Shown here piece by piece: positions 1 to 64,000 of a stretch of DNA of 64,000 bases (position 1 is its first letter; the number at the start of each line of letters is the position of its first letter). This stretch comes from Bacteroidales bacterium. GTDB lineage: Bacteria; Bacteroidota; Bacteroidia; Bacteroidales; GCA-2748055. The position numbers and the translations under genes were made by a program. The stretch lies in contig JAOZQY010000014.1 of assembly GCA_029931975.1 (NCBI GenBank), positions 1 through 64,000 on the forward strand, in the 5' to 3' direction. The notes beneath the pieces are model-generated. The model was not told where the DNA came from. It searched no databases and saw only the letters and a list, made by a program, of their open reading frames with translations.

Positions 1-2
1 GG

Positions 3-1169
3 TTCAATCCCTTCTCATGGCTTATTTCCAGGATGATTAAAGAAAACCACGAGCACCTGGCCGACAGGCAGGTCCTTTCGACAGGAGTCGATTCAGCTCG
101 TTACAGAGCTCAGCTTATGAACCACACCCTGGGTGTGAATGTGTTCCGGCTGGGCAATCAGTTTAATCATTCCTTAACACTTAAAAGATTTAAAATGATG
201 AAAAAGCCAAACAAATCTCCACTGGGGATCTTTAAAATCGCCCTGCTGATCCCTGCTATACTACTTACATTGGGATTAACTACGGGCATGACTCCACAGC
301 AGAAAACAGTTAAAGGGAAAGTTATCTTTGCCGATACCGGAGCACCTGCCACGGGAGCTTCTATCGTTGTCAGAGGTGGTACACTTGGATGCGTTGTGGA
401 TAGAGATGGGAGCTTTATGCTCAATGTGGATGGTAACCCTGAACTGGTCATTTCCTTCGTGGGATATAGTTCCCTGACAGTAACAGCTTCCGACATTGGG
501 AAAAAACCTCTGAAGCTTGAAGTGACAAGCTATGAGATGGACCTGGAATCGGTAGCCATGGAAGTAAAGAAAGACGACTCCGGTACTGTTATAATAAGAA
601 ATATAGACGGGTCAGAAGCGGACCCGGTATTTGTAGCTGACGGAAAGGTGGTTGAAAGCATTGATGACATTGATCCCGAAAACATTGAGAGTATCAGTGT
701 GATCAAGGATCCAGATGATCCCATGATGAAAAAATACAATGCCAAAAACGGGGTCATCCTGATTAAAACCAAAGACGAAAAGCTCATTCTTTCTCCAAAG
801 GAGTCTAAGGAGCTTGGTGAGAAACATGCCAGCAATGAAACCGAAGAAGAGGTATTTTTCATCGTGGAAGACATGCCCAAGTTTCCGGGAGGCCTTCCTG
901 CCTTAAAAACATATATATACTCAAATCTGGAATACCCTGAAAAAGCCAAAACAGAAGGAATCCAGGGCGAGGCTGTTGTCCGTTTCTTGATCAACGAAAA
1001 AGGTGAAGCTGTGAAAGGTGAAATCCTCCGCAGTAGTTACCAGGGATTTGATGCTCCTGCTCTGAAAGTGATCAACGAGATGCCCGACTGGAAACCCGGA
1101 TCTCAGCGTGGAAAACCGGTAAAAGTCTGGAACGTCATTTCCATCAAATTCAATGACAAAAAGAAATAA
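3..1169 (+). CDS. C-terminal part of a BlaR1/M56-family peptidase-like membrane protein with carboxypeptidase-regulatory-like, plug-like and TonB C-terminal domains (5' truncated by window edge)
   Basis: Frame 3 stays open upstream of the listed ATG (FNPFSWLISRMIKENHEHLADRQVL...), resembling the M56 region; then a TM segment, GKVIFADTGAPATGASIVVRGG..., and a C-terminal PEKAKTEGIQGEAVVRFLINEKGEA TonB-like domain. Confidence 0.75.
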   Translation, partial: FNPFSWLISRMIKENHEHLADRQVLSTGVDSARYRAQLMNHTLGVNVFRLGNQFNHSLTLKRFKMMKKPNKSPLGIFKIALLIPAILLTLGLTTGMTPQQKTVKGKVIFADTGAPATGASIVVRGGTLGCVVDRDGSFMLNVDGNPELVISFVGYSSLTVTASDIGKKPLKLEVTSYEMDLESVAMEVKKDDSGTVIIRNIDGSEADPVFVADGKVVESIDDIDPENIESISVIKDPDDPMMKKYNAKNGVILIKTKDEKLILSPKESKELGEKHASNETEEEVFFIVEDMPKFPGGLPALKTYIYSNLEYPEKAKTEGIQGEAVVRFLINEKGEAVKGEILRSSYQGFDAPALKVINEMPDWKPGSQRGKPVKVWNVISIKFNDKKK

Positions 1170-1198
1170 TCCTGGATAAATAAGCCGATCCAAGTAAA

Positions 1199-1236
1199 AG
1201 AGGCCGTCCTGTTATGGGGCGGCCTCTATATTTTAT
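1199..1236. terminator. Terminator hairpin between convergent genes
   Basis: AGAGGCCG (1199-1206) pairs with CGGCCTCT (1220-1227), followed by ATATTTTATT. Confidence 0.7.
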
Positions 1237-1835
1237 TGAAGGATTTTCCCTCTGTGATGGTTATAAAAAACTTCCCGCTCAATAAGGAGCACCAGAATGT
1301 GCAGAATCTTGATGTGTATCTCCTGAATCCGGTCGGAGTGCTTGCGTCCCTTCACCCTGATTTCACTATCGACCATCCCCGCCAGCAATCCACCCGTTTT
1401 CCCGGTCAGCCCAACCACCTTCATTCCCTTTCCCCTGGCTGCCTCTACCGCACGGACAACGTTCATGGAGTTGCCGCTGGTACTAATGGCCAGCAGCACA
1501 TCACCTTCCTGCCCCAAAGCCTCCACATACCTGGAGAAGATCTCATCGAAACTGTAATCGTTAGCGGTGCAGGTAATATGGGAAGGATCGCTTATACTGA
1601 TAGCCGGAAGTGCGGGGCGCTTCTCCCGGAATACTCCTGAAAGCTCTTCAGCAAAGTGCATGGCGTCTGTCATGGAACCCCCGTTGCCACAGGAGATTAT
1701 CTTTCTGCCATCCTGAATGGCCTCCACCATAATGCTTGCCGTTTTTTCAATGGCTTCAATGTTTTCAGACTGACTGATAAATTCTTCCAGCACCTCCCGT
1801 GCTTCATTTAGATTCTCCTGGATCAAAGCCTTCAT
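1233..1835 (-). CDS. gmhA: SIS-domain D-sedoheptulose 7-phosphate isomerase-like protein
   Basis: [28 protein letters not shown] and VGLTGKTGG motifs; start placed at [15 protein letters not shown]. Confidence 0.8.
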
Positions 1836-1907
1836 ACTCCCAAAAGTAAAAAACCGTTTCGACATTGCAGACTTAATCGTTAACTTTACAGGCTAAACAA
1901 ATGCATT

Positions 1908-2192
1908 ATGGGAATGCCCAGGTTTATAAAACTGCCAGGTCACAATCAATTCAATTATTCCCCCAGGTACTGGGACCCGGAAAAAGAGGCAAGGGATGCG
2001 AGGATCAGGCAGATCAAGCAGGAGATGGGAATTGAGGTTCCTTTCGATTCTAACCGATCGACCATCAGAAGGGGCTCAATCCGGCAGGTCCGTCAACAGG
2101 CCAATGTCAAAGCTAAGCGTAGTTCCAACATCAGGCTGTTGGTTATTCTGGCCATCCTCTTCCTGATTGCCTATCTAATATTCTTTAAGTAG
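1908..2192 (+). CDS. Small hypothetical protein with C-terminal TM helix, directly upstream of mutL
   Basis: ORF of 94 aa; charged N-terminus and hydrophobic C-terminus; abuts the mutL start. Confidence 0.6.
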   Translation: MGMPRFIKLPGHNQFNYSPRYWDPEKEARDARIRQIKQEMGIEVPFDSNRSTIRRGSIRQVRQQANVKAKRSSNIRLLVILAILFLIAYLIFFK

Positions 2193-3968
2193 ATGTCAGA
2201 GATCATCCACGTGCTGAGTGATGCGGTTGCCAATCAGATCGCAGCAGGAGAGGTTATACAGCGGCCCGCTTCAGTAGTGAAGGAATTAATGGAAAATGCA
2301 GTGGATGCAAAGGCAAGCATCCTCAAAGTAATTATTATAGATGCCGGCAAGACCCTTATTCAGGTAGTTGATAATGGATGTGGAATGTCGGAAAAAGATG
2401 CTGAGCGTTGTTTTGAGCGCCACGCCACCTCGAAAATTTCCAGTGCCGACGACCTCTTTTCAATCCGAACAAGGGGATTCAGGGGAGAAGCACTGGCCTC
2501 CATGGCAGCTGTTGCAGAAGTAACACTCAAAACACGTCAGGAGGCTAATGAACTGGGCATCCATATCCGTATCGCAGGATCGAAGTTTGAATCGAAAGAA
2601 GCTGTCCAGGCACCAACAGGCTCCAACTTCCAGGTCCGAAACCTTTTCTTCAATGTACCGGCCCGGAGGAAATTTCTAAAGAGCGATCAGACCGAGCTGC
2701 GACATATTATCCATGAATTTAACCATGTGGCACTTACCCACCCGGAAGTTGAATGTTCACTGATCCATAACCAATCGGAGATCTTCCAGCTTCCCGCTAG
2801 CAACCTGAGACAAAGGATCATCGGAGTCTTTGGCAAATCGGTCAACAGCTACCTGATCCCGCTCGAATCAGAAACCACCCTGATCAACATTGATGGATTT
2901 ATCGGGAAACCCGAACATGCACGGAGAACCTATGGCGAACAGTTCTTCTTTGTGAATAACAGGTATATCAAGCATCCCTATTTTCATAAGGCTGTTATGA
3001 ATGCATATGACCAGATTCTGGCGGCCGACCATTTTCCCTCCTATTTTATCTATTTCACCATTGATCCGTCTAAAATTGATGTGAATATCCACCCCTCTAA
3101 AACGGAAGTTAAATTTGAAGATGAACGGGCCATCTGGCAGATGCTTCTGGCTTCGGTAAAAAAGGCCATCGGAAAAAACAATCTGTCGCCATCACTTGAT
3201 TTCAGTAAGGAAGGGGTCATCGATATACCAGTGCTATCTAAAGATACCGAGATCAGGCAGCCAGCCATTGATACCAACCCGGCATACAATCCCTTTGAAG
3301 GAGAGGACAACTATGACCGGGAAAAGCGTTCCACCCCCTACCAGGATAAACGCTTTGAAGGCTGGGAACAACTATTCGAACCTGCACATGGAATGCCATT
3401 TAATACTCAGAAAAACCTGCAGGTAAAAAACAAATATATCCTGTCGCCTGTTAAATCAGGTATCATGCTTATCGATCAGCGCAGAGCTCACGAACGCATT
3501 CTTTATGAGCAGATGTTAAGGGCACAGGAAAATAAGGAGCCCCTGGCTCAGCAATCCTTGTTTCCCCAAACCATTAGCCTGAATGCAACCGATTACCTGG
3601 TGTGCCTGGAAATGATGAAAAGTCTTGAACAACTGGGATTTGATATTCGCGACTTTGGAAACAACAGTGTAGTAGTGCACGGCTTTCCATCAGAAATGAA
3701 ACCTGCAGGTGCAGGTGACACTATTGAGTTAATGATTGAACAGTATAAATCCTTGAAAGGATTAAATAATACAGAACATTCTGAACGCGTATCACGTGCT
3801 GCAGCAAAAGCATCGGCCATTCACTACGGTAAACAGCTTACCGATATTGAGATGCAGGAACTAATTGACCAGCTGTTTGCCTGCGAAAATCCCAACCATT
3901 CACCCTCAGGAAAAACGATCGTCAGGATCATTGATCTTGAAGAGTTAGACTCCTATTTTAAAGATTAG
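2193..3968 (+). CDS. mutL: DNA mismatch repair endonuclease MutL
   Basis: IAAGEVIQRPASVVKELMENAVDA, RGFRGEALASM and GKTIVRI motifs. Confidence 0.97.
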   Translation: MSEIIHVLSDAVANQIAAGEVIQRPASVVKELMENAVDAKASILKVIIIDAGKTLIQVVDNGCGMSEKDAERCFERHATSKISSADDLFSIRTRGFRGEALASMAAVAEVTLKTRQEANELGIHIRIAGSKFESKEAVQAPTGSNFQVRNLFFNVPARRKFLKSDQTELRHIIHEFNHVALTHPEVECSLIHNQSEIFQLPASNLRQRIIGVFGKSVNSYLIPLESETTLINIDGFIGKPEHARRTYGEQFFFVNNRYIKHPYFHKAVMNAYDQILAADHFPSYFIYFTIDPSKIDVNIHPSKTEVKFEDERAIWQMLLASVKKAIGKNNLSPSLDFSKEGVIDIPVLSKDTEIRQPAIDTNPAYNPFEGEDNYDREKRSTPYQDKRFEGWEQLFEPAHGMPFNTQKNLQVKNKYILSPVKSGIMLIDQRRAHERILYEQMLRAQENKEPLAQQSLFPQTISLNATDYLVCLEMMKSLEQLGFDIRDFGNNSVVVHGFPSEMKPAGAGDTIELMIEQYKSLKGLNNTEHSERVSRAAAKASAIHYGKQLTDIEMQELIDQLFACENPNHSPSGKTIVRIIDLEELDSYFKD

Positions 3969-3972
3969 TATT

Positions 3973-4710
3973 ATGAATCGATTTTATAGCGGAAGATTAA
4001 GCAATACTCCCCCGGTTACAAAAAACCTGATCATTATTAATGTAGTGATGTTAGTGGCTGCCATGTTCTTCGAACGGGCAACCAGGGTCAACCTGAATGC
4101 TGTTCTGGGAATGTTTTATATTCAATCTCCCTTTTTCGCGCCGTGGCAGATCGTTACGCATATGTTTATGCATGGTGGAATTGCCCATATCTTTTTTAAT
4201 ATGTATGCCTTATGGATCTTCGGGAAAACCCTGGAGAGTGTCTGGGGAAGCAAAAGGTTCCTAATATATTATCTGATAACCGGACTAGGTGCAGCATTTT
4301 TCCATCAACTTGTGAACTATATTCAGTTTGCTCCCGATATAGCTGCATTAAAAGCAGCTTATTCGGTTGACAGGATAAACCATGCACTAATTAATGAAAT
4401 CTTACAGCCCGGCAACCAGTTCTATGAAATCGGGCGAAACCTGATCAGGCCAACCGTTGGTGCCTCTGGGGCCGTCTACGGGGTTTTGCTGGCATTTGGA
4501 ATGCTGTTTCCAAATACACCCCTGTATTTAATGTTCATCCCTATCCCGATCAAAGCAAAATGGATGGTCATTGGCTTTGGTGTACTCGAACTCTACCTGG
4601 GTATTACACAGAGCGGAGGCAACATTGCCCATTTCGCCCACCTGGGTGGTATGATTTTTGGATTCTTCTTAATCAGATATTGGAACAAGTTTACCAAAAA
4701 CTTCTATTAA
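3973..4710 (+). CDS. Rhomboid family intramembrane serine protease
   Basis: Multiple TM helices, HMFMHGGIAHIFFNM, GASGAVYG catalytic Ser motif, HLGGMIFG. Confidence 0.92.
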   Translation: MNRFYSGRLSNTPPVTKNLIIINVVMLVAAMFFERATRVNLNAVLGMFYIQSPFFAPWQIVTHMFMHGGIAHIFFNMYALWIFGKTLESVWGSKRFLIYYLITGLGAAFFHQLVNYIQFAPDIAALKAAYSVDRINHALINEILQPGNQFYEIGRNLIRPTVGASGAVYGVLLAFGMLFPNTPLYLMFIPIPIKAKWMVIGFGVLELYLGITQSGGNIAHFAHLGGMIFGFFLIRYWNKFTKNFY

Positions 4711-4722
4711 TTAACTGATTAA

Positions 4723-5628
4723 ATGAGTATAACAAACGAAATAAAAGAGTCATTCAAAAAAGGGACCACTCTTCACAAGCTAATATATCTGAACCTGGGA
4801 CTCTTTCTGGCAGTACAAATTGTCAGGATAGTGCTTTTCCTGTCAAATTCATATGATCTGTTTCCAGGATTCCTGAATTACCTGGCAGTCCCTGCCAACC
4901 TGGAGGTGCTTGCAAAACGTCCATGGACCCTGATCACCTACATGTTCCTGCATGTGGATTTTATTCATATCCTTTTTAACCTCCTGTGGTTATACTGGTT
5001 CGGAACAATCTTTATCCAGGAACTTGGACTGAAAAAACTGCTCAGCACTTACCTGCTGGGAGGTCTGACAGGAGGAATCTTCTATGTGATATTCTATAAC
5101 CTCTTCCCTGTTTTTGAAGGGGTCAGGGGAGAATCCGTTGCTCTTGGAGCTTCTGCTTCTGTAATGGCTGTAGTTGTTGCTGTAGCCACTTACCAGCCCA
5201 ACAGAAGAATGCATCTTGTACTGATCGGACCTGTTAAGATTATCTACATTGCCCTGGCCATGTTTGTATTTACTTCCTTGGTTGACTTTTCAGTAAATAC
5301 CGGGGGGAAAATAGCACATATCGGGGGAGCGCTCACCGGATTCCTGTTCGCCTACTATTACAGGCGGGGTAAGGACATTACCAAAGGCTTTGACCGGTCC
5401 ATGGACAAAATTGCCACCTGGTTCAAACCCGGAAAAGACAACCTTAAAGTCACCTACAAGCGCAATACCGGGCAAAAACCTCCGGCAGACGATCTTGAGT
5501 ACAAAAAACAAAAAACACAAGAACAGAAGGAGATCGATCAGATCCTTGACAAGATCTCAAAAGCGGGATATGACAGCCTCTCTTCCAGGGAGAAAGAACT
5601 GCTTTTTAAAATGAGTGATAAAAAATAG
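4723..5628 (+). CDS. Rhomboid family intramembrane serine protease (second adjacent paralogue)
   Basis: YMFLHVDFIHILFNLLWLYWFG, LGASASVMAV, IAHIGGALTGFLFAYYY. Confidence 0.9.
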   Translation: MSITNEIKESFKKGTTLHKLIYLNLGLFLAVQIVRIVLFLSNSYDLFPGFLNYLAVPANLEVLAKRPWTLITYMFLHVDFIHILFNLLWLYWFGTIFIQELGLKKLLSTYLLGGLTGGIFYVIFYNLFPVFEGVRGESVALGASASVMAVVVAVATYQPNRRMHLVLIGPVKIIYIALAMFVFTSLVDFSVNTGGKIAHIGGALTGFLFAYYYRRGKDITKGFDRSMDKIATWFKPGKDNLKVTYKRNTGQKPPADDLEYKKQKTQEQKEIDQILDKISKAGYDSLSSREKELLFKMSDKK

Positions 5629-5630
5629 TT

Positions 5631-6749
5631 GTGAGTAAGTTTACAGACAGAGTCATCCTGATTCTCAATATCCTGGGTGTTGCCGCACTGCTGCTGGCAT
5701 ACCTGGCTCCGCTGGTGAACCCGGCCAGGATGATTCTCCCTGCACTCTTCGGACTGGCTTACCCTTATTTACTGATGCTGAATCTGGTTTTTCTCTGTTT
5801 TTGGCTCACCCGTCTGAAGAAAGAAATCTTCATTTCACTGATAGCAATACTCCTGGGGTGGAACCATCTGAATAATCTTATTCCCCTGAACTTCAAATCT
5901 GAAGATATCCCCGCAAATACAACTCAGACACAATTATTAAAGGTGCTCTCATACAATGTAAGGGGTTTCGACATCTTCAGGTGGAATAATGAACCCACGG
6001 TAAAAAAAGAGATTTTTGATTTTCTAAAAGCCCAGGAACCCCACCTGGTCTGCTTCCAGGAATACTACACTTCGCCTAAAAAAAGCCAGACTCAAACAAG
6101 TATTTCCAATGAACTGAAATATCTGCCTCACAAAGCTGTATACTACACAGCCGACCATAGCAACAAAAACGGATTTGGTATTGCTACGTACAGCAAATAC
6201 CCCATTCTGAAAAAGAGCAGAATCCCCTTCAATTCCTCCTTTAATGCTGCCATGTATACTGATATCCTGTTCCAATCCGATACCATCAGGGTCTTTAATA
6301 TCCACCTGCAATCCATCAAGTTCCAGGCAGATAATTATGCTTTTATGGATACGGCACGGCTGACCTACAATACTGAACAGGTAAACGAAATCAGGGCCAT
6401 CGGCTCCAGGCTAAAGACCGCTTTCACCATGAGAGCCGAACAGGCTCAGATGATTGCCAACTATATCAAAGATTCGCCCTATCCGCTAATTGTATTGGGT
6501 GATTTTAATGATACGCCCCAATCCTATGCCTACAGAAAGATTAAAAAAGGTATGCAGGATGCCTTCCGCAGCTCGGGTAAGGGTTTTGGAAATACCTATG
6601 AGGGAGAGCTTCCCTCATTTCGCATTGACTATATTTTTTATGGACCTCCTTTTATTTCTTATGAATTCAAGCGAATAAAAACGGATTGCTCCGATCATTA
6701 TCCGATATCCACCTGGCTTTATTATCCCCGGGAAACTATTCCTGAATAA
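5631..6749 (+). CDS. Endonuclease/exonuclease/phosphatase family protein (GTG start)
   Basis: N-terminal TM helices, then LSYNVRGFD, VCFQEYY, VLGDFNDTP and DCSDHYPI EEP-fold motifs. Confidence 0.9.
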   Translation: MSKFTDRVILILNILGVAALLLAYLAPLVNPARMILPALFGLAYPYLLMLNLVFLCFWLTRLKKEIFISLIAILLGWNHLNNLIPLNFKSEDIPANTTQTQLLKVLSYNVRGFDIFRWNNEPTVKKEIFDFLKAQEPHLVCFQEYYTSPKKSQTQTSISNELKYLPHKAVYYTADHSNKNGFGIATYSKYPILKKSRIPFNSSFNAAMYTDILFQSDTIRVFNIHLQSIKFQADNYAFMDTARLTYNTEQVNEIRAIGSRLKTAFTMRAEQAQMIANYIKDSPYPLIVLGDFNDTPQSYAYRKIKKGMQDAFRSSGKGFGNTYEGELPSFRIDYIFYGPPFISYEFKRIKTDCSDHYPISTWLYYPRETIPE

Positions 6750-7404
6750 GTACAGGGAAATCCGGCTGAAAATATTTCTGAAGAAGATAACGTGGCAGGT
6801 CTATGACTTTCCTGTCGTAATGGTCAATAATAACTCCATCGGATGTACATATGGCAGAGCTCCTTTCATGCATTAACATATGGTCAGGCGACTTAACTGT
6901 ATGGGCATCCCCTTCTATTCCCATCTGAACCATATCCTCACAGAGCTCTATTGAAAGTCGTCTGCTATGAGAGACCGGTTCGTCCAGATAATGAATAAAA
7001 CTCGCTTCCGGCCAACTCTGAAGTACCTCGAGCATCAGGGAAACCGATCGGGAAAACTGGGGCTTGTTGATAATCCTACCCCTCATCTCCCCAGCATCAC
7101 GTAACATTCCGTCGTTACAAATAAACAGGGGTTTCCCGAGGAGATAATTATTGATGGTGAAAAGAACATTATAGGTATCGATCCTTACCAGATCGCCCTT
7201 CTCCACTTCTCCAATTTTATCCCTCCGGAGGGCTGCAAGTCTTGCCGGTGCGATACCCCTGTAAAGTACCTGTCGCATAGTACCCGGCAGCATAAATTTA
7301 TCGCCTACCAGTTTCAATGAAGCTTTTTGCGGATAGCCATTTGACAGCATCCATAAATAATGCTCAGCTGCCTCATTCATAGAATCAGAAAATGGAGCCT
7401 TCAT
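6736..7404 (-). CDS. DUF434-like domain-containing protein
   Basis: ORF of 222 aa; N-terminal NEAAEHYLWMLSNGYPQKASLKLVGDKFML resembles DUF434 proteins from memory. Confidence 0.55.
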   Translation of the reverse strand: MKAPFSDSMNEAAEHYLWMLSNGYPQKASLKLVGDKFMLPGTMRQVLYRGIAPARLAALRRDKIGEVEKGDLVRIDTYNVLFTINNYLLGKPLFICNDGMLRDAGEMRGRIINKPQFSRSVSLMLEVLQSWPEASFIHYLDEPVSHSRRLSIELCEDMVQMGIEGDAHTVKSPDHMLMHERSSAICTSDGVIIDHYDRKVIDLPRYLLQKYFQPDFPVLIQE

Positions 7405-7541
7405 TTTACAAAAGTACTATAAATAAGCTTACCTTTCTGATTAACAGGTGTATAGAATTATTAACAAGACCTTATGCAGACAAATTCACTGTATATGGAT
7501 TTTATGTATCTTTAATCTTGTAGAACCAAAATGCATTCATC

Positions 7542-7988
7542 ATGAAGAATCTTATAGGAATTATTTTAATGGGATTGATTGTTTCATCCTGTAGTTTGTT
7601 TCAAAAGCCATCTATGACACAAGAGCAGATTGATGAAATGGTTGCGGAAAACGATGCTCTAAAAACACAGGTAAACAGCTGCAAAGATCTGGAGGATCAG
7701 CTTGCACTTGCAAGAATGCAGGCGGATGAAGCCTTACTTAAACTATCTAATTGCGAAAACGACAATTCGAAGGTTCATATTATTGTTGGCGCATTTAAAA
7801 ACTCCTCCTACGCAAATGAGTACTCAGCGGAGATGAAGGAGAAGGGGCATGATGGTAAAATAATCGCAGGTCCCTATAGTTTTAACCTGGTAACGGCCAG
7901 TTCCCATGAATCTGTAAGGGCAGCACTTAACTCTCTGAACACTATACGGGATAATATTATCGAAACTGCATGGATATACATTGAATAA
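7542..7988 (+). CDS. SPOR-like lipoprotein
   Basis: Lipobox IVSSCS; coiled-coil segment; C-terminal HIIVGAFKNSSYANEYSAEMKEKGHDGKII resembling a SPOR domain. Confidence 0.65.
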   Translation: MKNLIGIILMGLIVSSCSLFQKPSMTQEQIDEMVAENDALKTQVNSCKDLEDQLALARMQADEALLKLSNCENDNSKVHIIVGAFKNSSYANEYSAEMKEKGHDGKIIAGPYSFNLVTASSHESVRAALNSLNTIRDNIIETAWIYIE

Positions 7989-8049
7989 GTGCTTTGCGCT
8001 TATTCAATGCTTATTATGTGCACTAACTAATGAATGCTTCGCATTCGTT
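7979..8049. terminator. Two tandem stem-loops between convergent genes
   Basis: CATTGAATAAGTGC-TTT-GCGCTTATTCAATG (7979-8009) and AATGAATGC-TTC-GCATTCGTT (8029-8049). Confidence 0.55.
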
Positions 8050-9255
8050 TCACGTCCCACTCATAATGAATAGAGGCTGAAATTCAAAGCTTTTAAAATG
8101 CGGCCGCAACCTGTCAATATTGTAGTGTTTTTTCACATCAACCAGCTTCTTTGTACTGGTCACCACATCAACCGGGGCATTGTCGTAGCGGCCATTTCTT
8201 AATACCACCAATCGTCCATGAATTCCCTTTAGAATCAGGTCCAGGGCCAGGTTCCCATAGGCCATGGGGACAATGGAATCAATGGCATCAGGATCGCCTC
8301 CGCGTACCAGGTACCCCAGGTGCTGGTTAATCACATTAATAGCCACTCCTTTGTTATATTTCGCTGACTCAATTTTTATCCCATTGGCTACCGAGGTGCC
8401 AATTCCCCCCAGTTTTGCATGGCCGTAGGCATCCTTCTCCCCATCTTTAAACATCATCTCATCCATTCCCTTAAAGGTAGCCCCCTCTGAAACCAGCACC
8501 ACAGAGTAATTACTTGGATTTTGAATGCGGTCCTCCACAAGCAGTTCAGCCAGATGAGATATGTCAAACTGGTGTTCCGGAATCACACAACGGTTAGCAG
8601 CCCCGGCCATGGTCGGTATCATGGCTGTAAATCCAGCATATCTTCCAAAGACCTCCATCACCAGGATCCGCTCATGGGAGCCTGCCGAGGTCCGCAATGT
8701 ATTGGTCATATTGATGGTCCGGGTCACACAGGTACTGAAACCAATACAGTAATCGGTACCCGGCACATCGTTATCCATGGTCTTTGGTATGGCAATCACC
8801 TTAAAACCCTCCTTGTACAGTCGTACCCCGTAACTCAAAGTATCATCTCCACCAATGGGTATCAGGTAGTCAATGCCCAGAAAGGCCAGGTTCTCCAGGA
8901 CCTCCGGGGTCAGATCATTGCTTTCCTTATTGTACTTTTCTTTCAGATGAAAAGGCACATTCTCCTTTTTTATCCTGCTTGGATTTACCCTGGAAGTATG
9001 CAGAAAAGTTCCGCCTGTTCGTCCGGCCTTATTGACTATCTGTTCGCTGAGAACATCAAAGTGTTCACTGTTGTCAGCATTCTTGTCCCTGATGATCTCC
9101 GTAATACCAGACCAGCCTTTTCTAAGACCAATGACCTGGTATCCCTCCCGGAGGGCACGAATGGTAACGGCACGAATAGCCGGATTCAATCCAGGCACAT
9201 CCCCGCCCCCAGTTAATAATCCTATGGTCCCTTTTTTCCTGTTCCCCTGCGCCAT
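8050..9255 (-). CDS. 6-phosphofructokinase family protein (PPi-type active-site residues)
   Basis: LTGGGDVPGLNPAIRA, IGGDDTLSYG, PKTMDNDVPGTDYCIGF. Confidence 0.92.
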   Translation of the reverse strand: MAQGNRKKGTIGLLTGGGDVPGLNPAIRAVTIRALREGYQVIGLRKGWSGITEIIRDKNADNSEHFDVLSEQIVNKAGRTGGTFLHTSRVNPSRIKKENVPFHLKEKYNKESNDLTPEVLENLAFLGIDYLIPIGGDDTLSYGVRLYKEGFKVIAIPKTMDNDVPGTDYCIGFSTCVTRTINMTNTLRTSAGSHERILVMEVFGRYAGFTAMIPTMAGAANRCVIPEHQFDISHLAELLVEDRIQNPSNYSVVLVSEGATFKGMDEMMFKDGEKDAYGHAKLGGIGTSVANGIKIESAKYNKGVAINVINQHLGYLVRGGDPDAIDSIVPMAYGNLALDLILKGIHGRLVVLRNGRYDNAPVDVVTSTKKLVDVKKHYNIDRLRPHFKSFEFQPLFIMSGT

Positions 9256-9317
9256 GATTTTTATTTTAAATTTAACTCAATAATCGATACAAATCAATGC
9301 CAGGGGGAGTAGGTCTG

Positions 9318-10538
9318 TTATTCCCAATTAAGGATCTTCATAAAGTCGTAGTCTTCAGGGTTTTTAACATACTTCTTTGCAGCTCTGAAATCCTCTTTAG
9401 TGATGTAATGCAGGTTGTTCTTAAAGATCATCTGAACAGAATCAGACTCGATATTCACCAAACGAGGCTTCACCTTGCCATTCTCATCCTCCACATCTTT
9501 CAGGTAGAGTGGGGTGATGCTGCCACCGCGGTCGATGGTGGTCATACAACCGGTTTCACCCTTAACAAACAGACTGTAAACGCCCAGTCCAAGACGGGTA
9601 GCGTAGGAAAGGTCATAAGCAATGGGCCTGCAGCAACGCAGTTCATAACCAATTTCTTCGGGACGACTCTTAACTGTGATACGCAGGGTTTTCAGGTGCT
9701 GCTGGGTAAGCATATTAAAAATGTGAGATTTACTTACATTTCCAAGCTCGGGATGACCATGTTCGTCGTAAGTGAAATTGACTCCAGTATCGATAATCTC
9801 CTTATCACTCATAAAGTGGAAGACTCCCTCACTGATCATGGCCACGCCGTAATCAATGCCCAGGATTCTCCTTTTCACCATGGAAGAAACCACCATCCTG
9901 GTAATTTTATCAAAAGTCATCTTGGTCTTATTGAACATCTCCGGGATAATGATCATGGGATAGTGGCATGCGGTACCAATTCCAAATGCCAGGTGACCGG
10001 CTTCACGTCCCATGGCACTGACTACAAACCAGTTTCCACTGGTTCGGGCATCTTCATAGATAGTGGTTGAGAGACGCACCCCCTCCTCCTTGGCAGAATG
10101 GTATCCAAAAGTCGGGGTACCCTCAGGCAAAGGCAGATCGTTATCAATGGTTTTGGGTACGTGAATATTTTTCACATCCATTTTTTCCCTGGCCAGGAAT
10201 TTGGCCAGGCGATTAGCCGTGGAAGCTGTGTCATCCCCACCAATGGTAACCAGCAATTTCACATTGTTCTTCTTGAAAAAATCAACCTTGAACTCTTCAT
10301 CCTTGGGCTTATACCGGCTCATTTTTAAAGCTGATCCTCCCCTGCTATAGATTTGATCGGCATATTCGAAATCAAGAAATTCAAATGCGGGTTCTTCAGA
10401 GAACAGACTTTTATATCCCCCGTTAAGCCCGAGAACATTGTACCCGTTTCTGGTAAATATCTTGGTCACTGAACTTATTACAGTATTGATTCCGGGGGCA
10501 GGTCCGCCTGCACAAAGTATAGCTATAGCTTCTTTCAT
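9318..10538 (-). CDS. 6-phosphofructokinase family protein, second paralogue (PPi-type active-site residues)
   Basis: CAGGPAPGINTVISS, IGGDDTASTA, PKTIDNDLP, GREAGHLA. Confidence 0.92.
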   Translation of the reverse strand: MKEAIAILCAGGPAPGINTVISSVTKIFTRNGYNVLGLNGGYKSLFSEEPAFEFLDFEYADQIYSRGGSALKMSRYKPKDEEFKVDFFKKNNVKLLVTIGGDDTASTANRLAKFLAREKMDVKNIHVPKTIDNDLPLPEGTPTFGYHSAKEEGVRLSTTIYEDARTSGNWFVVSAMGREAGHLAFGIGTACHYPMIIIPEMFNKTKMTFDKITRMVVSSMVKRRILGIDYGVAMISEGVFHFMSDKEIIDTGVNFTYDEHGHPELGNVSKSHIFNMLTQQHLKTLRITVKSRPEEIGYELRCCRPIAYDLSYATRLGLGVYSLFVKGETGCMTTIDRGGSITPLYLKDVEDENGKVKPRLVNIESDSVQMIFKNNLHYITKEDFRAAKKYVKNPEDYDFMKILNWE

Positions 10539-10666
10539 GGTAACATCGTTATTGAATAATAGAAATATCTGATTAATTGTAATATGAAGCCGTGAAAATA
10601 CGCAAAAATGAAATATAATCCATTTAAGAAATGATCTAAATTACTCCCTTTTATTCTTAATTTTGT

Positions 10667-11008
10667 ATGGATTTTAAATGGCCTATGAGTTGCTTATCGC
10701 ACATTCCGGAAAACATCAATAATTTCTTCCTGATCCGGTGGATCAGGTGGCTACTCATTGCCATTTTATCGGTACCAATAAAACTCTATCAGTGGATCAT
10801 CTCACCGGCTCTTCCAAAAACCTGCAGGTACTATCCAACCTGCTCCGAATACGCCATTGAGTCACTAAAAATTCATGGCCCGATCAAGGGGCTTATCATG
10901 GGAACAAAAAGGATTCTTAGCTGTCATCCTTGGGGCGGCCACGGACATGATCCTGTTCCGCCAAAAGGCACCTCCCTTTATAAGATTCTAAAGCCCGGCA
11001 GACAATGA
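10667..11008 (+). CDS. yidD: Membrane protein insertion efficiency factor YidD
   Basis: [59 protein letters not shown]. Confidence 0.95.
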
Positions 11009-11880
11009 AAAATATAGTCCTAATCACATTTCTGTTCTTTCTGCTTGGTGCCTGTGGCACAAAGAATATTACCTCGGACAAACCGATGATCAGTGTAAGT
11101 ATACTGCCCCAGCAATATTTCATTGAACAGCTGGCCGGCGACCTGGTGGAGATCAATGTCATGATCCCTCCGGGTGCGAGTCCTGCCACCTACGAACCCA
11201 GTGTTTCCCAACTAGGAAAATTAGATCGCTCGGATGTATATATGCGCATAGGATATGTGGGATTCGAACGGAGCTGGATGGACAGGATCATCAGTGTGAA
11301 TCCGGATATGAAAATTGTGGATCTTTCTGAAGGGGTAGATATCATCATGGAAGATAGCGGAGAGAAGGAAGATCATCATGGACATGCACATCATGGAAGC
11401 GATCCCCATATCTGGATGTCAACATTCAATGCCAGGATCATTGCCCGGAACATCCACAACGAACTGGTGCTGCTGCTCCCCGGGGAGAAAGAATACCTCT
11501 TAGACAGATTTGATCAATTTTCACTCTCTCTGGACTCACTGCACCACACGATCAGCAGCAAACTTGAAAGTATTGAAAACAGGAAATTTATGATATACCA
11601 CCCGGCACTTACCTATTATGCAAGGGATTACGGATTGGAACAATTTTCTCTCGAGATTGAAGGAAAAACACCTTCTCCAGGTTATCTAAAAGAGATGTGC
11701 GATCTGGCCATTGACAATCACATATCAAAAATCTTTATACAGAGTCAATTTGATCGCAGAAATGCAGAGGTTCTCGCTAATGAAACAGGGTCTGAAATCA
11801 TCTCCTTTAATCCACTCAACATGCAGTGGAGCGAACAAATGAGCTATATTGCAGAACAACTTAAGTCCTCGAAGCAATGA
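11005..11880 (+). CDS. znuA: Metal (zinc/manganese) ABC transporter substrate-binding lipoprotein
   Basis: Lipobox [21 protein letters not shown]; His-rich [16 protein letters not shown] loop; gene context with ABC ATPase and permease. Confidence 0.88.
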
Positions 11881-12623
11881 AGGCACCCCTGATAGAGATA
11901 AAAAACTTGGATGTTGCTTACCAGAAGAAACTGGTTCTTTCCAATGTCTCTCTATCTGTATTTGAACATGATTTCATAGGAATAATAGGCCCCAATGGCG
12001 GTGGGAAAACTTCACTTATTAAGGCGATCCTTGGATTATTAAAGCCTGTAGGGGGCTCCATCAAACATTCACTACAAAAGTCTGAGATCGGTTACCTTCC
12101 CCAGGGAAACCAGGTAGATGAAAGTTTTCCCATAACAGTAAAGGAAGTCATTGCTTCCGGATTGGAACATGGACTGAAAATAAAATTAGGGACAGCCAAA
12201 AGCAGGCAACACAAGGTCCACAATGTACTTGAAAAAGTAGGATTGGAAGCATTGGCTTCACGTCCCATCGGTGAGCTTTCTGGAGGAGAATTCCAGCGCA
12301 CCCTTCTGGCCAGGGCCATTATATCCTCTCCCAGCTTACTGGTTCTTGATGAGCCCGACACACATGTGGACAACCAGTTCGAAACAGAGCTATATGCCCT
12401 GTTAAAGGAGCTGAACGAAAGCATTACTATTTTGCTGGTTTCGCACGATATCGGGATCATCTCCCCCTATATAAAAAGCATAGCATGTGTGAACCGCGAT
12501 CTTTACTACCATGCATCCAATGAAATCAGCGAAGATCAACTGAAGGTCTATAACTGTCCCATCGAAATCATTGCCCATGGCCCGGTGCCACACAGGGTCA
12601 TTAAAGAACATATTCACAAGTAG
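11877..12623 (+). CDS. znuC: Metal ABC transporter ATP-binding protein
   Basis: Walker A GPNGGGKTS, signature LSGGEFQR, Walker B LLVLDEPDTHVD. Confidence 0.92.
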   Translation: MKAPLIEIKNLDVAYQKKLVLSNVSLSVFEHDFIGIIGPNGGGKTSLIKAILGLLKPVGGSIKHSLQKSEIGYLPQGNQVDESFPITVKEVIASGLEHGLKIKLGTAKSRQHKVHNVLEKVGLEALASRPIGELSGGEFQRTLLARAIISSPSLLVLDEPDTHVDNQFETELYALLKELNESITILLVSHDIGIISPYIKSIACVNRDLYYHASNEISEDQLKVYNCPIEIIAHGPVPHRVIKEHIHK

Positions 12624-12624
12624 G

Positions 12625-13440
12625 ATGGACCTTCTGCACCTGTTTAAATATGACTTTTTTCAACATGCAGTACTTGCTGCTCTGCTCATGTCAATCACTT
12701 GTGGGATTATCGGCACCTATATCGTTTCAAGACGCATGGTATTCATCAGCGGAGGCATCACCCATGCCTCCTTTGGAGGGGTTGGCCTTGGTTACTATCT
12801 GGGTTTCCCACCTCTGGCCGGAGCAGCCATCGTAGCAGTACTTGCGGCACTGACTACCGAGAATCTTACCCGGCGTAAAGTGCTTCGAAACGATTCTATT
12901 ATCGCCATTCTCTGGTCGCTTGGGATGGCCATCGGCATTATCTTTATATACCTGAGCCCGGGCTATGCCCCAAACCTGATGAGCTATCTTTTTGGAAGTA
13001 TTATCACAGTTACCTCTACAGACCTCTGGCTTATGCTTGCCCTGTCAATCACCGTTACTGCAATTTTTACCCTGCTATACAGACCCATATTGTATGTTGC
13101 ATTTGATGAGCAATTTTCCCGAATCAGGGGAATCCCTGTAATGTTCATCAACTACCTTCTGATAGTTCTTGTGGCCCTGACCATCGTATTAAGTATCCGT
13201 ATTGCAGGAATCATCCTGGTACTTTCCGTTCTAACCATACCTCAGAATATTACCAACCTATTTACAAAGCGCTTCAGTCATATTATGATTGGCTCCGTCG
13301 TATTGGGATTTATTGGATCCTTGCTGGGACTGATTCTATCTTATTACATGGATATCCCCTCAGGTGCATGCATCATTTTTACTCTGGTGATACTATACAT
13401 GATGGCCCGACTCATTAAAGTTGTTAATTTTGGAAGATGA
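12625..13440 (+). CDS. znuB: Metal ABC transporter permease
   Basis: Start at ATG 12625 (2 nt after znuC stop); ABC-3 family features MRVFISGGITHASFGGVGLGYYLG-like segment. Confidence 0.9.
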   Translation: MDLLHLFKYDFFQHAVLAALLMSITCGIIGTYIVSRRMVFISGGITHASFGGVGLGYYLGFPPLAGAAIVAVLAALTTENLTRRKVLRNDSIIAILWSLGMAIGIIFIYLSPGYAPNLMSYLFGSIITVTSTDLWLMLALSITVTAIFTLLYRPILYVAFDEQFSRIRGIPVMFINYLLIVLVALTIVLSIRIAGIILVLSVLTIPQNITNLFTKRFSHIMIGSVVLGFIGSLLGLILSYYMDIPSGACIIFTLVILYMMARLIKVVNFGR

Positions 13441-14249
13441 ATTTAAAGGAAACAATAGAAGCCGCATGGGATGACCGTGCACTTCTCACCGACAATAAGG
13501 TACAGGAAGCCATTCATAAGGTAGTTGAGCAGCTGGACAAGGGAGTTCTGCGGGTAGCGCAAAAAGAATCTGATGGCTGGAAAGTCAACGACTGGGTCAA
13601 AAAAGCTGTTATCCTTTATTTTCCCATTCGGAAAATGGAGACCATAGAGGCTCCCCCCTTTGAGTTTCATGATAAGATTCCTCTAAAACATGGCTACAGG
13701 GCTATGGGCGTTCGGGTTGTTCCCCACGCCATAGCCAGACATGGTGCATATATCTCCAAAGGAGTTATTATGATGCCCTCTTATATTAACATTGGAGCTT
13801 ATGTGGATGAAGGAACTATGGTCGACACCTGGGCAACAGTCGGATCATGTGCCCAGATCGGGAAAAATGTTCACCTGAGCGGTGGCGTTGGCATCGGTGG
13901 CGTACTGGAGCCGATTCAGGCTGCTCCGGTCATTATTGAAGACAACTGTTTCATCGGTTCCCGAAGCATCGTAGTGGAAGGTGTCAGAGTAGAATCTGAA
14001 GCGGTCCTTGGAGCCAATGTGGCCATAACCAATTCCACAAGGATTATTGATGTGACCGGGACCAAACCGGTGGAGATGAAAGGTGTAATTCCTGCACGCT
14101 CGGTGGTTATTCCCGGATCCTATACCAAATCGTTCCCGGCAGGCAATTTCCAGGTGGCCTGTGCCCTGATTATCGGCCAGCGAAAACCCTCAACAAACCT
14201 GAAAACTTCTCTGAATGATGCACTCAGGGAATACCAAGTGACTGTATAA
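13437..14249 (+). CDS. dapD: 2,3,4,5-tetrahydropyridine-2,6-dicarboxylate N-succinyltransferase
   Basis: Left-handed beta-helix VDEGTMVDTWATVGSCAQIGKNVHLSGGVGIGGVLEP. Confidence 0.96.
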   Translation: MNLKETIEAAWDDRALLTDNKVQEAIHKVVEQLDKGVLRVAQKESDGWKVNDWVKKAVILYFPIRKMETIEAPPFEFHDKIPLKHGYRAMGVRVVPHAIARHGAYISKGVIMMPSYINIGAYVDEGTMVDTWATVGSCAQIGKNVHLSGGVGIGGVLEPIQAAPVIIEDNCFIGSRSIVVEGVRVESEAVLGANVAITNSTRIIDVTGTKPVEMKGVIPARSVVIPGSYTKSFPAGNFQVACALIIGQRKPSTNLKTSLNDALREYQVTV

Positions 14250-15367
14250 TGCGGATTGGATTTGATGCAAAACGAGCTTATAATAACTATAGCGGCCTGG
14301 GCAACTACAGCAGGTACATCATATCCAATATCTGCCGGTTTTTTCCCGAGAATGAATACTTTCTATACACTCCCGGAATTCCTGATGTAGATTTGTTCAA
14401 TGAACCAGATAGAGCAATAATCAGACAACCCGGAGGGCCATGGCGCAGGTCCGGATCCTTATGGCGCAATTTCAGAGTCTCTCATTTACTGAATAAGGAT
14501 GCCATTGATCTGTTCCATGGCCTGAGCAATGAGTTACCACAAGGAATCCACAAAAGCAGGGTCAGGTCCCTTATTACCGTACACGACCTGATATTTATGG
14601 AGCGCCCTGAGCTTTACAAAACCATCGACCGAAAAATTTATGAAAAGAAGGTCCTCTACGGAACCCGTGTTGCCAGCAGGATCATAGCAGCCAGCGCGCA
14701 AACCAAACAGGATATTATCCGCTTCCTGAATGTGGATGAGTCTAGAATCACTGTGGGTTACCAGGGATGTCACAGGCAATTCTACCACCGGGTAAGCAGT
14801 GAATCAATGCATCTTATCCGGCAACAGTTTGCCCTGCCGACACAATACCTGCTCTATGTGGGGACCATTGAAGAGCGTAAAAATTTATTGAAAATTGCGC
14901 AAGCACTTCACCTGGGAAAGATTGATTTTCCACTGGTTGTGGTAGGAAAGAAAACTGCCTATTTCAAGCAGGTTAAACAATACATTGACAGCAAGGGAAT
15001 ATCAAATGTCTATTTCCTCGACCAGGTCCAGGCTTCTGACCTTCCAGCCATCTACCAGAGTTCATCTGGCTTTATCTACCCCTCGGCATATGAAGGATTT
15101 GGCATTCCCATCCTTGAAGCCCTGAATTCCGGAGTTCCTGTGATCACCTCCAGAGGAGGATGCCTTGAGGAGACCGCAGGAAAAGGAGGATTACTTATTG
15201 ATCCATACGATCAGGAGGAGATGATCCATGCCATCAGGAAGGTGCTTGAGGACTCTGCTTTACGTGACCGCCTGGTACGCGAAGGAGGGGCACATGCCCT
15301 GAAATTCAGGGAAGAGCAAACCATTCCTTCACTATACAATGTCTATTTGAAGTGCCTACATGATTGA
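14249..15367 (+). CDS. Glycosyltransferase, GT4-like family
   Basis: LLYVGTIEERKN, YPSAYEGFGIPILEALNSGVPVITSRGGCLEETAGKGGLL. Confidence 0.92.
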   Translation: MRIGFDAKRAYNNYSGLGNYSRYIISNICRFFPENEYFLYTPGIPDVDLFNEPDRAIIRQPGGPWRRSGSLWRNFRVSHLLNKDAIDLFHGLSNELPQGIHKSRVRSLITVHDLIFMERPELYKTIDRKIYEKKVLYGTRVASRIIAASAQTKQDIIRFLNVDESRITVGYQGCHRQFYHRVSSESMHLIRQQFALPTQYLLYVGTIEERKNLLKIAQALHLGKIDFPLVVVGKKTAYFKQVKQYIDSKGISNVYFLDQVQASDLPAIYQSSSGFIYPSAYEGFGIPILEALNSGVPVITSRGGCLEETAGKGGLLIDPYDQEEMIHAIRKVLEDSALRDRLVREGGAHALKFREEQTIPSLYNVYLKCLHD

Positions 15368-15926
15368 TTCCGAAGTCATAAGAGCAGCCGCTGTCATTAA
15401 ATCGGGCGGCATTATCCTCTACCCGACCGACACCATCTGGGGCCTTGGATGTGATGCCACCAATCCTGAAAGTGTTCGGAACATCTATAAAATCAAGCAT
15501 CGGGCCGACAGAAAAAGTATGCTGGTACTTGTAAACGACATCAGCATGCTGGAAGAGTATCTTGTTGCTGTCCCCCGGCTGGCACTTGACATCATTAAAC
15601 GGGCTAAGAAACCAAGCACCATCATCTTTCCCGGGGCCCGAAACCTGGCAGACAAGCTGGTAGCCCCTGATGGATCTATTGGTATTCGCCTGACTTCTGA
15701 TCCCTTTTGCAAAAAGCTGATCAAAACCACAGGCTTACCAATAGTTTCCACATCGGCCAACATCACGGGAGAAAAATCTCCCGCTACTTTTCATAAGATC
15801 CATACCTCCATCCGAGAGCAGGTCGATTACATGGTAAAATGGCGGCAGGATGACATCACCCCAGGCATACCCTCTGCCATCATCAAACTGGAGAGGGATG
15901 GCACCATCACCACCCTCCGCCCATAA
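15360..15926 (+). CDS. L-threonylcarbamoyladenylate synthase (Sua5/YciO/YrdC)
   Basis: IKSGGIILYPTDTIWGLGCDATN, STSANITGEKSP. Confidence 0.92.
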   Translation: MIDSEVIRAAAVIKSGGIILYPTDTIWGLGCDATNPESVRNIYKIKHRADRKSMLVLVNDISMLEEYLVAVPRLALDIIKRAKKPSTIIFPGARNLADKLVAPDGSIGIRLTSDPFCKKLIKTTGLPIVSTSANITGEKSPATFHKIHTSIREQVDYMVKWRQDDITPGIPSAIIKLERDGTITTLRP

Positions 15927-16052
15927 TCACACCCCCGATTAACACTAAACAGAGCAAAAAACAGGCTGCCCGTTTCCAGGCAACCTGCGGATGGTTGTTA
16001 AAACAACCGCTCCTGTATCCCCTCCTCTTTGAGGAAGGGGTGCTCCGAATCT

Positions 16053-16751
16053 TTATAATGATATCACTTTCCCCGATCCGGATGAAACACTGTTCACCCG
16101 GGGACTTCCGTGATAATATACTTTCCCGCTACCTGAAATTTTCACATCCAGATCTTCCTTTGCAGTAACTCTCACACTACCCGATCCGCTGATGGCTGCC
16201 GATAATTCACTTACCTCAAAAGTTTCCGCATTCACTTTGCCAGAACCACTTATCCTAACATCCATTTCATCTGCGCTTCCGTCAAATAATTCAATATCGC
16301 CTGATCCGGAAATACTTACATCCACCTCTTCCATATTCAATTTTACAAATTGAATACTTCCACTTCCCGACATGGAAAGATCCATCTCATCACTGGTAAT
16401 CGCTTCGCCTGATTTAAAATCGGCAGAGCCGGAAATCCTCACAGCCTCAAGCGTTTTGGAGGTGATATAGATGCTTAGCTTTGAACGCCTGATCCGCCAG
16501 TCATCATATTTGACCTGCAAAAAGCCATCTTTAACTTTGGTAATCAAATCATTTACTTCTCGAGCCTCTCCCTCAATCCTTATCTCATGAGTATCGCCAG
16601 GTGTGTAATAAACATCAGCACTCACACTGATTCCAATGCCACTGAATGTATCCAGTTTTCTGACATCCTCTTTGGGAACATCGGGCATCATGAAACTATT
16701 TAAAAGAAGCAGACTAATAACTGCAAGCATGGGGTTCACTACTTTTTTCAT
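16053..16751 (-). CDS. Head GIN domain (DUF2807) protein
   Basis: Signal-like N-terminus, FSGIGISVSADVYYTPG, then periodic [IMS]SGSG repeats. Confidence 0.85.
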   Translation of the reverse strand: MKKVVNPMLAVISLLLLNSFMMPDVPKEDVRKLDTFSGIGISVSADVYYTPGDTHEIRIEGEAREVNDLITKVKDGFLQVKYDDWRIRRSKLSIYITSKTLEAVRISGSADFKSGEAITSDEMDLSMSGSGSIQFVKLNMEEVDVSISGSGDIELFDGSADEMDVRISGSGKVNAETFEVSELSAAISGSGSVRVTAKEDLDVKISGSGKVYYHGSPRVNSVSSGSGKVISL

Positions 16752-16808
16752 TATTCTGTTTTTTGGTAATATAAGATTTAACCTAAAGACGAAATGAAAA
16801 AAGGAATG

Positions 16809-17327
16809 TTACAGTTCGGTAAGTCCTTTCGGCAAATTAAAATGAATGGATTGTTCTTCGGGGTTGATATGTTTAATGAAGTCCTGTACAGCAGGCACAA
16901 TCAACTCCTTTTTTTTAGATTGGATAACAAACACCGGATTCATTGGATGGGGAAGATAATCAGCTATTTTCCCAAGCATACCACTTTCCCGGTCATATGC
17001 TATGTACCCAACCAGATTCGCCAGTTCGTCCCCTGTTTCTATGGAATTGCCTTGATGACTCGGGTCAAAAAAGAGATGATACCCGCATACCTCCCTGGCA
17101 GCATCCAGGGAATCAAGAAATTCAAATTTAATAATGGCCTGATCACGAGATACCAGCTCCACCTCCTCTACGAAAAAAGGAACCCGCTGCCCATCGATAT
17201 CGATGAACAGCGGGTTATTGGCTTTAATGTGGTTGCCGGCCTGAGGTTCAAGAATTATATTCACTTCCCCCCTGAGTCCGTATGGCTTAGTAATTTTCCC
17301 TGCCTTTGCTCCTTCCGGAACCAACAT
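16809..17327 (-). CDS. rimM: Ribosome maturation factor RimM
   Basis: AGKITKPYGLRGEVNI; directly downstream of rpsP. Confidence 0.93.
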   Translation of the reverse strand: MLVPEGAKAGKITKPYGLRGEVNIILEPQAGNHIKANNPLFIDIDGQRVPFFVEEVELVSRDQAIIKFEFLDSLDAAREVCGYHLFFDPSHQGNSIETGDELANLVGYIAYDRESGMLGKIADYLPHPMNPVFVIQSKKKELIVPAVQDFIKHINPEEQSIHFNLPKGLTEL

Positions 17328-17335
17328 TGTCAGAG

Positions 17336-17947
17336 TTATTTGTCCTCTTTTTTCTCTTCGGCATCCGCCTTGGGAGTTTCCTCTGCAGGAGTTTCCTCAG
17401 CTTTGGCTTCCTCAACCGGTGCAGCTTCCTCTGCAGGAGCTTCCTCAGCTGCTGCTGGTGCATTAGCAGCTTCTTCAGCAGCTATAAGTTCAGAACGCCT
17501 CTTGGCAATCTCTGCCGCCCTGGCCTCCTTGATCTTGGTTTCCTTCTCCAGTCGACTCTTATCTAGATTATCCTGAGTGGATTGAATTTGATCCTTCTTA
17601 GCCTGGACTTTCTGTTCTTTTTCAGTCATCCATGCCTGGAACCTCTTCTCAGCTTCAGCTTCGTCGAATGCTCCTTTTTTCACACCATCAAGCAGGTGCT
17701 TCTTGTACAATACTCCTTTGTAGGATAAGATAGCTCTACATGTATCGGTAGGTTGAGCGCCGTTCTGCAGCCATTCTAAGGCCTTGTTGAAATCCAAAAC
17801 AATGGTGGCAGGATTGGAATTGGGATTATACTGACCCAATGATTCAATAAATTTACCATCACGTGGCGCCCTGCTATCAGCAACTACAATAGAGTAGATC
17901 GCTTGAAATTTACGACCCTGTCTTTGTAATCTGATCTTTGCTGGCAT
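17336..17947 (-). CDS. rpsP: 30S ribosomal protein S16 with Ala/Glu-rich C-terminal extension
   Basis: [43 protein letters not shown]; long [20 protein letters not shown] tail. Confidence 0.96.
17378..17450. repeat. Imperfect 25-nt direct repeat within rpsP tail
   Basis: TTCCTCTGCAGGAG(T/C)TTCCTCAGCT at 17378-17402 and 17426-17450, one mismatch. Confidence 0.85.
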
Positions 17948-18087
17948 ACTCTTTTAATTTTAATTGATAAAAACCTACATTTTTAGCGACCGCAAAGGTA
18001 GCATTTATCGTGTATTATGCAAAGATTCTGAAGGTTTTAAACGAATGAAGAAGGAATGTCAGGGGAAAGACGTCTGGCAGACTTACT

Positions 18088-18465
18088 TTACCTTACGATT
18101 ATCTTCTTGGTCAGCATCTTGCTCCCCAGCTCTATTCTGAGAAAATAGATGCCGGAAGAGGGACTCTCCAGGTCCACTGTAGCTGTTACCGATGTTGCAC
18201 CTGTAACAAAGTCCTCTGAAATATTTTTCACCTGTTTTCCAGTGATATCAAACACCTTTGCGCTTATATTCTCTTTACCATTATAATTAAAGCTCAACTT
18301 GAACCTCCCATCGGATGGATTCGGGAAAATCTTCACTTCGCTGACAGTTTGTTCACGCCTGGCAGGATCTTCATCCGGAAGCAGGGCCGAATGTGGAAAA
18401 AGGTAAGTGGAAATAAATATACTACCCAGTAAAATTCCCATAAACAGTATAGTAGACTTTTTCAT
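18088..18465 (-). CDS. Short secreted protein with T9SS type A sorting domain
   Basis: Signal peptide MKKSTILFMGILLGSIFIS; VKIFPNPSDGRFKLSF...GIYFLRIELGSKMLTKKIIVR. Confidence 0.85.
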   Translation of the reverse strand: MKKSTILFMGILLGSIFISTYLFPHSALLPDEDPARREQTVSEVKIFPNPSDGRFKLSFNYNGKENISAKVFDITGKQVKNISEDFVTGATSVTATVDLESPSSGIYFLRIELGSKMLTKKIIVR

Positions 18466-18569
18466 GCTACAGTTATACGCAAAAACCCTGCCAATAGTTT
18501 TAAAAAAACCGGCCAATAAATTATTAACAGCGTAATTTCGTGGCACTATTTAGCCTAACTTTACTTTCC

Positions 18570-21500
18570 ATGTTTTTGATTTTTGACACCGAAACCACAG
18601 GGCTTCCCAAAAGAAATAATGCTGCTATTTCTGAGATAGATAACTGGCCCAGAGTAGTGCAAATTGCCTGGCAGTTACACGACGAAAGCGGCGATCTTTC
18701 CGAGCACCACAACCTTCTGATACAGGCCGATGGATTTGAAATCCCTTATTCAGCTGAAAAAATCCATGGAATTTCTACAGAGAAAGCCCGGAAACATGGT
18801 ATACCACTTATTGAAGCACTTAGAGAATTTAACGAATCGGTTTCAAAAGCCACCATCCTTGTAGGTCACAACATACGCTTTGATATCAACGCGCTTGGTG
18901 CAGAGTTCATCAGGAGCGGAGTGGCCACAGATTTCCTGGAGAAGAAACAGGTATGTACCATGCGCCAGAGTACCGATCATTTGAAACTTCCGGGAGGACG
19001 GGGCGGAAAATTCAAAGCGCCCAAACTGATGGAACTCTATGAATACCTTTTCGAGGGGCAGTTCATGGAGGCCCACAATGCAGCTGCCGATGTGGAAGCC
19101 ACCACCAGGTGCTTCTTCGAATTGCTCAGAAAGAGAGTTATCACCCCCGAATCCCTGGGACTCACCCCGGCCCGGTACAGCCTGTTTATTTCAAAGAACC
19201 AGGGAAAGATCGGCCCTTACGGACTTACCCATCGTTCAAATTGGGAAGAAGAAGTACAACAGGCCGAGATAGAAACTCCGCCCGCTGAGCAAACTACTGA
19301 AAAACCAGTCGATACCGGGTTCTGCCACCTACATGTGCATACACAGTACTCCATCCTGGACGGGGCAGCCAGCATCCCCGAACTTCTGAAAAAAGCGATT
19401 GACGATGGCATGCGTGCCGTAGCCATTACCGATCATGGGAATATGTTTGGCGTCAAAGCCTTCCATCAAGAAGCCACCAGGCGGGGAATCAAACCCATTC
19501 TGGGATGTGAAGCTTATATTGCCAACAGGGAAAGGCATTCAAAAAAGGATAAGAACCAGGACGGATTTAATCATGTTGTCCTTCTGGCCAAGAATCACAA
19601 GGGCTACCAGAACCTGACCGCCATGATTTCACTCGGGTGGACCGAAGGTTTCTACTATAAGCCCCGGATCGACCGTGAACTACTGGAGAAGTATCATGAA
19701 GGCATCGTCTGCCTCTCTGCATGCCTGGGGGGAGAGATTCCGCAGGCCATCATGAACAAGACCGTGGAGGAAGCCGAAAAAATAGCCCTGGAGTACAAAC
19801 GCATTTTCGGTGAGGACTTCTACCTGGAATTGATGCGGCACCGTACCAGCGATCCGGGAATGAATAAACTGGTTTTTGATGACCAGGTATTTGTAAATCG
19901 CACCCTCCTTAAACTGGGACAAAAAGTGGGTATCAAATGCGTAGCCACCAATGATGTCCACTTTGTGAACATGGAGGATGCCGAAGCACACGATCACCTG
20001 ATTTGCCTGAATACTGGTAAGGACCTGGACGATCCCACCAGGATGCGCTACACCAGGCAAGAGTGGTTCAAAACCCAGGCCGAAATGCTGGATGTGTTTT
20101 CGGACCATCCTGAACTTCTGAACAATACCCTGGAGGTCGCCAAAAAGATTGAACGGTACGAACTGAACACCAATCCGGTGATGCCTTACTTCCCACTGCC
20201 CGAAGAATTCGACAATGAAGATAAGTACCTGAAGCATATTACCTACGAAGGGGCCGCCTTGCGCTACCCTGAAATCACAGAAGAAATAAGGGAGCGCATT
20301 GATTTTGAACTGGGAACCATACAGAGAATGGGGTTTCCCGGCTACTTTTTAATTGTTCAGGACTTTATTTCCGCAGCCCGCGACATGGGTGTTTCGGTAG
20401 GGCCCGGAAGGGGATCGGCAGCTGGTTCAGTGGTGGCCTACTGTTTAAAGATTACCGATATTGATCCCATCCGGTACGACCTGCTGTTTGAAAGATTTTT
20501 GAACCCCGATCGTATCTCGATGCCTGATATCGATATCGATTTTGATGAAGATGGTAGGGATGAAGTGCTCAAATGGGTGGTAAAAAAATATGGTCACGAC
20601 AGGGTGGCACATATTATCACCTTTGGATCCATGGCAGCCAAAATGGCCATCCGTGATGTGGCCAGGATCCAGAAACTCCCACTGCCCGAAGCCGATCGCC
20701 TCGCCAAAATGATTCCCGATCGACCCGGCACCACTTTTGCAAAAGCCTTTGAGGAAGTTGCCGAGTTAAAAGCCGAGATTGACTCACCCAACCCACTGAT
20801 ATCCAATACACTTCGCATTGCACAACGCCTGGAGGGCTCGGTTAGGCAAACGGGTTTGCATGCATGCGGCGTCATCATCGGGAGAAACAGCCTGATCGAA
20901 CATCTGCCTGTCTGTAAATCGAAAGAATCTGAACTTCTGGTCACTCAGTTCGACGGACATTTTGTGGAAGATGTGGGAATGTTAAAGATGGACTTCCTGG
21001 GTCTGAAAACCCTGTCGATCATCAAGGATGCCCTTGACAATATCAAATTGTCAAGGGGCATTGAAGTTGACATCGACAATCTGCCCATGGACGACCAGGC
21101 TACTTTCGACCTTTATTCAAGGGGGGATACCACAGGGCTCTTCCAGTTTGAATCGCCCGGAATGAAAAAATACCTGAAAGACCTTCAGCCCAACCGCTTT
21201 GAAGATCTTATTGCCATGAATGCCCTCTACAGACCGGGTCCCATGGAATACATTCCTTCATTTATCAATCGAAAACACGGAAAAGAGAAGATAGAGTATG
21301 ATCTCCCCGAGATGGAGGAGTATTTGAAAGACACCTACGGAATCACCGTTTACCAGGAGCAGGTGATGTTGCTTTCCAGAAAGCTTGCAGGATTTACCAG
21401 GGGTGAAGCAGATTCGCTTCGTAAGGCCATGGGTAAGAAGATCAAAAAGATGATGGACGAGCTAAAGGTGAAGTTCGAGGAGGGCTGCAAGCAAAATGGA

Positions 21501-22811
21501 CACTCGAAGCAGAAAATTGAGAAAATCTGGACCGACTGGGAGGCATTTGCCCAGTATGCATTTAACAAATCCCACTCTACCTGTTACGCCTATGTCTCCT
21601 ACCAGACTGGTTACCTGAAAGCCAATTACCCGGCTGAATTTATGGCTGCTGTTTTGAGCAGGAACATTACCGATATCAAAAAGATTGGCGCGTTTATGGA
21701 CGAATGCCGAAGAATGGGCATCTCCATTCTGGGTCCCGATGTAAACGAGAGTAATGTAAGGTTTACAGTCAACGACAAAGGAGATATACGCTTCGGACTG
21801 GGTGCCATCAAAGGGGTAGGCGAAAATGCGGTCAGAAGTATTATTGAGGAGCGAAGCAGCAATGGTCCCTTTGCTGACATCTATGACTTTGTGGAGCGCA
21901 ACGACCTGCACCAGGTAAACCGGAAAAATTTTGAGGGACTTGCCATAGCGGGGGCACTGGATTGTTTTGATAATATTTCAAGGAGCCAGTACATTGATAC
22001 ACTGGAAGAAGAAGATGCCACATTTATCGAACAGCTAATCAAGTTTGGCAATAAGCTCCAGTATGAAAAAAACACACCCCAGCAAAATCTGTTCGGGGAA
22101 ACAAGTGCTATTGCCATCTCAAGACCGGAGCCTCCGGGAGTAAATGCCTGGGAAGATATTACTACCTGTAAACAAGAAAAGGAACTCCTGGGCTTCTATC
22201 TCACTTCCCACCCCCTGGACAGATACCGCCTGGAGATCAATGCTTTTTGCCCCAACAAACTGAATGAATTATCTGACCTGCAACAGTTCAGGGGTCGGGA
22301 TGTGGTGTTCTGCGGCATGGTAAAGAGCGTCAGGGACGGAGTGGACCAGTGGCGCAATAAACCCTATATGCTTGCCCAGTTGGAAGATTACACAGATACA
22401 TATAACCTGCGGCTAAAAAATGACGATTACGTCAACTTCAAACAGTATTTCCTCCCCGATGTTGCAGTGATGATCCGTGCAACTGTCAACGAATGGAGCC
22501 CCAGGGAGGAACCCCGGAAAAAGATCTATTCACTGAGACTGAAGATGGTTCATATGCTCGCCGATGTGCGTGAAAAACTGGTCAAGTCAATTGATGTCTC
22601 CCTGAATATTAACCAGGTTTCAAGTGAACTTATTGATTCTTTTGAACGTTATACCGTAAATGAAAGTGGAAAGATTCTGAAATTCAAAATTTATGATCCT
22701 GAAACCAATATGAGGTTGAATCTATTCTCTCGCAACAAGCAGGTACTGCTTAACGATGAATTTATCAACTTCCTTCAGGATAATCCGTGCTTTGAATTCC
22801 GCCTTGCATAA
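18570..22811 (+). CDS. dnaE: DNA polymerase III subunit alpha with fused N-terminal DEDDh 3'-5' exonuclease domain
   Basis: MFLIFDTETTGLP...HNIRFDINALG...HNAAADVEATTRCF exonuclease motifs, then FCHLHVHTQYSILDGAASIPEL PHP and PDIDIDFDEDGRDEVLKWV polymerase motifs. Confidence 0.96.
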   Translation: MFLIFDTETTGLPKRNNAAISEIDNWPRVVQIAWQLHDESGDLSEHHNLLIQADGFEIPYSAEKIHGISTEKARKHGIPLIEALREFNESVSKATILVGHNIRFDINALGAEFIRSGVATDFLEKKQVCTMRQSTDHLKLPGGRGGKFKAPKLMELYEYLFEGQFMEAHNAAADVEATTRCFFELLRKRVITPESLGLTPARYSLFISKNQGKIGPYGLTHRSNWEEEVQQAEIETPPAEQTTEKPVDTGFCHLHVHTQYSILDGAASIPELLKKAIDDGMRAVAITDHGNMFGVKAFHQEATRRGIKPILGCEAYIANRERHSKKDKNQDGFNHVVLLAKNHKGYQNLTAMISLGWTEGFYYKPRIDRELLEKYHEGIVCLSACLGGEIPQAIMNKTVEEAEKIALEYKRIFGEDFYLELMRHRTSDPGMNKLVFDDQVFVNRTLLKLGQKVGIKCVATNDVHFVNMEDAEAHDHLICLNTGKDLDDPTRMRYTRQEWFKTQAEMLDVFSDHPELLNNTLEVAKKIERYELNTNPVMPYFPLPEEFDNEDKYLKHITYEGAALRYPEITEEIRERIDFELGTIQRMGFPGYFLIVQDFISAARDMGVSVGPGRGSAAGSVVAYCLKITDIDPIRYDLLFERFLNPDRISMPDIDIDFDEDGRDEVLKWVVKKYGHDRVAHIITFGSMAAKMAIRDVARIQKLPLPEADRLAKMIPDRPGTTFAKAFEEVAELKAEIDSPNPLISNTLRIAQRLEGSVRQTGLHACGVIIGRNSLIEHLPVCKSKESELLVTQFDGHFVEDVGMLKMDFLGLKTLSIIKDALDNIKLSRGIEVDIDNLPMDDQATFDLYSRGDTTGLFQFESPGMKKYLKDLQPNRFEDLIAMNALYRPGPMEYIPSFINRKHGKEKIEYDLPEMEEYLKDTYGITVYQEQVMLLSRKLAGFTRGEADSLRKAMGKKIKKMMDELKVKFEEGCKQNGHSKQKIEKIWTDWEAFAQYAFNKSHSTCYAYVSYQTGYLKANYPAEFMAAVLSRNITDIKKIGAFMDECRRMGISILGPDVNESNVRFTVNDKGDIRFGLGAIKGVGENAVRSIIEERSSNGPFADIYDFVERNDLHQVNRKNFEGLAIAGALDCFDNISRSQYIDTLEEEDATFIEQLIKFGNKLQYEKNTPQQNLFGETSAIAISRPEPPGVNAWEDITTCKQEKELLGFYLTSHPLDRYRLEINAFCPNKLNELSDLQQFRGRDVVFCGMVKSVRDGVDQWRNKPYMLAQLEDYTDTYNLRLKNDDYVNFKQYFLPDVAVMIRATVNEWSPREEPRKKIYSLRLKMVHMLADVREKLVKSIDVSLNINQVSSELIDSFERYTVNESGKILKFKIYDPETNMRLNLFSRNKQVLLNDEFINFLQDNPCFEFRLA

Positions 22812-22830
22812 GTTTTTTTTTATATTTTTG
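22804..22830 (+). promoter_or_regulatory. Candidate Bacteroidota-type promoter for trxA
   Basis: TTG (22804-22806), 16 nt, TATTTTTG (22823-22830) matching TAnnTTTG. Confidence 0.45.
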
Positions 22831-22862
22831 AGCGATAATATTTAATACATAAATTTTTACCA

Positions 22863-23180
22863 ATGGCATTAGAAGCAAGCGATAGCAATTTCGAGGAACT
22901 GGTACTGAACTCTGACAAACCTGTAATAGTAGATTTCTGGGCTGAATGGTGTGGTCCCTGCCGCATGGTAGGACCCATTGTTGAAGAAGTTGGTGTGGAC
23001 TATGATGGCAAGGCAGTAGTAGCCAAGGTAGATGTGGATAGCAATCCAGGCATCACTGCCAAATATGGCATCAGGAACATTCCCACCATTCTCTTTTTCA
23101 AAAATGGTGAAGTTGCAGATAAGCAGGTAGGTGCCGTACCCAAAAGCACCATCGTAGGGAAGCTGGAGCTTCTTCTTTAA
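22863..23180 (+). CDS. trxA: Thioredoxin
   Basis: VDFWAEWCGPCRMVGPIVEE active site. Confidence 0.97.
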   Translation: MALEASDSNFEELVLNSDKPVIVDFWAEWCGPCRMVGPIVEEVGVDYDGKAVVAKVDVDSNPGITAKYGIRNIPTILFFKNGEVADKQVGAVPKSTIVGKLELLL

Positions 23181-26100
23181 AAGCGTCTGCCGATGACCAG
23201 GATATCATCCAGCTGATCCAGGTCACCCCTCCATTTCTCAATGGTGTTATCAAGAATAACACGCTGTTGCAACATGGATTCTGCCTGGACCTTCAGGATA
23301 GTCTCCTTCAGGTTCTTGTACTTGAACTTTTTCATCAGTTCTCCTCCAAACTGGTCCGCATAACCGTCAGAGAAAAGGTATACAGTATCGCCTGGCTCTA
23401 TGTCAATCCTGTGAGTCTTAAAAACCATGTCGGTATTAAAGCCTGATCGTCCTATGGACTGTTTATCGGCTTTTGTTTCCAAAATCTCACCATTCCTGAC
23501 AAGGTAGAGGGGATTGAAGGCACCCGAGTATTCCAGGTATTTCTCCTTGCGGTCATAAGCGACCAGCGCCAGGTCCATGCCATCATAAATATCCCGTGAA
23601 TCGCTTCTGGTATGGAGAGTGTTAACTACCTCCTTATTCAGTTGGTTCAGGATCTTTCCCGGCTCCAGAATTCCGTACTCCCTGACTATTTTTGTAAGTG
23701 AATTATGACCTATAATAGACATAAATGCTCCCGGAACGCCATGACCAGTGCAATCCACCGCAGAAAAGAATTCCTTATCGCCCACCTCTGTAAACCAGTA
23801 GAAATCGCCACTCACAATATCTTTGGGCTTAAAAAGAATGAAGGTATCCGGGAAGGGTGAATTTTCCGGAAGAATGGCAAACTGAATGCGCTTGGCATAC
23901 CTGATACTATCGGTAATATCCTTGTTTTTCCGGGTCAGCTCCTCCTTCTGGGCCATCACAATAGCCGTACGATCCTTGACCCGCTCCTCCAGGATTATAT
24001 TCTCCCGTTTCAGTGCCTTCTCCCTGATTTTAATGTAGGAAAGGAAAATAATTCCAAGCACCAAAAGCATTGATAAAATAAAATACCAGGTCATGTAGAA
24101 AGGTGGCCTTATCTCAAACCGGAAAGAGGCCGGCTCTTCATTCCAGACACCTGTACTACTCCTTGCCCTGACAAGAAAAGTATACTTGCCATGCGGGAGC
24201 GCCGGATAGTTAACTCTGGTTTGCTGACCGGGAGGGCGCCAATCCTGGTCAATCCCTTCCAACATGATCTGGTAACGAACCTCATCCGGATTGAGGGTAA
24301 TGACTCCATACTCAAAGATGATGGAGTTCTGCCTGTATGTGAGACGCATTCCCTGGTTCATGCCGACTGAAAGTTGATTCACCTGCATCCCGGTGATTTG
24401 GATTGACGGAGAACCGGCAACAGGCACCTCCCTGGAGGGGTGGTAACGGGTGACTCCCTTTACCGTGCCAAACCATAGGCTGCCGGCCTGATCAACAATG
24501 CTTGCTCCGGGCTTGGTCTCAATCCCCACAAAGCCGCTCCTGGAGGTATAGGAGAAGAACCTTCCCTCCTCTCTGTTATAAATATTCAATCCTTTGTTGG
24601 TCCCCAGGTAAATATTGTTGTATTGATCAAGGTTTACCAGATGAATAAGATTTGCAAGGAGTCCACCCTCCTCAACGGTATAGATCTGCTTCACCAGATT
24701 CCGCTCCGGATCAAAGCAGATCACCCCCCTGGTCATGGTACCAATCCAGAGAGCTCCCTCCTGATCCTCCATAAATGCGCTCGGGGTAAATTCAAATCCC
24801 AGATACACTGGCCAAAGCTTACCAGTTCGCATAAGGGTGACCCCTCTCCCCTCTGACCCGATCCAAACCCGCTTTTTACCGTCCACATAGAGGGCAGAAA
24901 CAACATTGCCTAACAGTCCATCCCCCTGGGTATATTTGATTGCTGTATCTGCTTCTATATCATACATCACCAGCCCTTCAAGCGTTCCCACCCAAAGATG
25001 GTTATCCTTATCCAACTCCATGGCGGTAACCTGGTTCAAATTAATATATCTGTTTAATCCCTGAGCTTGGATATACCCCCTGGTTCTGCTGAAACTGGCA
25101 ACCCCACTGTTCATGGTTCCGATCCAGACCGTGCCCTGGCGATCCTCTTTCAAAAAATTGATCTGTTCCCCGGCAAGTGCTCTAAAATCATGGATGGAGC
25201 CACCAAGGTGCTCAGGATCAAGAATGCTGATTCCCTCATTTGTTCCAAACCAAAAGGAGCCGTCAGCTCTTTGGAGAATGGAGCCCACCTGTGAGCCAAT
25301 CAGTCCATCCTCTTTAAAATAAGAGGAAAAAGCATCTCCTTTGTAAACACAGAGCCCATTTTCATTGGTTCCGAACAGCATGTTCCCTTCGGCATCTTCC
25401 ATTATCGACCAGACCTTCATACCGGGAAATCCGTTCTTCTTGCTGTACAGATGCATCTGATCATCCGTATCAATGCGTACCACACCATCCTCAAAAGTGC
25501 CCACCCAGATATTGCCCTCACTGTCTTCGAAAAGTGAACTAACCCAGTTGGAGCTTAACCCGGCCTTGACCAGGTCATACATCACTGTACTGTCAAAATT
25601 AGGATTATAGCGATAAAGTCCGCCGTGATACTTGCCGATCCAGGTCCTACCTCTGCGATCTACAAGAATGGAAGTAGTCTGATAAAACTGAGGCACTCCA
25701 TGAAGTGACAAATTTCTAAAGAGACTACTATCTGCATTAAAAAGCTTCACCCCCTGTTTGGTAACAAAATAGATCCCACCTTCATGATCCAGAAAATGCC
25801 CGTAAACCTCACCGGAAAGCTTATCCCCGGCATATTGTTCAAACTCATACTGATCCTTTGGCGCATCGGGGTTCGACAGATTGATCACCCCCGCCCCGGA
25901 AGTGGTGAACCAGAGATGATCCGAACTATCCCTGAAAATTGAAGTGACCGTTGCGGTTAGAGGCTCTGAAAAAGGAGTGATTTTACTAAATGAATTTCCA
26001 TCATAAACAGTGATCCCCCCCCCTGTATGACCAAACCAGATCTTCCCCTGCTGATCCTCGCAAATGGCCCTGACCCCATTCTCTGCCATCCCATCAGCTG

Positions 26101-26308
26101 TGGAATAATTCAGAAACTGCACGCCGTCAAACCTGGTCGCACCCGCCTGTGTCCCCAACCAGTATACATCATTCCGGTCCTGCATAACAATATATACAGT
26201 GGACTGGGCCAATCCATCAGAAACGGAAAACTGGTCGAAATAAAACTGTTGCCCATAAAGAGACAGGGTCAACAATCCAAACCATAAGAGTAATGCCCGT
26301 CTGACCAT
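23177..26308 (-). CDS. Two-component-regulator-type beta-propeller protein with Y_Y_Y, TM, coiled coil and C-terminal SpoIIE/PP2C phosphatase domain
   Basis: Repeated WIGT-type propeller blades, Y_Y_Y-like domain, TM helix, then KPKDIVSGDFYWF...DCTGHGVPGAFMSIIG...YLFSDGYADQFGG. Confidence 0.9.
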   Translation of the reverse strand: MVRRALLLWFGLLTLSLYGQQFYFDQFSVSDGLAQSTVYIVMQDRNDVYWLGTQAGATRFDGVQFLNYSTADGMAENGVRAICEDQQGKIWFGHTGGGITVYDGNSFSKITPFSEPLTATVTSIFRDSSDHLWFTTSGAGVINLSNPDAPKDQYEFEQYAGDKLSGEVYGHFLDHEGGIYFVTKQGVKLFNADSSLFRNLSLHGVPQFYQTTSILVDRRGRTWIGKYHGGLYRYNPNFDSTVMYDLVKAGLSSNWVSSLFEDSEGNIWVGTFEDGVVRIDTDDQMHLYSKKNGFPGMKVWSIMEDAEGNMLFGTNENGLCVYKGDAFSSYFKEDGLIGSQVGSILQRADGSFWFGTNEGISILDPEHLGGSIHDFRALAGEQINFLKEDRQGTVWIGTMNSGVASFSRTRGYIQAQGLNRYINLNQVTAMELDKDNHLWVGTLEGLVMYDIEADTAIKYTQGDGLLGNVVSALYVDGKKRVWIGSEGRGVTLMRTGKLWPVYLGFEFTPSAFMEDQEGALWIGTMTRGVICFDPERNLVKQIYTVEEGGLLANLIHLVNLDQYNNIYLGTNKGLNIYNREEGRFFSYTSRSGFVGIETKPGASIVDQAGSLWFGTVKGVTRYHPSREVPVAGSPSIQITGMQVNQLSVGMNQGMRLTYRQNSIIFEYGVITLNPDEVRYQIMLEGIDQDWRPPGQQTRVNYPALPHGKYTFLVRARSSTGVWNEEPASFRFEIRPPFYMTWYFILSMLLVLGIIFLSYIKIREKALKRENIILEERVKDRTAIVMAQKEELTRKNKDITDSIRYAKRIQFAILPENSPFPDTFILFKPKDIVSGDFYWFTEVGDKEFFSAVDCTGHGVPGAFMSIIGHNSLTKIVREYGILEPGKILNQLNKEVVNTLHTRSDSRDIYDGMDLALVAYDRKEKYLEYSGAFNPLYLVRNGEILETKADKQSIGRSGFNTDMVFKTHRIDIEPGDTVYLFSDGYADQFGGELMKKFKYKNLKETILKVQAESMLQQRVILDNTIEKWRGDLDQLDDILVIGRRF

Positions 26309-26315
26309 ATCCGTT

Positions 26316-28661
26316 TTAGTAGTCCTTCGGTATAAAGAAGAATGTTCCATCCTCATCTTCCAGTCCGGAAATTTTTCCGAATTGTGGCTTCTGCTGGGTG
26401 GTATTTTCGACGGCAGTGGTCACCTTCAATACAATATTCTCGATGGGAACACAATTGTTTGGGTTCTCGATCAACATATTAGCAAAGGTCCTGGTAAACT
26501 GACTGTCGTCAACAGCCAGCTCATACCCTGCGGAGGAGAAGACCTGTGAAGATTTGAAACGGGTCGAGCTCCAGTCATCACAATTTCGCTCCTTGATCCC
26601 GGAGCGCATAGCCTGATAAAAACTGGGTCCCGATTCACAGGCATCCGTAATTACCAGTGTATGGGTAAGAAAATCAGGATAGACTTGCATGGCTGCTTTC
26701 AGCGCATTAATATTGTAGTAAGTAAACTCATCATCCCTGGAGGCATCAACAGGAATCCAGTACCCACTTTGATTGATATATTTTCCATGCCCGGCATACC
26801 AGATCAGGAGCGAATTCACCCGGTTGCTCCTGATCATATCCCTTAGCTCAATGGAGAAAAATTTTGAGAGCTCCGCTTTAGACATATTTTTTTTATGAAT
26901 CACATTGTGTATCTGGTAATTTGCCAGTGCAGAGCGCATCATGGATACATCCTTTGAGGGGCCTCCCAGGCTGGCAAATGAATCGTAGTCCGAATTTTCA
27001 ATGAAAATAGCCCAGGTTTTGCCCATGGGATTATCATCAAAGGACTGTGCATCACGATTCAGTTTATACTCGATTTCTGAGCTGTTACCAAATTCGTCTA
27101 CAGCTGTCACAGTGATCCGGCTCTTATTGTTTACACTAACATAAGCTGTGAAACTGGGATTCAGGTCACTGGGAATATAACTGGCCATCACACTGTCGAT
27201 GAAAATTTTGGTTATCCTGCTCTCATCTCTAATTTTTCCTTCCATATAGATCATGGGATCGTTGTTATCAAGGTAGAGAATATTGCTCTCCGAACCATAG
27301 GGAGCTATCATGTTAACAACAGGAGGATCTATTTCAGTACGCCTGATTGGGAAAATTGCAGTCTCTGTATTGCCATAAACATCAGATACCTGCACGGTCA
27401 CCTGATTAGTACTGGTGAGATTTACGCTGGCCAGAAACTTGAATCCCTCCTCAGTTGCTTCTACCGGCACATTGAATCCATTCACTTGCAGTGATTCGAT
27501 ACCACTTTCATCTGTAATCTGGCCCGTTACATTCAGCAAAACGATCTCCTTTGAAACATCAATGGCATTTGCATCATTGGAAGGAGGATCTAACAGCACT
27601 ACCATCGGTTTGTTTTCCTCGCGGTTCAACTCATACATCCGTTGGGTGGCTTCTTCATGCAAACGTTGGGCAGTCCCGTCGAATTTGGACATGGCCAGTA
27701 GTTTTTCGTAATCAGCAAGGGCACCTTCATACTCCCTGATCTCTTCATAGGATCCTCCCCTTTTATAATAAATTTCTGCATTCTCAGGATCCAGCTCAAT
27801 GGCTTTTGAATAATCGATGATGGCGTAGCCGGGCTGATTCATCTTGCTGTTTATATCGCCCCTCAAGATATAAATCAATGGTTCATCGGGAAACTGCACC
27901 GATGCCATAGAGAGCGTCTCACTGGCCTTAAGGAGATTGCCCTGGGCGGATAATACCTGGCTCTGCAAGAGGATCCCCTCAAGATGTCTGGGATCCATCT
28001 GAAGAACCTGATTCACTTCATTCCCGGCAGCTTCATAATTCTCAAGACTATAAAGCAACTGCGCATATGAAAAATGAGTGGCAACCACCCTTCTGTTCTT
28101 CTGTAAAGACCGCCTGTAAGCCTGATCAGCTTCATCATACATCTCAAGCTTTTCATATACCTGAGCCAGCTTGTAATAGGCTCTTTCATCCTCTTTAAGC
28201 TTCAGACACCTCTGCCCATCGCTTAGAGCATCCTCATATTGATCAAGGGCCATATGGACATCGAATCTTGCCAGGTAAGCTTCCAGGAAATTGTTTTTCA
28301 AATCGATGGCCCTGCTTAGCCTTTTGAGTGCAAACTGATGGTTCCCTTCAAGGTGCCATTCACTGCCTGAAAAATAGTAAAGCTCTTCATCCTTCGCATC
28401 GAAAACCAGAGCACGATCGTAATCCTCAGCTGCATTTTTATGATCACCGCTCCTGGAATAGGCAGTGCCTCTTCGTATATAAGCCTTTTCATAATCGGGA
28501 TCCAGCTCTATGGCTTTAGTATATTGGACAATGGCATCTTTGAAATTATTGGCCTTCAAAAAATCGTCTCCCGCTTTATAATACTGTTTGGCCGATTGTG
28601 CCTGAACGGATGCTGCTACAATAAGCAGCAATAGGATCAAAATACGTCTGTTTTTTTTCAT
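26316..28661 (-). CDS. TPR-repeat protein with C-terminal caspase-like (peptidase C14) domain
   Basis: Signal peptide; multiple TPRs; LLIWYAGHGKYINQSGYWIPVDA and LVITDACESGPSFYQ giving a His/Cys dyad. Confidence 0.9.
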   Translation of the reverse strand: MKKNRRILILLLLIVAASVQAQSAKQYYKAGDDFLKANNFKDAIVQYTKAIELDPDYEKAYIRRGTAYSRSGDHKNAAEDYDRALVFDAKDEELYYFSGSEWHLEGNHQFALKRLSRAIDLKNNFLEAYLARFDVHMALDQYEDALSDGQRCLKLKEDERAYYKLAQVYEKLEMYDEADQAYRRSLQKNRRVVATHFSYAQLLYSLENYEAAGNEVNQVLQMDPRHLEGILLQSQVLSAQGNLLKASETLSMASVQFPDEPLIYILRGDINSKMNQPGYAIIDYSKAIELDPENAEIYYKRGGSYEEIREYEGALADYEKLLAMSKFDGTAQRLHEEATQRMYELNREENKPMVVLLDPPSNDANAIDVSKEIVLLNVTGQITDESGIESLQVNGFNVPVEATEEGFKFLASVNLTSTNQVTVQVSDVYGNTETAIFPIRRTEIDPPVVNMIAPYGSESNILYLDNNDPMIYMEGKIRDESRITKIFIDSVMASYIPSDLNPSFTAYVSVNNKSRITVTAVDEFGNSSEIEYKLNRDAQSFDDNPMGKTWAIFIENSDYDSFASLGGPSKDVSMMRSALANYQIHNVIHKKNMSKAELSKFFSIELRDMIRSNRVNSLLIWYAGHGKYINQSGYWIPVDASRDDEFTYYNINALKAAMQVYPDFLTHTLVITDACESGPSFYQAMRSGIKERNCDDWSSTRFKSSQVFSSAGYELAVDDSQFTRTFANMLIENPNNCVPIENIVLKVTTAVENTTQQKPQFGKISGLEDEDGTFFFIPKDY

Positions 28662-28783
28662 GGTGTAGTACAGCCTTTACATACAATACCAAAACTAAAT
28701 AATTGTACGCAAGTTATTGAATAATTGTTTCTTAATCCGATTCATATTAGATCAATATAAGATTTCAGCCCATAGGAACAACA

Positions 28784-29902
28784 TTATGATCCATGAAGAT
28801 CGGTCATCTTGTTTCTGTAGACATCCAGCTTTGTATCACCTATTTTTAGTGATTCATCAGGTTTTTCATCTATTTCAGGGGCTTTCACCCCCTGGGTAAA
28901 TAACATCTTCCCGGTAAAGACCCTGGCTTCGTCCCATAATCCCGATTCCAGAAAACTGCTATGCAGTCTGGCTCCTCCCTCAACAAAAACAGAGACAATC
29001 CTGCGATCGAAAAGCTCCTCCATTACATCCACCATCTCGTAGGAAGGATCGGCATGCACGGTATGTGTTTTACCTGCGTAATTCTGCTGAACTCCTGTAA
29101 ACACAATTGTCTCCTGTTTGCCATCCAGGATCTGAGCGCTCTCCGGCAAACGCCCATTCCTGTCAAGTGTGATCCGCACAGGGTTGTCCCCGGACCACCT
29201 GCGGACGTTGAGACTGGGATTATCGCTTAGGATGGTATTGGTTCCCACCATAATGGCAGACTCCTCACTTCTCCATTTGTGTACCAGGGTACGACTTACC
29301 TCATCACTTATCCACCTGGGGCCCTCCTGATCGCCCAGCTCCCGCTCAAGATCGATATAACCATCTGCAGTTTGTGCCCATTTCAGAATAACATAGGGCC
29401 TACGGTAGTTAATGTAGTGCAAAAACCTGCGATTTATATGGGCCCCCTCCTCCTCCAGGCAAGCTGTCTCTACCTCAATACCTGCATCAAGCATGTGTTT
29501 GATTCCCTTTCCGTTAACACTGGGAAAGGGATCAAGGTTGGAAACCACCACCCTCTTCAGATTCTTTTGCTGAATAAGCATGGAACAGGGAGGGGTTTTT
29601 CCATGATGGGAACATGGTTCAAGATTACAGTATAATGTGGATTGGGAAAGCAGTGAAGGATCCTTCACCGAGCGAATGGCATTCACTTCGGCATGGGGCC
29701 CCCCAAATTCATGATGATATCCTTCACCTATAATCCGATCCTTGTAAACAATGACCGCCCCTACAATGGGATTTGCCAGGGTCATCCCCAAACCTTTGCG
29801 CGCCAGTTCAAAACAGCGACGCATGTATATTTTATCTCTCTCCGTTATCAAGACTGTTGCTTTATTACTATTTTTGATTGATGCTCCAAAACCGTGCCAC
29901 AC
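28784..29902 (-). CDS. ribD: Bifunctional riboflavin biosynthesis deaminase/reductase RibD (true start may be the internal Met near 29824)
   Basis: GGPHAEVNAIRSV, LEPCSHHGKTPPC zinc motif; reductase domain FVEGGARLHSSFL. Confidence 0.94.
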   Translation of the reverse strand: MWHGFGASIKNSNKATVLITERDKIYMRRCFELARKGLGMTLANPIVGAVIVYKDRIIGEGYHHEFGGPHAEVNAIRSVKDPSLLSQSTLYCNLEPCSHHGKTPPCSMLIQQKNLKRVVVSNLDPFPSVNGKGIKHMLDAGIEVETACLEEEGAHINRRFLHYINYRRPYVILKWAQTADGYIDLERELGDQEGPRWISDEVSRTLVHKWRSEESAIMVGTNTILSDNPSLNVRRWSGDNPVRITLDRNGRLPESAQILDGKQETIVFTGVQQNYAGKTHTVHADPSYEMVDVMEELFDRRIVSVFVEGGARLHSSFLESGLWDEARVFTGKMLFTQGVKAPEIDEKPDESLKIGDTKLDVYRNKMTDLHGS

Positions 29903-30741
29903 TGAAACAAATCAGGTTCCACCTGCTGGGGAAACTACGGCAAATATACGCTGAAAATGAATCAGAATCTATCGCCCGCTTGATTCTGGAACATATCGGG
30001 TATCCTCTCTCCTTAATTCTTCGCGATCCCGATCAGGTACCTGCTTCGCCTGCTCATGCGCAAATTAATGAAATTGTAGCTGAAATTCATACCGGAAAGC
30101 CCATTCAATATATCCTGGGATACACCCATTTCTGTGATCTTAAAATCAAAGTGGATAAAAATGTATTGATTCCCAGGCCTGAAACCGAGGAACTGGTGGA
30201 AGAAATTAAAGCCAGGGTTACCCGGCCCATTCAAAAAATCATTGATATGGGTACCGGTTCGGGCTGTATCGCACTGGCGCTGAAACAGTATTTTCCGGAA
30301 TCGGAGGTCTGGGCTGTGGATTTCAGTAAAGAGGCCCTTATCGTGGCCGCTGAGAATGAGCGGATAAATAAACTCCAGGTAAACTGGAGGGATATGGACC
30401 TGCTGAATGACAGGTCCTTTGATCAGTCAATCCGCTTTAACCTGGTGGTCAGTAATCCACCCTATGTAATGGAAAACGAACGAAAGCTTATGGACAGGAA
30501 CGTAACAGCTTTCGAACCCGAATCGGCGCTGTATGTAGAAGATCATGATCCCCTGATCTTCTACCGTGCCATTGCCTCCTTCTGCTCCAGACATCTGGCA
30601 GAAAACGGAGAGTTATGGGTTGAAATCAATGAGCAATTGGGCAGGGAAACTGCCCTCCTTTTTACTTCTTTGGGATTCGCAAGGGTCCGCATCCTCAAGG
30701 ATATTCACGAAAAAGAACGATTTATCCATGCCAGGAGATGA
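29878..30741 (+). CDS. prmC: Peptide chain release factor N(5)-glutamine methyltransferase
   Basis: IPRPETEELVE, DMGTGSGCIALALKQ, VVSNPPYV. Confidence 0.95.
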   Translation: MMLQNRATLKQIRFHLLGKLRQIYAENESESIARLILEHIGYPLSLILRDPDQVPASPAHAQINEIVAEIHTGKPIQYILGYTHFCDLKIKVDKNVLIPRPETEELVEEIKARVTRPIQKIIDMGTGSGCIALALKQYFPESEVWAVDFSKEALIVAAENERINKLQVNWRDMDLLNDRSFDQSIRFNLVVSNPPYVMENERKLMDRNVTAFEPESALYVEDHDPLIFYRAIASFCSRHLAENGELWVEINEQLGRETALLFTSLGFARVRILKDIHEKERFIHARR

Positions 30742-31216
30742 ACGGATGGAATATAAGGTGGCTCTCCAACGTGCAGCAGCTCTCTGTAGCCGGCAGGAAC
30801 AGTGTAGCAGTCATATCCGGGAAAAACTGAAGAGCTGGAAAGTATCTGAAGCAGACGCTGAACAGATAATCGCACTGTTGCAAAAGGAGAAATTTCTTGA
30901 CGACAGCCGTTATGCCACCTTTTATGTTCGTGATAAATTTCGATTCAATAGCTGGGGAAAGATCAAATTGACAGTTATGCTTCGTCAGAAAAAAATTCCT
31001 AAGGCTATTATCGAAAAAGCCCTGAGCCAGATAGAGCCAGAGAGCTATTATCAGACATGTAAGCGTTTGATTTCAGTAAAATCAAGCACACTCAAAGAGA
31101 GCAATCAGTTCAAGAGGAAGGGAAAATTATTCAGGTTTGCTGTACAACGGGGATTTGAATCGGACCTTATTCACCGAATCCTGAATATGGAGGAGGGTGA
31201 TTTCGAAGTGGACTGA
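30728..31216 (+). CDS. recX: Regulatory protein RecX
   Basis: ALQRAAALCSRQEQCSSHIREKLKSW...FLDDSRYATFYVRDKFRFNSWGKIKL; ORF track start is too long, start placed at MPGDERMEYK. Confidence 0.85.
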   Translation: MPGDERMEYKVALQRAAALCSRQEQCSSHIREKLKSWKVSEADAEQIIALLQKEKFLDDSRYATFYVRDKFRFNSWGKIKLTVMLRQKKIPKAIIEKALSQIEPESYYQTCKRLISVKSSTLKESNQFKRKGKLFRFAVQRGFESDLIHRILNMEEGDFEVD

Positions 31217-31269
31217 TTAAAACCTATCACCGCTAGCGATTTCTTTTTATCTTTAACAAAATTTTTTAC

Positions 31270-32359
31270 ATGATTACAACTGACCAGATCAAAGATCTCA
31301 GCAGGCGCCTGGATGCGTTAAGGAGGCATCTTTGACGTGGATGGCCTAAGCATCCAGATAGAGGAAAAGGAACAAAATACCCACGATCCGGATTTCTGGA
31401 ACGATCCCAAATCTGCAGAAGAACAACTGAAGAAAATTGCCCGGCTCAAAAGCTGGGTGAATGGCTATAATGATGTCAAAACTGCTGTTGATGACCTTAA
31501 TGTGCTATCCGAATTTCTCGAAACTGGCGAATCCTCCGAAGAGGAAGTTACCGCCCAATACACTGAAGCCCTCTCGCTTACCGAAGCCCTGGAATCCAAA
31601 AACATGCTTCAAAATGAGGAGGACAGTCTGGGCGCCATCCTGAAAATCAATTCCGGAGCCGGTGGCACCGAAAGCCAGGACTGGGCAGAAATGTTGATGC
31701 GCATGTACCTCAGATACGGGGAAAAACACAGCTACAAGATCAAAGAACTCCACATGGTCCAGGGAGACGAGGCCGGTATCAAGTCTGTCACCCTTGAATT
31801 CAGCGGCGATTATGCCTACGGCTTCCTGAAAAGCGAATCCGGGGTTCACCGCCTGGTGCGCCTCTCTCCTTTTGATTCTGCCAACCGGAGGCATACTTCT
31901 TTTGCCTCCATATTTGTAACCCCTGTCATTGACGAATCCATAGACATTGTGGTGAACCCGGCCGATATCGAATGGGACACTTTCCGGTCGGGCGGGGCCG
32001 GCGGTCAGAATGTAAACAAAGTGGAAACCGGGGTACGCGTACGCCATCTTCCCACCGGCATTACCGTGGACAATACCGAAACCCGTTCACAGCATAAGAA
32101 CCGGGAAAATGCCATGCGCATTCTGAAATCGCACCTCTACGAAATAGAACTTCAGAAAAAACGGGAAAAACAGGCCGCAGTAGAGGGCAGCAAGATGAAA
32201 ATCGAATGGGGCTCCCAGATCCGAAACTATGTACTTCACCCCTACAAACTGGTAAAGGACCTGCGCACCAACCTTGAAACCGGAAATGTCCAGGCAGTTT
32301 TGGACGGCGACCTGGATGATTTCATTAAAGCCTTTCTGATGGAGTTTGGCGGGAAATAG
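31270..32359 (+). CDS. prfB: Peptide chain release factor 2, programmed +1 frameshift at CTT TGA C (31330-31336)
   Basis: ORF1 [21 protein letters not shown] ends at TGA 31333-31335; +1 shift continues [14 protein letters not shown]...; [16 protein letters not shown] catalytic motif; AGGAGG upstream of shift site. Confidence 0.95.
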
Positions 32360-32428
32360 ACCGTCAAATAAGAAAGGGCAACTTCATAAAAGCTACCCCT
32401 CTGCACTTACTCCAACTTTGACTAAAAC

Positions 32429-32932
32429 TCAGGTGAAGATAATCTGTGTATTATCTCCTCCACACTTTCCATAGAAATCACCAATGGTAAGTACACCCTT
32501 CACTTCTTCATGAAGATCTTCTTTTTCAAGCTTGAACATATCCATGGCCAGTTTACAGGCATAAATCTCTCCGCCTCCGGCTGTAATCATCTCCAGGAAC
32601 TCATCCACAGGCGGTATATCAAGTTTGTACATCTGGCTTTTCATCATAGCCGATACACCAGCTTCAACACCTGGAATCATGCCCAGAATAGTTGGGAAGG
32701 GCAAGCCTCCCGGTGCCCTCATGGCAGGATTTCCAACTGTGGCGGTCTTGATCCGCTTCATCTGCTTTTTGGTAATGGCATCCAGGCCAAAAAAGGTAAA
32801 GAATACCTTGGCCTCCATTCCTTCCATCACGGCACCATTGGCCATGACCAGTGTGGCATATACATCTTCAATGGTGCCCTTGGCACAAATGATGCATACC
32901 TTTTTTAACGGGCTCTCATTTGTTGTTGACAT
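32429..32932 (-). CDS. DsrE/DsrF-like family protein
   Basis: KKVCIICAKGTIEDVYATLVMANGAVMEGMEAKVFFTFFGL; conserved Cys in GGEIYACKLAMDMF. Confidence 0.85.
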   Translation of the reverse strand: MSTTNESPLKKVCIICAKGTIEDVYATLVMANGAVMEGMEAKVFFTFFGLDAITKKQMKRIKTATVGNPAMRAPGGLPFPTILGMIPGVEAGVSAMMKSQMYKLDIPPVDEFLEMITAGGGEIYACKLAMDMFKLEKEDLHEEVKGVLTIGDFYGKCGGDNTQIIFT

Positions 32933-32949
32933 AGCTATCAGTTTTTGAG

Positions 32950-33261
32950 TTAAATACAACTTGCCGGTTTGGGAATTCCCGCAAACTTCGAGGAAAACTT
33001 CAGAGGTCCGCCTGGGAATAACTGGTACAATCCTTTGATATCCACGATTCCTGACTTACCAACCCTTCTGATGGTAAGGGTCTCCCCTTTTTCATTTGCC
33101 GCACGGAGAAACTCCAGTACCTCAAAATGCTTATCGGTGAGATCAATTCCATCCTCTTTAGCCAATTCGCTTGCAATCTCTTTGTTCCACTGTGAAGCAT
33201 CTGTCATGTAGCCTTCCTCATTCACTTCAACAGCTTGTCCTGCATAGGTTTTTGTTGCCAT
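32950..33261 (-). CDS. TusE/DsrC/DsvC family sulfur relay protein
   Basis: EVNEEGYMTDASQWNKEIASELAKEDGIDLTDKHFEVLEFLR...LFPGGPLKFSSKFAGIPKPASCI. Confidence 0.92.
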   Translation of the reverse strand: MATKTYAGQAVEVNEEGYMTDASQWNKEIASELAKEDGIDLTDKHFEVLEFLRAANEKGETLTIRRVGKSGIVDIKGLYQLFPGGPLKFSSKFAGIPKPASCI

Positions 33262-33284
33262 AATTATAAGTTATTAGTTAATGG

Positions 33285-33947
33285 TTATTGATTCTTACTC
33301 ATGTTCTTTAAAAATGTGAAAAGGAAACCCCATGCCTTTTTCATCTCTGGTTTGTTGATTTCCCGCATCACTCTGAAAATAGAATATTCAGGGACATTCC
33401 CGGTCTCCATGTTTCCAAATACCTTCACCGCATTGTCGATGGATTTAAGCATTTCAGGCTGTGTCAGGTTCTTAACTGTATCCAGAATAGTTACCACATT
33501 GTCGGCAAGCATGCGAACATCATTAATCCCATAATGAGTGACGATATTGTCAACGATGGCTCCGAACTCTTTCAGAAATTCAAAATAACCCTTCTGCTCA
33601 AATTCATGCAGTTTCTTTGTGCCATCGATAATCACCTCGTTGGCAATGGGGCCCACATCCTGCATCAGGTCCATCACACTTCCCAGGGTATCGAGCATGG
33701 TATTGAAATTGCCCACGTTCTGGGCAAACCTGATGCCCAGTTCCCTGAGATCATCGGGCTCCAGCCTGACTTCACGATCATCCAGTGCCTGTACTGTGGA
33801 ATCATAAACGTCTTTACCGATAATGGAGGCATCGGCAATCAGGTCATCTATGGCCTGGGACTTTAACCTCTGCTGGTTCACATATTCAAGGATCGTGTCG
33901 ACCTTCTGGTTCAACTCGGCGATCTCGTTTGGTCTGTTCTCTTCCAT
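33285..33947 (-). CDS. DUF1641-like protein
   Basis: ORF of 220 aa in SQR-linked context; DDLRELGIRFAQNVGNFNTMLDTLGSVMDLMQDVGPIANEVI and AFGNMETGNVPEYSIFRVMREINKPEMKKAWGFLF-type C-terminus. Confidence 0.7.
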   Translation of the reverse strand: MEENRPNEIAELNQKVDTILEYVNQQRLKSQAIDDLIADASIIGKDVYDSTVQALDDREVRLEPDDLRELGIRFAQNVGNFNTMLDTLGSVMDLMQDVGPIANEVIIDGTKKLHEFEQKGYFEFLKEFGAIVDNIVTHYGINDVRMLADNVVTILDTVKNLTQPEMLKSIDNAVKVFGNMETGNVPEYSIFRVMREINKPEMKKAWGFLFTFLKNMSKNQ

Positions 33948-33958
33948 GGTGCTTAGGC

Positions 33959-35197
33959 TTAATCTATATCATTCTTTTTCCCGGCCATGGTCATATGGGC
34001 CTCAATGGGCATCTCTTTGCCTCTCAATAGGATATGCCAGTAGATCCAACGGAATACCATCTTTCCGTAATGGTTGATCTTGGTGTTTTTCAGTAAACCA
34101 AAAGGCCCGATTCCGGGTAAGGGGAAGGTTCCGGGTAAGGGCTCGGTGTAATAATTGAAATCTATCAATGCTCCTTTTCCATAACCAGTTTCAATGTAAC
34201 AGTTGGCATGGCCGTCAAATTTGGCTGTCATTGGCCTGTTCTCCATGGCATTCATCATGTTCTCAAAAAGAATCTCGGACGCAAAGTGCGCCACCGAACC
34301 AGCCTTGGAAGTTGGAAGATTTGCTGCATCACCCAGCACAAAGATGTTTTCAAATTTCTTTGACTGCATGGTTTCTTTGTCTGTCTCCACATAATTCATA
34401 TCATCGCCCAGTCCACTACGCTCGACCATAGCAGATCCCATATTCACCGGAACAATGGTCAGCACATCAAAAGGAATCTCCACCTCATCGTAGGACTTGA
34501 TCACCTTCTTTTCATTATCGACGCTCTCCAGGTAAAATTCGGGGACTACCCTGATGTTCTTTTCATCCATAAGCTGGCTTAGCATCCTAGTTGCAATGGG
34601 CTTTGTGAAGGCTCCGGGAAGAGGAGTGACATACGTGATATCCACCTTGTCCCGCATCCCTTTTTCAGTAAAGTAGGCCTCAGCCAGGCACACAAATTCA
34701 ATGGGCGCCACCGGGCACTTAAACGGGAGCTCGGAAATACATAAGACCAGTTTCCCGCCTTCCCAGGTTTTAAAAAAATTCTGCAAAGCAACTGCTCCCT
34801 CAACGGTATAAAAATCGAAAATGCTTTTATACCACTCTGCTCCCTGGAGCCCCGGGGTCTCATCCGGACAGGTCTGAGTACCGGTGGCAATAATCAGGAA
34901 GTCATACTTCAAACTGGAGCCATCCATCAGATGCACCCTGTTCTCTTCTCCCTCCACCCGGTCAATCTCCTGGTAAATCACCTTTACACCGGCAGGAAAG
35001 AAATCACCCTTTGGCTTAATCACATCCGATTTCTTATAGATGCCAAAGGGGATAAACAGAAATCCCGGCTGATAATAGTGGGTCTTGTGCTGATCCACAA
35101 TAGTTATTTCCCACTCCTGTCGATCAAGGGCTTTAAAGAGCTTATTGGCCATCATGGTTCCTGCCGTACCACCACCAAGTATTAAAATCTTTTTCAT
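33959..35197 (-). CDS. FAD-dependent oxidoreductase, sulfide:quinone oxidoreductase-like
   Basis: ILGGGTAGTMMANKL FAD-binding motif, IIATGTQTCPDETPG, LPFKCPVAPIEF, IFVLGDAANLPTSKAG. Confidence 0.85.
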   Translation of the reverse strand: MKKILILGGGTAGTMMANKLFKALDRQEWEITIVDQHKTHYYQPGFLFIPFGIYKKSDVIKPKGDFFPAGVKVIYQEIDRVEGEENRVHLMDGSSLKYDFLIIATGTQTCPDETPGLQGAEWYKSIFDFYTVEGAVALQNFFKTWEGGKLVLCISELPFKCPVAPIEFVCLAEAYFTEKGMRDKVDITYVTPLPGAFTKPIATRMLSQLMDEKNIRVVPEFYLESVDNEKKVIKSYDEVEIPFDVLTIVPVNMGSAMVERSGLGDDMNYVETDKETMQSKKFENIFVLGDAANLPTSKAGSVAHFASEILFENMMNAMENRPMTAKFDGHANCYIETGYGKGALIDFNYYTEPLPGTFPLPGIGPFGLLKNTKINHYGKMVFRWIYWHILLRGKEMPIEAHMTMAGKKNDID

Positions 35198-35231
35198 ATC
35201 ATTGTGCTTTGCTTTGATTGCATATTCCGAT

Positions 35232-35265
35232 CAAAAATAGCAGGAGATATATTGCGTTATCCAAA
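35232..35265 (-). promoter_or_regulatory. Candidate promoter for the SQR/DUF1641/DsrC/DsrE cluster
   Basis: On minus strand: TTTG (35265-35262), 22 nt, TATTTTTG (35239-35232) matching TAnnTTTG. Confidence 0.6.
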
Positions 35266-35272
35266 TCACGAT

Positions 35273-35303
35273 ATGATAATTATCATGACATGACAACTAT
35301 CAT
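35273..35303. promoter_or_regulatory. Two tandem FNR/CRP-type operator candidates
   Basis: ATGATAATTATCAT (35273-35286, perfect palindrome) and ATGACAACTATCAT (35290-35303), centres 17 bp apart, between divergent SQR and Crp/Fnr genes. Confidence 0.65.
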
Positions 35304-35339
35304 ATCAGCGCATGTTAATCAGCACTTAATTTAGGCTTC

Positions 35340-36026
35340 ATGGATCCAGGTTGTACATGTGAACTTTGTGAACTCAAGGAACTCTTCTTTCTGAACCTGA
35401 ATGCTGAAAATGCAAACTTGATATGTTCGGGTAAAATTGAAAAAACTTTCAGCCAGGGAGAGGTTATTCTAAAGGAAGGAACCATGATCCAGGAATTCAC
35501 CTACCTGAAAAGCGGCTTGGTGAAACTCTTCAGAAGGGATCCTTCAGGCAGGGAGCAGATTATCACCATTGCCAGACCCATGGATTATGTGAGCCTGCTA
35601 AGTGTGTTTTCCGGGAAACTATATAATTACTCCGTATCAGCCCTGGAAGACTCAGTGACCTGCAACCTGAAAATGGAAGATATCAGAACCCTGGCAAATT
35701 CGAATGGAAAACTGGCCTTTAACCTGCTCCAAAAAATGAGTGCCATTGCAGATACCATTATCCTGGAATCCCTGGAGATCCGGAAAAAGAATCTAAAAGG
35801 CAGGGTGGCTTACCTTTTGATCTATTTCTCACGGACCATTTTCTTTTCCGAAGAATTCGATCTCCCTCTAAGCAGGAAAGAAATGGCCGATTATGTGGGC
35901 ATGACCACCGAAAATGTGATCCGGACTTTAAGTGAGTTCCGCAAGGACGGTATTCTGAAGATTTATGGAAAAACAATCCAAATTGCCAATATGGACATGC
36001 TTCAATCCATATCAGATTTCGGATAA
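35340..36026 (+). CDS. Crp/Fnr family transcriptional regulator
   Basis: Cyclic-nucleotide-binding fold region and HTH DYVGMTTENVIRTLSEFRKDGIL; Cys at 5, 7, 10, 29, 108. Confidence 0.92.
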   Translation: MDPGCTCELCELKELFFLNLNAENANLICSGKIEKTFSQGEVILKEGTMIQEFTYLKSGLVKLFRRDPSGREQIITIARPMDYVSLLSVFSGKLYNYSVSALEDSVTCNLKMEDIRTLANSNGKLAFNLLQKMSAIADTIILESLEIRKKNLKGRVAYLLIYFSRTIFFSEEFDLPLSRKEMADYVGMTTENVIRTLSEFRKDGILKIYGKTIQIANMDMLQSISDFG

Positions 36027-36136
36027 TCGCGGAAACCTTCTTCCAATATATACTGTTATATATTTGAGACCCATTTTCCAGAGCCCATTATTCATAGGCC
36101 TTTTAAAGAAAAAGCATACGATTTTTACGATTTTCC

Positions 36137-36168
36137 TTGACATTGGTATACTTTTTACTCTATATTTG
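36137..36168 (+). promoter_or_regulatory. Candidate promoter for the tetR gene
   Basis: TTG (36137-36139), 21 nt, TATATTTG (36161-36168), exact TAnnTTTG. Confidence 0.6.
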
Positions 36169-36202
36169 TACGTAATATGTTTTTTGTTACATATATCGTA
36201 CA
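36167..36202. promoter_or_regulatory. TetR-type operator candidate
   Basis: TGTACGTAATATG (36167-36179) and CATATATCGTACA (36190-36202), 11/13 bp complementary, ending 3 nt before the tetR ATG. Confidence 0.6.
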
Positions 36203-36205
36203 GTT

Positions 36206-36796
36206 ATGAGTAATATGTCAAACCCGAAAAGGGAGCTGATCCTGAAGACAGGCAAAGAACTTTTCTGGAAGTTTGGGTTTAAGCGGGTGACAATTGAAGA
36301 GATCTGCAAGGAAGCCGGCATCAGTAAAATGACCTTCTACAAGTTTTTCTCCAACAAAATTAACCTGGTTCAAACCATCATGAATATAGTCATGCAGGAA
36401 TCCCTTGATCGCTACAATAAAATCATGGACAGCGATATCCCCTACCGCGAGAAGGTGGTGGGCATGATTCAGATGAAAAAAGACCAGATCAAGACCATGA
36501 GCAGTGAATTTTTCCGGGATTATGTTCAAAGTGACGATCCTGAATTGCTCAGCTACCTCGAAAAACTTACCCAGGATAATCTGCAAACCATCTCCAATGA
36601 CTTTAAGAAAGCACAGAATGAAGGTGATATCAGGAAGGACATGAAGATTGAGTTCCTCATGTATGTGATGAATCACCTGATAATCCTTGCCCAGGATGAT
36701 GCCTTACAGAATATGTATGATAATCCCCAGGACCTGGTAATGGAGATCACCAATTTTCTCTTTTATGGAATTCTGAACAGGGAAATACAAAAATGA
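36206..36796 (+). CDS. TetR/AcrR family transcriptional regulator
   Basis: N-terminal HTH GFKRVTIEEICKEAGISKMTFYKFFSNKINLV. Confidence 0.93.
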   Translation: MSNMSNPKRELILKTGKELFWKFGFKRVTIEEICKEAGISKMTFYKFFSNKINLVQTIMNIVMQESLDRYNKIMDSDIPYREKVVGMIQMKKDQIKTMSSEFFRDYVQSDDPELLSYLEKLTQDNLQTISNDFKKAQNEGDIRKDMKIEFLMYVMNHLIILAQDDALQNMYDNPQDLVMEITNFLFYGILNREIQK

Positions 36797-37932
36797 AAGC
36801 AAGGATTACATATGCTTTACTGATATTCCTCTGCCTCTTGCTACCTGGACAGGTAATTGCCCAGTCCCTCGGTTTTAAGGGTCAGGCTATCGGGTGGACC
36901 ACGCTGAACCCTGCTGAACCTTTTCAGACTCAGTTTGGGCTCCGCTATATTCCCGAACTCTCCTTCACTCTTCCCGCAGGAAATTATACCATCGACGGCG
37001 AATTCTCCGCCAATATATGGGGAAGCGGCTTATACCAGGGCAACAGCATTAGCCTGGACGAACAGCTCTCTCCTTACCGCATGTGGATACGTTTTTCCAG
37101 TGACCAGTTTGAGTTACGGGCCGGACTGCAGAAAATAAATTTCGGATCGGCGCAGATGTTCCGCCCTTTGATGTGGTTCGACCGCATCGATCCCCGCGAC
37201 CCGCTTCAGCTTACCGATGGGGTCTATGGATTGCTTGCCCGGTATTACTTTCTTAACAATGCCAACATCTGGCTCTGGGGTCTCTATGGAGATGACAAAA
37301 TCAAGGGCTGGGAACTCATCCCCTCTCTTAAAAACAGCATCGAATATGGCGGCAGGCTTCAATTGCCTTTCTTTACTGGAGAAGTTGCCGCCACCTATCA
37401 CCACCGTACCGCTGATCCAACTGCGGTTCTTCCCGACTCAATCACCCTGGGGAACCATGCAGCTGAAAACCGGATAGCACTGGATACAAAGGTGGACCTG
37501 CTGGTAGGCCTCTGGGCCGAGGCATCTCTGACCCACCAGGATCTTAGTTTCACCGAACAGAAGTATAAAACCATGCTCAATGCGGGGATGGACTATACCT
37601 TTGGCATAGGCAGTGGAATAAATGTGATGGCAGAAGGCTTTGGCTATCTGCAGGGCGATCAAGCCTTTGGCGCAGATGAAAAGCTTGCATTCGGCCTGCT
37701 TTCGGCCACCTACCCGGTGAGCATCATTCACAGTGTAAATGCCATGATGTTTTACGATTTCACCAACAAGAACCTCTACAGATTTGTCAACTGGACTATG
37801 GCCTGGGACAGGTGGAGTTTTTATGTCATGGGATTCTGGAATCCGGAAACTTACACGCTGTATAACGTGGATCCCCGCACCTCCCTTTATGGGGGATGGG
37901 GCTTCCAGCTGATGGCAGTGTTTAATCATTGA
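36793..37932 (+). CDS. Predicted outer-membrane beta-barrel protein
   Basis: Signal peptide; alternating amphipathic strands; FELRAGLQKINFGSAQMFRPLMWFDRIDPRDPLQ. Confidence 0.7.
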   Translation: MKARITYALLIFLCLLLPGQVIAQSLGFKGQAIGWTTLNPAEPFQTQFGLRYIPELSFTLPAGNYTIDGEFSANIWGSGLYQGNSISLDEQLSPYRMWIRFSSDQFELRAGLQKINFGSAQMFRPLMWFDRIDPRDPLQLTDGVYGLLARYYFLNNANIWLWGLYGDDKIKGWELIPSLKNSIEYGGRLQLPFFTGEVAATYHHRTADPTAVLPDSITLGNHAAENRIALDTKVDLLVGLWAEASLTHQDLSFTEQKYKTMLNAGMDYTFGIGSGINVMAEGFGYLQGDQAFGADEKLAFGLLSATYPVSIIHSVNAMMFYDFTNKNLYRFVNWTMAWDRWSFYVMGFWNPETYTLYNVDPRTSLYGGWGFQLMAVFNH

Positions 37933-37971
37933 AATGAAAAAGAAATAAAGCATACCATAAAGAACAAAGCA

Positions 37972-38679
37972 ATGAAAAACGGCACAATCATTTCGATCGA
38001 CAAGCTGATCAAACAGTTCCCTGTTGGCAAGTCAAAATTCACAGCCTTGAATGGACTAACCCTCAACATTGAGAGGGGCGAGTTCATGGGCCTTGTGGGT
38101 CCCAGCGGATCGGGTAAAACCACCCTGCTCAATATCATCGGGTCTCTGGATACACCCTCCATGGGAACCGTGACCGTACTTGATCAGTCCATTTCATCCC
38201 TGAGCCACAAGCAATCGTCCAGACTGAGGAACAGGCACATCGGTTTCATCTTCCAGACCTATAATCTTCTTCCGGTTTATACGGTTTATGAGAATGTGGA
38301 ATTTGCCCTGCTCCTGCAGAAGCTTTCCGCCTCGGCAAGAAAAAAAGCCGTTATGGATGCCCTGGAGTGGGTGGGACTGACCGATAAAATCAAGTCAAAA
38401 CCTGCCATGCTATCGGGAGGTGAATGTCAGCGGGTAGCTATCGCCCGGTCCATGGTCAAAAGGCCCGATATTGTACTGGCCGACGAACCAACAGCGAACC
38501 TGGACTCGAAAAACTCCCATCATATCCTTCAGACCATGAAAAAGCTGAACAAGGAGCTGAATACTACTTTTATTTTTGCCACTCATGATGAAAAAGTGAT
38601 GCAATACCTGAATCGGAAAGTATCACTCGAGGACGGGCAGATCGTTAAGGATGAAGTAATTGAGAATTCCAAAAATTGA
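37972..38679 (+). CDS. ABC transporter ATP-binding protein, LolD/MacB-like
   Basis: Walker A GPSGSGKTTLLN, LSGGECQRVAIAR, DEPTANLDSKN. Confidence 0.95.
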   Translation: MKNGTIISIDKLIKQFPVGKSKFTALNGLTLNIERGEFMGLVGPSGSGKTTLLNIIGSLDTPSMGTVTVLDQSISSLSHKQSSRLRNRHIGFIFQTYNLLPVYTVYENVEFALLLQKLSASARKKAVMDALEWVGLTDKIKSKPAMLSGGECQRVAIARSMVKRPDIVLADEPTANLDSKNSHHILQTMKKLNKELNTTFIFATHDEKVMQYLNRKVSLEDGQIVKDEVIENSKN

Positions 38680-38683
38680 AATC

Positions 38684-39856
38684 ATGCTCTCACTAAAACT
38701 GGCATTTAAAAATTTATTGGGTGCAGGTTTAAGAACCTGGCTCAATGTACTTGCCCTGTCATTCGCCTTTGTGCTCATTATCTTTTATAATGGAATGATC
38801 GATGGCTGGAACCGGCAGGCGCAACGGGATACTGCTGCATGGGAAACCGGTGAAGGACAATTCTGGCATCCGGCCTACGACAAATACGATCCTTTTACCA
38901 TCGAAGACGCTCATGCTCCCATGTCGGAGGATATCCTCAAAGAGGTAAACAACCATACGCTTGCACCGGTCCTGGTTTCGCAGGCAACTGCCTATCCCCA
39001 CGGCCGTGCCATAGGTGTGACTCTCAGGGGAATTGATCCGAACCAGGAAGTACTGGAGCTTCCCTCTTCGAAACTGCCACAATCAAATAGGACGGACTAT
39101 GCCATCATCGGAAAAAACATGGCCCGTTCAGCCAACCTGGAGGCAGGCGACAGGCTACTACTTCGCTGGAGAGATAAGAATGGCACCTTCGATGCCCGCG
39201 AAGTGGAAATTGCGGAGGTATTCAGATGTGATGTTCCAACAGTGGATAACGGCCAGGTATATATTGCTATTTCGACTCTCCAGGAAATGCTTGCCATGGA
39301 AAATGAGGCGACGCTGCTGGTAGCCGGTGAAGCATTTGAAATGCGTGAGCTTGAAGGTTGGGATTTTAAAGACAATGAATTTCTACTGGCAGATCTACAA
39401 CAAATCATCGACTCGAAAAAGGTCGGGGGATCCGTCCTCCAGGGTCTGTTATTAATCATCGCCCTGATTGCCATTTTTGACACCCAGGTACTCTCTATCT
39501 TTCGCAGGCAGAAAGAAATCGGCACCTACATTGCTCTCGGACTGACCCGGGCACAGGTGGTTGGCATATTTACCCTTGAAGGTGGTGCACATAGCATCCT
39601 GGCCATACTGCTGGGATCCGCCTATGGCATACCCCTGCTCCTCCTGCTAAATAGAAACGGGATCAGTATGGGCTATGCTGAGGATATGGCTTTCGACATT
39701 CCTTTGGCAGAAGTCATTTTCCCATATTACAGTTTGCGGCTGATTCTGATAACCGTCCTGATCGTGGTGATAACTGCAACCATAGTCTCTTACCTGCCTG
39801 CCAGGAAAATCTCAAAAATGAAACCTACTGATGCTTTAAAAGGAAAACTACAATGA
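38684..39856 (+). CDS. ABC transporter permease, FtsX-like
   Basis: N-terminal TM LKLAFKNLLGAGLRTWLNVLALSFAF, large periplasmic domain, three C-terminal TMs; start at MLSLKLAFK. Confidence 0.9.
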   Translation: MLSLKLAFKNLLGAGLRTWLNVLALSFAFVLIIFYNGMIDGWNRQAQRDTAAWETGEGQFWHPAYDKYDPFTIEDAHAPMSEDILKEVNNHTLAPVLVSQATAYPHGRAIGVTLRGIDPNQEVLELPSSKLPQSNRTDYAIIGKNMARSANLEAGDRLLLRWRDKNGTFDAREVEIAEVFRCDVPTVDNGQVYIAISTLQEMLAMENEATLLVAGEAFEMRELEGWDFKDNEFLLADLQQIIDSKKVGGSVLQGLLLIIALIAIFDTQVLSIFRRQKEIGTYIALGLTRAQVVGIFTLEGGAHSILAILLGSAYGIPLLLLLNRNGISMGYAEDMAFDIPLAEVIFPYYSLRLILITVLIVVITATIVSYLPARKISKMKPTDALKGKLQ

Positions 39857-41127
39857 TACGATTTCTGCTAAAAGGAATATTAAGGGATAGAAGCCGAAGC
39901 TTACTGCCGGTTATCGTAGTAGCCCTGGGTGTATTTCTAACTGTATTTATGAGTGGCTGGTTCCAGGGAATCATGGGAGACATGATCGATATGACTGCCC
40001 GCTTTTCGTCGGGTCATGTGAAAATAATGACCCGGGCCTATGCTGAAAATTCCGACCAGGCACCACTCGACCTGGCCCTGCTTGATGTTGCTGAATTGAC
40101 AGGGCAACTGAATGAAGAGTACCCCGATATGGAATGGGTCTCACGAATTCGTTCCGGAGGTTTACTGGACGTTCCTGATGAGAACGGAGAGACCAGGGGC
40201 CAGGGTCCGGCCATGGTAACGGCCATTGATCTGGTTTCACCTGACAGCAAAGAAGTGGATCGTTTGAATCTTTCAGATGCCATTGTGAAGGGAGAACTTC
40301 CAGACCAGTTAGGAGAGACTTTAATCAGTAACGATTTTGCCGAGAAATTTGAAGTGTCAGTTGGAGACAAGGTAACCCTCTTTGGTTCAACCATGTATGG
40401 GAGCATGATGTTCTACACCTTCACAGTTAGCGGGACCATTCGCTTCGGGAATACCCTGCTTGACAGGGGAGCCATTTTTATTGACATCAAAGATGCCCAG
40501 CTGGCCATGGATATGGAAGACGGCGCCACTGAGATCCTGGGTTATTTCAAAAACCAACCCTACATCGATGAAGAAGCAATGGCCCTGGCAACATCTTATA
40601 ATGAGAAATACAGCCTGGAAGAGGATGAATTTTCTCCCAAGATGATTCGTTTGGCTGAGGCCGCAGGAATGGCTGATTACCTGGCTATTGCTGAAAACAT
40701 GGTAAGCATGATGGTCTTCATATTCATTATTGCTATGTCCATCGTTCTATGGAATACCGGTTTGCTGGGCGGATTGCGTCGATACAGTGAGTTTGGTGTA
40801 CGACTGGCCCTGGGGGAAGAGAAGAAACATATCTACCGAACCACATTGTTGGAAGCCTTGCTGATAGGAATAATCGGATCGACCGTAGGTACCATCTTCG
40901 GACTGGCCCTGTCTTACCGCTTACAGGCTCATGGCATTGATTTTTCAGGTATGATGGATAATTTGGGAGTGATGATGCCCACTGTGTTCAGGGCAGTGGT
41001 TACTCCATCCATGTATGTAGTAGGCTTTATTCCCGGAGTACTAGCCACGGTATTTGGAAGCGCCCTGGCAGGTTATGCAATTTACAAACGAAAAACGGCC
41101 CGCTTGTTCCATGAGTTGGAAGTTTAA
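39853..41127 (+). CDS. ABC transporter permease, FtsX-like
   Basis: FLLKGILRDRSRSLLPVIVVALGVFLTVFMSGW, C-terminal FtsX-like TMs. Confidence 0.9.
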   Translation: MIRFLLKGILRDRSRSLLPVIVVALGVFLTVFMSGWFQGIMGDMIDMTARFSSGHVKIMTRAYAENSDQAPLDLALLDVAELTGQLNEEYPDMEWVSRIRSGGLLDVPDENGETRGQGPAMVTAIDLVSPDSKEVDRLNLSDAIVKGELPDQLGETLISNDFAEKFEVSVGDKVTLFGSTMYGSMMFYTFTVSGTIRFGNTLLDRGAIFIDIKDAQLAMDMEDGATEILGYFKNQPYIDEEAMALATSYNEKYSLEEDEFSPKMIRLAEAAGMADYLAIAENMVSMMVFIFIIAMSIVLWNTGLLGGLRRYSEFGVRLALGEEKKHIYRTTLLEALLIGIIGSTVGTIFGLALSYRLQAHGIDFSGMMDNLGVMMPTVFRAVVTPSMYVVGFIPGVLATVFGSALAGYAIYKRKTARLFHELEV

Positions 41128-41155
41128 TAGTGCTCAGTTTAAAAAAAGAAAAAAG

Positions 41156-41896
41156 ATGAAGATGAAAACAATACTCATATCCCTTCTGATAGCAAGTGCC
41201 ACAGTGGGACTGCTCGCTCAGGATGCAAAGGAGATCCTGGAAACCGTCGACCTTAATATGTCCTCAGAGAACCGGATTTTTGAATCAGATATGGTCATTC
41301 ATGGACGCAGGTCGAGCCGTACTATTACTTCTATATCATATTCAGTTGGAGACAAGCAGTCATTCACAGAATACCTGGCCCCTGCAAGGGAACAGGGAAC
41401 CAAGATGCTTAAACTGGAGAACAAGTTGTGGATCTACTCACCTTCCACCGACCGTACCATCCAGATCTCGGGTCATATGTTACGACAATCAGTAATGGGG
41501 TCCGATCTCTCCTATGAGGATATGATGGACGACCGGAAACTCACAGAAACCTATGACGCCACCATCGCCGGCCATGAGGACATAGGAGGTCGGGATACCT
41601 GGGTCCTTGATCTGAAAGCCATTGTGGATGATGTGCCCTATCACAGCCAAAAGATCTGGGTTGATAGCGAAAGGTTTGTCCCCCTCAAACAGGAGATGTT
41701 CGCCAAAAGCGGCCAGCTCCTGAAGCGCACGACCCTTTCGGATGTTCAAAAGGTCCAGGGACGTTGGTTCCCCATGACCATGGTCTACAAAGACATGCTG
41801 AAGGATGGGCAGGGAACTGAATTCCGATTAACAAGTGTTAAATTTGACCAGGAGATCCCGGACTACATGTTTACTAAAGCAGCATTAAAACAGTAA
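41156..41896 (+). CDS. Outer membrane lipoprotein-sorting protein (LolA-like)
   Basis: Signal peptide MKMKTILISLLIASATVGLLAQ; SFTEYLAPAREQGTKMLKLENKLWIYSPSTDRTIQISGHMLRQSVMGSDLSYEDM. Confidence 0.88.
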   Translation: MKMKTILISLLIASATVGLLAQDAKEILETVDLNMSSENRIFESDMVIHGRRSSRTITSISYSVGDKQSFTEYLAPAREQGTKMLKLENKLWIYSPSTDRTIQISGHMLRQSVMGSDLSYEDMMDDRKLTETYDATIAGHEDIGGRDTWVLDLKAIVDDVPYHSQKIWVDSERFVPLKQEMFAKSGQLLKRTTLSDVQKVQGRWFPMTMVYKDMLKDGQGTEFRLTSVKFDQEIPDYMFTKAALKQ

Positions 41897-41975
41897 GCAG
41901 TATGAAACGAAGAAGCTTTTTATTACAAGTCATGGAAGCTTGATGAAGGAGAAAAGTTACAAAAAACCGGACATT

Positions 41976-42413
41976 TTAAAAAAGTGCCATCGCCACAGAA
42001 AACAGGATCAGGATCAGGGAGGTTCCAAAATAGAAAAGAGAAGCTCTGAATTTCCTGTATGAGCCTACAGATTTTTTAATAAATACCCGACCCAGTTGCG
42101 TCAGGAAAAGAGCAAAAATCATCAGGGCGATATGCTCTATGGCCCAGAATCTTAAAGATGCATCATTCTGGGTATCCGGCACCTCCCACAAGGGGCCTTC
42201 CAATGCAGAGCGAAGCAAATAATAAATCAGAGAGCCAAGGATCAGCTGGAAATAAAGCGCCACATTGAAGGCCAGGGATACCCCGGAATCATGTCTGCCA
42301 TACTCCCGTTTCCCAATCAGTCCTTGCGAAGACAATACAATGCATGCAATTCCGGCCAGAAGAGTGATGGAACTTATTAGGATGTGGATCTTAAAAGCAA
42401 ATGAATAAATCAT
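41976..42413 (-). CDS. Four-TM membrane protein, hypothetical (cytochrome b-like topology)
   Basis: Hydrophobic segments with H residues near helix ends (IHILISSITLLAG, IEHIALMIFALF). Confidence 0.6.
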   Translation of the reverse strand: MIYSFAFKIHILISSITLLAGIACIVLSSQGLIGKREYGRHDSGVSLAFNVALYFQLILGSLIYYLLRSALEGPLWEVPDTQNDASLRFWAIEHIALMIFALFLTQLGRVFIKKSVGSYRKFRASLFYFGTSLILILFSVAMALF

Positions 42414-42423
42414 AAGAGTTGCA

Positions 42424-42467
42424 AAATAAAAAAAACCATCCGGGTTTCAATTCAGATGGTTCTTTTT
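42424..42467. terminator. Bidirectional-looking intrinsic terminator hairpin, 5' of the 41976-42413 minus-strand gene
   Basis: AACCATC (42434-42440)/GATGGTT (42455-42461) flanked by poly-A on the left and poly-T on the right. Confidence 0.65.
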
Positions 42468-42684
42468 TCCATTTAGCTATGTAAGTTATCTCTTGTCTGA
42501 TAACCTGACAAATCAAATGTAAGAAAGGATTCTGAAGAGATTCTGAAGATTTCAATCCGGCAAAACAATTTCAAGAAACCCACTGAGATTTACTGCAAAT
42601 AATATTACGATTTGAAATCATTTTGATTTGTGATATATAAATCTGTTATTTGTATGGACGTTTAACTATCAAATTGAAATATTT

Positions 42685-43719
42685 ATGAAATTAGTCATTC
42701 CTCAAAATTACAAATCTGCCCTTAGCCTGAAAGAAACAGAAAAGGCCATTAAGATGGTAAAGGATTTCTTTGAATCTAACCTGGCCTCAGAGCTGAAACT
42801 TAGGAGGGTTACAGCCCCTCTCTTTGTGCCGCGGGGAACCGGCATCAATGATGACCTGAACGGCACCGAAAGGCCGGTCTCCTTCGAGGTAAAGGATATG
42901 GACGGAACAGTAGCTGAGATCGTACATTCTTTGGCCAAGTGGAAACGAATGATGCTGGCCGATTACGGAATCGCCAACAGCTACGGAATATATACCGATA
43001 TGAATGCATTACGTCCCGACGAGGAACTTGACAATATTCATTCCATCTATGTGGATCAGTGGGATTGGGAGAAGATTCTTCTGCCCGAGGAGCGAAGCCT
43101 TGACTATCTCAAGACCATTGTCCGACGCATTTTTGCGGTTATCAAACGAACCGAATTCATTGTCTATGAGAATTATCCGGAGATTGTTCCCATTTTGCCC
43201 GAAGAGATCCATTTTATCCATGCCGAAGAGCTTCTGGAGCGTTACCCCGACCTGGGGCCTAAGGAAAGAGAATACGAAATTGCAAAAGAAAACGGTGCAG
43301 TATTTATTATTGGCATCGGAGCCGATCTGGCAAATGGAAAGCCCCACGACGGGAGGGCCCCCGATTATGATGACTGGTCGTCCGAAACCAAAAATGGTTA
43401 CCGTGGGCTAAATGGCGATATCGTAGTCTGGAATCCAGTACTGAAGATTGCCTTTGAGCTTTCTTCCATGGGCATCAGGGTAGACGATAAAGCACTTATC
43501 AGGCAACTGGATATCCAGGGAAAAAGTGAGCGCAAGGAGCTTCTGTTCCATAAAAGGCTACTGGCCGGGGAATACCCCGAATCGGTGGGGGGAGGAATCG
43601 GACAATCACGCCTCTGCATGTATTTCCTTCGCAAAGCTCATATCGGGGAGGTCCAGGCCAGCATGTGGCCAGGCCAGATGCACAACCACTGCGTGAAGTC
43701 CGGAATCATACTGATGTAA
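42685..43719 (+). CDS. asnA: Aspartate--ammonia ligase
   Basis: TAPLFVPRGTGINDDLNGTERPVSF, SIYVDQWDWEKIL, GGGIGQSRLCMYFL. Confidence 0.96.
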   Translation: MKLVIPQNYKSALSLKETEKAIKMVKDFFESNLASELKLRRVTAPLFVPRGTGINDDLNGTERPVSFEVKDMDGTVAEIVHSLAKWKRMMLADYGIANSYGIYTDMNALRPDEELDNIHSIYVDQWDWEKILLPEERSLDYLKTIVRRIFAVIKRTEFIVYENYPEIVPILPEEIHFIHAEELLERYPDLGPKEREYEIAKENGAVFIIGIGADLANGKPHDGRAPDYDDWSSETKNGYRGLNGDIVVWNPVLKIAFELSSMGIRVDDKALIRQLDIQGKSERKELLFHKRLLAGEYPESVGGGIGQSRLCMYFLRKAHIGEVQASMWPGQMHNHCVKSGIILM

Positions 43720-43726
43720 TTCCTGC

Positions 43727-44992
43727 CTAATCCGGGAAAGTCAGTTTAAAGCAATGCTGCTGATTATCAAAAGAATATTCTACGTCAATTTGATAAGTAT
43801 CGCATACCTTTTTTACCAGTGACAGTCCCAGACCAAAACTTCCGGCTCGCCTGTTGTTCCTGACAAAACGTGTAAACAGCTCCTCCTGGCTAAATCCAAG
43901 GGGAGGTCCGTCATTTCGAATCACCAGACTTCCGGCTTCGATTTCCAACACAATCTTCCCACCCTTCATATTATGAACGATGGCATTTTTCAGGAGATTG
44001 ACAATTAACAGATCGGCCAGTCCCTGGTCCATACAGAGTACCCTTCCTCCATCATGGTAATGCTTTTCAATTTTAATTCCCTGCAGGCCAATATGTTCCT
44101 GCAAAAGCTCCAGGTGTCTGTCCAGCAGTCCGACCAGATTGATTTTTTCCTTCTCGGTGAACTGCCGGTTTTCGATACGTGTAATCAGAGTCAGCGTTGA
44201 GTTGAGTCTCGATAACTGGTGAACGCTGGTATTGATCGCCTGCAGTAATTGCATCTCTTCCTCACCCAGCTTTTCCGATTGAATCAGCAACTCCGCCTTG
44301 GACTTAATCACTGCCAGGGGTGTTTGCAATTCATGGGTGGTATGATCCGTATACTCTTTCAACTCCCTGTAGTCCCGGGCCAATCGTCGGGTCAACACTT
44401 CAAGCACCTGCCTGAGCTCTTCGAATTCCTGGATGTCCTGTTCTTCAAGAATCACAGGCTCCTTGGTGCTTTCGAATTGTTTCAGCTTCTCTATGGCTTC
44501 AAAAAAACCTTTCCACAAACTGGCAAAAATAACCCTGTTCAATACAAATATCCCGGCAAGAAACAGGATCACCATCAGGGTCATCATCAGTGTAACCCGT
44601 TCTACCAGCTTATCTGTCGGAGTAGTGGATTTGTAAATTATTACCTTGTAGAAGGTATGCTCTTTCTCTGTTACGAACTGAAGATAACGATAGGTCCTGA
44701 ACTGCCTACCTTTCTTGTCAAGCATCAGGGTATCTCCAAAAACTTCTTCCCTTTGCTCAGCCCGGTCCACAGCCTGAACCCACAGAGAATCGATTCCTGG
44801 GAGTGTCCTGAATGGAGCACTCTCATAATCCTCCAGGGAATCCTCTACCAGCTCCTTCAGATCATCAAGTTCCCGGTTCAGGTCAGATGTGCTTAAATTT
44901 TTTAGCACCTGAAAGAAAATGACCCCCATGATAAAGAAGAGGAACAGGGAAAGTGTGGCAATTAAGAGTGTCGACTTGGTAAGCAGTTTCAT
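43727..44992 (-). CDS. Sensor histidine kinase
   Basis: H-box YTDHTTHELQTPLAVIKSKAE; N-box NLLKNAIVHN; GSFGLGLSLVKKV. Confidence 0.93.
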   Translation of the reverse strand: MKLLTKSTLLIATLSLFLFFIMGVIFFQVLKNLSTSDLNRELDDLKELVEDSLEDYESAPFRTLPGIDSLWVQAVDRAEQREEVFGDTLMLDKKGRQFRTYRYLQFVTEKEHTFYKVIIYKSTTPTDKLVERVTLMMTLMVILFLAGIFVLNRVIFASLWKGFFEAIEKLKQFESTKEPVILEEQDIQEFEELRQVLEVLTRRLARDYRELKEYTDHTTHELQTPLAVIKSKAELLIQSEKLGEEEMQLLQAINTSVHQLSRLNSTLTLITRIENRQFTEKEKINLVGLLDRHLELLQEHIGLQGIKIEKHYHDGGRVLCMDQGLADLLIVNLLKNAIVHNMKGGKIVLEIEAGSLVIRNDGPPLGFSQEELFTRFVRNNRRAGSFGLGLSLVKKVCDTYQIDVEYSFDNQQHCFKLTFPD

Positions 44993-44997
44993 AATTC

Positions 44998-45675
44998 CTA
45001 AACAAAGGAAAATTTATATCCGATGCCATAAATATTCTGCACATAGTCGGGGCATCCGGCATCCATCAGCTTTCGCCGCAAGTTTTTCAAATGGGTATAC
45101 ACAAAATCGTATGACCCGTAATCACCTCCATACTCACCCCATAAATAATCGGCAATCCCTTCCTTGGTCACCACCCTGTTGCGGTTGGCCATGAAGTACA
45201 ATAGCAGGTCCAATTCTTTCTTGGTCAGTTCGACCTGTTGCTCATCCACAAAACAGCTACGCTCTTCCGGCTGCACCCTGATCAAACCAAAACTGAGCAT
45301 CTCCCCGCCCTTCAGGCGTGTACGCCTGGCTACCGAATTAACCCTGGCTACCAGTTCCGAAAGGTGAAAGGGTTTCACCAGGTAATCATCTGCCCCTGCA
45401 TCAAGTCCTTCAACCCGCTGTACAATGGTATTTCTTGCTGAGATAATGATGATTCCCGATTTCGAATCATTCTCCCTGGCAAGCTTAACCAGTTCGAGAC
45501 CATCTCCGTCGGGCAGGTTCAAGTCAATCAGCATACAGAGATAGTCATGCTTGTCAAGAACCCTGACAGCAGTTTTGAAATCCGGGGCCTGTTCACACCT
45601 GAAACCTTCCATCTCCAAATAAGAAACCATCGACTCCATTAAAGAGCTTTCATCCTCCACAATAAGTATCTGCAT
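44998..45675 (-). CDS. OmpR-family response regulator
   Basis: MQILIVEDESSLMESM, LIDLNLPDGDG, DDYLVKPFHLSELVARV, winged-helix C-terminus. Confidence 0.94.
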   Translation of the reverse strand: MQILIVEDESSLMESMVSYLEMEGFRCEQAPDFKTAVRVLDKHDYLCMLIDLNLPDGDGLELVKLARENDSKSGIIIISARNTIVQRVEGLDAGADDYLVKPFHLSELVARVNSVARRTRLKGGEMLSFGLIRVQPEERSCFVDEQQVELTKKELDLLLYFMANRNRVVTKEGIADYLWGEYGGDYGSYDFVYTHLKNLRRKLMDAGCPDYVQNIYGIGYKFSFV

Positions 45676-45741
45676 ACAACCAGATTTGAAGCAAAATAAC
45701 AAAAACTTACTACTTTTAGGTGTTAAACCATCCCTGAAACC

Positions 45742-48084
45742 ATGAAATCAAAAATCTTAATCATTTGTTTGCTGGTATCCGGCACGGTACTCAGCGCACA
45801 GGTTAAGCGAACTGTTCTATCCGGAAAACAGAAGCTGGCCATGTATCAAAGTCACGAAGAGATGCGCGAAAGCTCCAGTTTCAGGGACCTGCACTGGCAA
45901 TTTATAGGCCCCACCAACATCAGTGGCCGATGTACCGATGTGGAAGCCATAGGACCAAAAGGACAAAGCTACACCATATGGGTAGCCACCGCATCCGGCG
46001 GGGTATGGAAAAGCATCAATGAAGGAACTACTTTCGAACCGGTTTTTGAGCACCAGGGAACCTCCAGCATCGGTGATCTTGCCATTGCTCCTTCTAATCC
46101 TGAGATTGTATGGGTGGGTACCGGCGAGGCCAATATATTCAGATCCTCAAATCCGGGATGCGGGGTATGGCTTACCAAAAACGGAGGTGAAACCTGGGAT
46201 CATATGGGACTCGAAGAAACCTTCACCATATCACGTATCCTGATTCACCCCACTAATCCGGATATTGTCTATGTGGCGGCTTCAGGTCACGAATGGACAA
46301 AAAATAAGGAACGGGGATTGTATAAAACCAGCGATGGAGGTAAGACCTGGGAAAAGATATTTTATAAAGGACCCGAAAGCGGGGTCAACGACCTGGTAAT
46401 GGATCCTCGCGATCCGGACATTCTTTATGCCACCACCTGGCAGCGCACCCGTTTGAAGTGGAATGATCCCCGTACCTATGAGAACCATAAGAACAACGGG
46501 GTCTGGAAATCCACCGACGGAGGGAAACACTGGAAACAGCTTATCAATGGCCTGCCACCATCAAAATATATGGGACGTACGGGAATAGATGTTGCACGCT
46601 CCAATCCTGATGTGGTCTACGCTTTTGTGGATGATTATGAAGTCGCTTTCAAGGCCGAAGAGGGGGAGCTCGACTCATATGGCCGCCCCAAAGTGGATGT
46701 GATCAAAGGAGCCACCCTCTACCGTTCCAACGATGCCGGTGAAAGCTGGAGACAGGTAAGTGGCCTAAACGAAGAAACAAAAAAATATATGTCGGGACAC
46801 TCGGGTACTTACGGCTGGGTTTTTGCCCAGATACGGGTGGACCCCAAGGACGAAAACCGGGTCTATACGCTGGGCCTCTGGATCAATATTTCCAGCGATG
46901 GAGGAGCCACCTGTGAACCCATCAAACGCAAGATCCATGCGGACCAACACGGCATGTGGATCGATCCCGACAACTCCAATTATATCCTGGCAGCCCATGA
47001 CGGGGGCATCAGTATATCCTACGACAAGGGTGAAAACTGGCGAAACCTGTTAAAGGAATTGCCACTGGCCCAGTTTTACAATGTGGAATTTGATAATAGT
47101 GAACCTTTTAGGGTTTTTGGCTCCATCCAGGACCACCACAGCTTCTATACCGAAGTAGATCTTTCAGGGGGCAAAGACAAGATAAGGCCCACCGAATGGC
47201 ACTACACCCTTGGAGCCGAAGGAAGCACCCATGTTGTGGATCCCCGGGACAATAACTCCATCTACGCCTCCCTCTTCTATGGGAAATTGGCAAAAGCTAC
47301 CGTGGAAGGGTATCCTGAGGATATGGAGTGGGTCCTGCCTTCCACCTTCCCCGAGGAACCAGAGTTCAGGGGACAATGGATGGCTCCCACCCTCTTATCC
47401 GATCACAATCCCGATATTGTCTACCACGGGGTTCAGCACGTACTTAAATCCACCGATAAGGGAGGTACCTGGGAGCAAATCAGTCCCGACCTCAGCTACA
47501 ACGACCCGGAGAAACAGGGCGATATCAGCTACCAGACCATCAGTTCCCTGGAAGAATCTGTATTCAATCCACAGCTTCTTTATGCGGGCACCGACGACGG
47601 ACGCCTCTGGAGAACCAGAGATGGAGGAAAGCACTGGGAAGATATCCGCAAGGAGCCCCTGCCAGTAAGGTGGGTCTCCAGGATCGTTGCCTCCAAACAT
47701 GATTTCGGAACTGTCTATGTCACCCAGACCGGGCGCAGGGATGATGATGCAGCCGTTTATATTTGGAGATCAACCGACTTCGGTGATACCTGGAAAGATA
47801 TTTCGGCCAATGTTCCGGCAGGACCCGTCAATGTGATCAGAGAGGACCCGGAAGAGGAGAATATCCTCTACCTGGGAACCGATGTGGGCGTTTATGTCAC
47901 CAAAGATGCCGGGGATAGCTGGGAAGTACTGGGCGATCTTCCCTGCACCTATGTGCACGACCTTGCCATCCATCCACGCGAAAATTTGATCATTGTGGCC
48001 ACCCACGGCCGGGGCATGTTTGTGCTGGATGCCGATCCGGTGAATCGTGACAAAGGCGAATCCGAAAAATCCGAAGAAGAATAG
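45742..48084 (+). CDS. VPS10/BNR-type beta-propeller secreted protein (glycosyl hydrolase-like)
   Basis: Repeated SxDGGxTW Asp-box motifs (TSDGGKTWEKI, STDGGKHWKQL, TRDGGKHWEDI). Confidence 0.88.
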   Translation: MKSKILIICLLVSGTVLSAQVKRTVLSGKQKLAMYQSHEEMRESSSFRDLHWQFIGPTNISGRCTDVEAIGPKGQSYTIWVATASGGVWKSINEGTTFEPVFEHQGTSSIGDLAIAPSNPEIVWVGTGEANIFRSSNPGCGVWLTKNGGETWDHMGLEETFTISRILIHPTNPDIVYVAASGHEWTKNKERGLYKTSDGGKTWEKIFYKGPESGVNDLVMDPRDPDILYATTWQRTRLKWNDPRTYENHKNNGVWKSTDGGKHWKQLINGLPPSKYMGRTGIDVARSNPDVVYAFVDDYEVAFKAEEGELDSYGRPKVDVIKGATLYRSNDAGESWRQVSGLNEETKKYMSGHSGTYGWVFAQIRVDPKDENRVYTLGLWINISSDGGATCEPIKRKIHADQHGMWIDPDNSNYILAAHDGGISISYDKGENWRNLLKELPLAQFYNVEFDNSEPFRVFGSIQDHHSFYTEVDLSGGKDKIRPTEWHYTLGAEGSTHVVDPRDNNSIYASLFYGKLAKATVEGYPEDMEWVLPSTFPEEPEFRGQWMAPTLLSDHNPDIVYHGVQHVLKSTDKGGTWEQISPDLSYNDPEKQGDISYQTISSLEESVFNPQLLYAGTDDGRLWRTRDGGKHWEDIRKEPLPVRWVSRIVASKHDFGTVYVTQTGRRDDDAAVYIWRSTDFGDTWKDISANVPAGPVNVIREDPEEENILYLGTDVGVYVTKDAGDSWEVLGDLPCTYVHDLAIHPRENLIIVATHGRGMFVLDADPVNRDKGESEKSEEE

Positions 48085-48098
48085 AAACCATCAACAGA

Positions 48099-48437
48099 AT
48101 GTATATCATTTACCACAATCCCCGTTGTAAAAAAAGCCGTGCAGGACTCCGGTACGCCACCGAAAAAAAAATGGAATTCCAGGTACGCGAATACCTGAAA
48201 GAGCCCCTGAGCGAAATCGAACTGACAGCCCTGGTAATGAAACTTCACAAGAAACCCAGGGAGTTGATCCGAACACAGGAAGAAATCTTCCGTAAAGAGC
48301 TGAAAGGCCTGAATCTGAATGATGAAGAATGGATCAAGGTAATGGTTGAAAATCCCAAACTGATTCACCGGCCCATTGTGGAAGGAAAGTATAAGGCCGT
48401 GGTGGGCGATCCGCCTGAAAACATCGACCTGCTCTAA
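48099..48437 (+). CDS. ArsC/Spx-like glutaredoxin-fold reductase family protein
   Basis: MYIIYHNPRCKKSRAGLRYATEK, KPRELIRTQEEIFRKEL, MVENPKLIHRPIVEG. Confidence 0.88.
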   Translation: MYIIYHNPRCKKSRAGLRYATEKKMEFQVREYLKEPLSEIELTALVMKLHKKPRELIRTQEEIFRKELKGLNLNDEEWIKVMVENPKLIHRPIVEGKYKAVVGDPPENIDLL

Positions 48438-48484
48438 GCAACCTTTTCCCTCCCCTTTTCGTACTAAGTATAAATATGTAAAGC

Positions 48485-48958
48485 ATGAAAAAGCTCCGCC
48501 TGATATTTTTTCTGATGACACCCCTGTTCCTTTTTTCCTGCGACAAGGAGGACGGCCCCTATGTCAAAATCAAGAGCATTGAAAACCTGATTTACCAGGA
48601 AATCAGAGACTTCCGTGTAGAAGAGGGAGAGGACGGACCCTTTGTACACCAGGTTCTTATGGTTGGGGAAGCCCAGATCTATTCGTATAAAATGGCTAAC
48701 GGGGTTGAAGAAATTAATACCGACGGACTGGATGAACACTGGGATGCCCTGCTTGAAAAGTACAGTTTTTACAATTTGCATGCCCTGGTACTAAAAACCT
48801 CCTCACTGGATGAAGATGAAATACTGGATGAGTTGCTCCTGCTGACAGACGGAGAGGCTATTTTGCTTGAAGATCTGACACAGTGTGGCGTGGGAGTGGA
48901 ATCCGATACCGAAGGAAATAATTACATATGCATTCTCCTGGCCAAAGCCGACTCCTGA
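48485..48958 (+). CDS. Hypothetical lipoprotein
   Basis: Signal peptide with lipobox LFLFSCD; no recognised domain. Confidence 0.6.
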   Translation: MKKLRLIFFLMTPLFLFSCDKEDGPYVKIKSIENLIYQEIRDFRVEEGEDGPFVHQVLMVGEAQIYSYKMANGVEEINTDGLDEHWDALLEKYSFYNLHALVLKTSSLDEDEILDELLLLTDGEAILLEDLTQCGVGVESDTEGNNYICILLAKADS

Positions 48959-49040
48959 TCCATAATATTTCCTAGAACATTTTCTTACCTTTTTCTTCTT
49001 GCATCTGTTTGAGTATATTTAGACTCAAAATATACTGAAC

Positions 49041-50432
49041 ATGAAAACCAGGATTGAAAAGGATACCATGGGCGAGGTGAAGGTCCCTGCCGACAAGTAC
49101 TGGGGTGCACAGACCCAGCGTTCAAAAGATAATTTCAAAATCGGTGATGGCCGGATGCCCATAGAGATCGTCCAGGCTTTTGGCTACCTGAAAAAGGCAG
49201 CTGCAGCCACCAACCTGGAGCTGGGAGTACTCTCCGAGGAGAAAGCCTACCTAATCATGCAGGTCTGTGATGAGATCATCGAGGGAAAGCTGGACGATGA
49301 GTTCCCGTTGGTGGTCTGGCAGACCGGTTCCGGTACCCAGTCCAATATGAACGTGAATGAAGTAGTGGCCAACCGGGTCCATGTTTTAAAGGGAAATAAG
49401 CTGGGAGAAGGCGAAAGGCTGATCCATCCCAACGACGATGTGAATAAATCACAATCCTCCAACGACACCTTCCCCACCGCCATGCATATTGCGGCTTACA
49501 AAATGCTCACCGAAATTACTATCCCCGGGGTGAAGGACCTCCGCGATACCCTCAAGGAAAAAGCAGATGCTAATATGAATGTGGTGAAAATCGGACGAAC
49601 CCACTGGATGGATGCCACTCCACTCACTCTGGGCCAGGAGTTTTCAGGCTATGTATCTCAGCTTGATCATGGGATGAAGGCACTGATCAGCAGCCTGGAT
49701 CACCTGACCGAACTTGCCCTTGGCGGAACCGCAGTTGGTACCGGAATCAATACTCCCGAAGGCTATTCCAAACTGGTAGCCAGGAACATTGCCCGTTTTA
49801 CAGATCTGCCATTTATTACTGGCTCCAATAAGTTTGAGGGCCTGGCTGCCCACGATGCCATTGTTGAGACACATGGTGCATTAAAAACCCTGGCTGTAAG
49901 CCTGATGAAAATAGGAAACGACATTCGTTTGCTGGCCTCAGGTCCGCGCTGTGGCATTGGGGAGATCATCATCCCGGCCAACGAACCCGGATCATCCATT
50001 ATGCCAGGCAAGGTCAACCCCACCCAGGCCGAAGCGCTGACCATGGCCTGTGCCCAGGTCATGGGTAATGATGTAGCCATCAATATCGGGGGAAGTAACG
50101 GTCACTTCGAACTTAATGTATTTAAGCCGATGATGATTTACAACTTTTTGGAATCGGCTCGTCTCATAGGAGATGCCTGTGCCTCCTTCAATGAAAACTG
50201 CGTCGTGGGTATCGAACCCAATAAGGAACGGATCGAACAGAACCTCAACAACTCCCTCATGCTGGTTACAGCCCTGAACACCCATATTGGATATGAAAAG
50301 GCAGCTGAGATTGCCAAGAAGGCGCATAAGGAAGGAAGCACACTGAAAGAGGCTGCACTGGCCCTGAACTACCTCAGCGAAGAGGAGTTCGACGAGTGGG
50401 TCGATCCTTCTCGTATGACAGGCTCACTGTGA
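49041..50432 (+). CDS. fumC: Class II fumarate hydratase
   Basis: [48 protein letters not shown]. Confidence 0.97.
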
Positions 50433-50462
50433 AAAGTTCCACCACTTTACCTTTAACACATT

Positions 50463-50500
50463 CACCCGGGATCAGTTTTGGTTCCGGGTGCTGTATTTTA
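50463..50500 (+). terminator. Terminator hairpin after fumC
   Basis: CACCCGG (50463-50469) / CCGGGTG (50484-50490) followed by CTGTATTTTA. Confidence 0.65.
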
Positions 50501-50508
50501 ACACGGTG

Positions 50509-50522
50509 TTAATCATGATTAA
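50509..50522. promoter_or_regulatory. Perfect 14-bp palindrome upstream of mutA
   Basis: TTAATCATGATTAA, self-complementary. Confidence 0.5.
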
Positions 50523-50578
50523 AAACATTGTTAAGATGTTCACAAAGTAGTTTCTTTGTACTTCAATTTTTGCCTGAC

Positions 50579-52423
50579 ATGATAGAAGAGGGAAATAAAC
50601 AACTGTTTACTGATTTTCCGGAGATTAGCACCTCCATGTGGGAAGAGAAGATCAAAGCTGATCTTAAAGGAGCCGATTACCAGAAAAAGCTCGTCTGGAA
50701 AAACGATGAAGACATTCCTGTGAAGCCCTATTACAGGCAGGAAGATCTGGAGAACCTGGATTACCTGGAGAACCTTAGCTCTTTGAAAAATCCATCCGGG
50801 GCACCCAATGGCTGGATCATCTGCCAGAACCTCGGTATAAGTAAAGACATAAATACGTCCAACAAACGGATTAAAACTGCATTGAAAGGAGGGGCGCAGG
50901 CCATCCGAATTAACCTGAAAGGTACAGGTACTCCCTCACCAGCCATGCTGGAAAAGCTTCTGAAAGATATTCATTTGGAGGAAACCGAATTGCATTTCAG
51001 TGGCTGCCTGGGAGCCGATGCACTCTATGATTCAATGGTAGCACTTGCCCGGTCAAAAGGAGTGGACCCACTGCGCCTACATGGCTCCATGGGTGTCGAT
51101 CCTCTTGGGAAGATGACCGAATCGGGAATCCCCATAGCTAGTCTTGAAAACATTGGTTGCCTGGCAGAAAAGGTACACAAGAATTCACCCGACCTTAAAG
51201 TCATTGAGGTAAAGGGCGCAATGATTCAGAATGCCGGAGCCACCCTGGTAGAAGAGCTGGCCTTTTCCTTGGCCATGGCCAGTGATTATATGAGCATACT
51301 TACATCCAAAGGAATAGACCCGGTCACGACCCAGAACACTATTCAACTGCTGCTCTCATCAGGCTCCAACTATTTCATGGAGATAGCCAAGTTAAGGGCT
51401 GCCCGTATCCTGTGGACAAAGATTGCTGAAGCTTTCGGCATAGATCAATCCAGGGCAAGGATCAACATCCATTCCATATCCTCGGAGTGGAACATGACCC
51501 TGTACGATCCACATGTAAATATGCTTCGCGGTACAACAGAGGCCATGTCGTCCATTCTGGGCGGGGCTGATCTGGTAAGTGTGCTTCCCTATGACCATCC
51601 CTATGAAAAGGGCAGTGAGTTTTCCGACCGCATAGCCCGTAATGTACAGATCATTCTTCGCGAAGAGGTCCATTTCGACCAGGTGGCAGATCCGGCTTCC
51701 GGTTCATACTATATTGAAAGTCTCACCGACTCTCTGGCAGAAAAGGCATGGAATCTGTTCTGCGAAGTGGAGAGCAAAGGAGGCTATAAAAAGGCCTTCG
51801 AAGCCGGCTGGATCCAGGAGAAGGTGCTGTTTTCACGCAGCAAAAAAGTCCAGCGCTCCTCTTCAGGACGGGGACGTATCCTGGGGACAAATTCATTTCC
51901 CAATTTCAATGAAATGATTCTCGATCAGCTGGAAACAAATCCCGCTTCTAAAAATACAGATGAATCACCAGCTGCACTGGTTCCTCTCAGGCCCTTTCGG
52001 CTTTCCTCACTTTTTGAAGAAATCCGTCTCCAGACAGAACGGAGCAAAAAAAGACCCCGGGTGCTCCTGTTCAAACATGGACATCCAAGCTGGATGACCG
52101 CAAGAGCAGCTTTTGCAGGGAACTTTTTTGCCTGCGCAGGCTATGATATTGTGGATCACCTCCCCTTCAAGACTGTGGATGAAGGAGTTGTTTACAGCAA
52201 AAGTGAAAATTTTGACATAGTGGTACTCTGCAGTTCAGATGATGCATACGGCGAAATCGCACCAGTGGTCCACAAGGCACTCATGGGAAAATCCATTGTG
52301 GTTGTGGCCGGAGATCCTGCCGAATCTATGGAGGAACTAAGAAAAGCAGGTATCGAGCACTTTATTCATATGAAAAGCAAGCTGTTTGAAACCCTCACCA
52401 CCTTCAACAAGCTACTACTTTAA
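50579..52423 (+). CDS. mutA: Methylmalonyl-CoA mutase small subunit
   Basis: Homology to MutB-type TIM barrel; lacks DxHxxG in C-terminal domain; precedes mutB; start at MIEEGNKQ. Confidence 0.94.
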   Translation: MIEEGNKQLFTDFPEISTSMWEEKIKADLKGADYQKKLVWKNDEDIPVKPYYRQEDLENLDYLENLSSLKNPSGAPNGWIICQNLGISKDINTSNKRIKTALKGGAQAIRINLKGTGTPSPAMLEKLLKDIHLEETELHFSGCLGADALYDSMVALARSKGVDPLRLHGSMGVDPLGKMTESGIPIASLENIGCLAEKVHKNSPDLKVIEVKGAMIQNAGATLVEELAFSLAMASDYMSILTSKGIDPVTTQNTIQLLLSSGSNYFMEIAKLRAARILWTKIAEAFGIDQSRARINIHSISSEWNMTLYDPHVNMLRGTTEAMSSILGGADLVSVLPYDHPYEKGSEFSDRIARNVQIILREEVHFDQVADPASGSYYIESLTDSLAEKAWNLFCEVESKGGYKKAFEAGWIQEKVLFSRSKKVQRSSSGRGRILGTNSFPNFNEMILDQLETNPASKNTDESPAALVPLRPFRLSSLFEEIRLQTERSKKRPRVLLFKHGHPSWMTARAAFAGNFFACAGYDIVDHLPFKTVDEGVVYSKSENFDIVVLCSSDDAYGEIAPVVHKALMGKSIVVVAGDPAESMEELRKAGIEHFIHMKSKLFETLTTFNKLLL

Positions 52424-52451
52424 ATTTTCGACTTTACAGACCTAAGATATT

Positions 52452-54584
52452 ATGAGACCCGATTTCAGTAAAATCAACTTCCGCGATATAAAAGCCGAAG
52501 CTCAGAAGCAGGCCACTGACGAGATCTGGGAAACCCCGGAACATATCTCCATCAAAGGATCCTACAGCAAGGAGGACCTGGAGCAAATGGAACACCTGCA
52601 CTATGCTGCCGGTTTACCACCCTTCCTGAGAGGGCCTTATTCAGCCATGTTTGCTATGCGGCCCTGGACCATCAGGCAGTACGCTGGATTCTCCACAGCG
52701 GAAGAATCTAATGCCTTCTACCGCCGCAACCTTGCAGCCGGACAAAAAGGCTTATCCGTAGCCTTTGACCTGGCCACCCACCGGGGGTATGATTCGGACC
52801 ACGAGCGGGTGGAAGGAGATGTGGGGAAAGCCGGCGTGGCCATCGATTCCATCCTGGATATGAAGGTGCTGTTCGATCAAATTCCTCTGAATAAAATGTC
52901 CGTCTCCATGACCATGAACGGGGCAGTACTTCCGGTTATGGCTTTCTATGTTGTAGCCGGATTAGAACAGGGAGTCTCGCTTGAGGAATTGACCGGAACC
53001 ATTCAGAACGATATCCTGAAGGAGTTTATGGTTCGAAACACCTACATCTATCCTCCTGATATGTCCATGAAGATCATCGCTGATATTTTTGAATATACTT
53101 CGATGAAAATGCCCAAATTCAACAGCATCAGTATCTCCGGATACCATATGCAGGAGGCAGGAGCCACTGCCGATATTGAATTGGCATATACCCTGGCAGA
53201 CGGACTGGAATACTTACGGACCGGGGTGCAGGCAGGAATCGACATTGATGCCTTTGCTCCCCGGCTCTCCTTTTTCTGGGCCATTGGGATGAACCATTTT
53301 ATGGAGATTGCCAAGATGAGGGCTGCGCGGATGCTCTGGGCCAAACTGGTGAAACAATTCAATCCCAAAGATTCCAAATCCATGGCTCTGCGAACCCATT
53401 CCCAGACCTCCGGATGGAGCCTGACCGAGCAGGATCCTTTTAATAACGTGGCCAGGACATCCATTGAGGCTATGGCCTCTGTGCTTGGACACACCCAATC
53501 GCTTCATACCAATGCCATGGATGAAGCCATTGCCCTTCCCACCGATTTTTCTGCAAGAATAGCCAGGAATACACAGCTACACCTGCAGGAAGAAACAGAA
53601 ATCTGTCGCTCGCTTGATCCCTGGGCCGGGTCTCACTATGTGGAAAGCCTGACCCATGAAATAGCTCATAGAGCCTGGGAACATATCGAAGAAATCGAAG
53701 AGCTTGGCGGCATGGCCGCAGCCATAGAAACCGGAATTCCAAAGATGCGTATCGAGGAAGCTGCAGCCAGAAAACAGGCCCGAATCGATAGCGGAAAAGA
53801 TATTATCGTTGGTGTGAATCAATATCGCCTCGAAAAGGAAGACCCCATCGATATCCTGGAGGTGGATAATTCCGCAGTTCGTCTGGCTCAACTTGAGCGA
53901 CTTGCCAAACTAAAAAGGGAGCGGGATAATCAAAAGGTAGAAGCATCGCTTAAGGCTATAACTGATTGTGCTAATACTGGTATAGGTAATTTACTTGAAC
54001 TTTCTGTTGAAGCTGCAAAACACAGGGCAAGCCTGGGGGAGATCTCCTCAGCCATAGAGAAAGTATCGGGTAGATACAAAGCAGTTATCCGCTCCATATC
54101 GGGTGTTTATTCTTCTGAATCGGGAGAGGACAAAGCCTTCGGAGAAGCGCGCACCCTGGCTAAGGAATTTGCCGCCAAAGTAGGCCGCCAGCCCCGTATC
54201 ATGATTGCCAAAATGGGCCAGGACGGACACGACCGTGGAGCCAAAGTAGTCTCCACTGGTTATGCAGACATAGGCTTTGATGTGGATATCGGACCTTTAT
54301 TTCAGACCCCGGCCGAAGCGGCCAAACAGGCCGTTGAGAATGACGTACATGTTTTGGGCGTCTCCTCCCTGGCAGCCGGACATAAAACTTTGATTCCACA
54401 GGTCATTGGAGAATTAAAGAAACTTGGAAGAGAAGATATCATGGTTATTGCCGGAGGCGTGATTCCTGCCCAGGACTATGATTTCCTCTACAAAGCAGGG
54501 GTTATTGCCATCTTTGGTCCTGGAACAAAAGTATCAGAAGCCGGGAAAGAAATTCTTAAAGTATTACTGGAGACCTATTTATAG
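52452..54584 (+). CDS. mutB: Methylmalonyl-CoA mutase large subunit
   Basis: [49 protein letters not shown]12 motif [14 protein letters not shown]. Confidence 0.98.
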
Positions 54585-55339
54585 ATAACACTGTCTTTAA
54601 GGGTGTCATGGAATAGTATCAACTGAGTTCGCGGATCCAGTATCTTAAGAAACTCACGTCTTTCTCTGCGTTGTAATTCGGGTTCCAGGTCATAGCCGCA
54701 CCAGATCGCCGGGTCCAGGAAGATCTCCATGGGTATCAGGTCCGACATAAAGCAGATCTTCTCCTTTTCAGTCTGGATCATCGCCACTACCATCCCCCTG
54801 GTATGCCCATTGAAAACCCTAAATGTGACCCCGTCTATATCCCATTCCTCCAACCAGTGTATACGATCCAGATATTTAAGTAAGCCTGTACAGAATGAAT
54901 CAGCTTCAAAGGGATCCGGATCCATGGCATACTTGTAATGCTCCCTCAAAACATGATAGCGTGCATTGGGAAAACGCATCACGATATTCCCCGGAACCCT
55001 TTTGAATGCACCGCTGGCGTGATCAAAGTGAAGATGGGTAAAAACCACATCTGTAATTTGCTCTGGAAAAAAACCAGCACCCAACAAGGTTTCCTCCAAT
55101 GGAACAGGAATCACCAGTCCGTATTCCTGCCGTAACTTCATCGGTAAAAAATCTGCCGTTCCCGGATCAATTAATATTACTCGACCATCCCTTACTATCA
55201 ATAAAGCATTCATCGCAAGCTTTATATACCCCTTCAAATCAACCTTATATTTAATAGCTATCCCATCCCTGTCCAGGGGCTTGATCATCTCCTCCGCTTC
55301 TACCTTTAAAAAGCCACATGGTATACTATGTATCCTCAT
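54575..55339 (-). CDS. MBL-fold metallo-hydrolase (AHL-lactonase-like family)
   Basis: [12 protein letters not shown] HxHxDH motif; [18 protein letters not shown]. Confidence 0.9.
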
Positions 55340-55476
55340 AACTCATAAAAGTAAGAAACCATCAGTCTCTCACAATAATAGCCAAATTAAAATTTTACAC
55401 TTTTTTCTTGCTAAAGAAGAAATTTGATTCTATTTTTGCACTCCGATAAAATAATTATCGGTGTTCTTAACAATAC

Positions 55477-55548
55477 GGTCCGTTCGTCTAGGGGTTAGGA
55501 CGCCAGGTTTTCATCCTGGTAACAGGGGTTCGATTCCCCTACGGACTG
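55477..55548 (+). tRNA. tRNA-Glu (TTC anticodon)
   Basis: GGTCCGT...ACGGACT acceptor stem, anticodon arm CCAGG-TTTTCAT-CCTGG, T-arm AGGGGTTCGATTCCCCT; no encoded CCA. Confidence 0.95.
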
Positions 55549-55557
55549 CATACAAAT

Positions 55558-55587
55558 AAAGGAGAGTCATTGCGGCTCTCCTTTTTT
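55558..55587 (+). terminator. Terminator after tRNA-Glu
   Basis: AAAGGAGAG-TCATTGCGG-CTCTCCTTTTTT. Confidence 0.8.
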
Positions 55588-55897
55588 GTTTTGTACATAT
55601 CTTAAACGGAATCGAACCTTCAGCCCTGCAAGCTGGCTCCTCCCTAAATTGGTCCACCGGACCAATATATTTCCGCACCGGGCAAAGAACCCTATATGCA
55701 GATCATGCTGGTTACAGAGCGTCAGACCTCCGTAGGACTTCCTGCGGATACCGCCCAGGAGGTAAATGGGATTAGTTTATACCAGGGTATTTCCTGGCAA
55801 ATAGTAGGGATTTCCCACAGTATATTTAGGAATCTTCCCTAACCATGGCAAGGCAGCCCAGCATACCTTTGCAGTAAATCAATACTTCAAGGTAAAA

Positions 55898-56647
55898 ATG
55901 CAACTGAAACAGAATAATACCAATCCTCTGATAAGTCAGGACATCCTGGTTATTGCCGACTGCATTAATGGAGCTGAGAAAGCTGCATCATTCGCATCTA
56001 GGAACCTGCACCTTCATGACTCAGAAATAATGCTGCTGCAAACTTATCAGAAGCGAACATTTGGACAGAGTATGCTTCGAAATATCACACCCTTATTGGT
56101 GAACATCGCCCGGCGGGAACTTTCTGAACTGAAAAATCAGATAGTCAAAAACACTGGCATTTGCCCAAAAAGCATTTCGAAAGTAGTAATGGAGGGTGAG
56201 TTGCTTTCAGTGCTGAAGCAAAGGTTTGGGAATAAGACAGGTACTCCAGTTGTCCTTGGATTTGATCAGGGAATGCCCAAACCAAGTACTTACTGCAAGA
56301 AACTGATAGTCTCCGTATTAAAATCAGGAATAAGACCATTTTATATCGTTGGCAATAGTATAACCCTGATTAGTAAAGATAAAGTTACCTATTTCTCCGG
56401 AGAAAAGAATTTTCAAGATGGTACATACTACCAGTTTTTAAGTAGGCTTTTTATCGGACTTGGTTTAGAACAATCAATTATGGTTACCAATGCGGACTCT
56501 CTTTTGAAACCAGAAAAGAACCAAGTTGACTACCTGGTTTCAAATAGTTGGAAATTGAAGGATGAATATCCCCTGGCTGAGAAATTGTTCAGAAGCCTGA
56601 ATGAAGGAAGGGGTGATGTTGCCATACAAACAGTTAAGATATCCTAG
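55898..56647 (+). CDS. Divergent universal-stress-protein-like protein
   Basis: ILVIADCINGAEKAASFASRNLHLHDSEIMLLQTYQKR resembles a UspA N-terminus; followed by clearer USP gene. Confidence 0.5.
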   Translation: MQLKQNNTNPLISQDILVIADCINGAEKAASFASRNLHLHDSEIMLLQTYQKRTFGQSMLRNITPLLVNIARRELSELKNQIVKNTGICPKSISKVVMEGELLSVLKQRFGNKTGTPVVLGFDQGMPKPSTYCKKLIVSVLKSGIRPFYIVGNSITLISKDKVTYFSGEKNFQDGTYYQFLSRLFIGLGLEQSIMVTNADSLLKPEKNQVDYLVSNSWKLKDEYPLAEKLFRSLNEGRGDVAIQTVKIS

Positions 56648-56648
56648 C

Positions 56649-57563
56649 ATGAAATCTTTGTCTCAAATAGGGCGAATACTTGTACCGGTACCGTTAAACC
56701 GGAATATGATTGCACCAATTAATCAAGCCATCTATTTCCATGAGAAATACGGGTCAGATATAGTCCTGCTCCACGTAGAAAGTGAGTTGCCATTTCTTCA
56801 AAAATGGTTTCCATCGCGAATAAAAAAACACCGGAAGAAGGCTTTGAAGAAATTTCGTCGCCAGGTGAAGCATTTTTTTCCTGAACACCCACTTTTGAAG
56901 CAGTTTGAATATGAGCTTGTAATTGGTAAACTTATCCCCTCGATTCTTAAGGTGTCAGCCAGAAGGGAATCCGATTTGCTTATTATAAAAAAGTCAAGGA
57001 GATCACATGGTAAAGCAAGTATTTTCAGGAAGGAGAATGCTGATAAGCTAATTTCCGATTCCAAATGTCCGGTTATGACCATGTTTAAAGACCCTGAAAT
57101 TAAAGGGATTAACCGTATTCTGCTTCCGGTTGATGTCACGAAAAATTCAGATAAAAAGGTAGCATGGGCAATATCACTCGCAAAGAAATTTGGTGCAAGT
57201 ATCCATGTTGTTTCCGTTCAGCACCTGGGAATTAAGAGAGTACATAGTCTTTCACACAAGAAAGGAAGAAGGATTGCACGGGTAATTCGAGAGCATGGGA
57301 TTAATGTGGATCTGGTACTATTAAAAGCGGAACAAAGAACAGCAGATGAAATTGTACTTGACTACGCAGAAAAACTCAAGCCTGACCTATTGGTGATCAT
57401 GACACATCAGGAGACGATCCTCTTTGATAATTATCTTGGAGCTTTTGCCAGGGAGATAGTCCACCAATCCAACGTTCCGGTCATCAGTGTTGTCCCCCAG
57501 AAGGAAAGCCTTATCCTTAACTTTCTTGAATCTATGGAGACGCGGGAGCCGGTTCTTCAGTAG
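56649..57563 (+). CDS. Tandem universal stress protein
   Basis: ILVPVPLNRNMIAPINQAIYFHEKYGSDIVLLHVES and second domain RILLPVDVTKNSDKKVAWAISLAKKFGASIHVVSV. Confidence 0.85.
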   Translation: MKSLSQIGRILVPVPLNRNMIAPINQAIYFHEKYGSDIVLLHVESELPFLQKWFPSRIKKHRKKALKKFRRQVKHFFPEHPLLKQFEYELVIGKLIPSILKVSARRESDLLIIKKSRRSHGKASIFRKENADKLISDSKCPVMTMFKDPEIKGINRILLPVDVTKNSDKKVAWAISLAKKFGASIHVVSVQHLGIKRVHSLSHKKGRRIARVIREHGINVDLVLLKAEQRTADEIVLDYAEKLKPDLLVIMTHQETILFDNYLGAFAREIVHQSNVPVISVVPQKESLILNFLESMETREPVLQ

Positions 57564-57657
57564 CGTACTAATACCAAAACGTAATGTATGATGGATAAGA
57601 TAAAAGAGCTATCCCAAAAAATTCGACTTCGTAGCAAAACTATAAACAATAAGGAAA

Positions 57658-59433
57658 GTGACGACATTAAATAATAAACGAACAGGAAAGCTGATATCCA
57701 TTCAAGACTCGCTGGTGAAGGCGCATTTTCTTGGACATGTGATAATGGGGGAGACTGCCGAGATTTTTGTGGATGGCAAATTACTGCAAGCGGAAGTACT
57801 GCAAATATTCCCTGATCCGACAAATTCAGATGCCGGGATCGTGGAAATGCAGGTGTTTGAGGATTTAACAGGGGCCAGGATAGGAGACCCGGTTGAGTTT
57901 CACGGAGAACCCCTTTCTGTACTTTTGGGTCCAGGACTTTTAACCAGCATTTGGGATGGTTTGCAAAATCCATTGTACAAACTGGGAGAACAGGATGCGT
58001 ACCTGAAGCCCGGGATGCATGCCCCGGCTCTGGATGAAGAGAAACTCTGGGATTTTACCCCGGACGTACAGGTGGGCGATGAAGTCCGCGGTGGTGATGC
58101 CATTGGTTATGTCATAGAAGGCAGGTTTGATCATAAAATTCTTGTGCCTTTCAACCTGGGCAAATGCAGAGTGGAGAGTATCATTCAAAAGAGCAGGGTG
58201 AATATTACCGGGCAAGTTGCTGTAGTTATTGACGCACACAACAAAACCCATGAGTTGAAGCTTGTGTTCCTCCAGCCTGTGAAATCTCCCATACCTTTTA
58301 AGGAAAGGACGATCCCGAACAAGGCTATCTCTACTGGTGTACGGGTAATCGATTTGCTGGCTCCGGTGGGATATGGAGGGACTATTGGAAATCCCGGTCC
58401 TTTCGGGGCAGGGAAAACAGTAATGCAGCACACCTTATGTAAGCATGCCCTTGCTGACATTATTATCATGGCAGCCTGTGGTGAGCGTGCAGGTGAGGCT
58501 GTGGAAGTTTTTAAAGATTTTGCCAAGCTCAAGGATCCTTCCACCGGTGAAAACCTGATGAACAGGATGTGTATTTTCGGAAATACCAGTTCCATGCCAG
58601 TAGCAGCCCGTGAAGCCAGTGTATATATTGCGCTTACCGTTGGGGAATACTACCGTTACCAGGGATACAACGTAATTCTTCTGGCGGATTCAACTTCCCG
58701 TTGGGCACAGGCTCTTCGTGAACGAAGCGGACGGCAGGGTGATATTCCCGGACCTGAGGCTTTCCCGATGGATATACCTGACCAAATCAAGGGCATGTAC
58801 CAGCGTGCTGGTGTTGACAGCGGAACCGGTGGCTCGTTGAGCTTTATCGGAACTGTTTCTCCGGCAGGAGGAAACTTTCAGGAGCCGGTCACACAAGCCA
58901 CCATGGACGCAACTGGCGGTTTCTGGGGTTTGTCACAAGATCGCGCCGATGCAAAAAAATATCCTGCTATCGACCCACTGGCTTATACCGGCTCGGTATA
59001 TGACGGTTTCATTTCATGGAAGGACCGCAGGAAGATTTTAGGCACCCTGGAGGAAGCAAATGGCATAGACCAGACCATCTCTACCATTGGATTGAAAAAA
59101 GTACCGGTGGATAAATACGTGCTTTATCAAAAAGGACAAACCATTGATTTCTGCATTTTGCAACAGGATGCCTTCCACGAAATGGATGCCTGCACACGGC
59201 CCGATCGACTGGCCATTCTAAACGAAGCCGTACAGAAACTTATCGATACTCCCATCAACTTTTCCTCCAATGGCATGGAGGATGAAGAATTGAAAGAGCT
59301 GATAAAAACAAGATTCGATGAACTGCGCCAGTGGTGGAAAGATTGGAACAGCAGTGCCGGGAATGAAGAGCAGATTGCAACTCTGGGTAAGAAGATCGAA
59401 CAATTTATTTCACAAGAAGAATATGCACTATGA
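57658..59433 (+). CDS. ntpA: V-type ATP synthase subunit A (GTG start)
   Basis: GPFGAGKTVMQHTLCKH Walker A, STSRWAQALRERSGRQGDIPG. Confidence 0.96.
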   Translation: MTTLNNKRTGKLISIQDSLVKAHFLGHVIMGETAEIFVDGKLLQAEVLQIFPDPTNSDAGIVEMQVFEDLTGARIGDPVEFHGEPLSVLLGPGLLTSIWDGLQNPLYKLGEQDAYLKPGMHAPALDEEKLWDFTPDVQVGDEVRGGDAIGYVIEGRFDHKILVPFNLGKCRVESIIQKSRVNITGQVAVVIDAHNKTHELKLVFLQPVKSPIPFKERTIPNKAISTGVRVIDLLAPVGYGGTIGNPGPFGAGKTVMQHTLCKHALADIIIMAACGERAGEAVEVFKDFAKLKDPSTGENLMNRMCIFGNTSSMPVAAREASVYIALTVGEYYRYQGYNVILLADSTSRWAQALRERSGRQGDIPGPEAFPMDIPDQIKGMYQRAGVDSGTGGSLSFIGTVSPAGGNFQEPVTQATMDATGGFWGLSQDRADAKKYPAIDPLAYTGSVYDGFISWKDRRKILGTLEEANGIDQTISTIGLKKVPVDKYVLYQKGQTIDFCILQQDAFHEMDACTRPDRLAILNEAVQKLIDTPINFSSNGMEDEELKELIKTRFDELRQWWKDWNSSAGNEEQIATLGKKIEQFISQEEYAL

Positions 59434-60737
59434 TAAGGAAAGAAATAAACAGGATAAGTGAAGTTGGGAAGGCCCTGATTTCGGTTGAAGGTAATCCTGG
59501 CGTTGGTCTGAACCATGTGGTTGAGTTGCTGGATGCGCAGAGTTCGCAAAGCCTGTCCTTTGCCAAGGCCATAAATATTGGTGAAGACTCTACCCGCTTG
59601 CAGGTATTTAACGGCACACAGGGATTAAGTACAAAAACCAAGATACGAATGCACGAAATCCCCTTAACTGCAGGGTTTTCACATAATATGCTTGGCAGGA
59701 GTTTTGACGGGGTTGGCGAGGTTTCTGACGAAGGTCCTCAGGTGATTTTCGAAAAACAGCTTTCTACACGTCTGGACACCCTGAATCCGACTGTCCGCTT
59801 GGTTCCCAAGCAAGTTCTGTGGACCGGTATACCGATGATTGATGTGTTCAATACCCTGGTGAAATCTCAGAAGATCCCCATTTTTGCCAGCCCCACCGAA
59901 CCTTATAACCGCTTGTTATCCCAAATTGCTCAGGGAGCACAGGCTGATGTGATCATATTTGCAGGTATCGGGCTAAAGTTCGATGAATACCATTATTTTA
60001 AAAAGCAGCTATCACAATCCGGAAATATCGGAAAAACCATCATGTTCTCCCACCTGGCAGGTGAATCTCAAATCAAAGGATTGATGCTCCCGGATGTGGC
60101 GCTCAGTGTGGCCCGCGAATTTGCCGATGAGGGTAAGGATGTGCTGGTGCTACTGACCGATATGACTAACTGGTCAAACATTTTGCGCAATGTGGCCAAC
60201 TATCAGGACATGATTCCCTCCCTGCAGGGTTACCCGGGATCATTATATTCAGAATTGGCCAGAAGATATGAAGTGGCAGCCGATATTGATGGTGCCGGTT
60301 CTGTAACGATTATCGGTGCTACGACACTTGAGTCACTGGAGGATCCCGTACCGGACAACACAGGTTATATTACAGAAGGTCAGTTTTTCCTGGAGAATGG
60401 GAAATTGAAACTCGCTCGCTCGCTTTCACGCCTGAAACAGCAAGTAAACGGGAATACCCGGAACGATCACCGTGCTATCATGACTGCAATGGCTTCGTTG
60501 CTTGCCGATGCGGAAAAAGCCCATGAAGCCGCTGAGGTTGGGGCTGCCAATGATGCTTTCTCGCAGAAATTACTTCGCTACAGAAGCGATTTCATTGATA
60601 AGGTGGAAGAACCTTTTGGAGACTCCATAGACCTGGAAAGTGCCCTGGACATGTGCTGGGATATTTTGCGGAAGCATTTCGAAGCTACAGAAACAGGTTT
60701 GAGCAAGAAATTAATTGAACAGTACTGGAATAAATAA
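59430..60737 (+). CDS. ntpB: V-type ATP synthase subunit B
   Basis: GRSFDGVGEVSDEGPQV, IPIFASPTEPYNRLLSQIA, LTDMTNWSNILRNVA. Confidence 0.95.
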   Translation: MIRKEINRISEVGKALISVEGNPGVGLNHVVELLDAQSSQSLSFAKAINIGEDSTRLQVFNGTQGLSTKTKIRMHEIPLTAGFSHNMLGRSFDGVGEVSDEGPQVIFEKQLSTRLDTLNPTVRLVPKQVLWTGIPMIDVFNTLVKSQKIPIFASPTEPYNRLLSQIAQGAQADVIIFAGIGLKFDEYHYFKKQLSQSGNIGKTIMFSHLAGESQIKGLMLPDVALSVAREFADEGKDVLVLLTDMTNWSNILRNVANYQDMIPSLQGYPGSLYSELARRYEVAADIDGAGSVTIIGATTLESLEDPVPDNTGYITEGQFFLENGKLKLARSLSRLKQQVNGNTRNDHRAIMTAMASLLADAEKAHEAAEVGAANDAFSQKLLRYRSDFIDKVEEPFGDSIDLESALDMCWDILRKHFEATETGLSKKLIEQYWNK

Positions 60738-60760
60738 GTACGCATCAAAAAGAAAATGAA

Positions 60761-61366
60761 ATGAACAATAATAAAGAAAATCTGGAAGGACTTGTTTCGA
60801 AATTGAAGGAACATGGAATAAGTGCCGGTAAGAAAGAGGAACACCGCATCATAGAATCTGCGAAGGGAGAAGCGAAATCGATTATTTCCAGAGCAGAGAA
60901 GCAAAGCAGGGAAATTGTTGAAGAAGCTAGAAAGAAAGCTGCACAGATTGAAGAAAATGCTCAGACAACTATTGCCCAGGCTTCACGGGATATGCTTGTA
61001 GCTACACGGGTGGCAGTTCTTCAATATCTGAAATCGGTGTTTGGAGAACAATGTGAAAGCTTATTCAAGCAGGAGCAATACTTTAAAGAATTGCTGATGG
61101 CAGCAGTGGATGCAATCCTGGGAGATAAAAAGGTGAGCGTACCGGACAATGTTCTTAAGGAGATGGAGGCTTTTCTCCTGAAACAGGCACTCTCAGAGCA
61201 GGTTGTGTTGAAACCACTTGGTGAAAATAATGCGAAGATTGTTGTCGAATCCACCGATAATGGAGCTGTTCAGTTTGTGCTGAGCTCCCAGGATATTGAA
61301 GATGGACTTTTCTCCATGCTTAACAAAGATCTGGTGGAGCGCATCACCAAAGGACAGAGGAACTAG
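60761..61366 (+). CDS. ntpE: V-type ATP synthase subunit E-like
   Basis: Long charged N-terminal helix SRAEKQSREIVEEARKKAAQIEENAQ; position in operon. Confidence 0.8.
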   Translation: MNNNKENLEGLVSKLKEHGISAGKKEEHRIIESAKGEAKSIISRAEKQSREIVEEARKKAAQIEENAQTTIAQASRDMLVATRVAVLQYLKSVFGEQCESLFKQEQYFKELLMAAVDAILGDKKVSVPDNVLKEMEAFLLKQALSEQVVLKPLGENNAKIVVESTDNGAVQFVLSSQDIEDGLFSMLNKDLVERITKGQRN

Positions 61367-61368
61367 TC

Positions 61369-61872
61369 ATGCTAAACGAGGTATATCTCATGTGCAGCTT
61401 GCCGTCTTTAAGTTTTGGGCAATCCCCGCCCATTAAGCTAGAAGAGTTTACGAGCATTGCCAAAAGCCAATTGTCAGCGAAAAGCTATAAAATGCTGGAA
61501 CATGTAAGTATTCAATATATGGAGAATAACAGCAAAAAGGGCAAGCTTAAAAGTGTGACGGCCCTGCTGGATGATTTGCAGCAGGACCTTTCGGATATCA
61601 GAAAGGCCAGGGCCCAAAACCGACAGCCACGCCCTGCACAGTTGCCCGGATCAGTGCTTGAGACAAATCCTTTGGATCGTGAGAAACAAATTATGCAATG
61701 GCAGTGGGAGAAATTGGATGCTATTGAGTCGGGCAAAACGTTCACGTTTAACGAAGTTATCGTGTACAAGCTTAAGCTTCAGTTATTATGGAGGCTGCAC
61801 TCTTTTAACGCTGAGCGGGGGGCACAAGTGTTGGCATCTGTTGTACATCCAGCAGAAAGGAAGGAAGACTGA
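61369..61872 (+). CDS. DUF2764-like protein of V-ATPase operon
   Basis: YLMCSLPSLSFGQSPPIKLEEF; fixed context between subunits E and D. Confidence 0.7.
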   Translation: MLNEVYLMCSLPSLSFGQSPPIKLEEFTSIAKSQLSAKSYKMLEHVSIQYMENNSKKGKLKSVTALLDDLQQDLSDIRKARAQNRQPRPAQLPGSVLETNPLDREKQIMQWQWEKLDAIESGKTFTFNEVIVYKLKLQLLWRLHSFNAERGAQVLASVVHPAERKED

Positions 61873-62471
61873 TGACAAGTATGAAAATCAAATACACAAA
61901 AACAGAGCGCGCCCGTCAGAAGAAAATACTGAAGGTCTCAGAAAGGATGTTGCCTTTGTTTGAAGCCATGGAGAAATCCTTAATGTCCACCATTCTCACC
62001 ATATCTGAAAGGATTGATCAGATACGCGCAGCAATTGAGAAGAACCAGAAGGCTGCGGAGCCCTGGATTGCCGTTATGGGGGATGCATGGGTCGATGTGG
62101 CCCAATTCATATCGGTGAATGAAACCATTACCAGACCGGTTGACGTCGCTGGAATCCGGGTACAGCAATTCGAGCGAGTCGATTTTATGGAAATGCCCGT
62201 AGGTGAAGACACCCCTTTATGGGTAGATGATGCCATTTTGCTGATGAGGGAGCAACTGCAATTGATGGCCGAAATTCGATGTCTTGAAGAACAGATTATT
62301 TTGCTGGAAGAGGAGTTGCTTGAGGTACGTGCGCGGGTAAAACTTTTTGAGAACCGCCGCATTCCTAATGCTAAAACAGCTATCCGAAAAATCGGTCAGA
62401 AATTACAGGACGACGAGCGCTTAACAATTGCAACAGCGAAGGTTGTAAAAACAGGTGCTAAAAGGAGATAA
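61872..62471 (+). CDS. ntpD: V-type ATP synthase subunit D
   Basis: Long helical hairpin; NAKTAIRKIGQKLQDDERLTIATAKVVK C-terminus; context. Confidence 0.88.
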   Translation: MTSMKIKYTKTERARQKKILKVSERMLPLFEAMEKSLMSTILTISERIDQIRAAIEKNQKAAEPWIAVMGDAWVDVAQFISVNETITRPVDVAGIRVQQFERVDFMEMPVGEDTPLWVDDAILLMREQLQLMAEIRCLEEQIILLEEELLEVRARVKLFENRRIPNAKTAIRKIGQKLQDDERLTIATAKVVKTGAKRR

Positions 62472-62475
62472 AGGA

Positions 62476-64000
62476 ATGATTACAAAAATGAAAAAGGTCA
62501 TGCTCCTGACACCAGATACCGCTCAGGATGTGGATATCGACCTTACCAGCTTAGGGCAGCTTGGAGTCGTGCATATTACACCATTTCAGCCTGCACAGGA
62601 CGAGTCAATCGAACGCGTTGTGGCCCGCATAAAACAATTGCAGACTGCAATTGCTGCCCTCGACCGCATCAGGGACGAGGCCGGATCTGACTCTGATTCT
62701 CTTGTATATATAGATTTCACAGACCTGGAAAGGGGAGACATTGCTATAATGGAGGAGATCTTACATGCTGAGAACAGACGCATTGAGCTTGAGAATCTAT
62801 TGGAGGAGCAGAATAGAGCAAGGGACTGGTACAGCAGATGGGGAAAGATAAGGGAAAAAGACCTGGAAGAACTCAGCGAGGCAGGTGTATCGATAAAACT
62901 CTATATGCTGGACAGGCGGGAATTGAAAGGAATTTCCGGTCGTGGCGATATTCAGCATATCGGGATGATTGATGATAAGTACCAAGCAGTTTTGTTTTCC
63001 GATACACCTGACAAGCGCCTGGAATTCGAAGATATCGCAATTCCCCCATACGCATTTGATGATCTGGAAGATAAGATAAGAAGTACCAGAGAGCAACTTA
63101 ATGGCATAGTGGATACACTGAAACAGTTGCATTCAAAAAAGCACATTTTGCAGGATGCCCTTGAGGAAAGAACCCGGCGCTTTGATGTGCGGAATATTCA
63201 ATATAGCGGCTTAGTTATTGAAAACCAGATCCGCTGTTGGAAAGGATTTATGCCGGAGCATGTCGTGGATGCATTTGTTGAAATGGCAGACGAAAACAGA
63301 TGGGGATACATTATTGAAGATCCATCAAAAGAGGATGCTGATGAGGTCCCAACCCTGATTCGTTCGCCAAGGTGGGCTGAACGCATTGGTCCAGTGATGA
63401 ATTTCATGGGACTTATTCCGGGCTATAAGGAAATTGATGTGTCAAAAATATTTATGCTATTTTTTACATTCTTCGCCGGTATCCTGGTGGGTGATGCAGG
63501 TTATGGCCTGATATTTTTGCTGATAACTCTATTGATGCATCGCAGGCAAAGATTTATTAAGAAAGTCGAATTTGAGCTTTTCTACACCCTGTCAGCCTCA
63601 ATTCTGGTATGGGGCATACTGACAGGCACTTATTTCGGATCCGAGGTAATTGCAGAAATTCCCCTCTTAAGGAGGCTCAGAATCAATAAACTGGCAAGTT
63701 TTGGGGGGGACAGCCTTGTGGTTCAGAAAGTGATGTTCCTTATCGGGGCTGTTCACCTGAGCATCGGCCGCTTACAACTTGCCTGGAAGTACAGCAACAG
63801 TGTAAAAGCTATTGCCCAGTTGGGCTGGGTAGCCATTATCTGGGGATTGAACCTGATAGTTAATCAGATGGTACTGGGTATTTCTGCCCCGGGAATAATG
63901 ATCTGGCTGTTTATTGGCGGAGCCCTGCTGATTGCTTTGTTTTCCAACCCCGATAAAAGCTTTTTTATGGGAATTCTTTCCTCTCTGGGCAGTTTACCCT
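62476..64000 (+). CDS. ntpI: V-type ATP synthase subunit I (3' truncated by window edge)
   Basis: Open frame from ATG 62476 to window end, not in ORF track; MITKMKKVMLLTPDTAQDVDIDLTSLGQLGVVHI and FMLFFTFFAGILVGDAGYGLIFLLITL. Confidence 0.93.
   Translation, partial: MITKMKKVMLLTPDTAQDVDIDLTSLGQLGVVHITPFQPAQDESIERVVARIKQLQTAIAALDRIRDEAGSDSDSLVYIDFTDLERGDIAIMEEILHAENRRIELENLLEEQNRARDWYSRWGKIREKDLEELSEAGVSIKLYMLDRRELKGISGRGDIQHIGMIDDKYQAVLFSDTPDKRLEFEDIAIPPYAFDDLEDKIRSTREQLNGIVDTLKQLHSKKHILQDALEERTRRFDVRNIQYSGLVIENQIRCWKGFMPEHVVDAFVEMADENRWGYIIEDPSKEDADEVPTLIRSPRWAERIGPVMNFMGLIPGYKEIDVSKIFMLFFTFFAGILVGDAGYGLIFLLITLLMHRRQRFIKKVEFELFYTLSASILVWGILTGTYFGSEVIAEIPLLRRLRINKLASFGGDSLVVQKVMFLIGAVHLSIGRLQLAWKYSNSVKAIAQLGWVAIIWGLNLIVNQMVLGISAPGIMIWLFIGGALLIALFSNPDKSFFMGILSSLGSLP

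Follow-up and report, generated by a model that had tools for sequence, protein, structure and literature searches.

A paired, conserved box upstream of sulfide:quinone reductase in Bacteroidales is the probable operator of a divergently encoded Crp/Fnr-family regulator

The intergenic region between a gene for type III sulfide:quinone reductase (SQR) and a divergent Crp/Fnr-family gene carries two boxes that would form a dedicated operator of the divergently encoded regulator. The region lies in the window, the whole 64,000-nucleotide stretch of Bacteroidales DNA that was analysed. We consider it likely that paired dimers of this regulator bind the boxes, activate the SQR cluster, and sense sulfide-derived sulfur or redox via cysteines. 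In this model two dimers, interlocked and spaced by 17 bp or about 1.6 helical turns, would occupy positions of about -52.5 and -69.5. They would thereby activate the promoter of SQR-DUF1641-DsrC-DsrE2, where a TAnnTTTG -7 element is present and no -33 element is conserved. The proximal box would be essential and the distal box auxiliary. Five conserved cysteines (C5, C7, C10, C29 and C108) probably respond to sulfide-derived sulfane sulfur or to the accompanying redox state, and sulfide oxidation would be switched on when sulfide is present. Comparison of related loci shows the operator, its spacing, the promoter geometry, the pairing with regulator type and the nearly exclusive use of a single target; from these we infer that the protein physically binds, that it does so cooperatively, that it activates and does not repress, and what it senses.

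The target operon is on the minus strand. Its first gene encodes the type III SQR (33959-35197; NF049943, E 2.4e-192), followed by genes for a DUF1641 protein (33285-33947; a weak match to PF07849, backed by linkage across loci), a DsrC/TusE-like sulfur relay protein (32950-33261; profile matches) and a DsrE2-like sulfur carrier protein (32429-32932; above the Pfam cut-off and below the NCBIfam cut-off). The SQR scores above the cut-off of the NCBIfam type III SQR model, which is described as the selenoprotein subtype, yet its gene contains no in-frame TGA. The regulator, a protein of 228 aa with the recognition helix TTENVIRTL, is encoded on the plus strand (35340-36026), and a TetR gene and an apparent ABC transporter follow on the same strand.

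Box 1, the SQR-proximal operator ATGATAATTATCAT (35273-35286, centre 35279.5; 16-bp form TATGATAATTATCATG, 35272-35287), is a perfect palindrome. Box 2, the distal operator ATGACAACTATCAT (35290-35303; 16-bp form CATGACAACTATCATA, 35289-35304), differs from box 1 at two bases, one of which falls within the TGAT core, and its centre lies 17 bp from that of box 1. A larger repeat, consisting of GATATGATA (35270-35278) and TATCATATC (35298-35306), covers both boxes, and the two can be read as a composite symmetric operator (35270-35306) with no strand of its own. The first-pass annotation had described the positions of the boxes, the palindrome, the core change, the 17-bp distance and the larger repeat, and each of these was found exactly so in the sequence. 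Shuffling of the window gave 2.4 occurrences of TGATN4ATCA, against a single occurrence in the actual window. A single box by itself is therefore not significant, significance on that basis was rejected, and the case for the boxes rests on comparison. Only one further site in the 4.76-Mb genome matched ATGATAATTATCAT with at most one mismatch; it straddles the start of an open reading frame and has neither a partner at 17 bp nor a -7 element at 40.5 or 41.5 bp. As a pair with this spacing, the boxes are found at a single place in the genome and in 0/397 other genomes sampled from the phylum, a sample that by chance included no other members of the genus.

Twelve other members of the genus were found to have the regulator, at 68-80% identity (family search). 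The regulator is divergent to SQR in all 13 readable genus loci, and both boxes and their 17-bp spacing were kept in 13/13 intergenic regions. Most of the surrounding sequence and the length of these regions have diverged, except for the -7 element and a third dyad. Five genus genomes that lack the regulator (58-82% complete) also lack SQR. An order-wide search found a regulator match at E <= 1e-38, paralogs included, in 61 of 295 genomes, and 80 named loci were added from GTDB (Prolixibacteraceae, Draconibacterium, Labilibacter, Carboxylicivirga, Salinivirgaceae and others). This gave a comparison set of 71 distinct Crp-SQR intergenic regions, or 43 loci after removal of redundancy; these loci are related by descent, and locus counts do not represent independent events. 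The ATG nearest to the alignment served as start codon. The score matrix was derived from the same loci, but it enters neither the counts against the consensus nor the spacing profile, the -7 geometry or the controls with ANVIR and replaced regulators.

Conservation of the motif upstream of orthologous clusters had been named as a check on the boxes, and a TATGATAnnTATCATA box was present in 71/71 distinct regions. The best match to the bare consensus reached at least 11/14 in all 43 non-redundant loci, compared to a mean of 9.4 in shuffled sequences, 9% of which reached 11 or more. A second box at exactly 17 bp was found in 63 of the 71 regions. Among the non-redundant loci, 35 of 43 had a partner of at least 10/14 at exactly 17 bp, against 0-4 loci for any different spacing in the range of 12-39 bp. 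The outer half-sites (TATGATA/TATCATA) were better conserved than the inner ones (6.6-6.7/7 vs 5.5-5.8/7; Wilcoxon p = 1.8e-8 for 63 paired loci, with shared ancestry uncorrected), as would be expected for one symmetric composite site. In six loci with a single box (L046, L047, L051, L053, L057 and L060) it is the proximal box that was retained, at 40.5 or 41.5 bp. Two boxes lie 156 bp apart in L043, with the SQR-side box at 41.5 bp, and L048 has a pair spaced 18 bp with a degenerate proximal box. By this comparative evidence the operator appears real, strongly conserved and paired. That the boxes are chance AT-rich palindromes would agree with the 2.4 expected occurrences per window, but the pair, its spacing and its promoter distance are conserved over at least 43 non-redundant loci and are common to dozens of related genera, which effectively refutes this explanation. 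Separately, loci L016 and L085 show, in the same family, a regulator of 56% identity; a short repeat AGTAACCAGCAAG lies upstream and reaches near the contig end, and SQR is beyond reach.

The distance to the SQR promoter is constrained as well. The -7 element TATTTTTG (TAnnTTTG) is on the minus strand at 35232-35239, where the plus strand reads CAAAAATA, and it was kept both in the genus and at the same distance across the order. In the window, 40.5 bp separate the centre of box 1 from the first T of this element. Across loci, the centre of the SQR-proximal box lies 40.5 or 41.5 bp upstream of that T, with an exact TAnnTTTG in 42/71 regions and one mismatch, often TAnnTTTA, in another 24/71 (66/71 together). 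Exact TAnnTTTG occurs only 46 times in all 12,124 positions of the 71 regions. In five loci no good -7 element stood at this distance: the boxes of L043 and L048 are rearranged, while L080, L083 and L109 offer no evident cause. The first-pass annotation had read a TTTG-N22-TATTTTTG promoter into the SQR cluster. The sequence is as it was given, with CAAA (minus-strand TTTG) at 35262-35265 and CAAAAATA at 35232-35239, and its TAnnTTTG part is conserved; the -33 TTTG was not conserved in the 13-locus genus alignment and is therefore probably a chance match. The SQR promoter thus resembles those of the Bacteroidota primary sigma factor in its -7 element, but differs from them in having no conserved -33 TTTG, as expected if an activator takes its place.

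In the transcriptome of Flavobacterium psychrophilum, TAnnTTTG spans -12 to -5 (PMC9723704). With this flavobacterial assignment, SQR transcription would start at about 35227, and boxes 1 and 2 would therefore be centred near -52.5 and -69.5. Such a geometry, if true, falls outside the classical classes of Crp/Fnr activation. The classical positions are -61.5 for class I and -41.5 for class II, and about -52 is neither, which counts against activation, although the -12 assignment is a flavobacterial one.

Several lines of comparison indicate which protein uses the boxes. The regulator is divergent to SQR in most loci across the order whose regulator has the recognition helix ENVIR. Where the upstream sequence was 431 bp or longer, the box was present for 86 of 87 ENVIR regulators and for 0/22 ANVIR paralogs (some loci were counted twice, as they were fetched from two collections). 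The contact Glu is replaced by Ala in the ANVIR group, which neighbours PHP-domain-like and other unrelated genes. The ANVIR loci (L086, L088, L090, L097, L101, L113, L115, L118, L122, L123, L126-L130 and L135-L141) share a conserved neighbourhood unrelated to SQR, and in many of them an ATG is missing where the gene should begin. In the sole ENVIR exception, L042, the regulator is convergent, lies downstream of the operon and has no box of its own. From the known geometry we predicted beforehand that the pair would be found at the SQR promoter of this locus; reading the locus further (L192) revealed TATGACAATTATCACT and TATGATAAATATCATA 17 bp apart, the proximal one at 40.5 bp from a -7 element.

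Of 160 genomes of the order that lack the regulator, 10 have SQR, which in G572 is present only as two contig-end fragments, and none of those regulator-less SQR loci with a readable promoter had a TATGATA-type box. In L173 and L175, another Crp/Fnr gene is divergent to SQR; its product is 33-35% identical and has the helix MENAVR, and the box is ATTGATATRTATCAAT, located 62.5 bp from the -7 element, a shift outwards by 22 bp or roughly two turns of the helix. ATTGATATRTATCAAT was also found in L179, at 63.5 bp from the -7 element, with no regulator in view. L174 has a regulator of the L173/L175 kind but no clean box. L172, L177, L178 and L180, as well as L176 with 165 bp available, have neither this kind of regulator nor a box. 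A third kind of Crp/Fnr gene lies beside SQR in L182, with the box TGTGATATACATCACA and several -7 candidates. Judging from L173, L175 and L182, replacement of the regulator appears to go together with replacement of the box.

The box thus follows the recognition helix, survives relocation of the regulator, changes when the regulator is replaced, and recurs at a second operon described below; the adjacent regulator therefore very probably binds the boxes and controls the SQR cluster. This agrees with the first-pass annotation, which had named the adjacent regulator as the likely binder and the SQR cluster as its target, and the pair with its 40.5/41.5-bp geometry to the SQR -7 element across loci points to the same target. 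A global FNR-type oxygen or redox regulator could instead bind the boxes, with the adjacent gene there by accident. The genome has several Crp/Fnr paralogs (8 matches in G000) and TGATN4ATCA resembles an FNR box, but the association of the box with the adjacent regulator type, its change upon regulator replacement, its absence from SQR loci without the regulator, and the rarity and lack of geometry of single copies elsewhere make this explanation improbable.

The boxes had also been thought to control the regulator gene itself. In the window, box 2 is about 43 bp from the regulator ATG and would overlap a regulator promoter, and several loci have a regulator-side TAnnTTTG at 6-26 bp from box 2; self-regulation in the window is possible. 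As a conserved feature it did not hold up: the distance from box to regulator ATG varies from 3 to 393 bp, in contrast to the fixed distance to the SQR -7 element, and L192 has the pair at SQR and none at the relocated regulator. That autoregulation is the conserved function of the boxes, and any effect on SQR incidental, is therefore highly improbable. The third dyad, ATGTTAATCAGCAC (also ATGTTRAYCARCAY; 35312-35325, no strand), is on the regulator side of box 2, at a distance of 22 bp from it and ahead of the regulator start. It was kept in 13/13 genus loci versus 1/58 outside the genus, with matched changes in two genus loci, where TGCT is paired with AGCA. It is possibly the regulator's own promoter or operator. 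As part of the operator it was left out of the core model, given its presence in only 1/58 loci outside the genus.

Binding by the adjacent regulator leaves the direction of control to be considered. The regulator could repress SQR from the paired operator until sulfide releases it, in the manner of SqrR/BigR. Repression is common among local divergent regulators and can make use of paired operators, and SqrR and BigR, which are well known to regulate SQR, act as repressors (PMC12170894). However, the boxes, at about -52.5 and -69.5, do not cover the core promoter but are upstream of it, and the SQR promoter has no conserved -33 element. Moreover, the spacing between box and -7 element varies by no more than 1 bp, and the box of the alternative regulator is displaced outwards by about two turns and so keeps the same helical face; both are what an upstream contact with RNA polymerase would demand. 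Repression therefore seems rather unlikely, and judged from box position alone the regulator is most likely an activator of SQR.

Membership of the regulator in the Crp/Fnr superfamily is supported by matches to cNMP_binding (PF00027, E 2.3e-17) and HTH_Crp (PF13545, E 1e-16). Its predicted structure (AlphaFold, mean pLDDT 84.7) matched FNR and CRP structures with a Foldseek probability of 1.00, the best PDB matches being holo-FNR; the N-terminal 10 residues of the model score below 50, so that the cysteine geometry is unreadable. The recognition helix is E-N-V-I-R in 90 orthologous loci. C5, C7, C10, C29 and C108 were invariant in an alignment of 61 sequences; C5 and C29 are absent together in L053 and L060, both of which retain a box. 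Like FNR of E. coli and Aliivibrio fischeri, the regulator has the Crp/Fnr fold, a 10-bp half-site spacing and the recognition Glu and Arg, and its C7, C10 and C108 align with FNR C20, C23 and C122. Only three of the four FNR ligands (C20, C23, C29 and C122) are matched, since the window protein has Phe at the position of FNR C29. A fourth Fe-S ligand could be supplied by one of the other conserved cysteines, and the cysteines would be compatible with either an Fe-S cluster or a thiol/persulfide switch. The regulator further differs from FNR in its extra C5 and C29 and in Ile in place of Ser212. FNR combines a helix E-x-x-S-R with the operator TTGATN4ATCAA, while here the helix is E-N-V-I-R and the operator TATGATAnnTATCATA, a TATGATA-type box paired at 17 bp that apparently serves one dedicated operon instead of a global regulon. 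Scores were also far below the cut-offs of the curated models (76.8 bits against 228 for the NCBIfam Fnr model, and 66-67 bits against 300 for FixK and FnrL). Because the cysteine set and the box differ, the regulator appears FNR-like but not FNR, and the designation of the boxes as FNR/FixK-type in the first-pass annotation was not borne out.

The 16-bp box was searched in 35 genomes. Among the zero-mismatch matches listed, all but one (G506) lie at the SQR locus. Ten single copies elsewhere, in seven genomes and mostly with one mismatch, have neither a partner nor a -7 element at 40.5 or 41.5 bp, and most are inside genes or far from a start. A wider regulon was rejected on the basis of these ten sampled copies. 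With so few single copies outside this locus, and with the pair and the -7 geometry absent from those sampled, the regulator looks dedicated to one operon.

In L094 and L121, an ENVIR regulator is divergent to a PhsA/PsrA-like (thiosulfate/polysulfide-reductase-like) operon, which in L121 comprises a PhsA-like protein, an FeS protein, NrfD, two YeeE/TsuA-type sulfur transport proteins and a rhodanese. The 17-bp pair is present in both, with the -7 element at 41.5 bp (L094) and 40.5 bp (L121). As in known sulfide-responsive SQR regulators, the regulator is linked and dedicated to sulfide-oxidation genes, with this second sulfur operon in L094 and L121. Two kinds of sulfur operon as targets would favour a sulfur-related signal; that this signal is sulfide/persulfide or redox is inferred only, with the conserved cysteines as the indication of it. 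We tentatively suggest that these proteins may form a previously undescribed, order-wide class of sulfide/persulfide-sensing Crp/Fnr activators, with the non-FNR cysteine set C-x-C-x2-C, C29 and C108, bound as 17-bp interlocked dimers at about -52.5 and -69.5, and movable as a whole to other sulfur operons, a proposal we consider less likely than not.

SqrR, BigR and YgaV (ArsR family) and FisR (a sigma-54 activator) are likewise local, cysteine-bearing regulators of sulfide-oxidation genes (PMC12170894). They belong to unrelated protein families and use different operators, and the box position of the regulator described here suggests activation, in contrast to the repressors SqrR and BigR. 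Our searches of the open-access literature found no Crp/Fnr regulator of a Bacteroidota SQR, which is weak evidence of absence as the searches partly used strict phrases, and nothing on a 17-bp spacing of tandem FNR sites. The box, its 17-bp pair and the 40.5/41.5 bp to the -7 element would amount to a precise regulatory rule for sulfide oxidation that covers many Bacteroidales families, including sediment and vent groups, for which the open-access searches turned up no described SQR regulator. The change of the recognition Glu to Ala, and regulator replacement with box replacement, would offer natural experiments on Crp/Fnr specificity. The geometry would also bear on the activator positions permitted at promoters of the unusual Bacteroidota sigma factor.

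Two further features were observed in the window. The prfB gene (RF2, 31270-32359) has a classical programmed +1 frameshift, with an ATG at 31270, the sequence AGGAGG CAT CTT TGA C and a main frame that opens at 31337; Bacteroidota are a phylum otherwise without Shine-Dalgarno sequences, which makes this case notable. On the minus strand, 26316-28661 encodes a TPR-repeat protein with a C-terminal caspase domain (Peptidase_C14).
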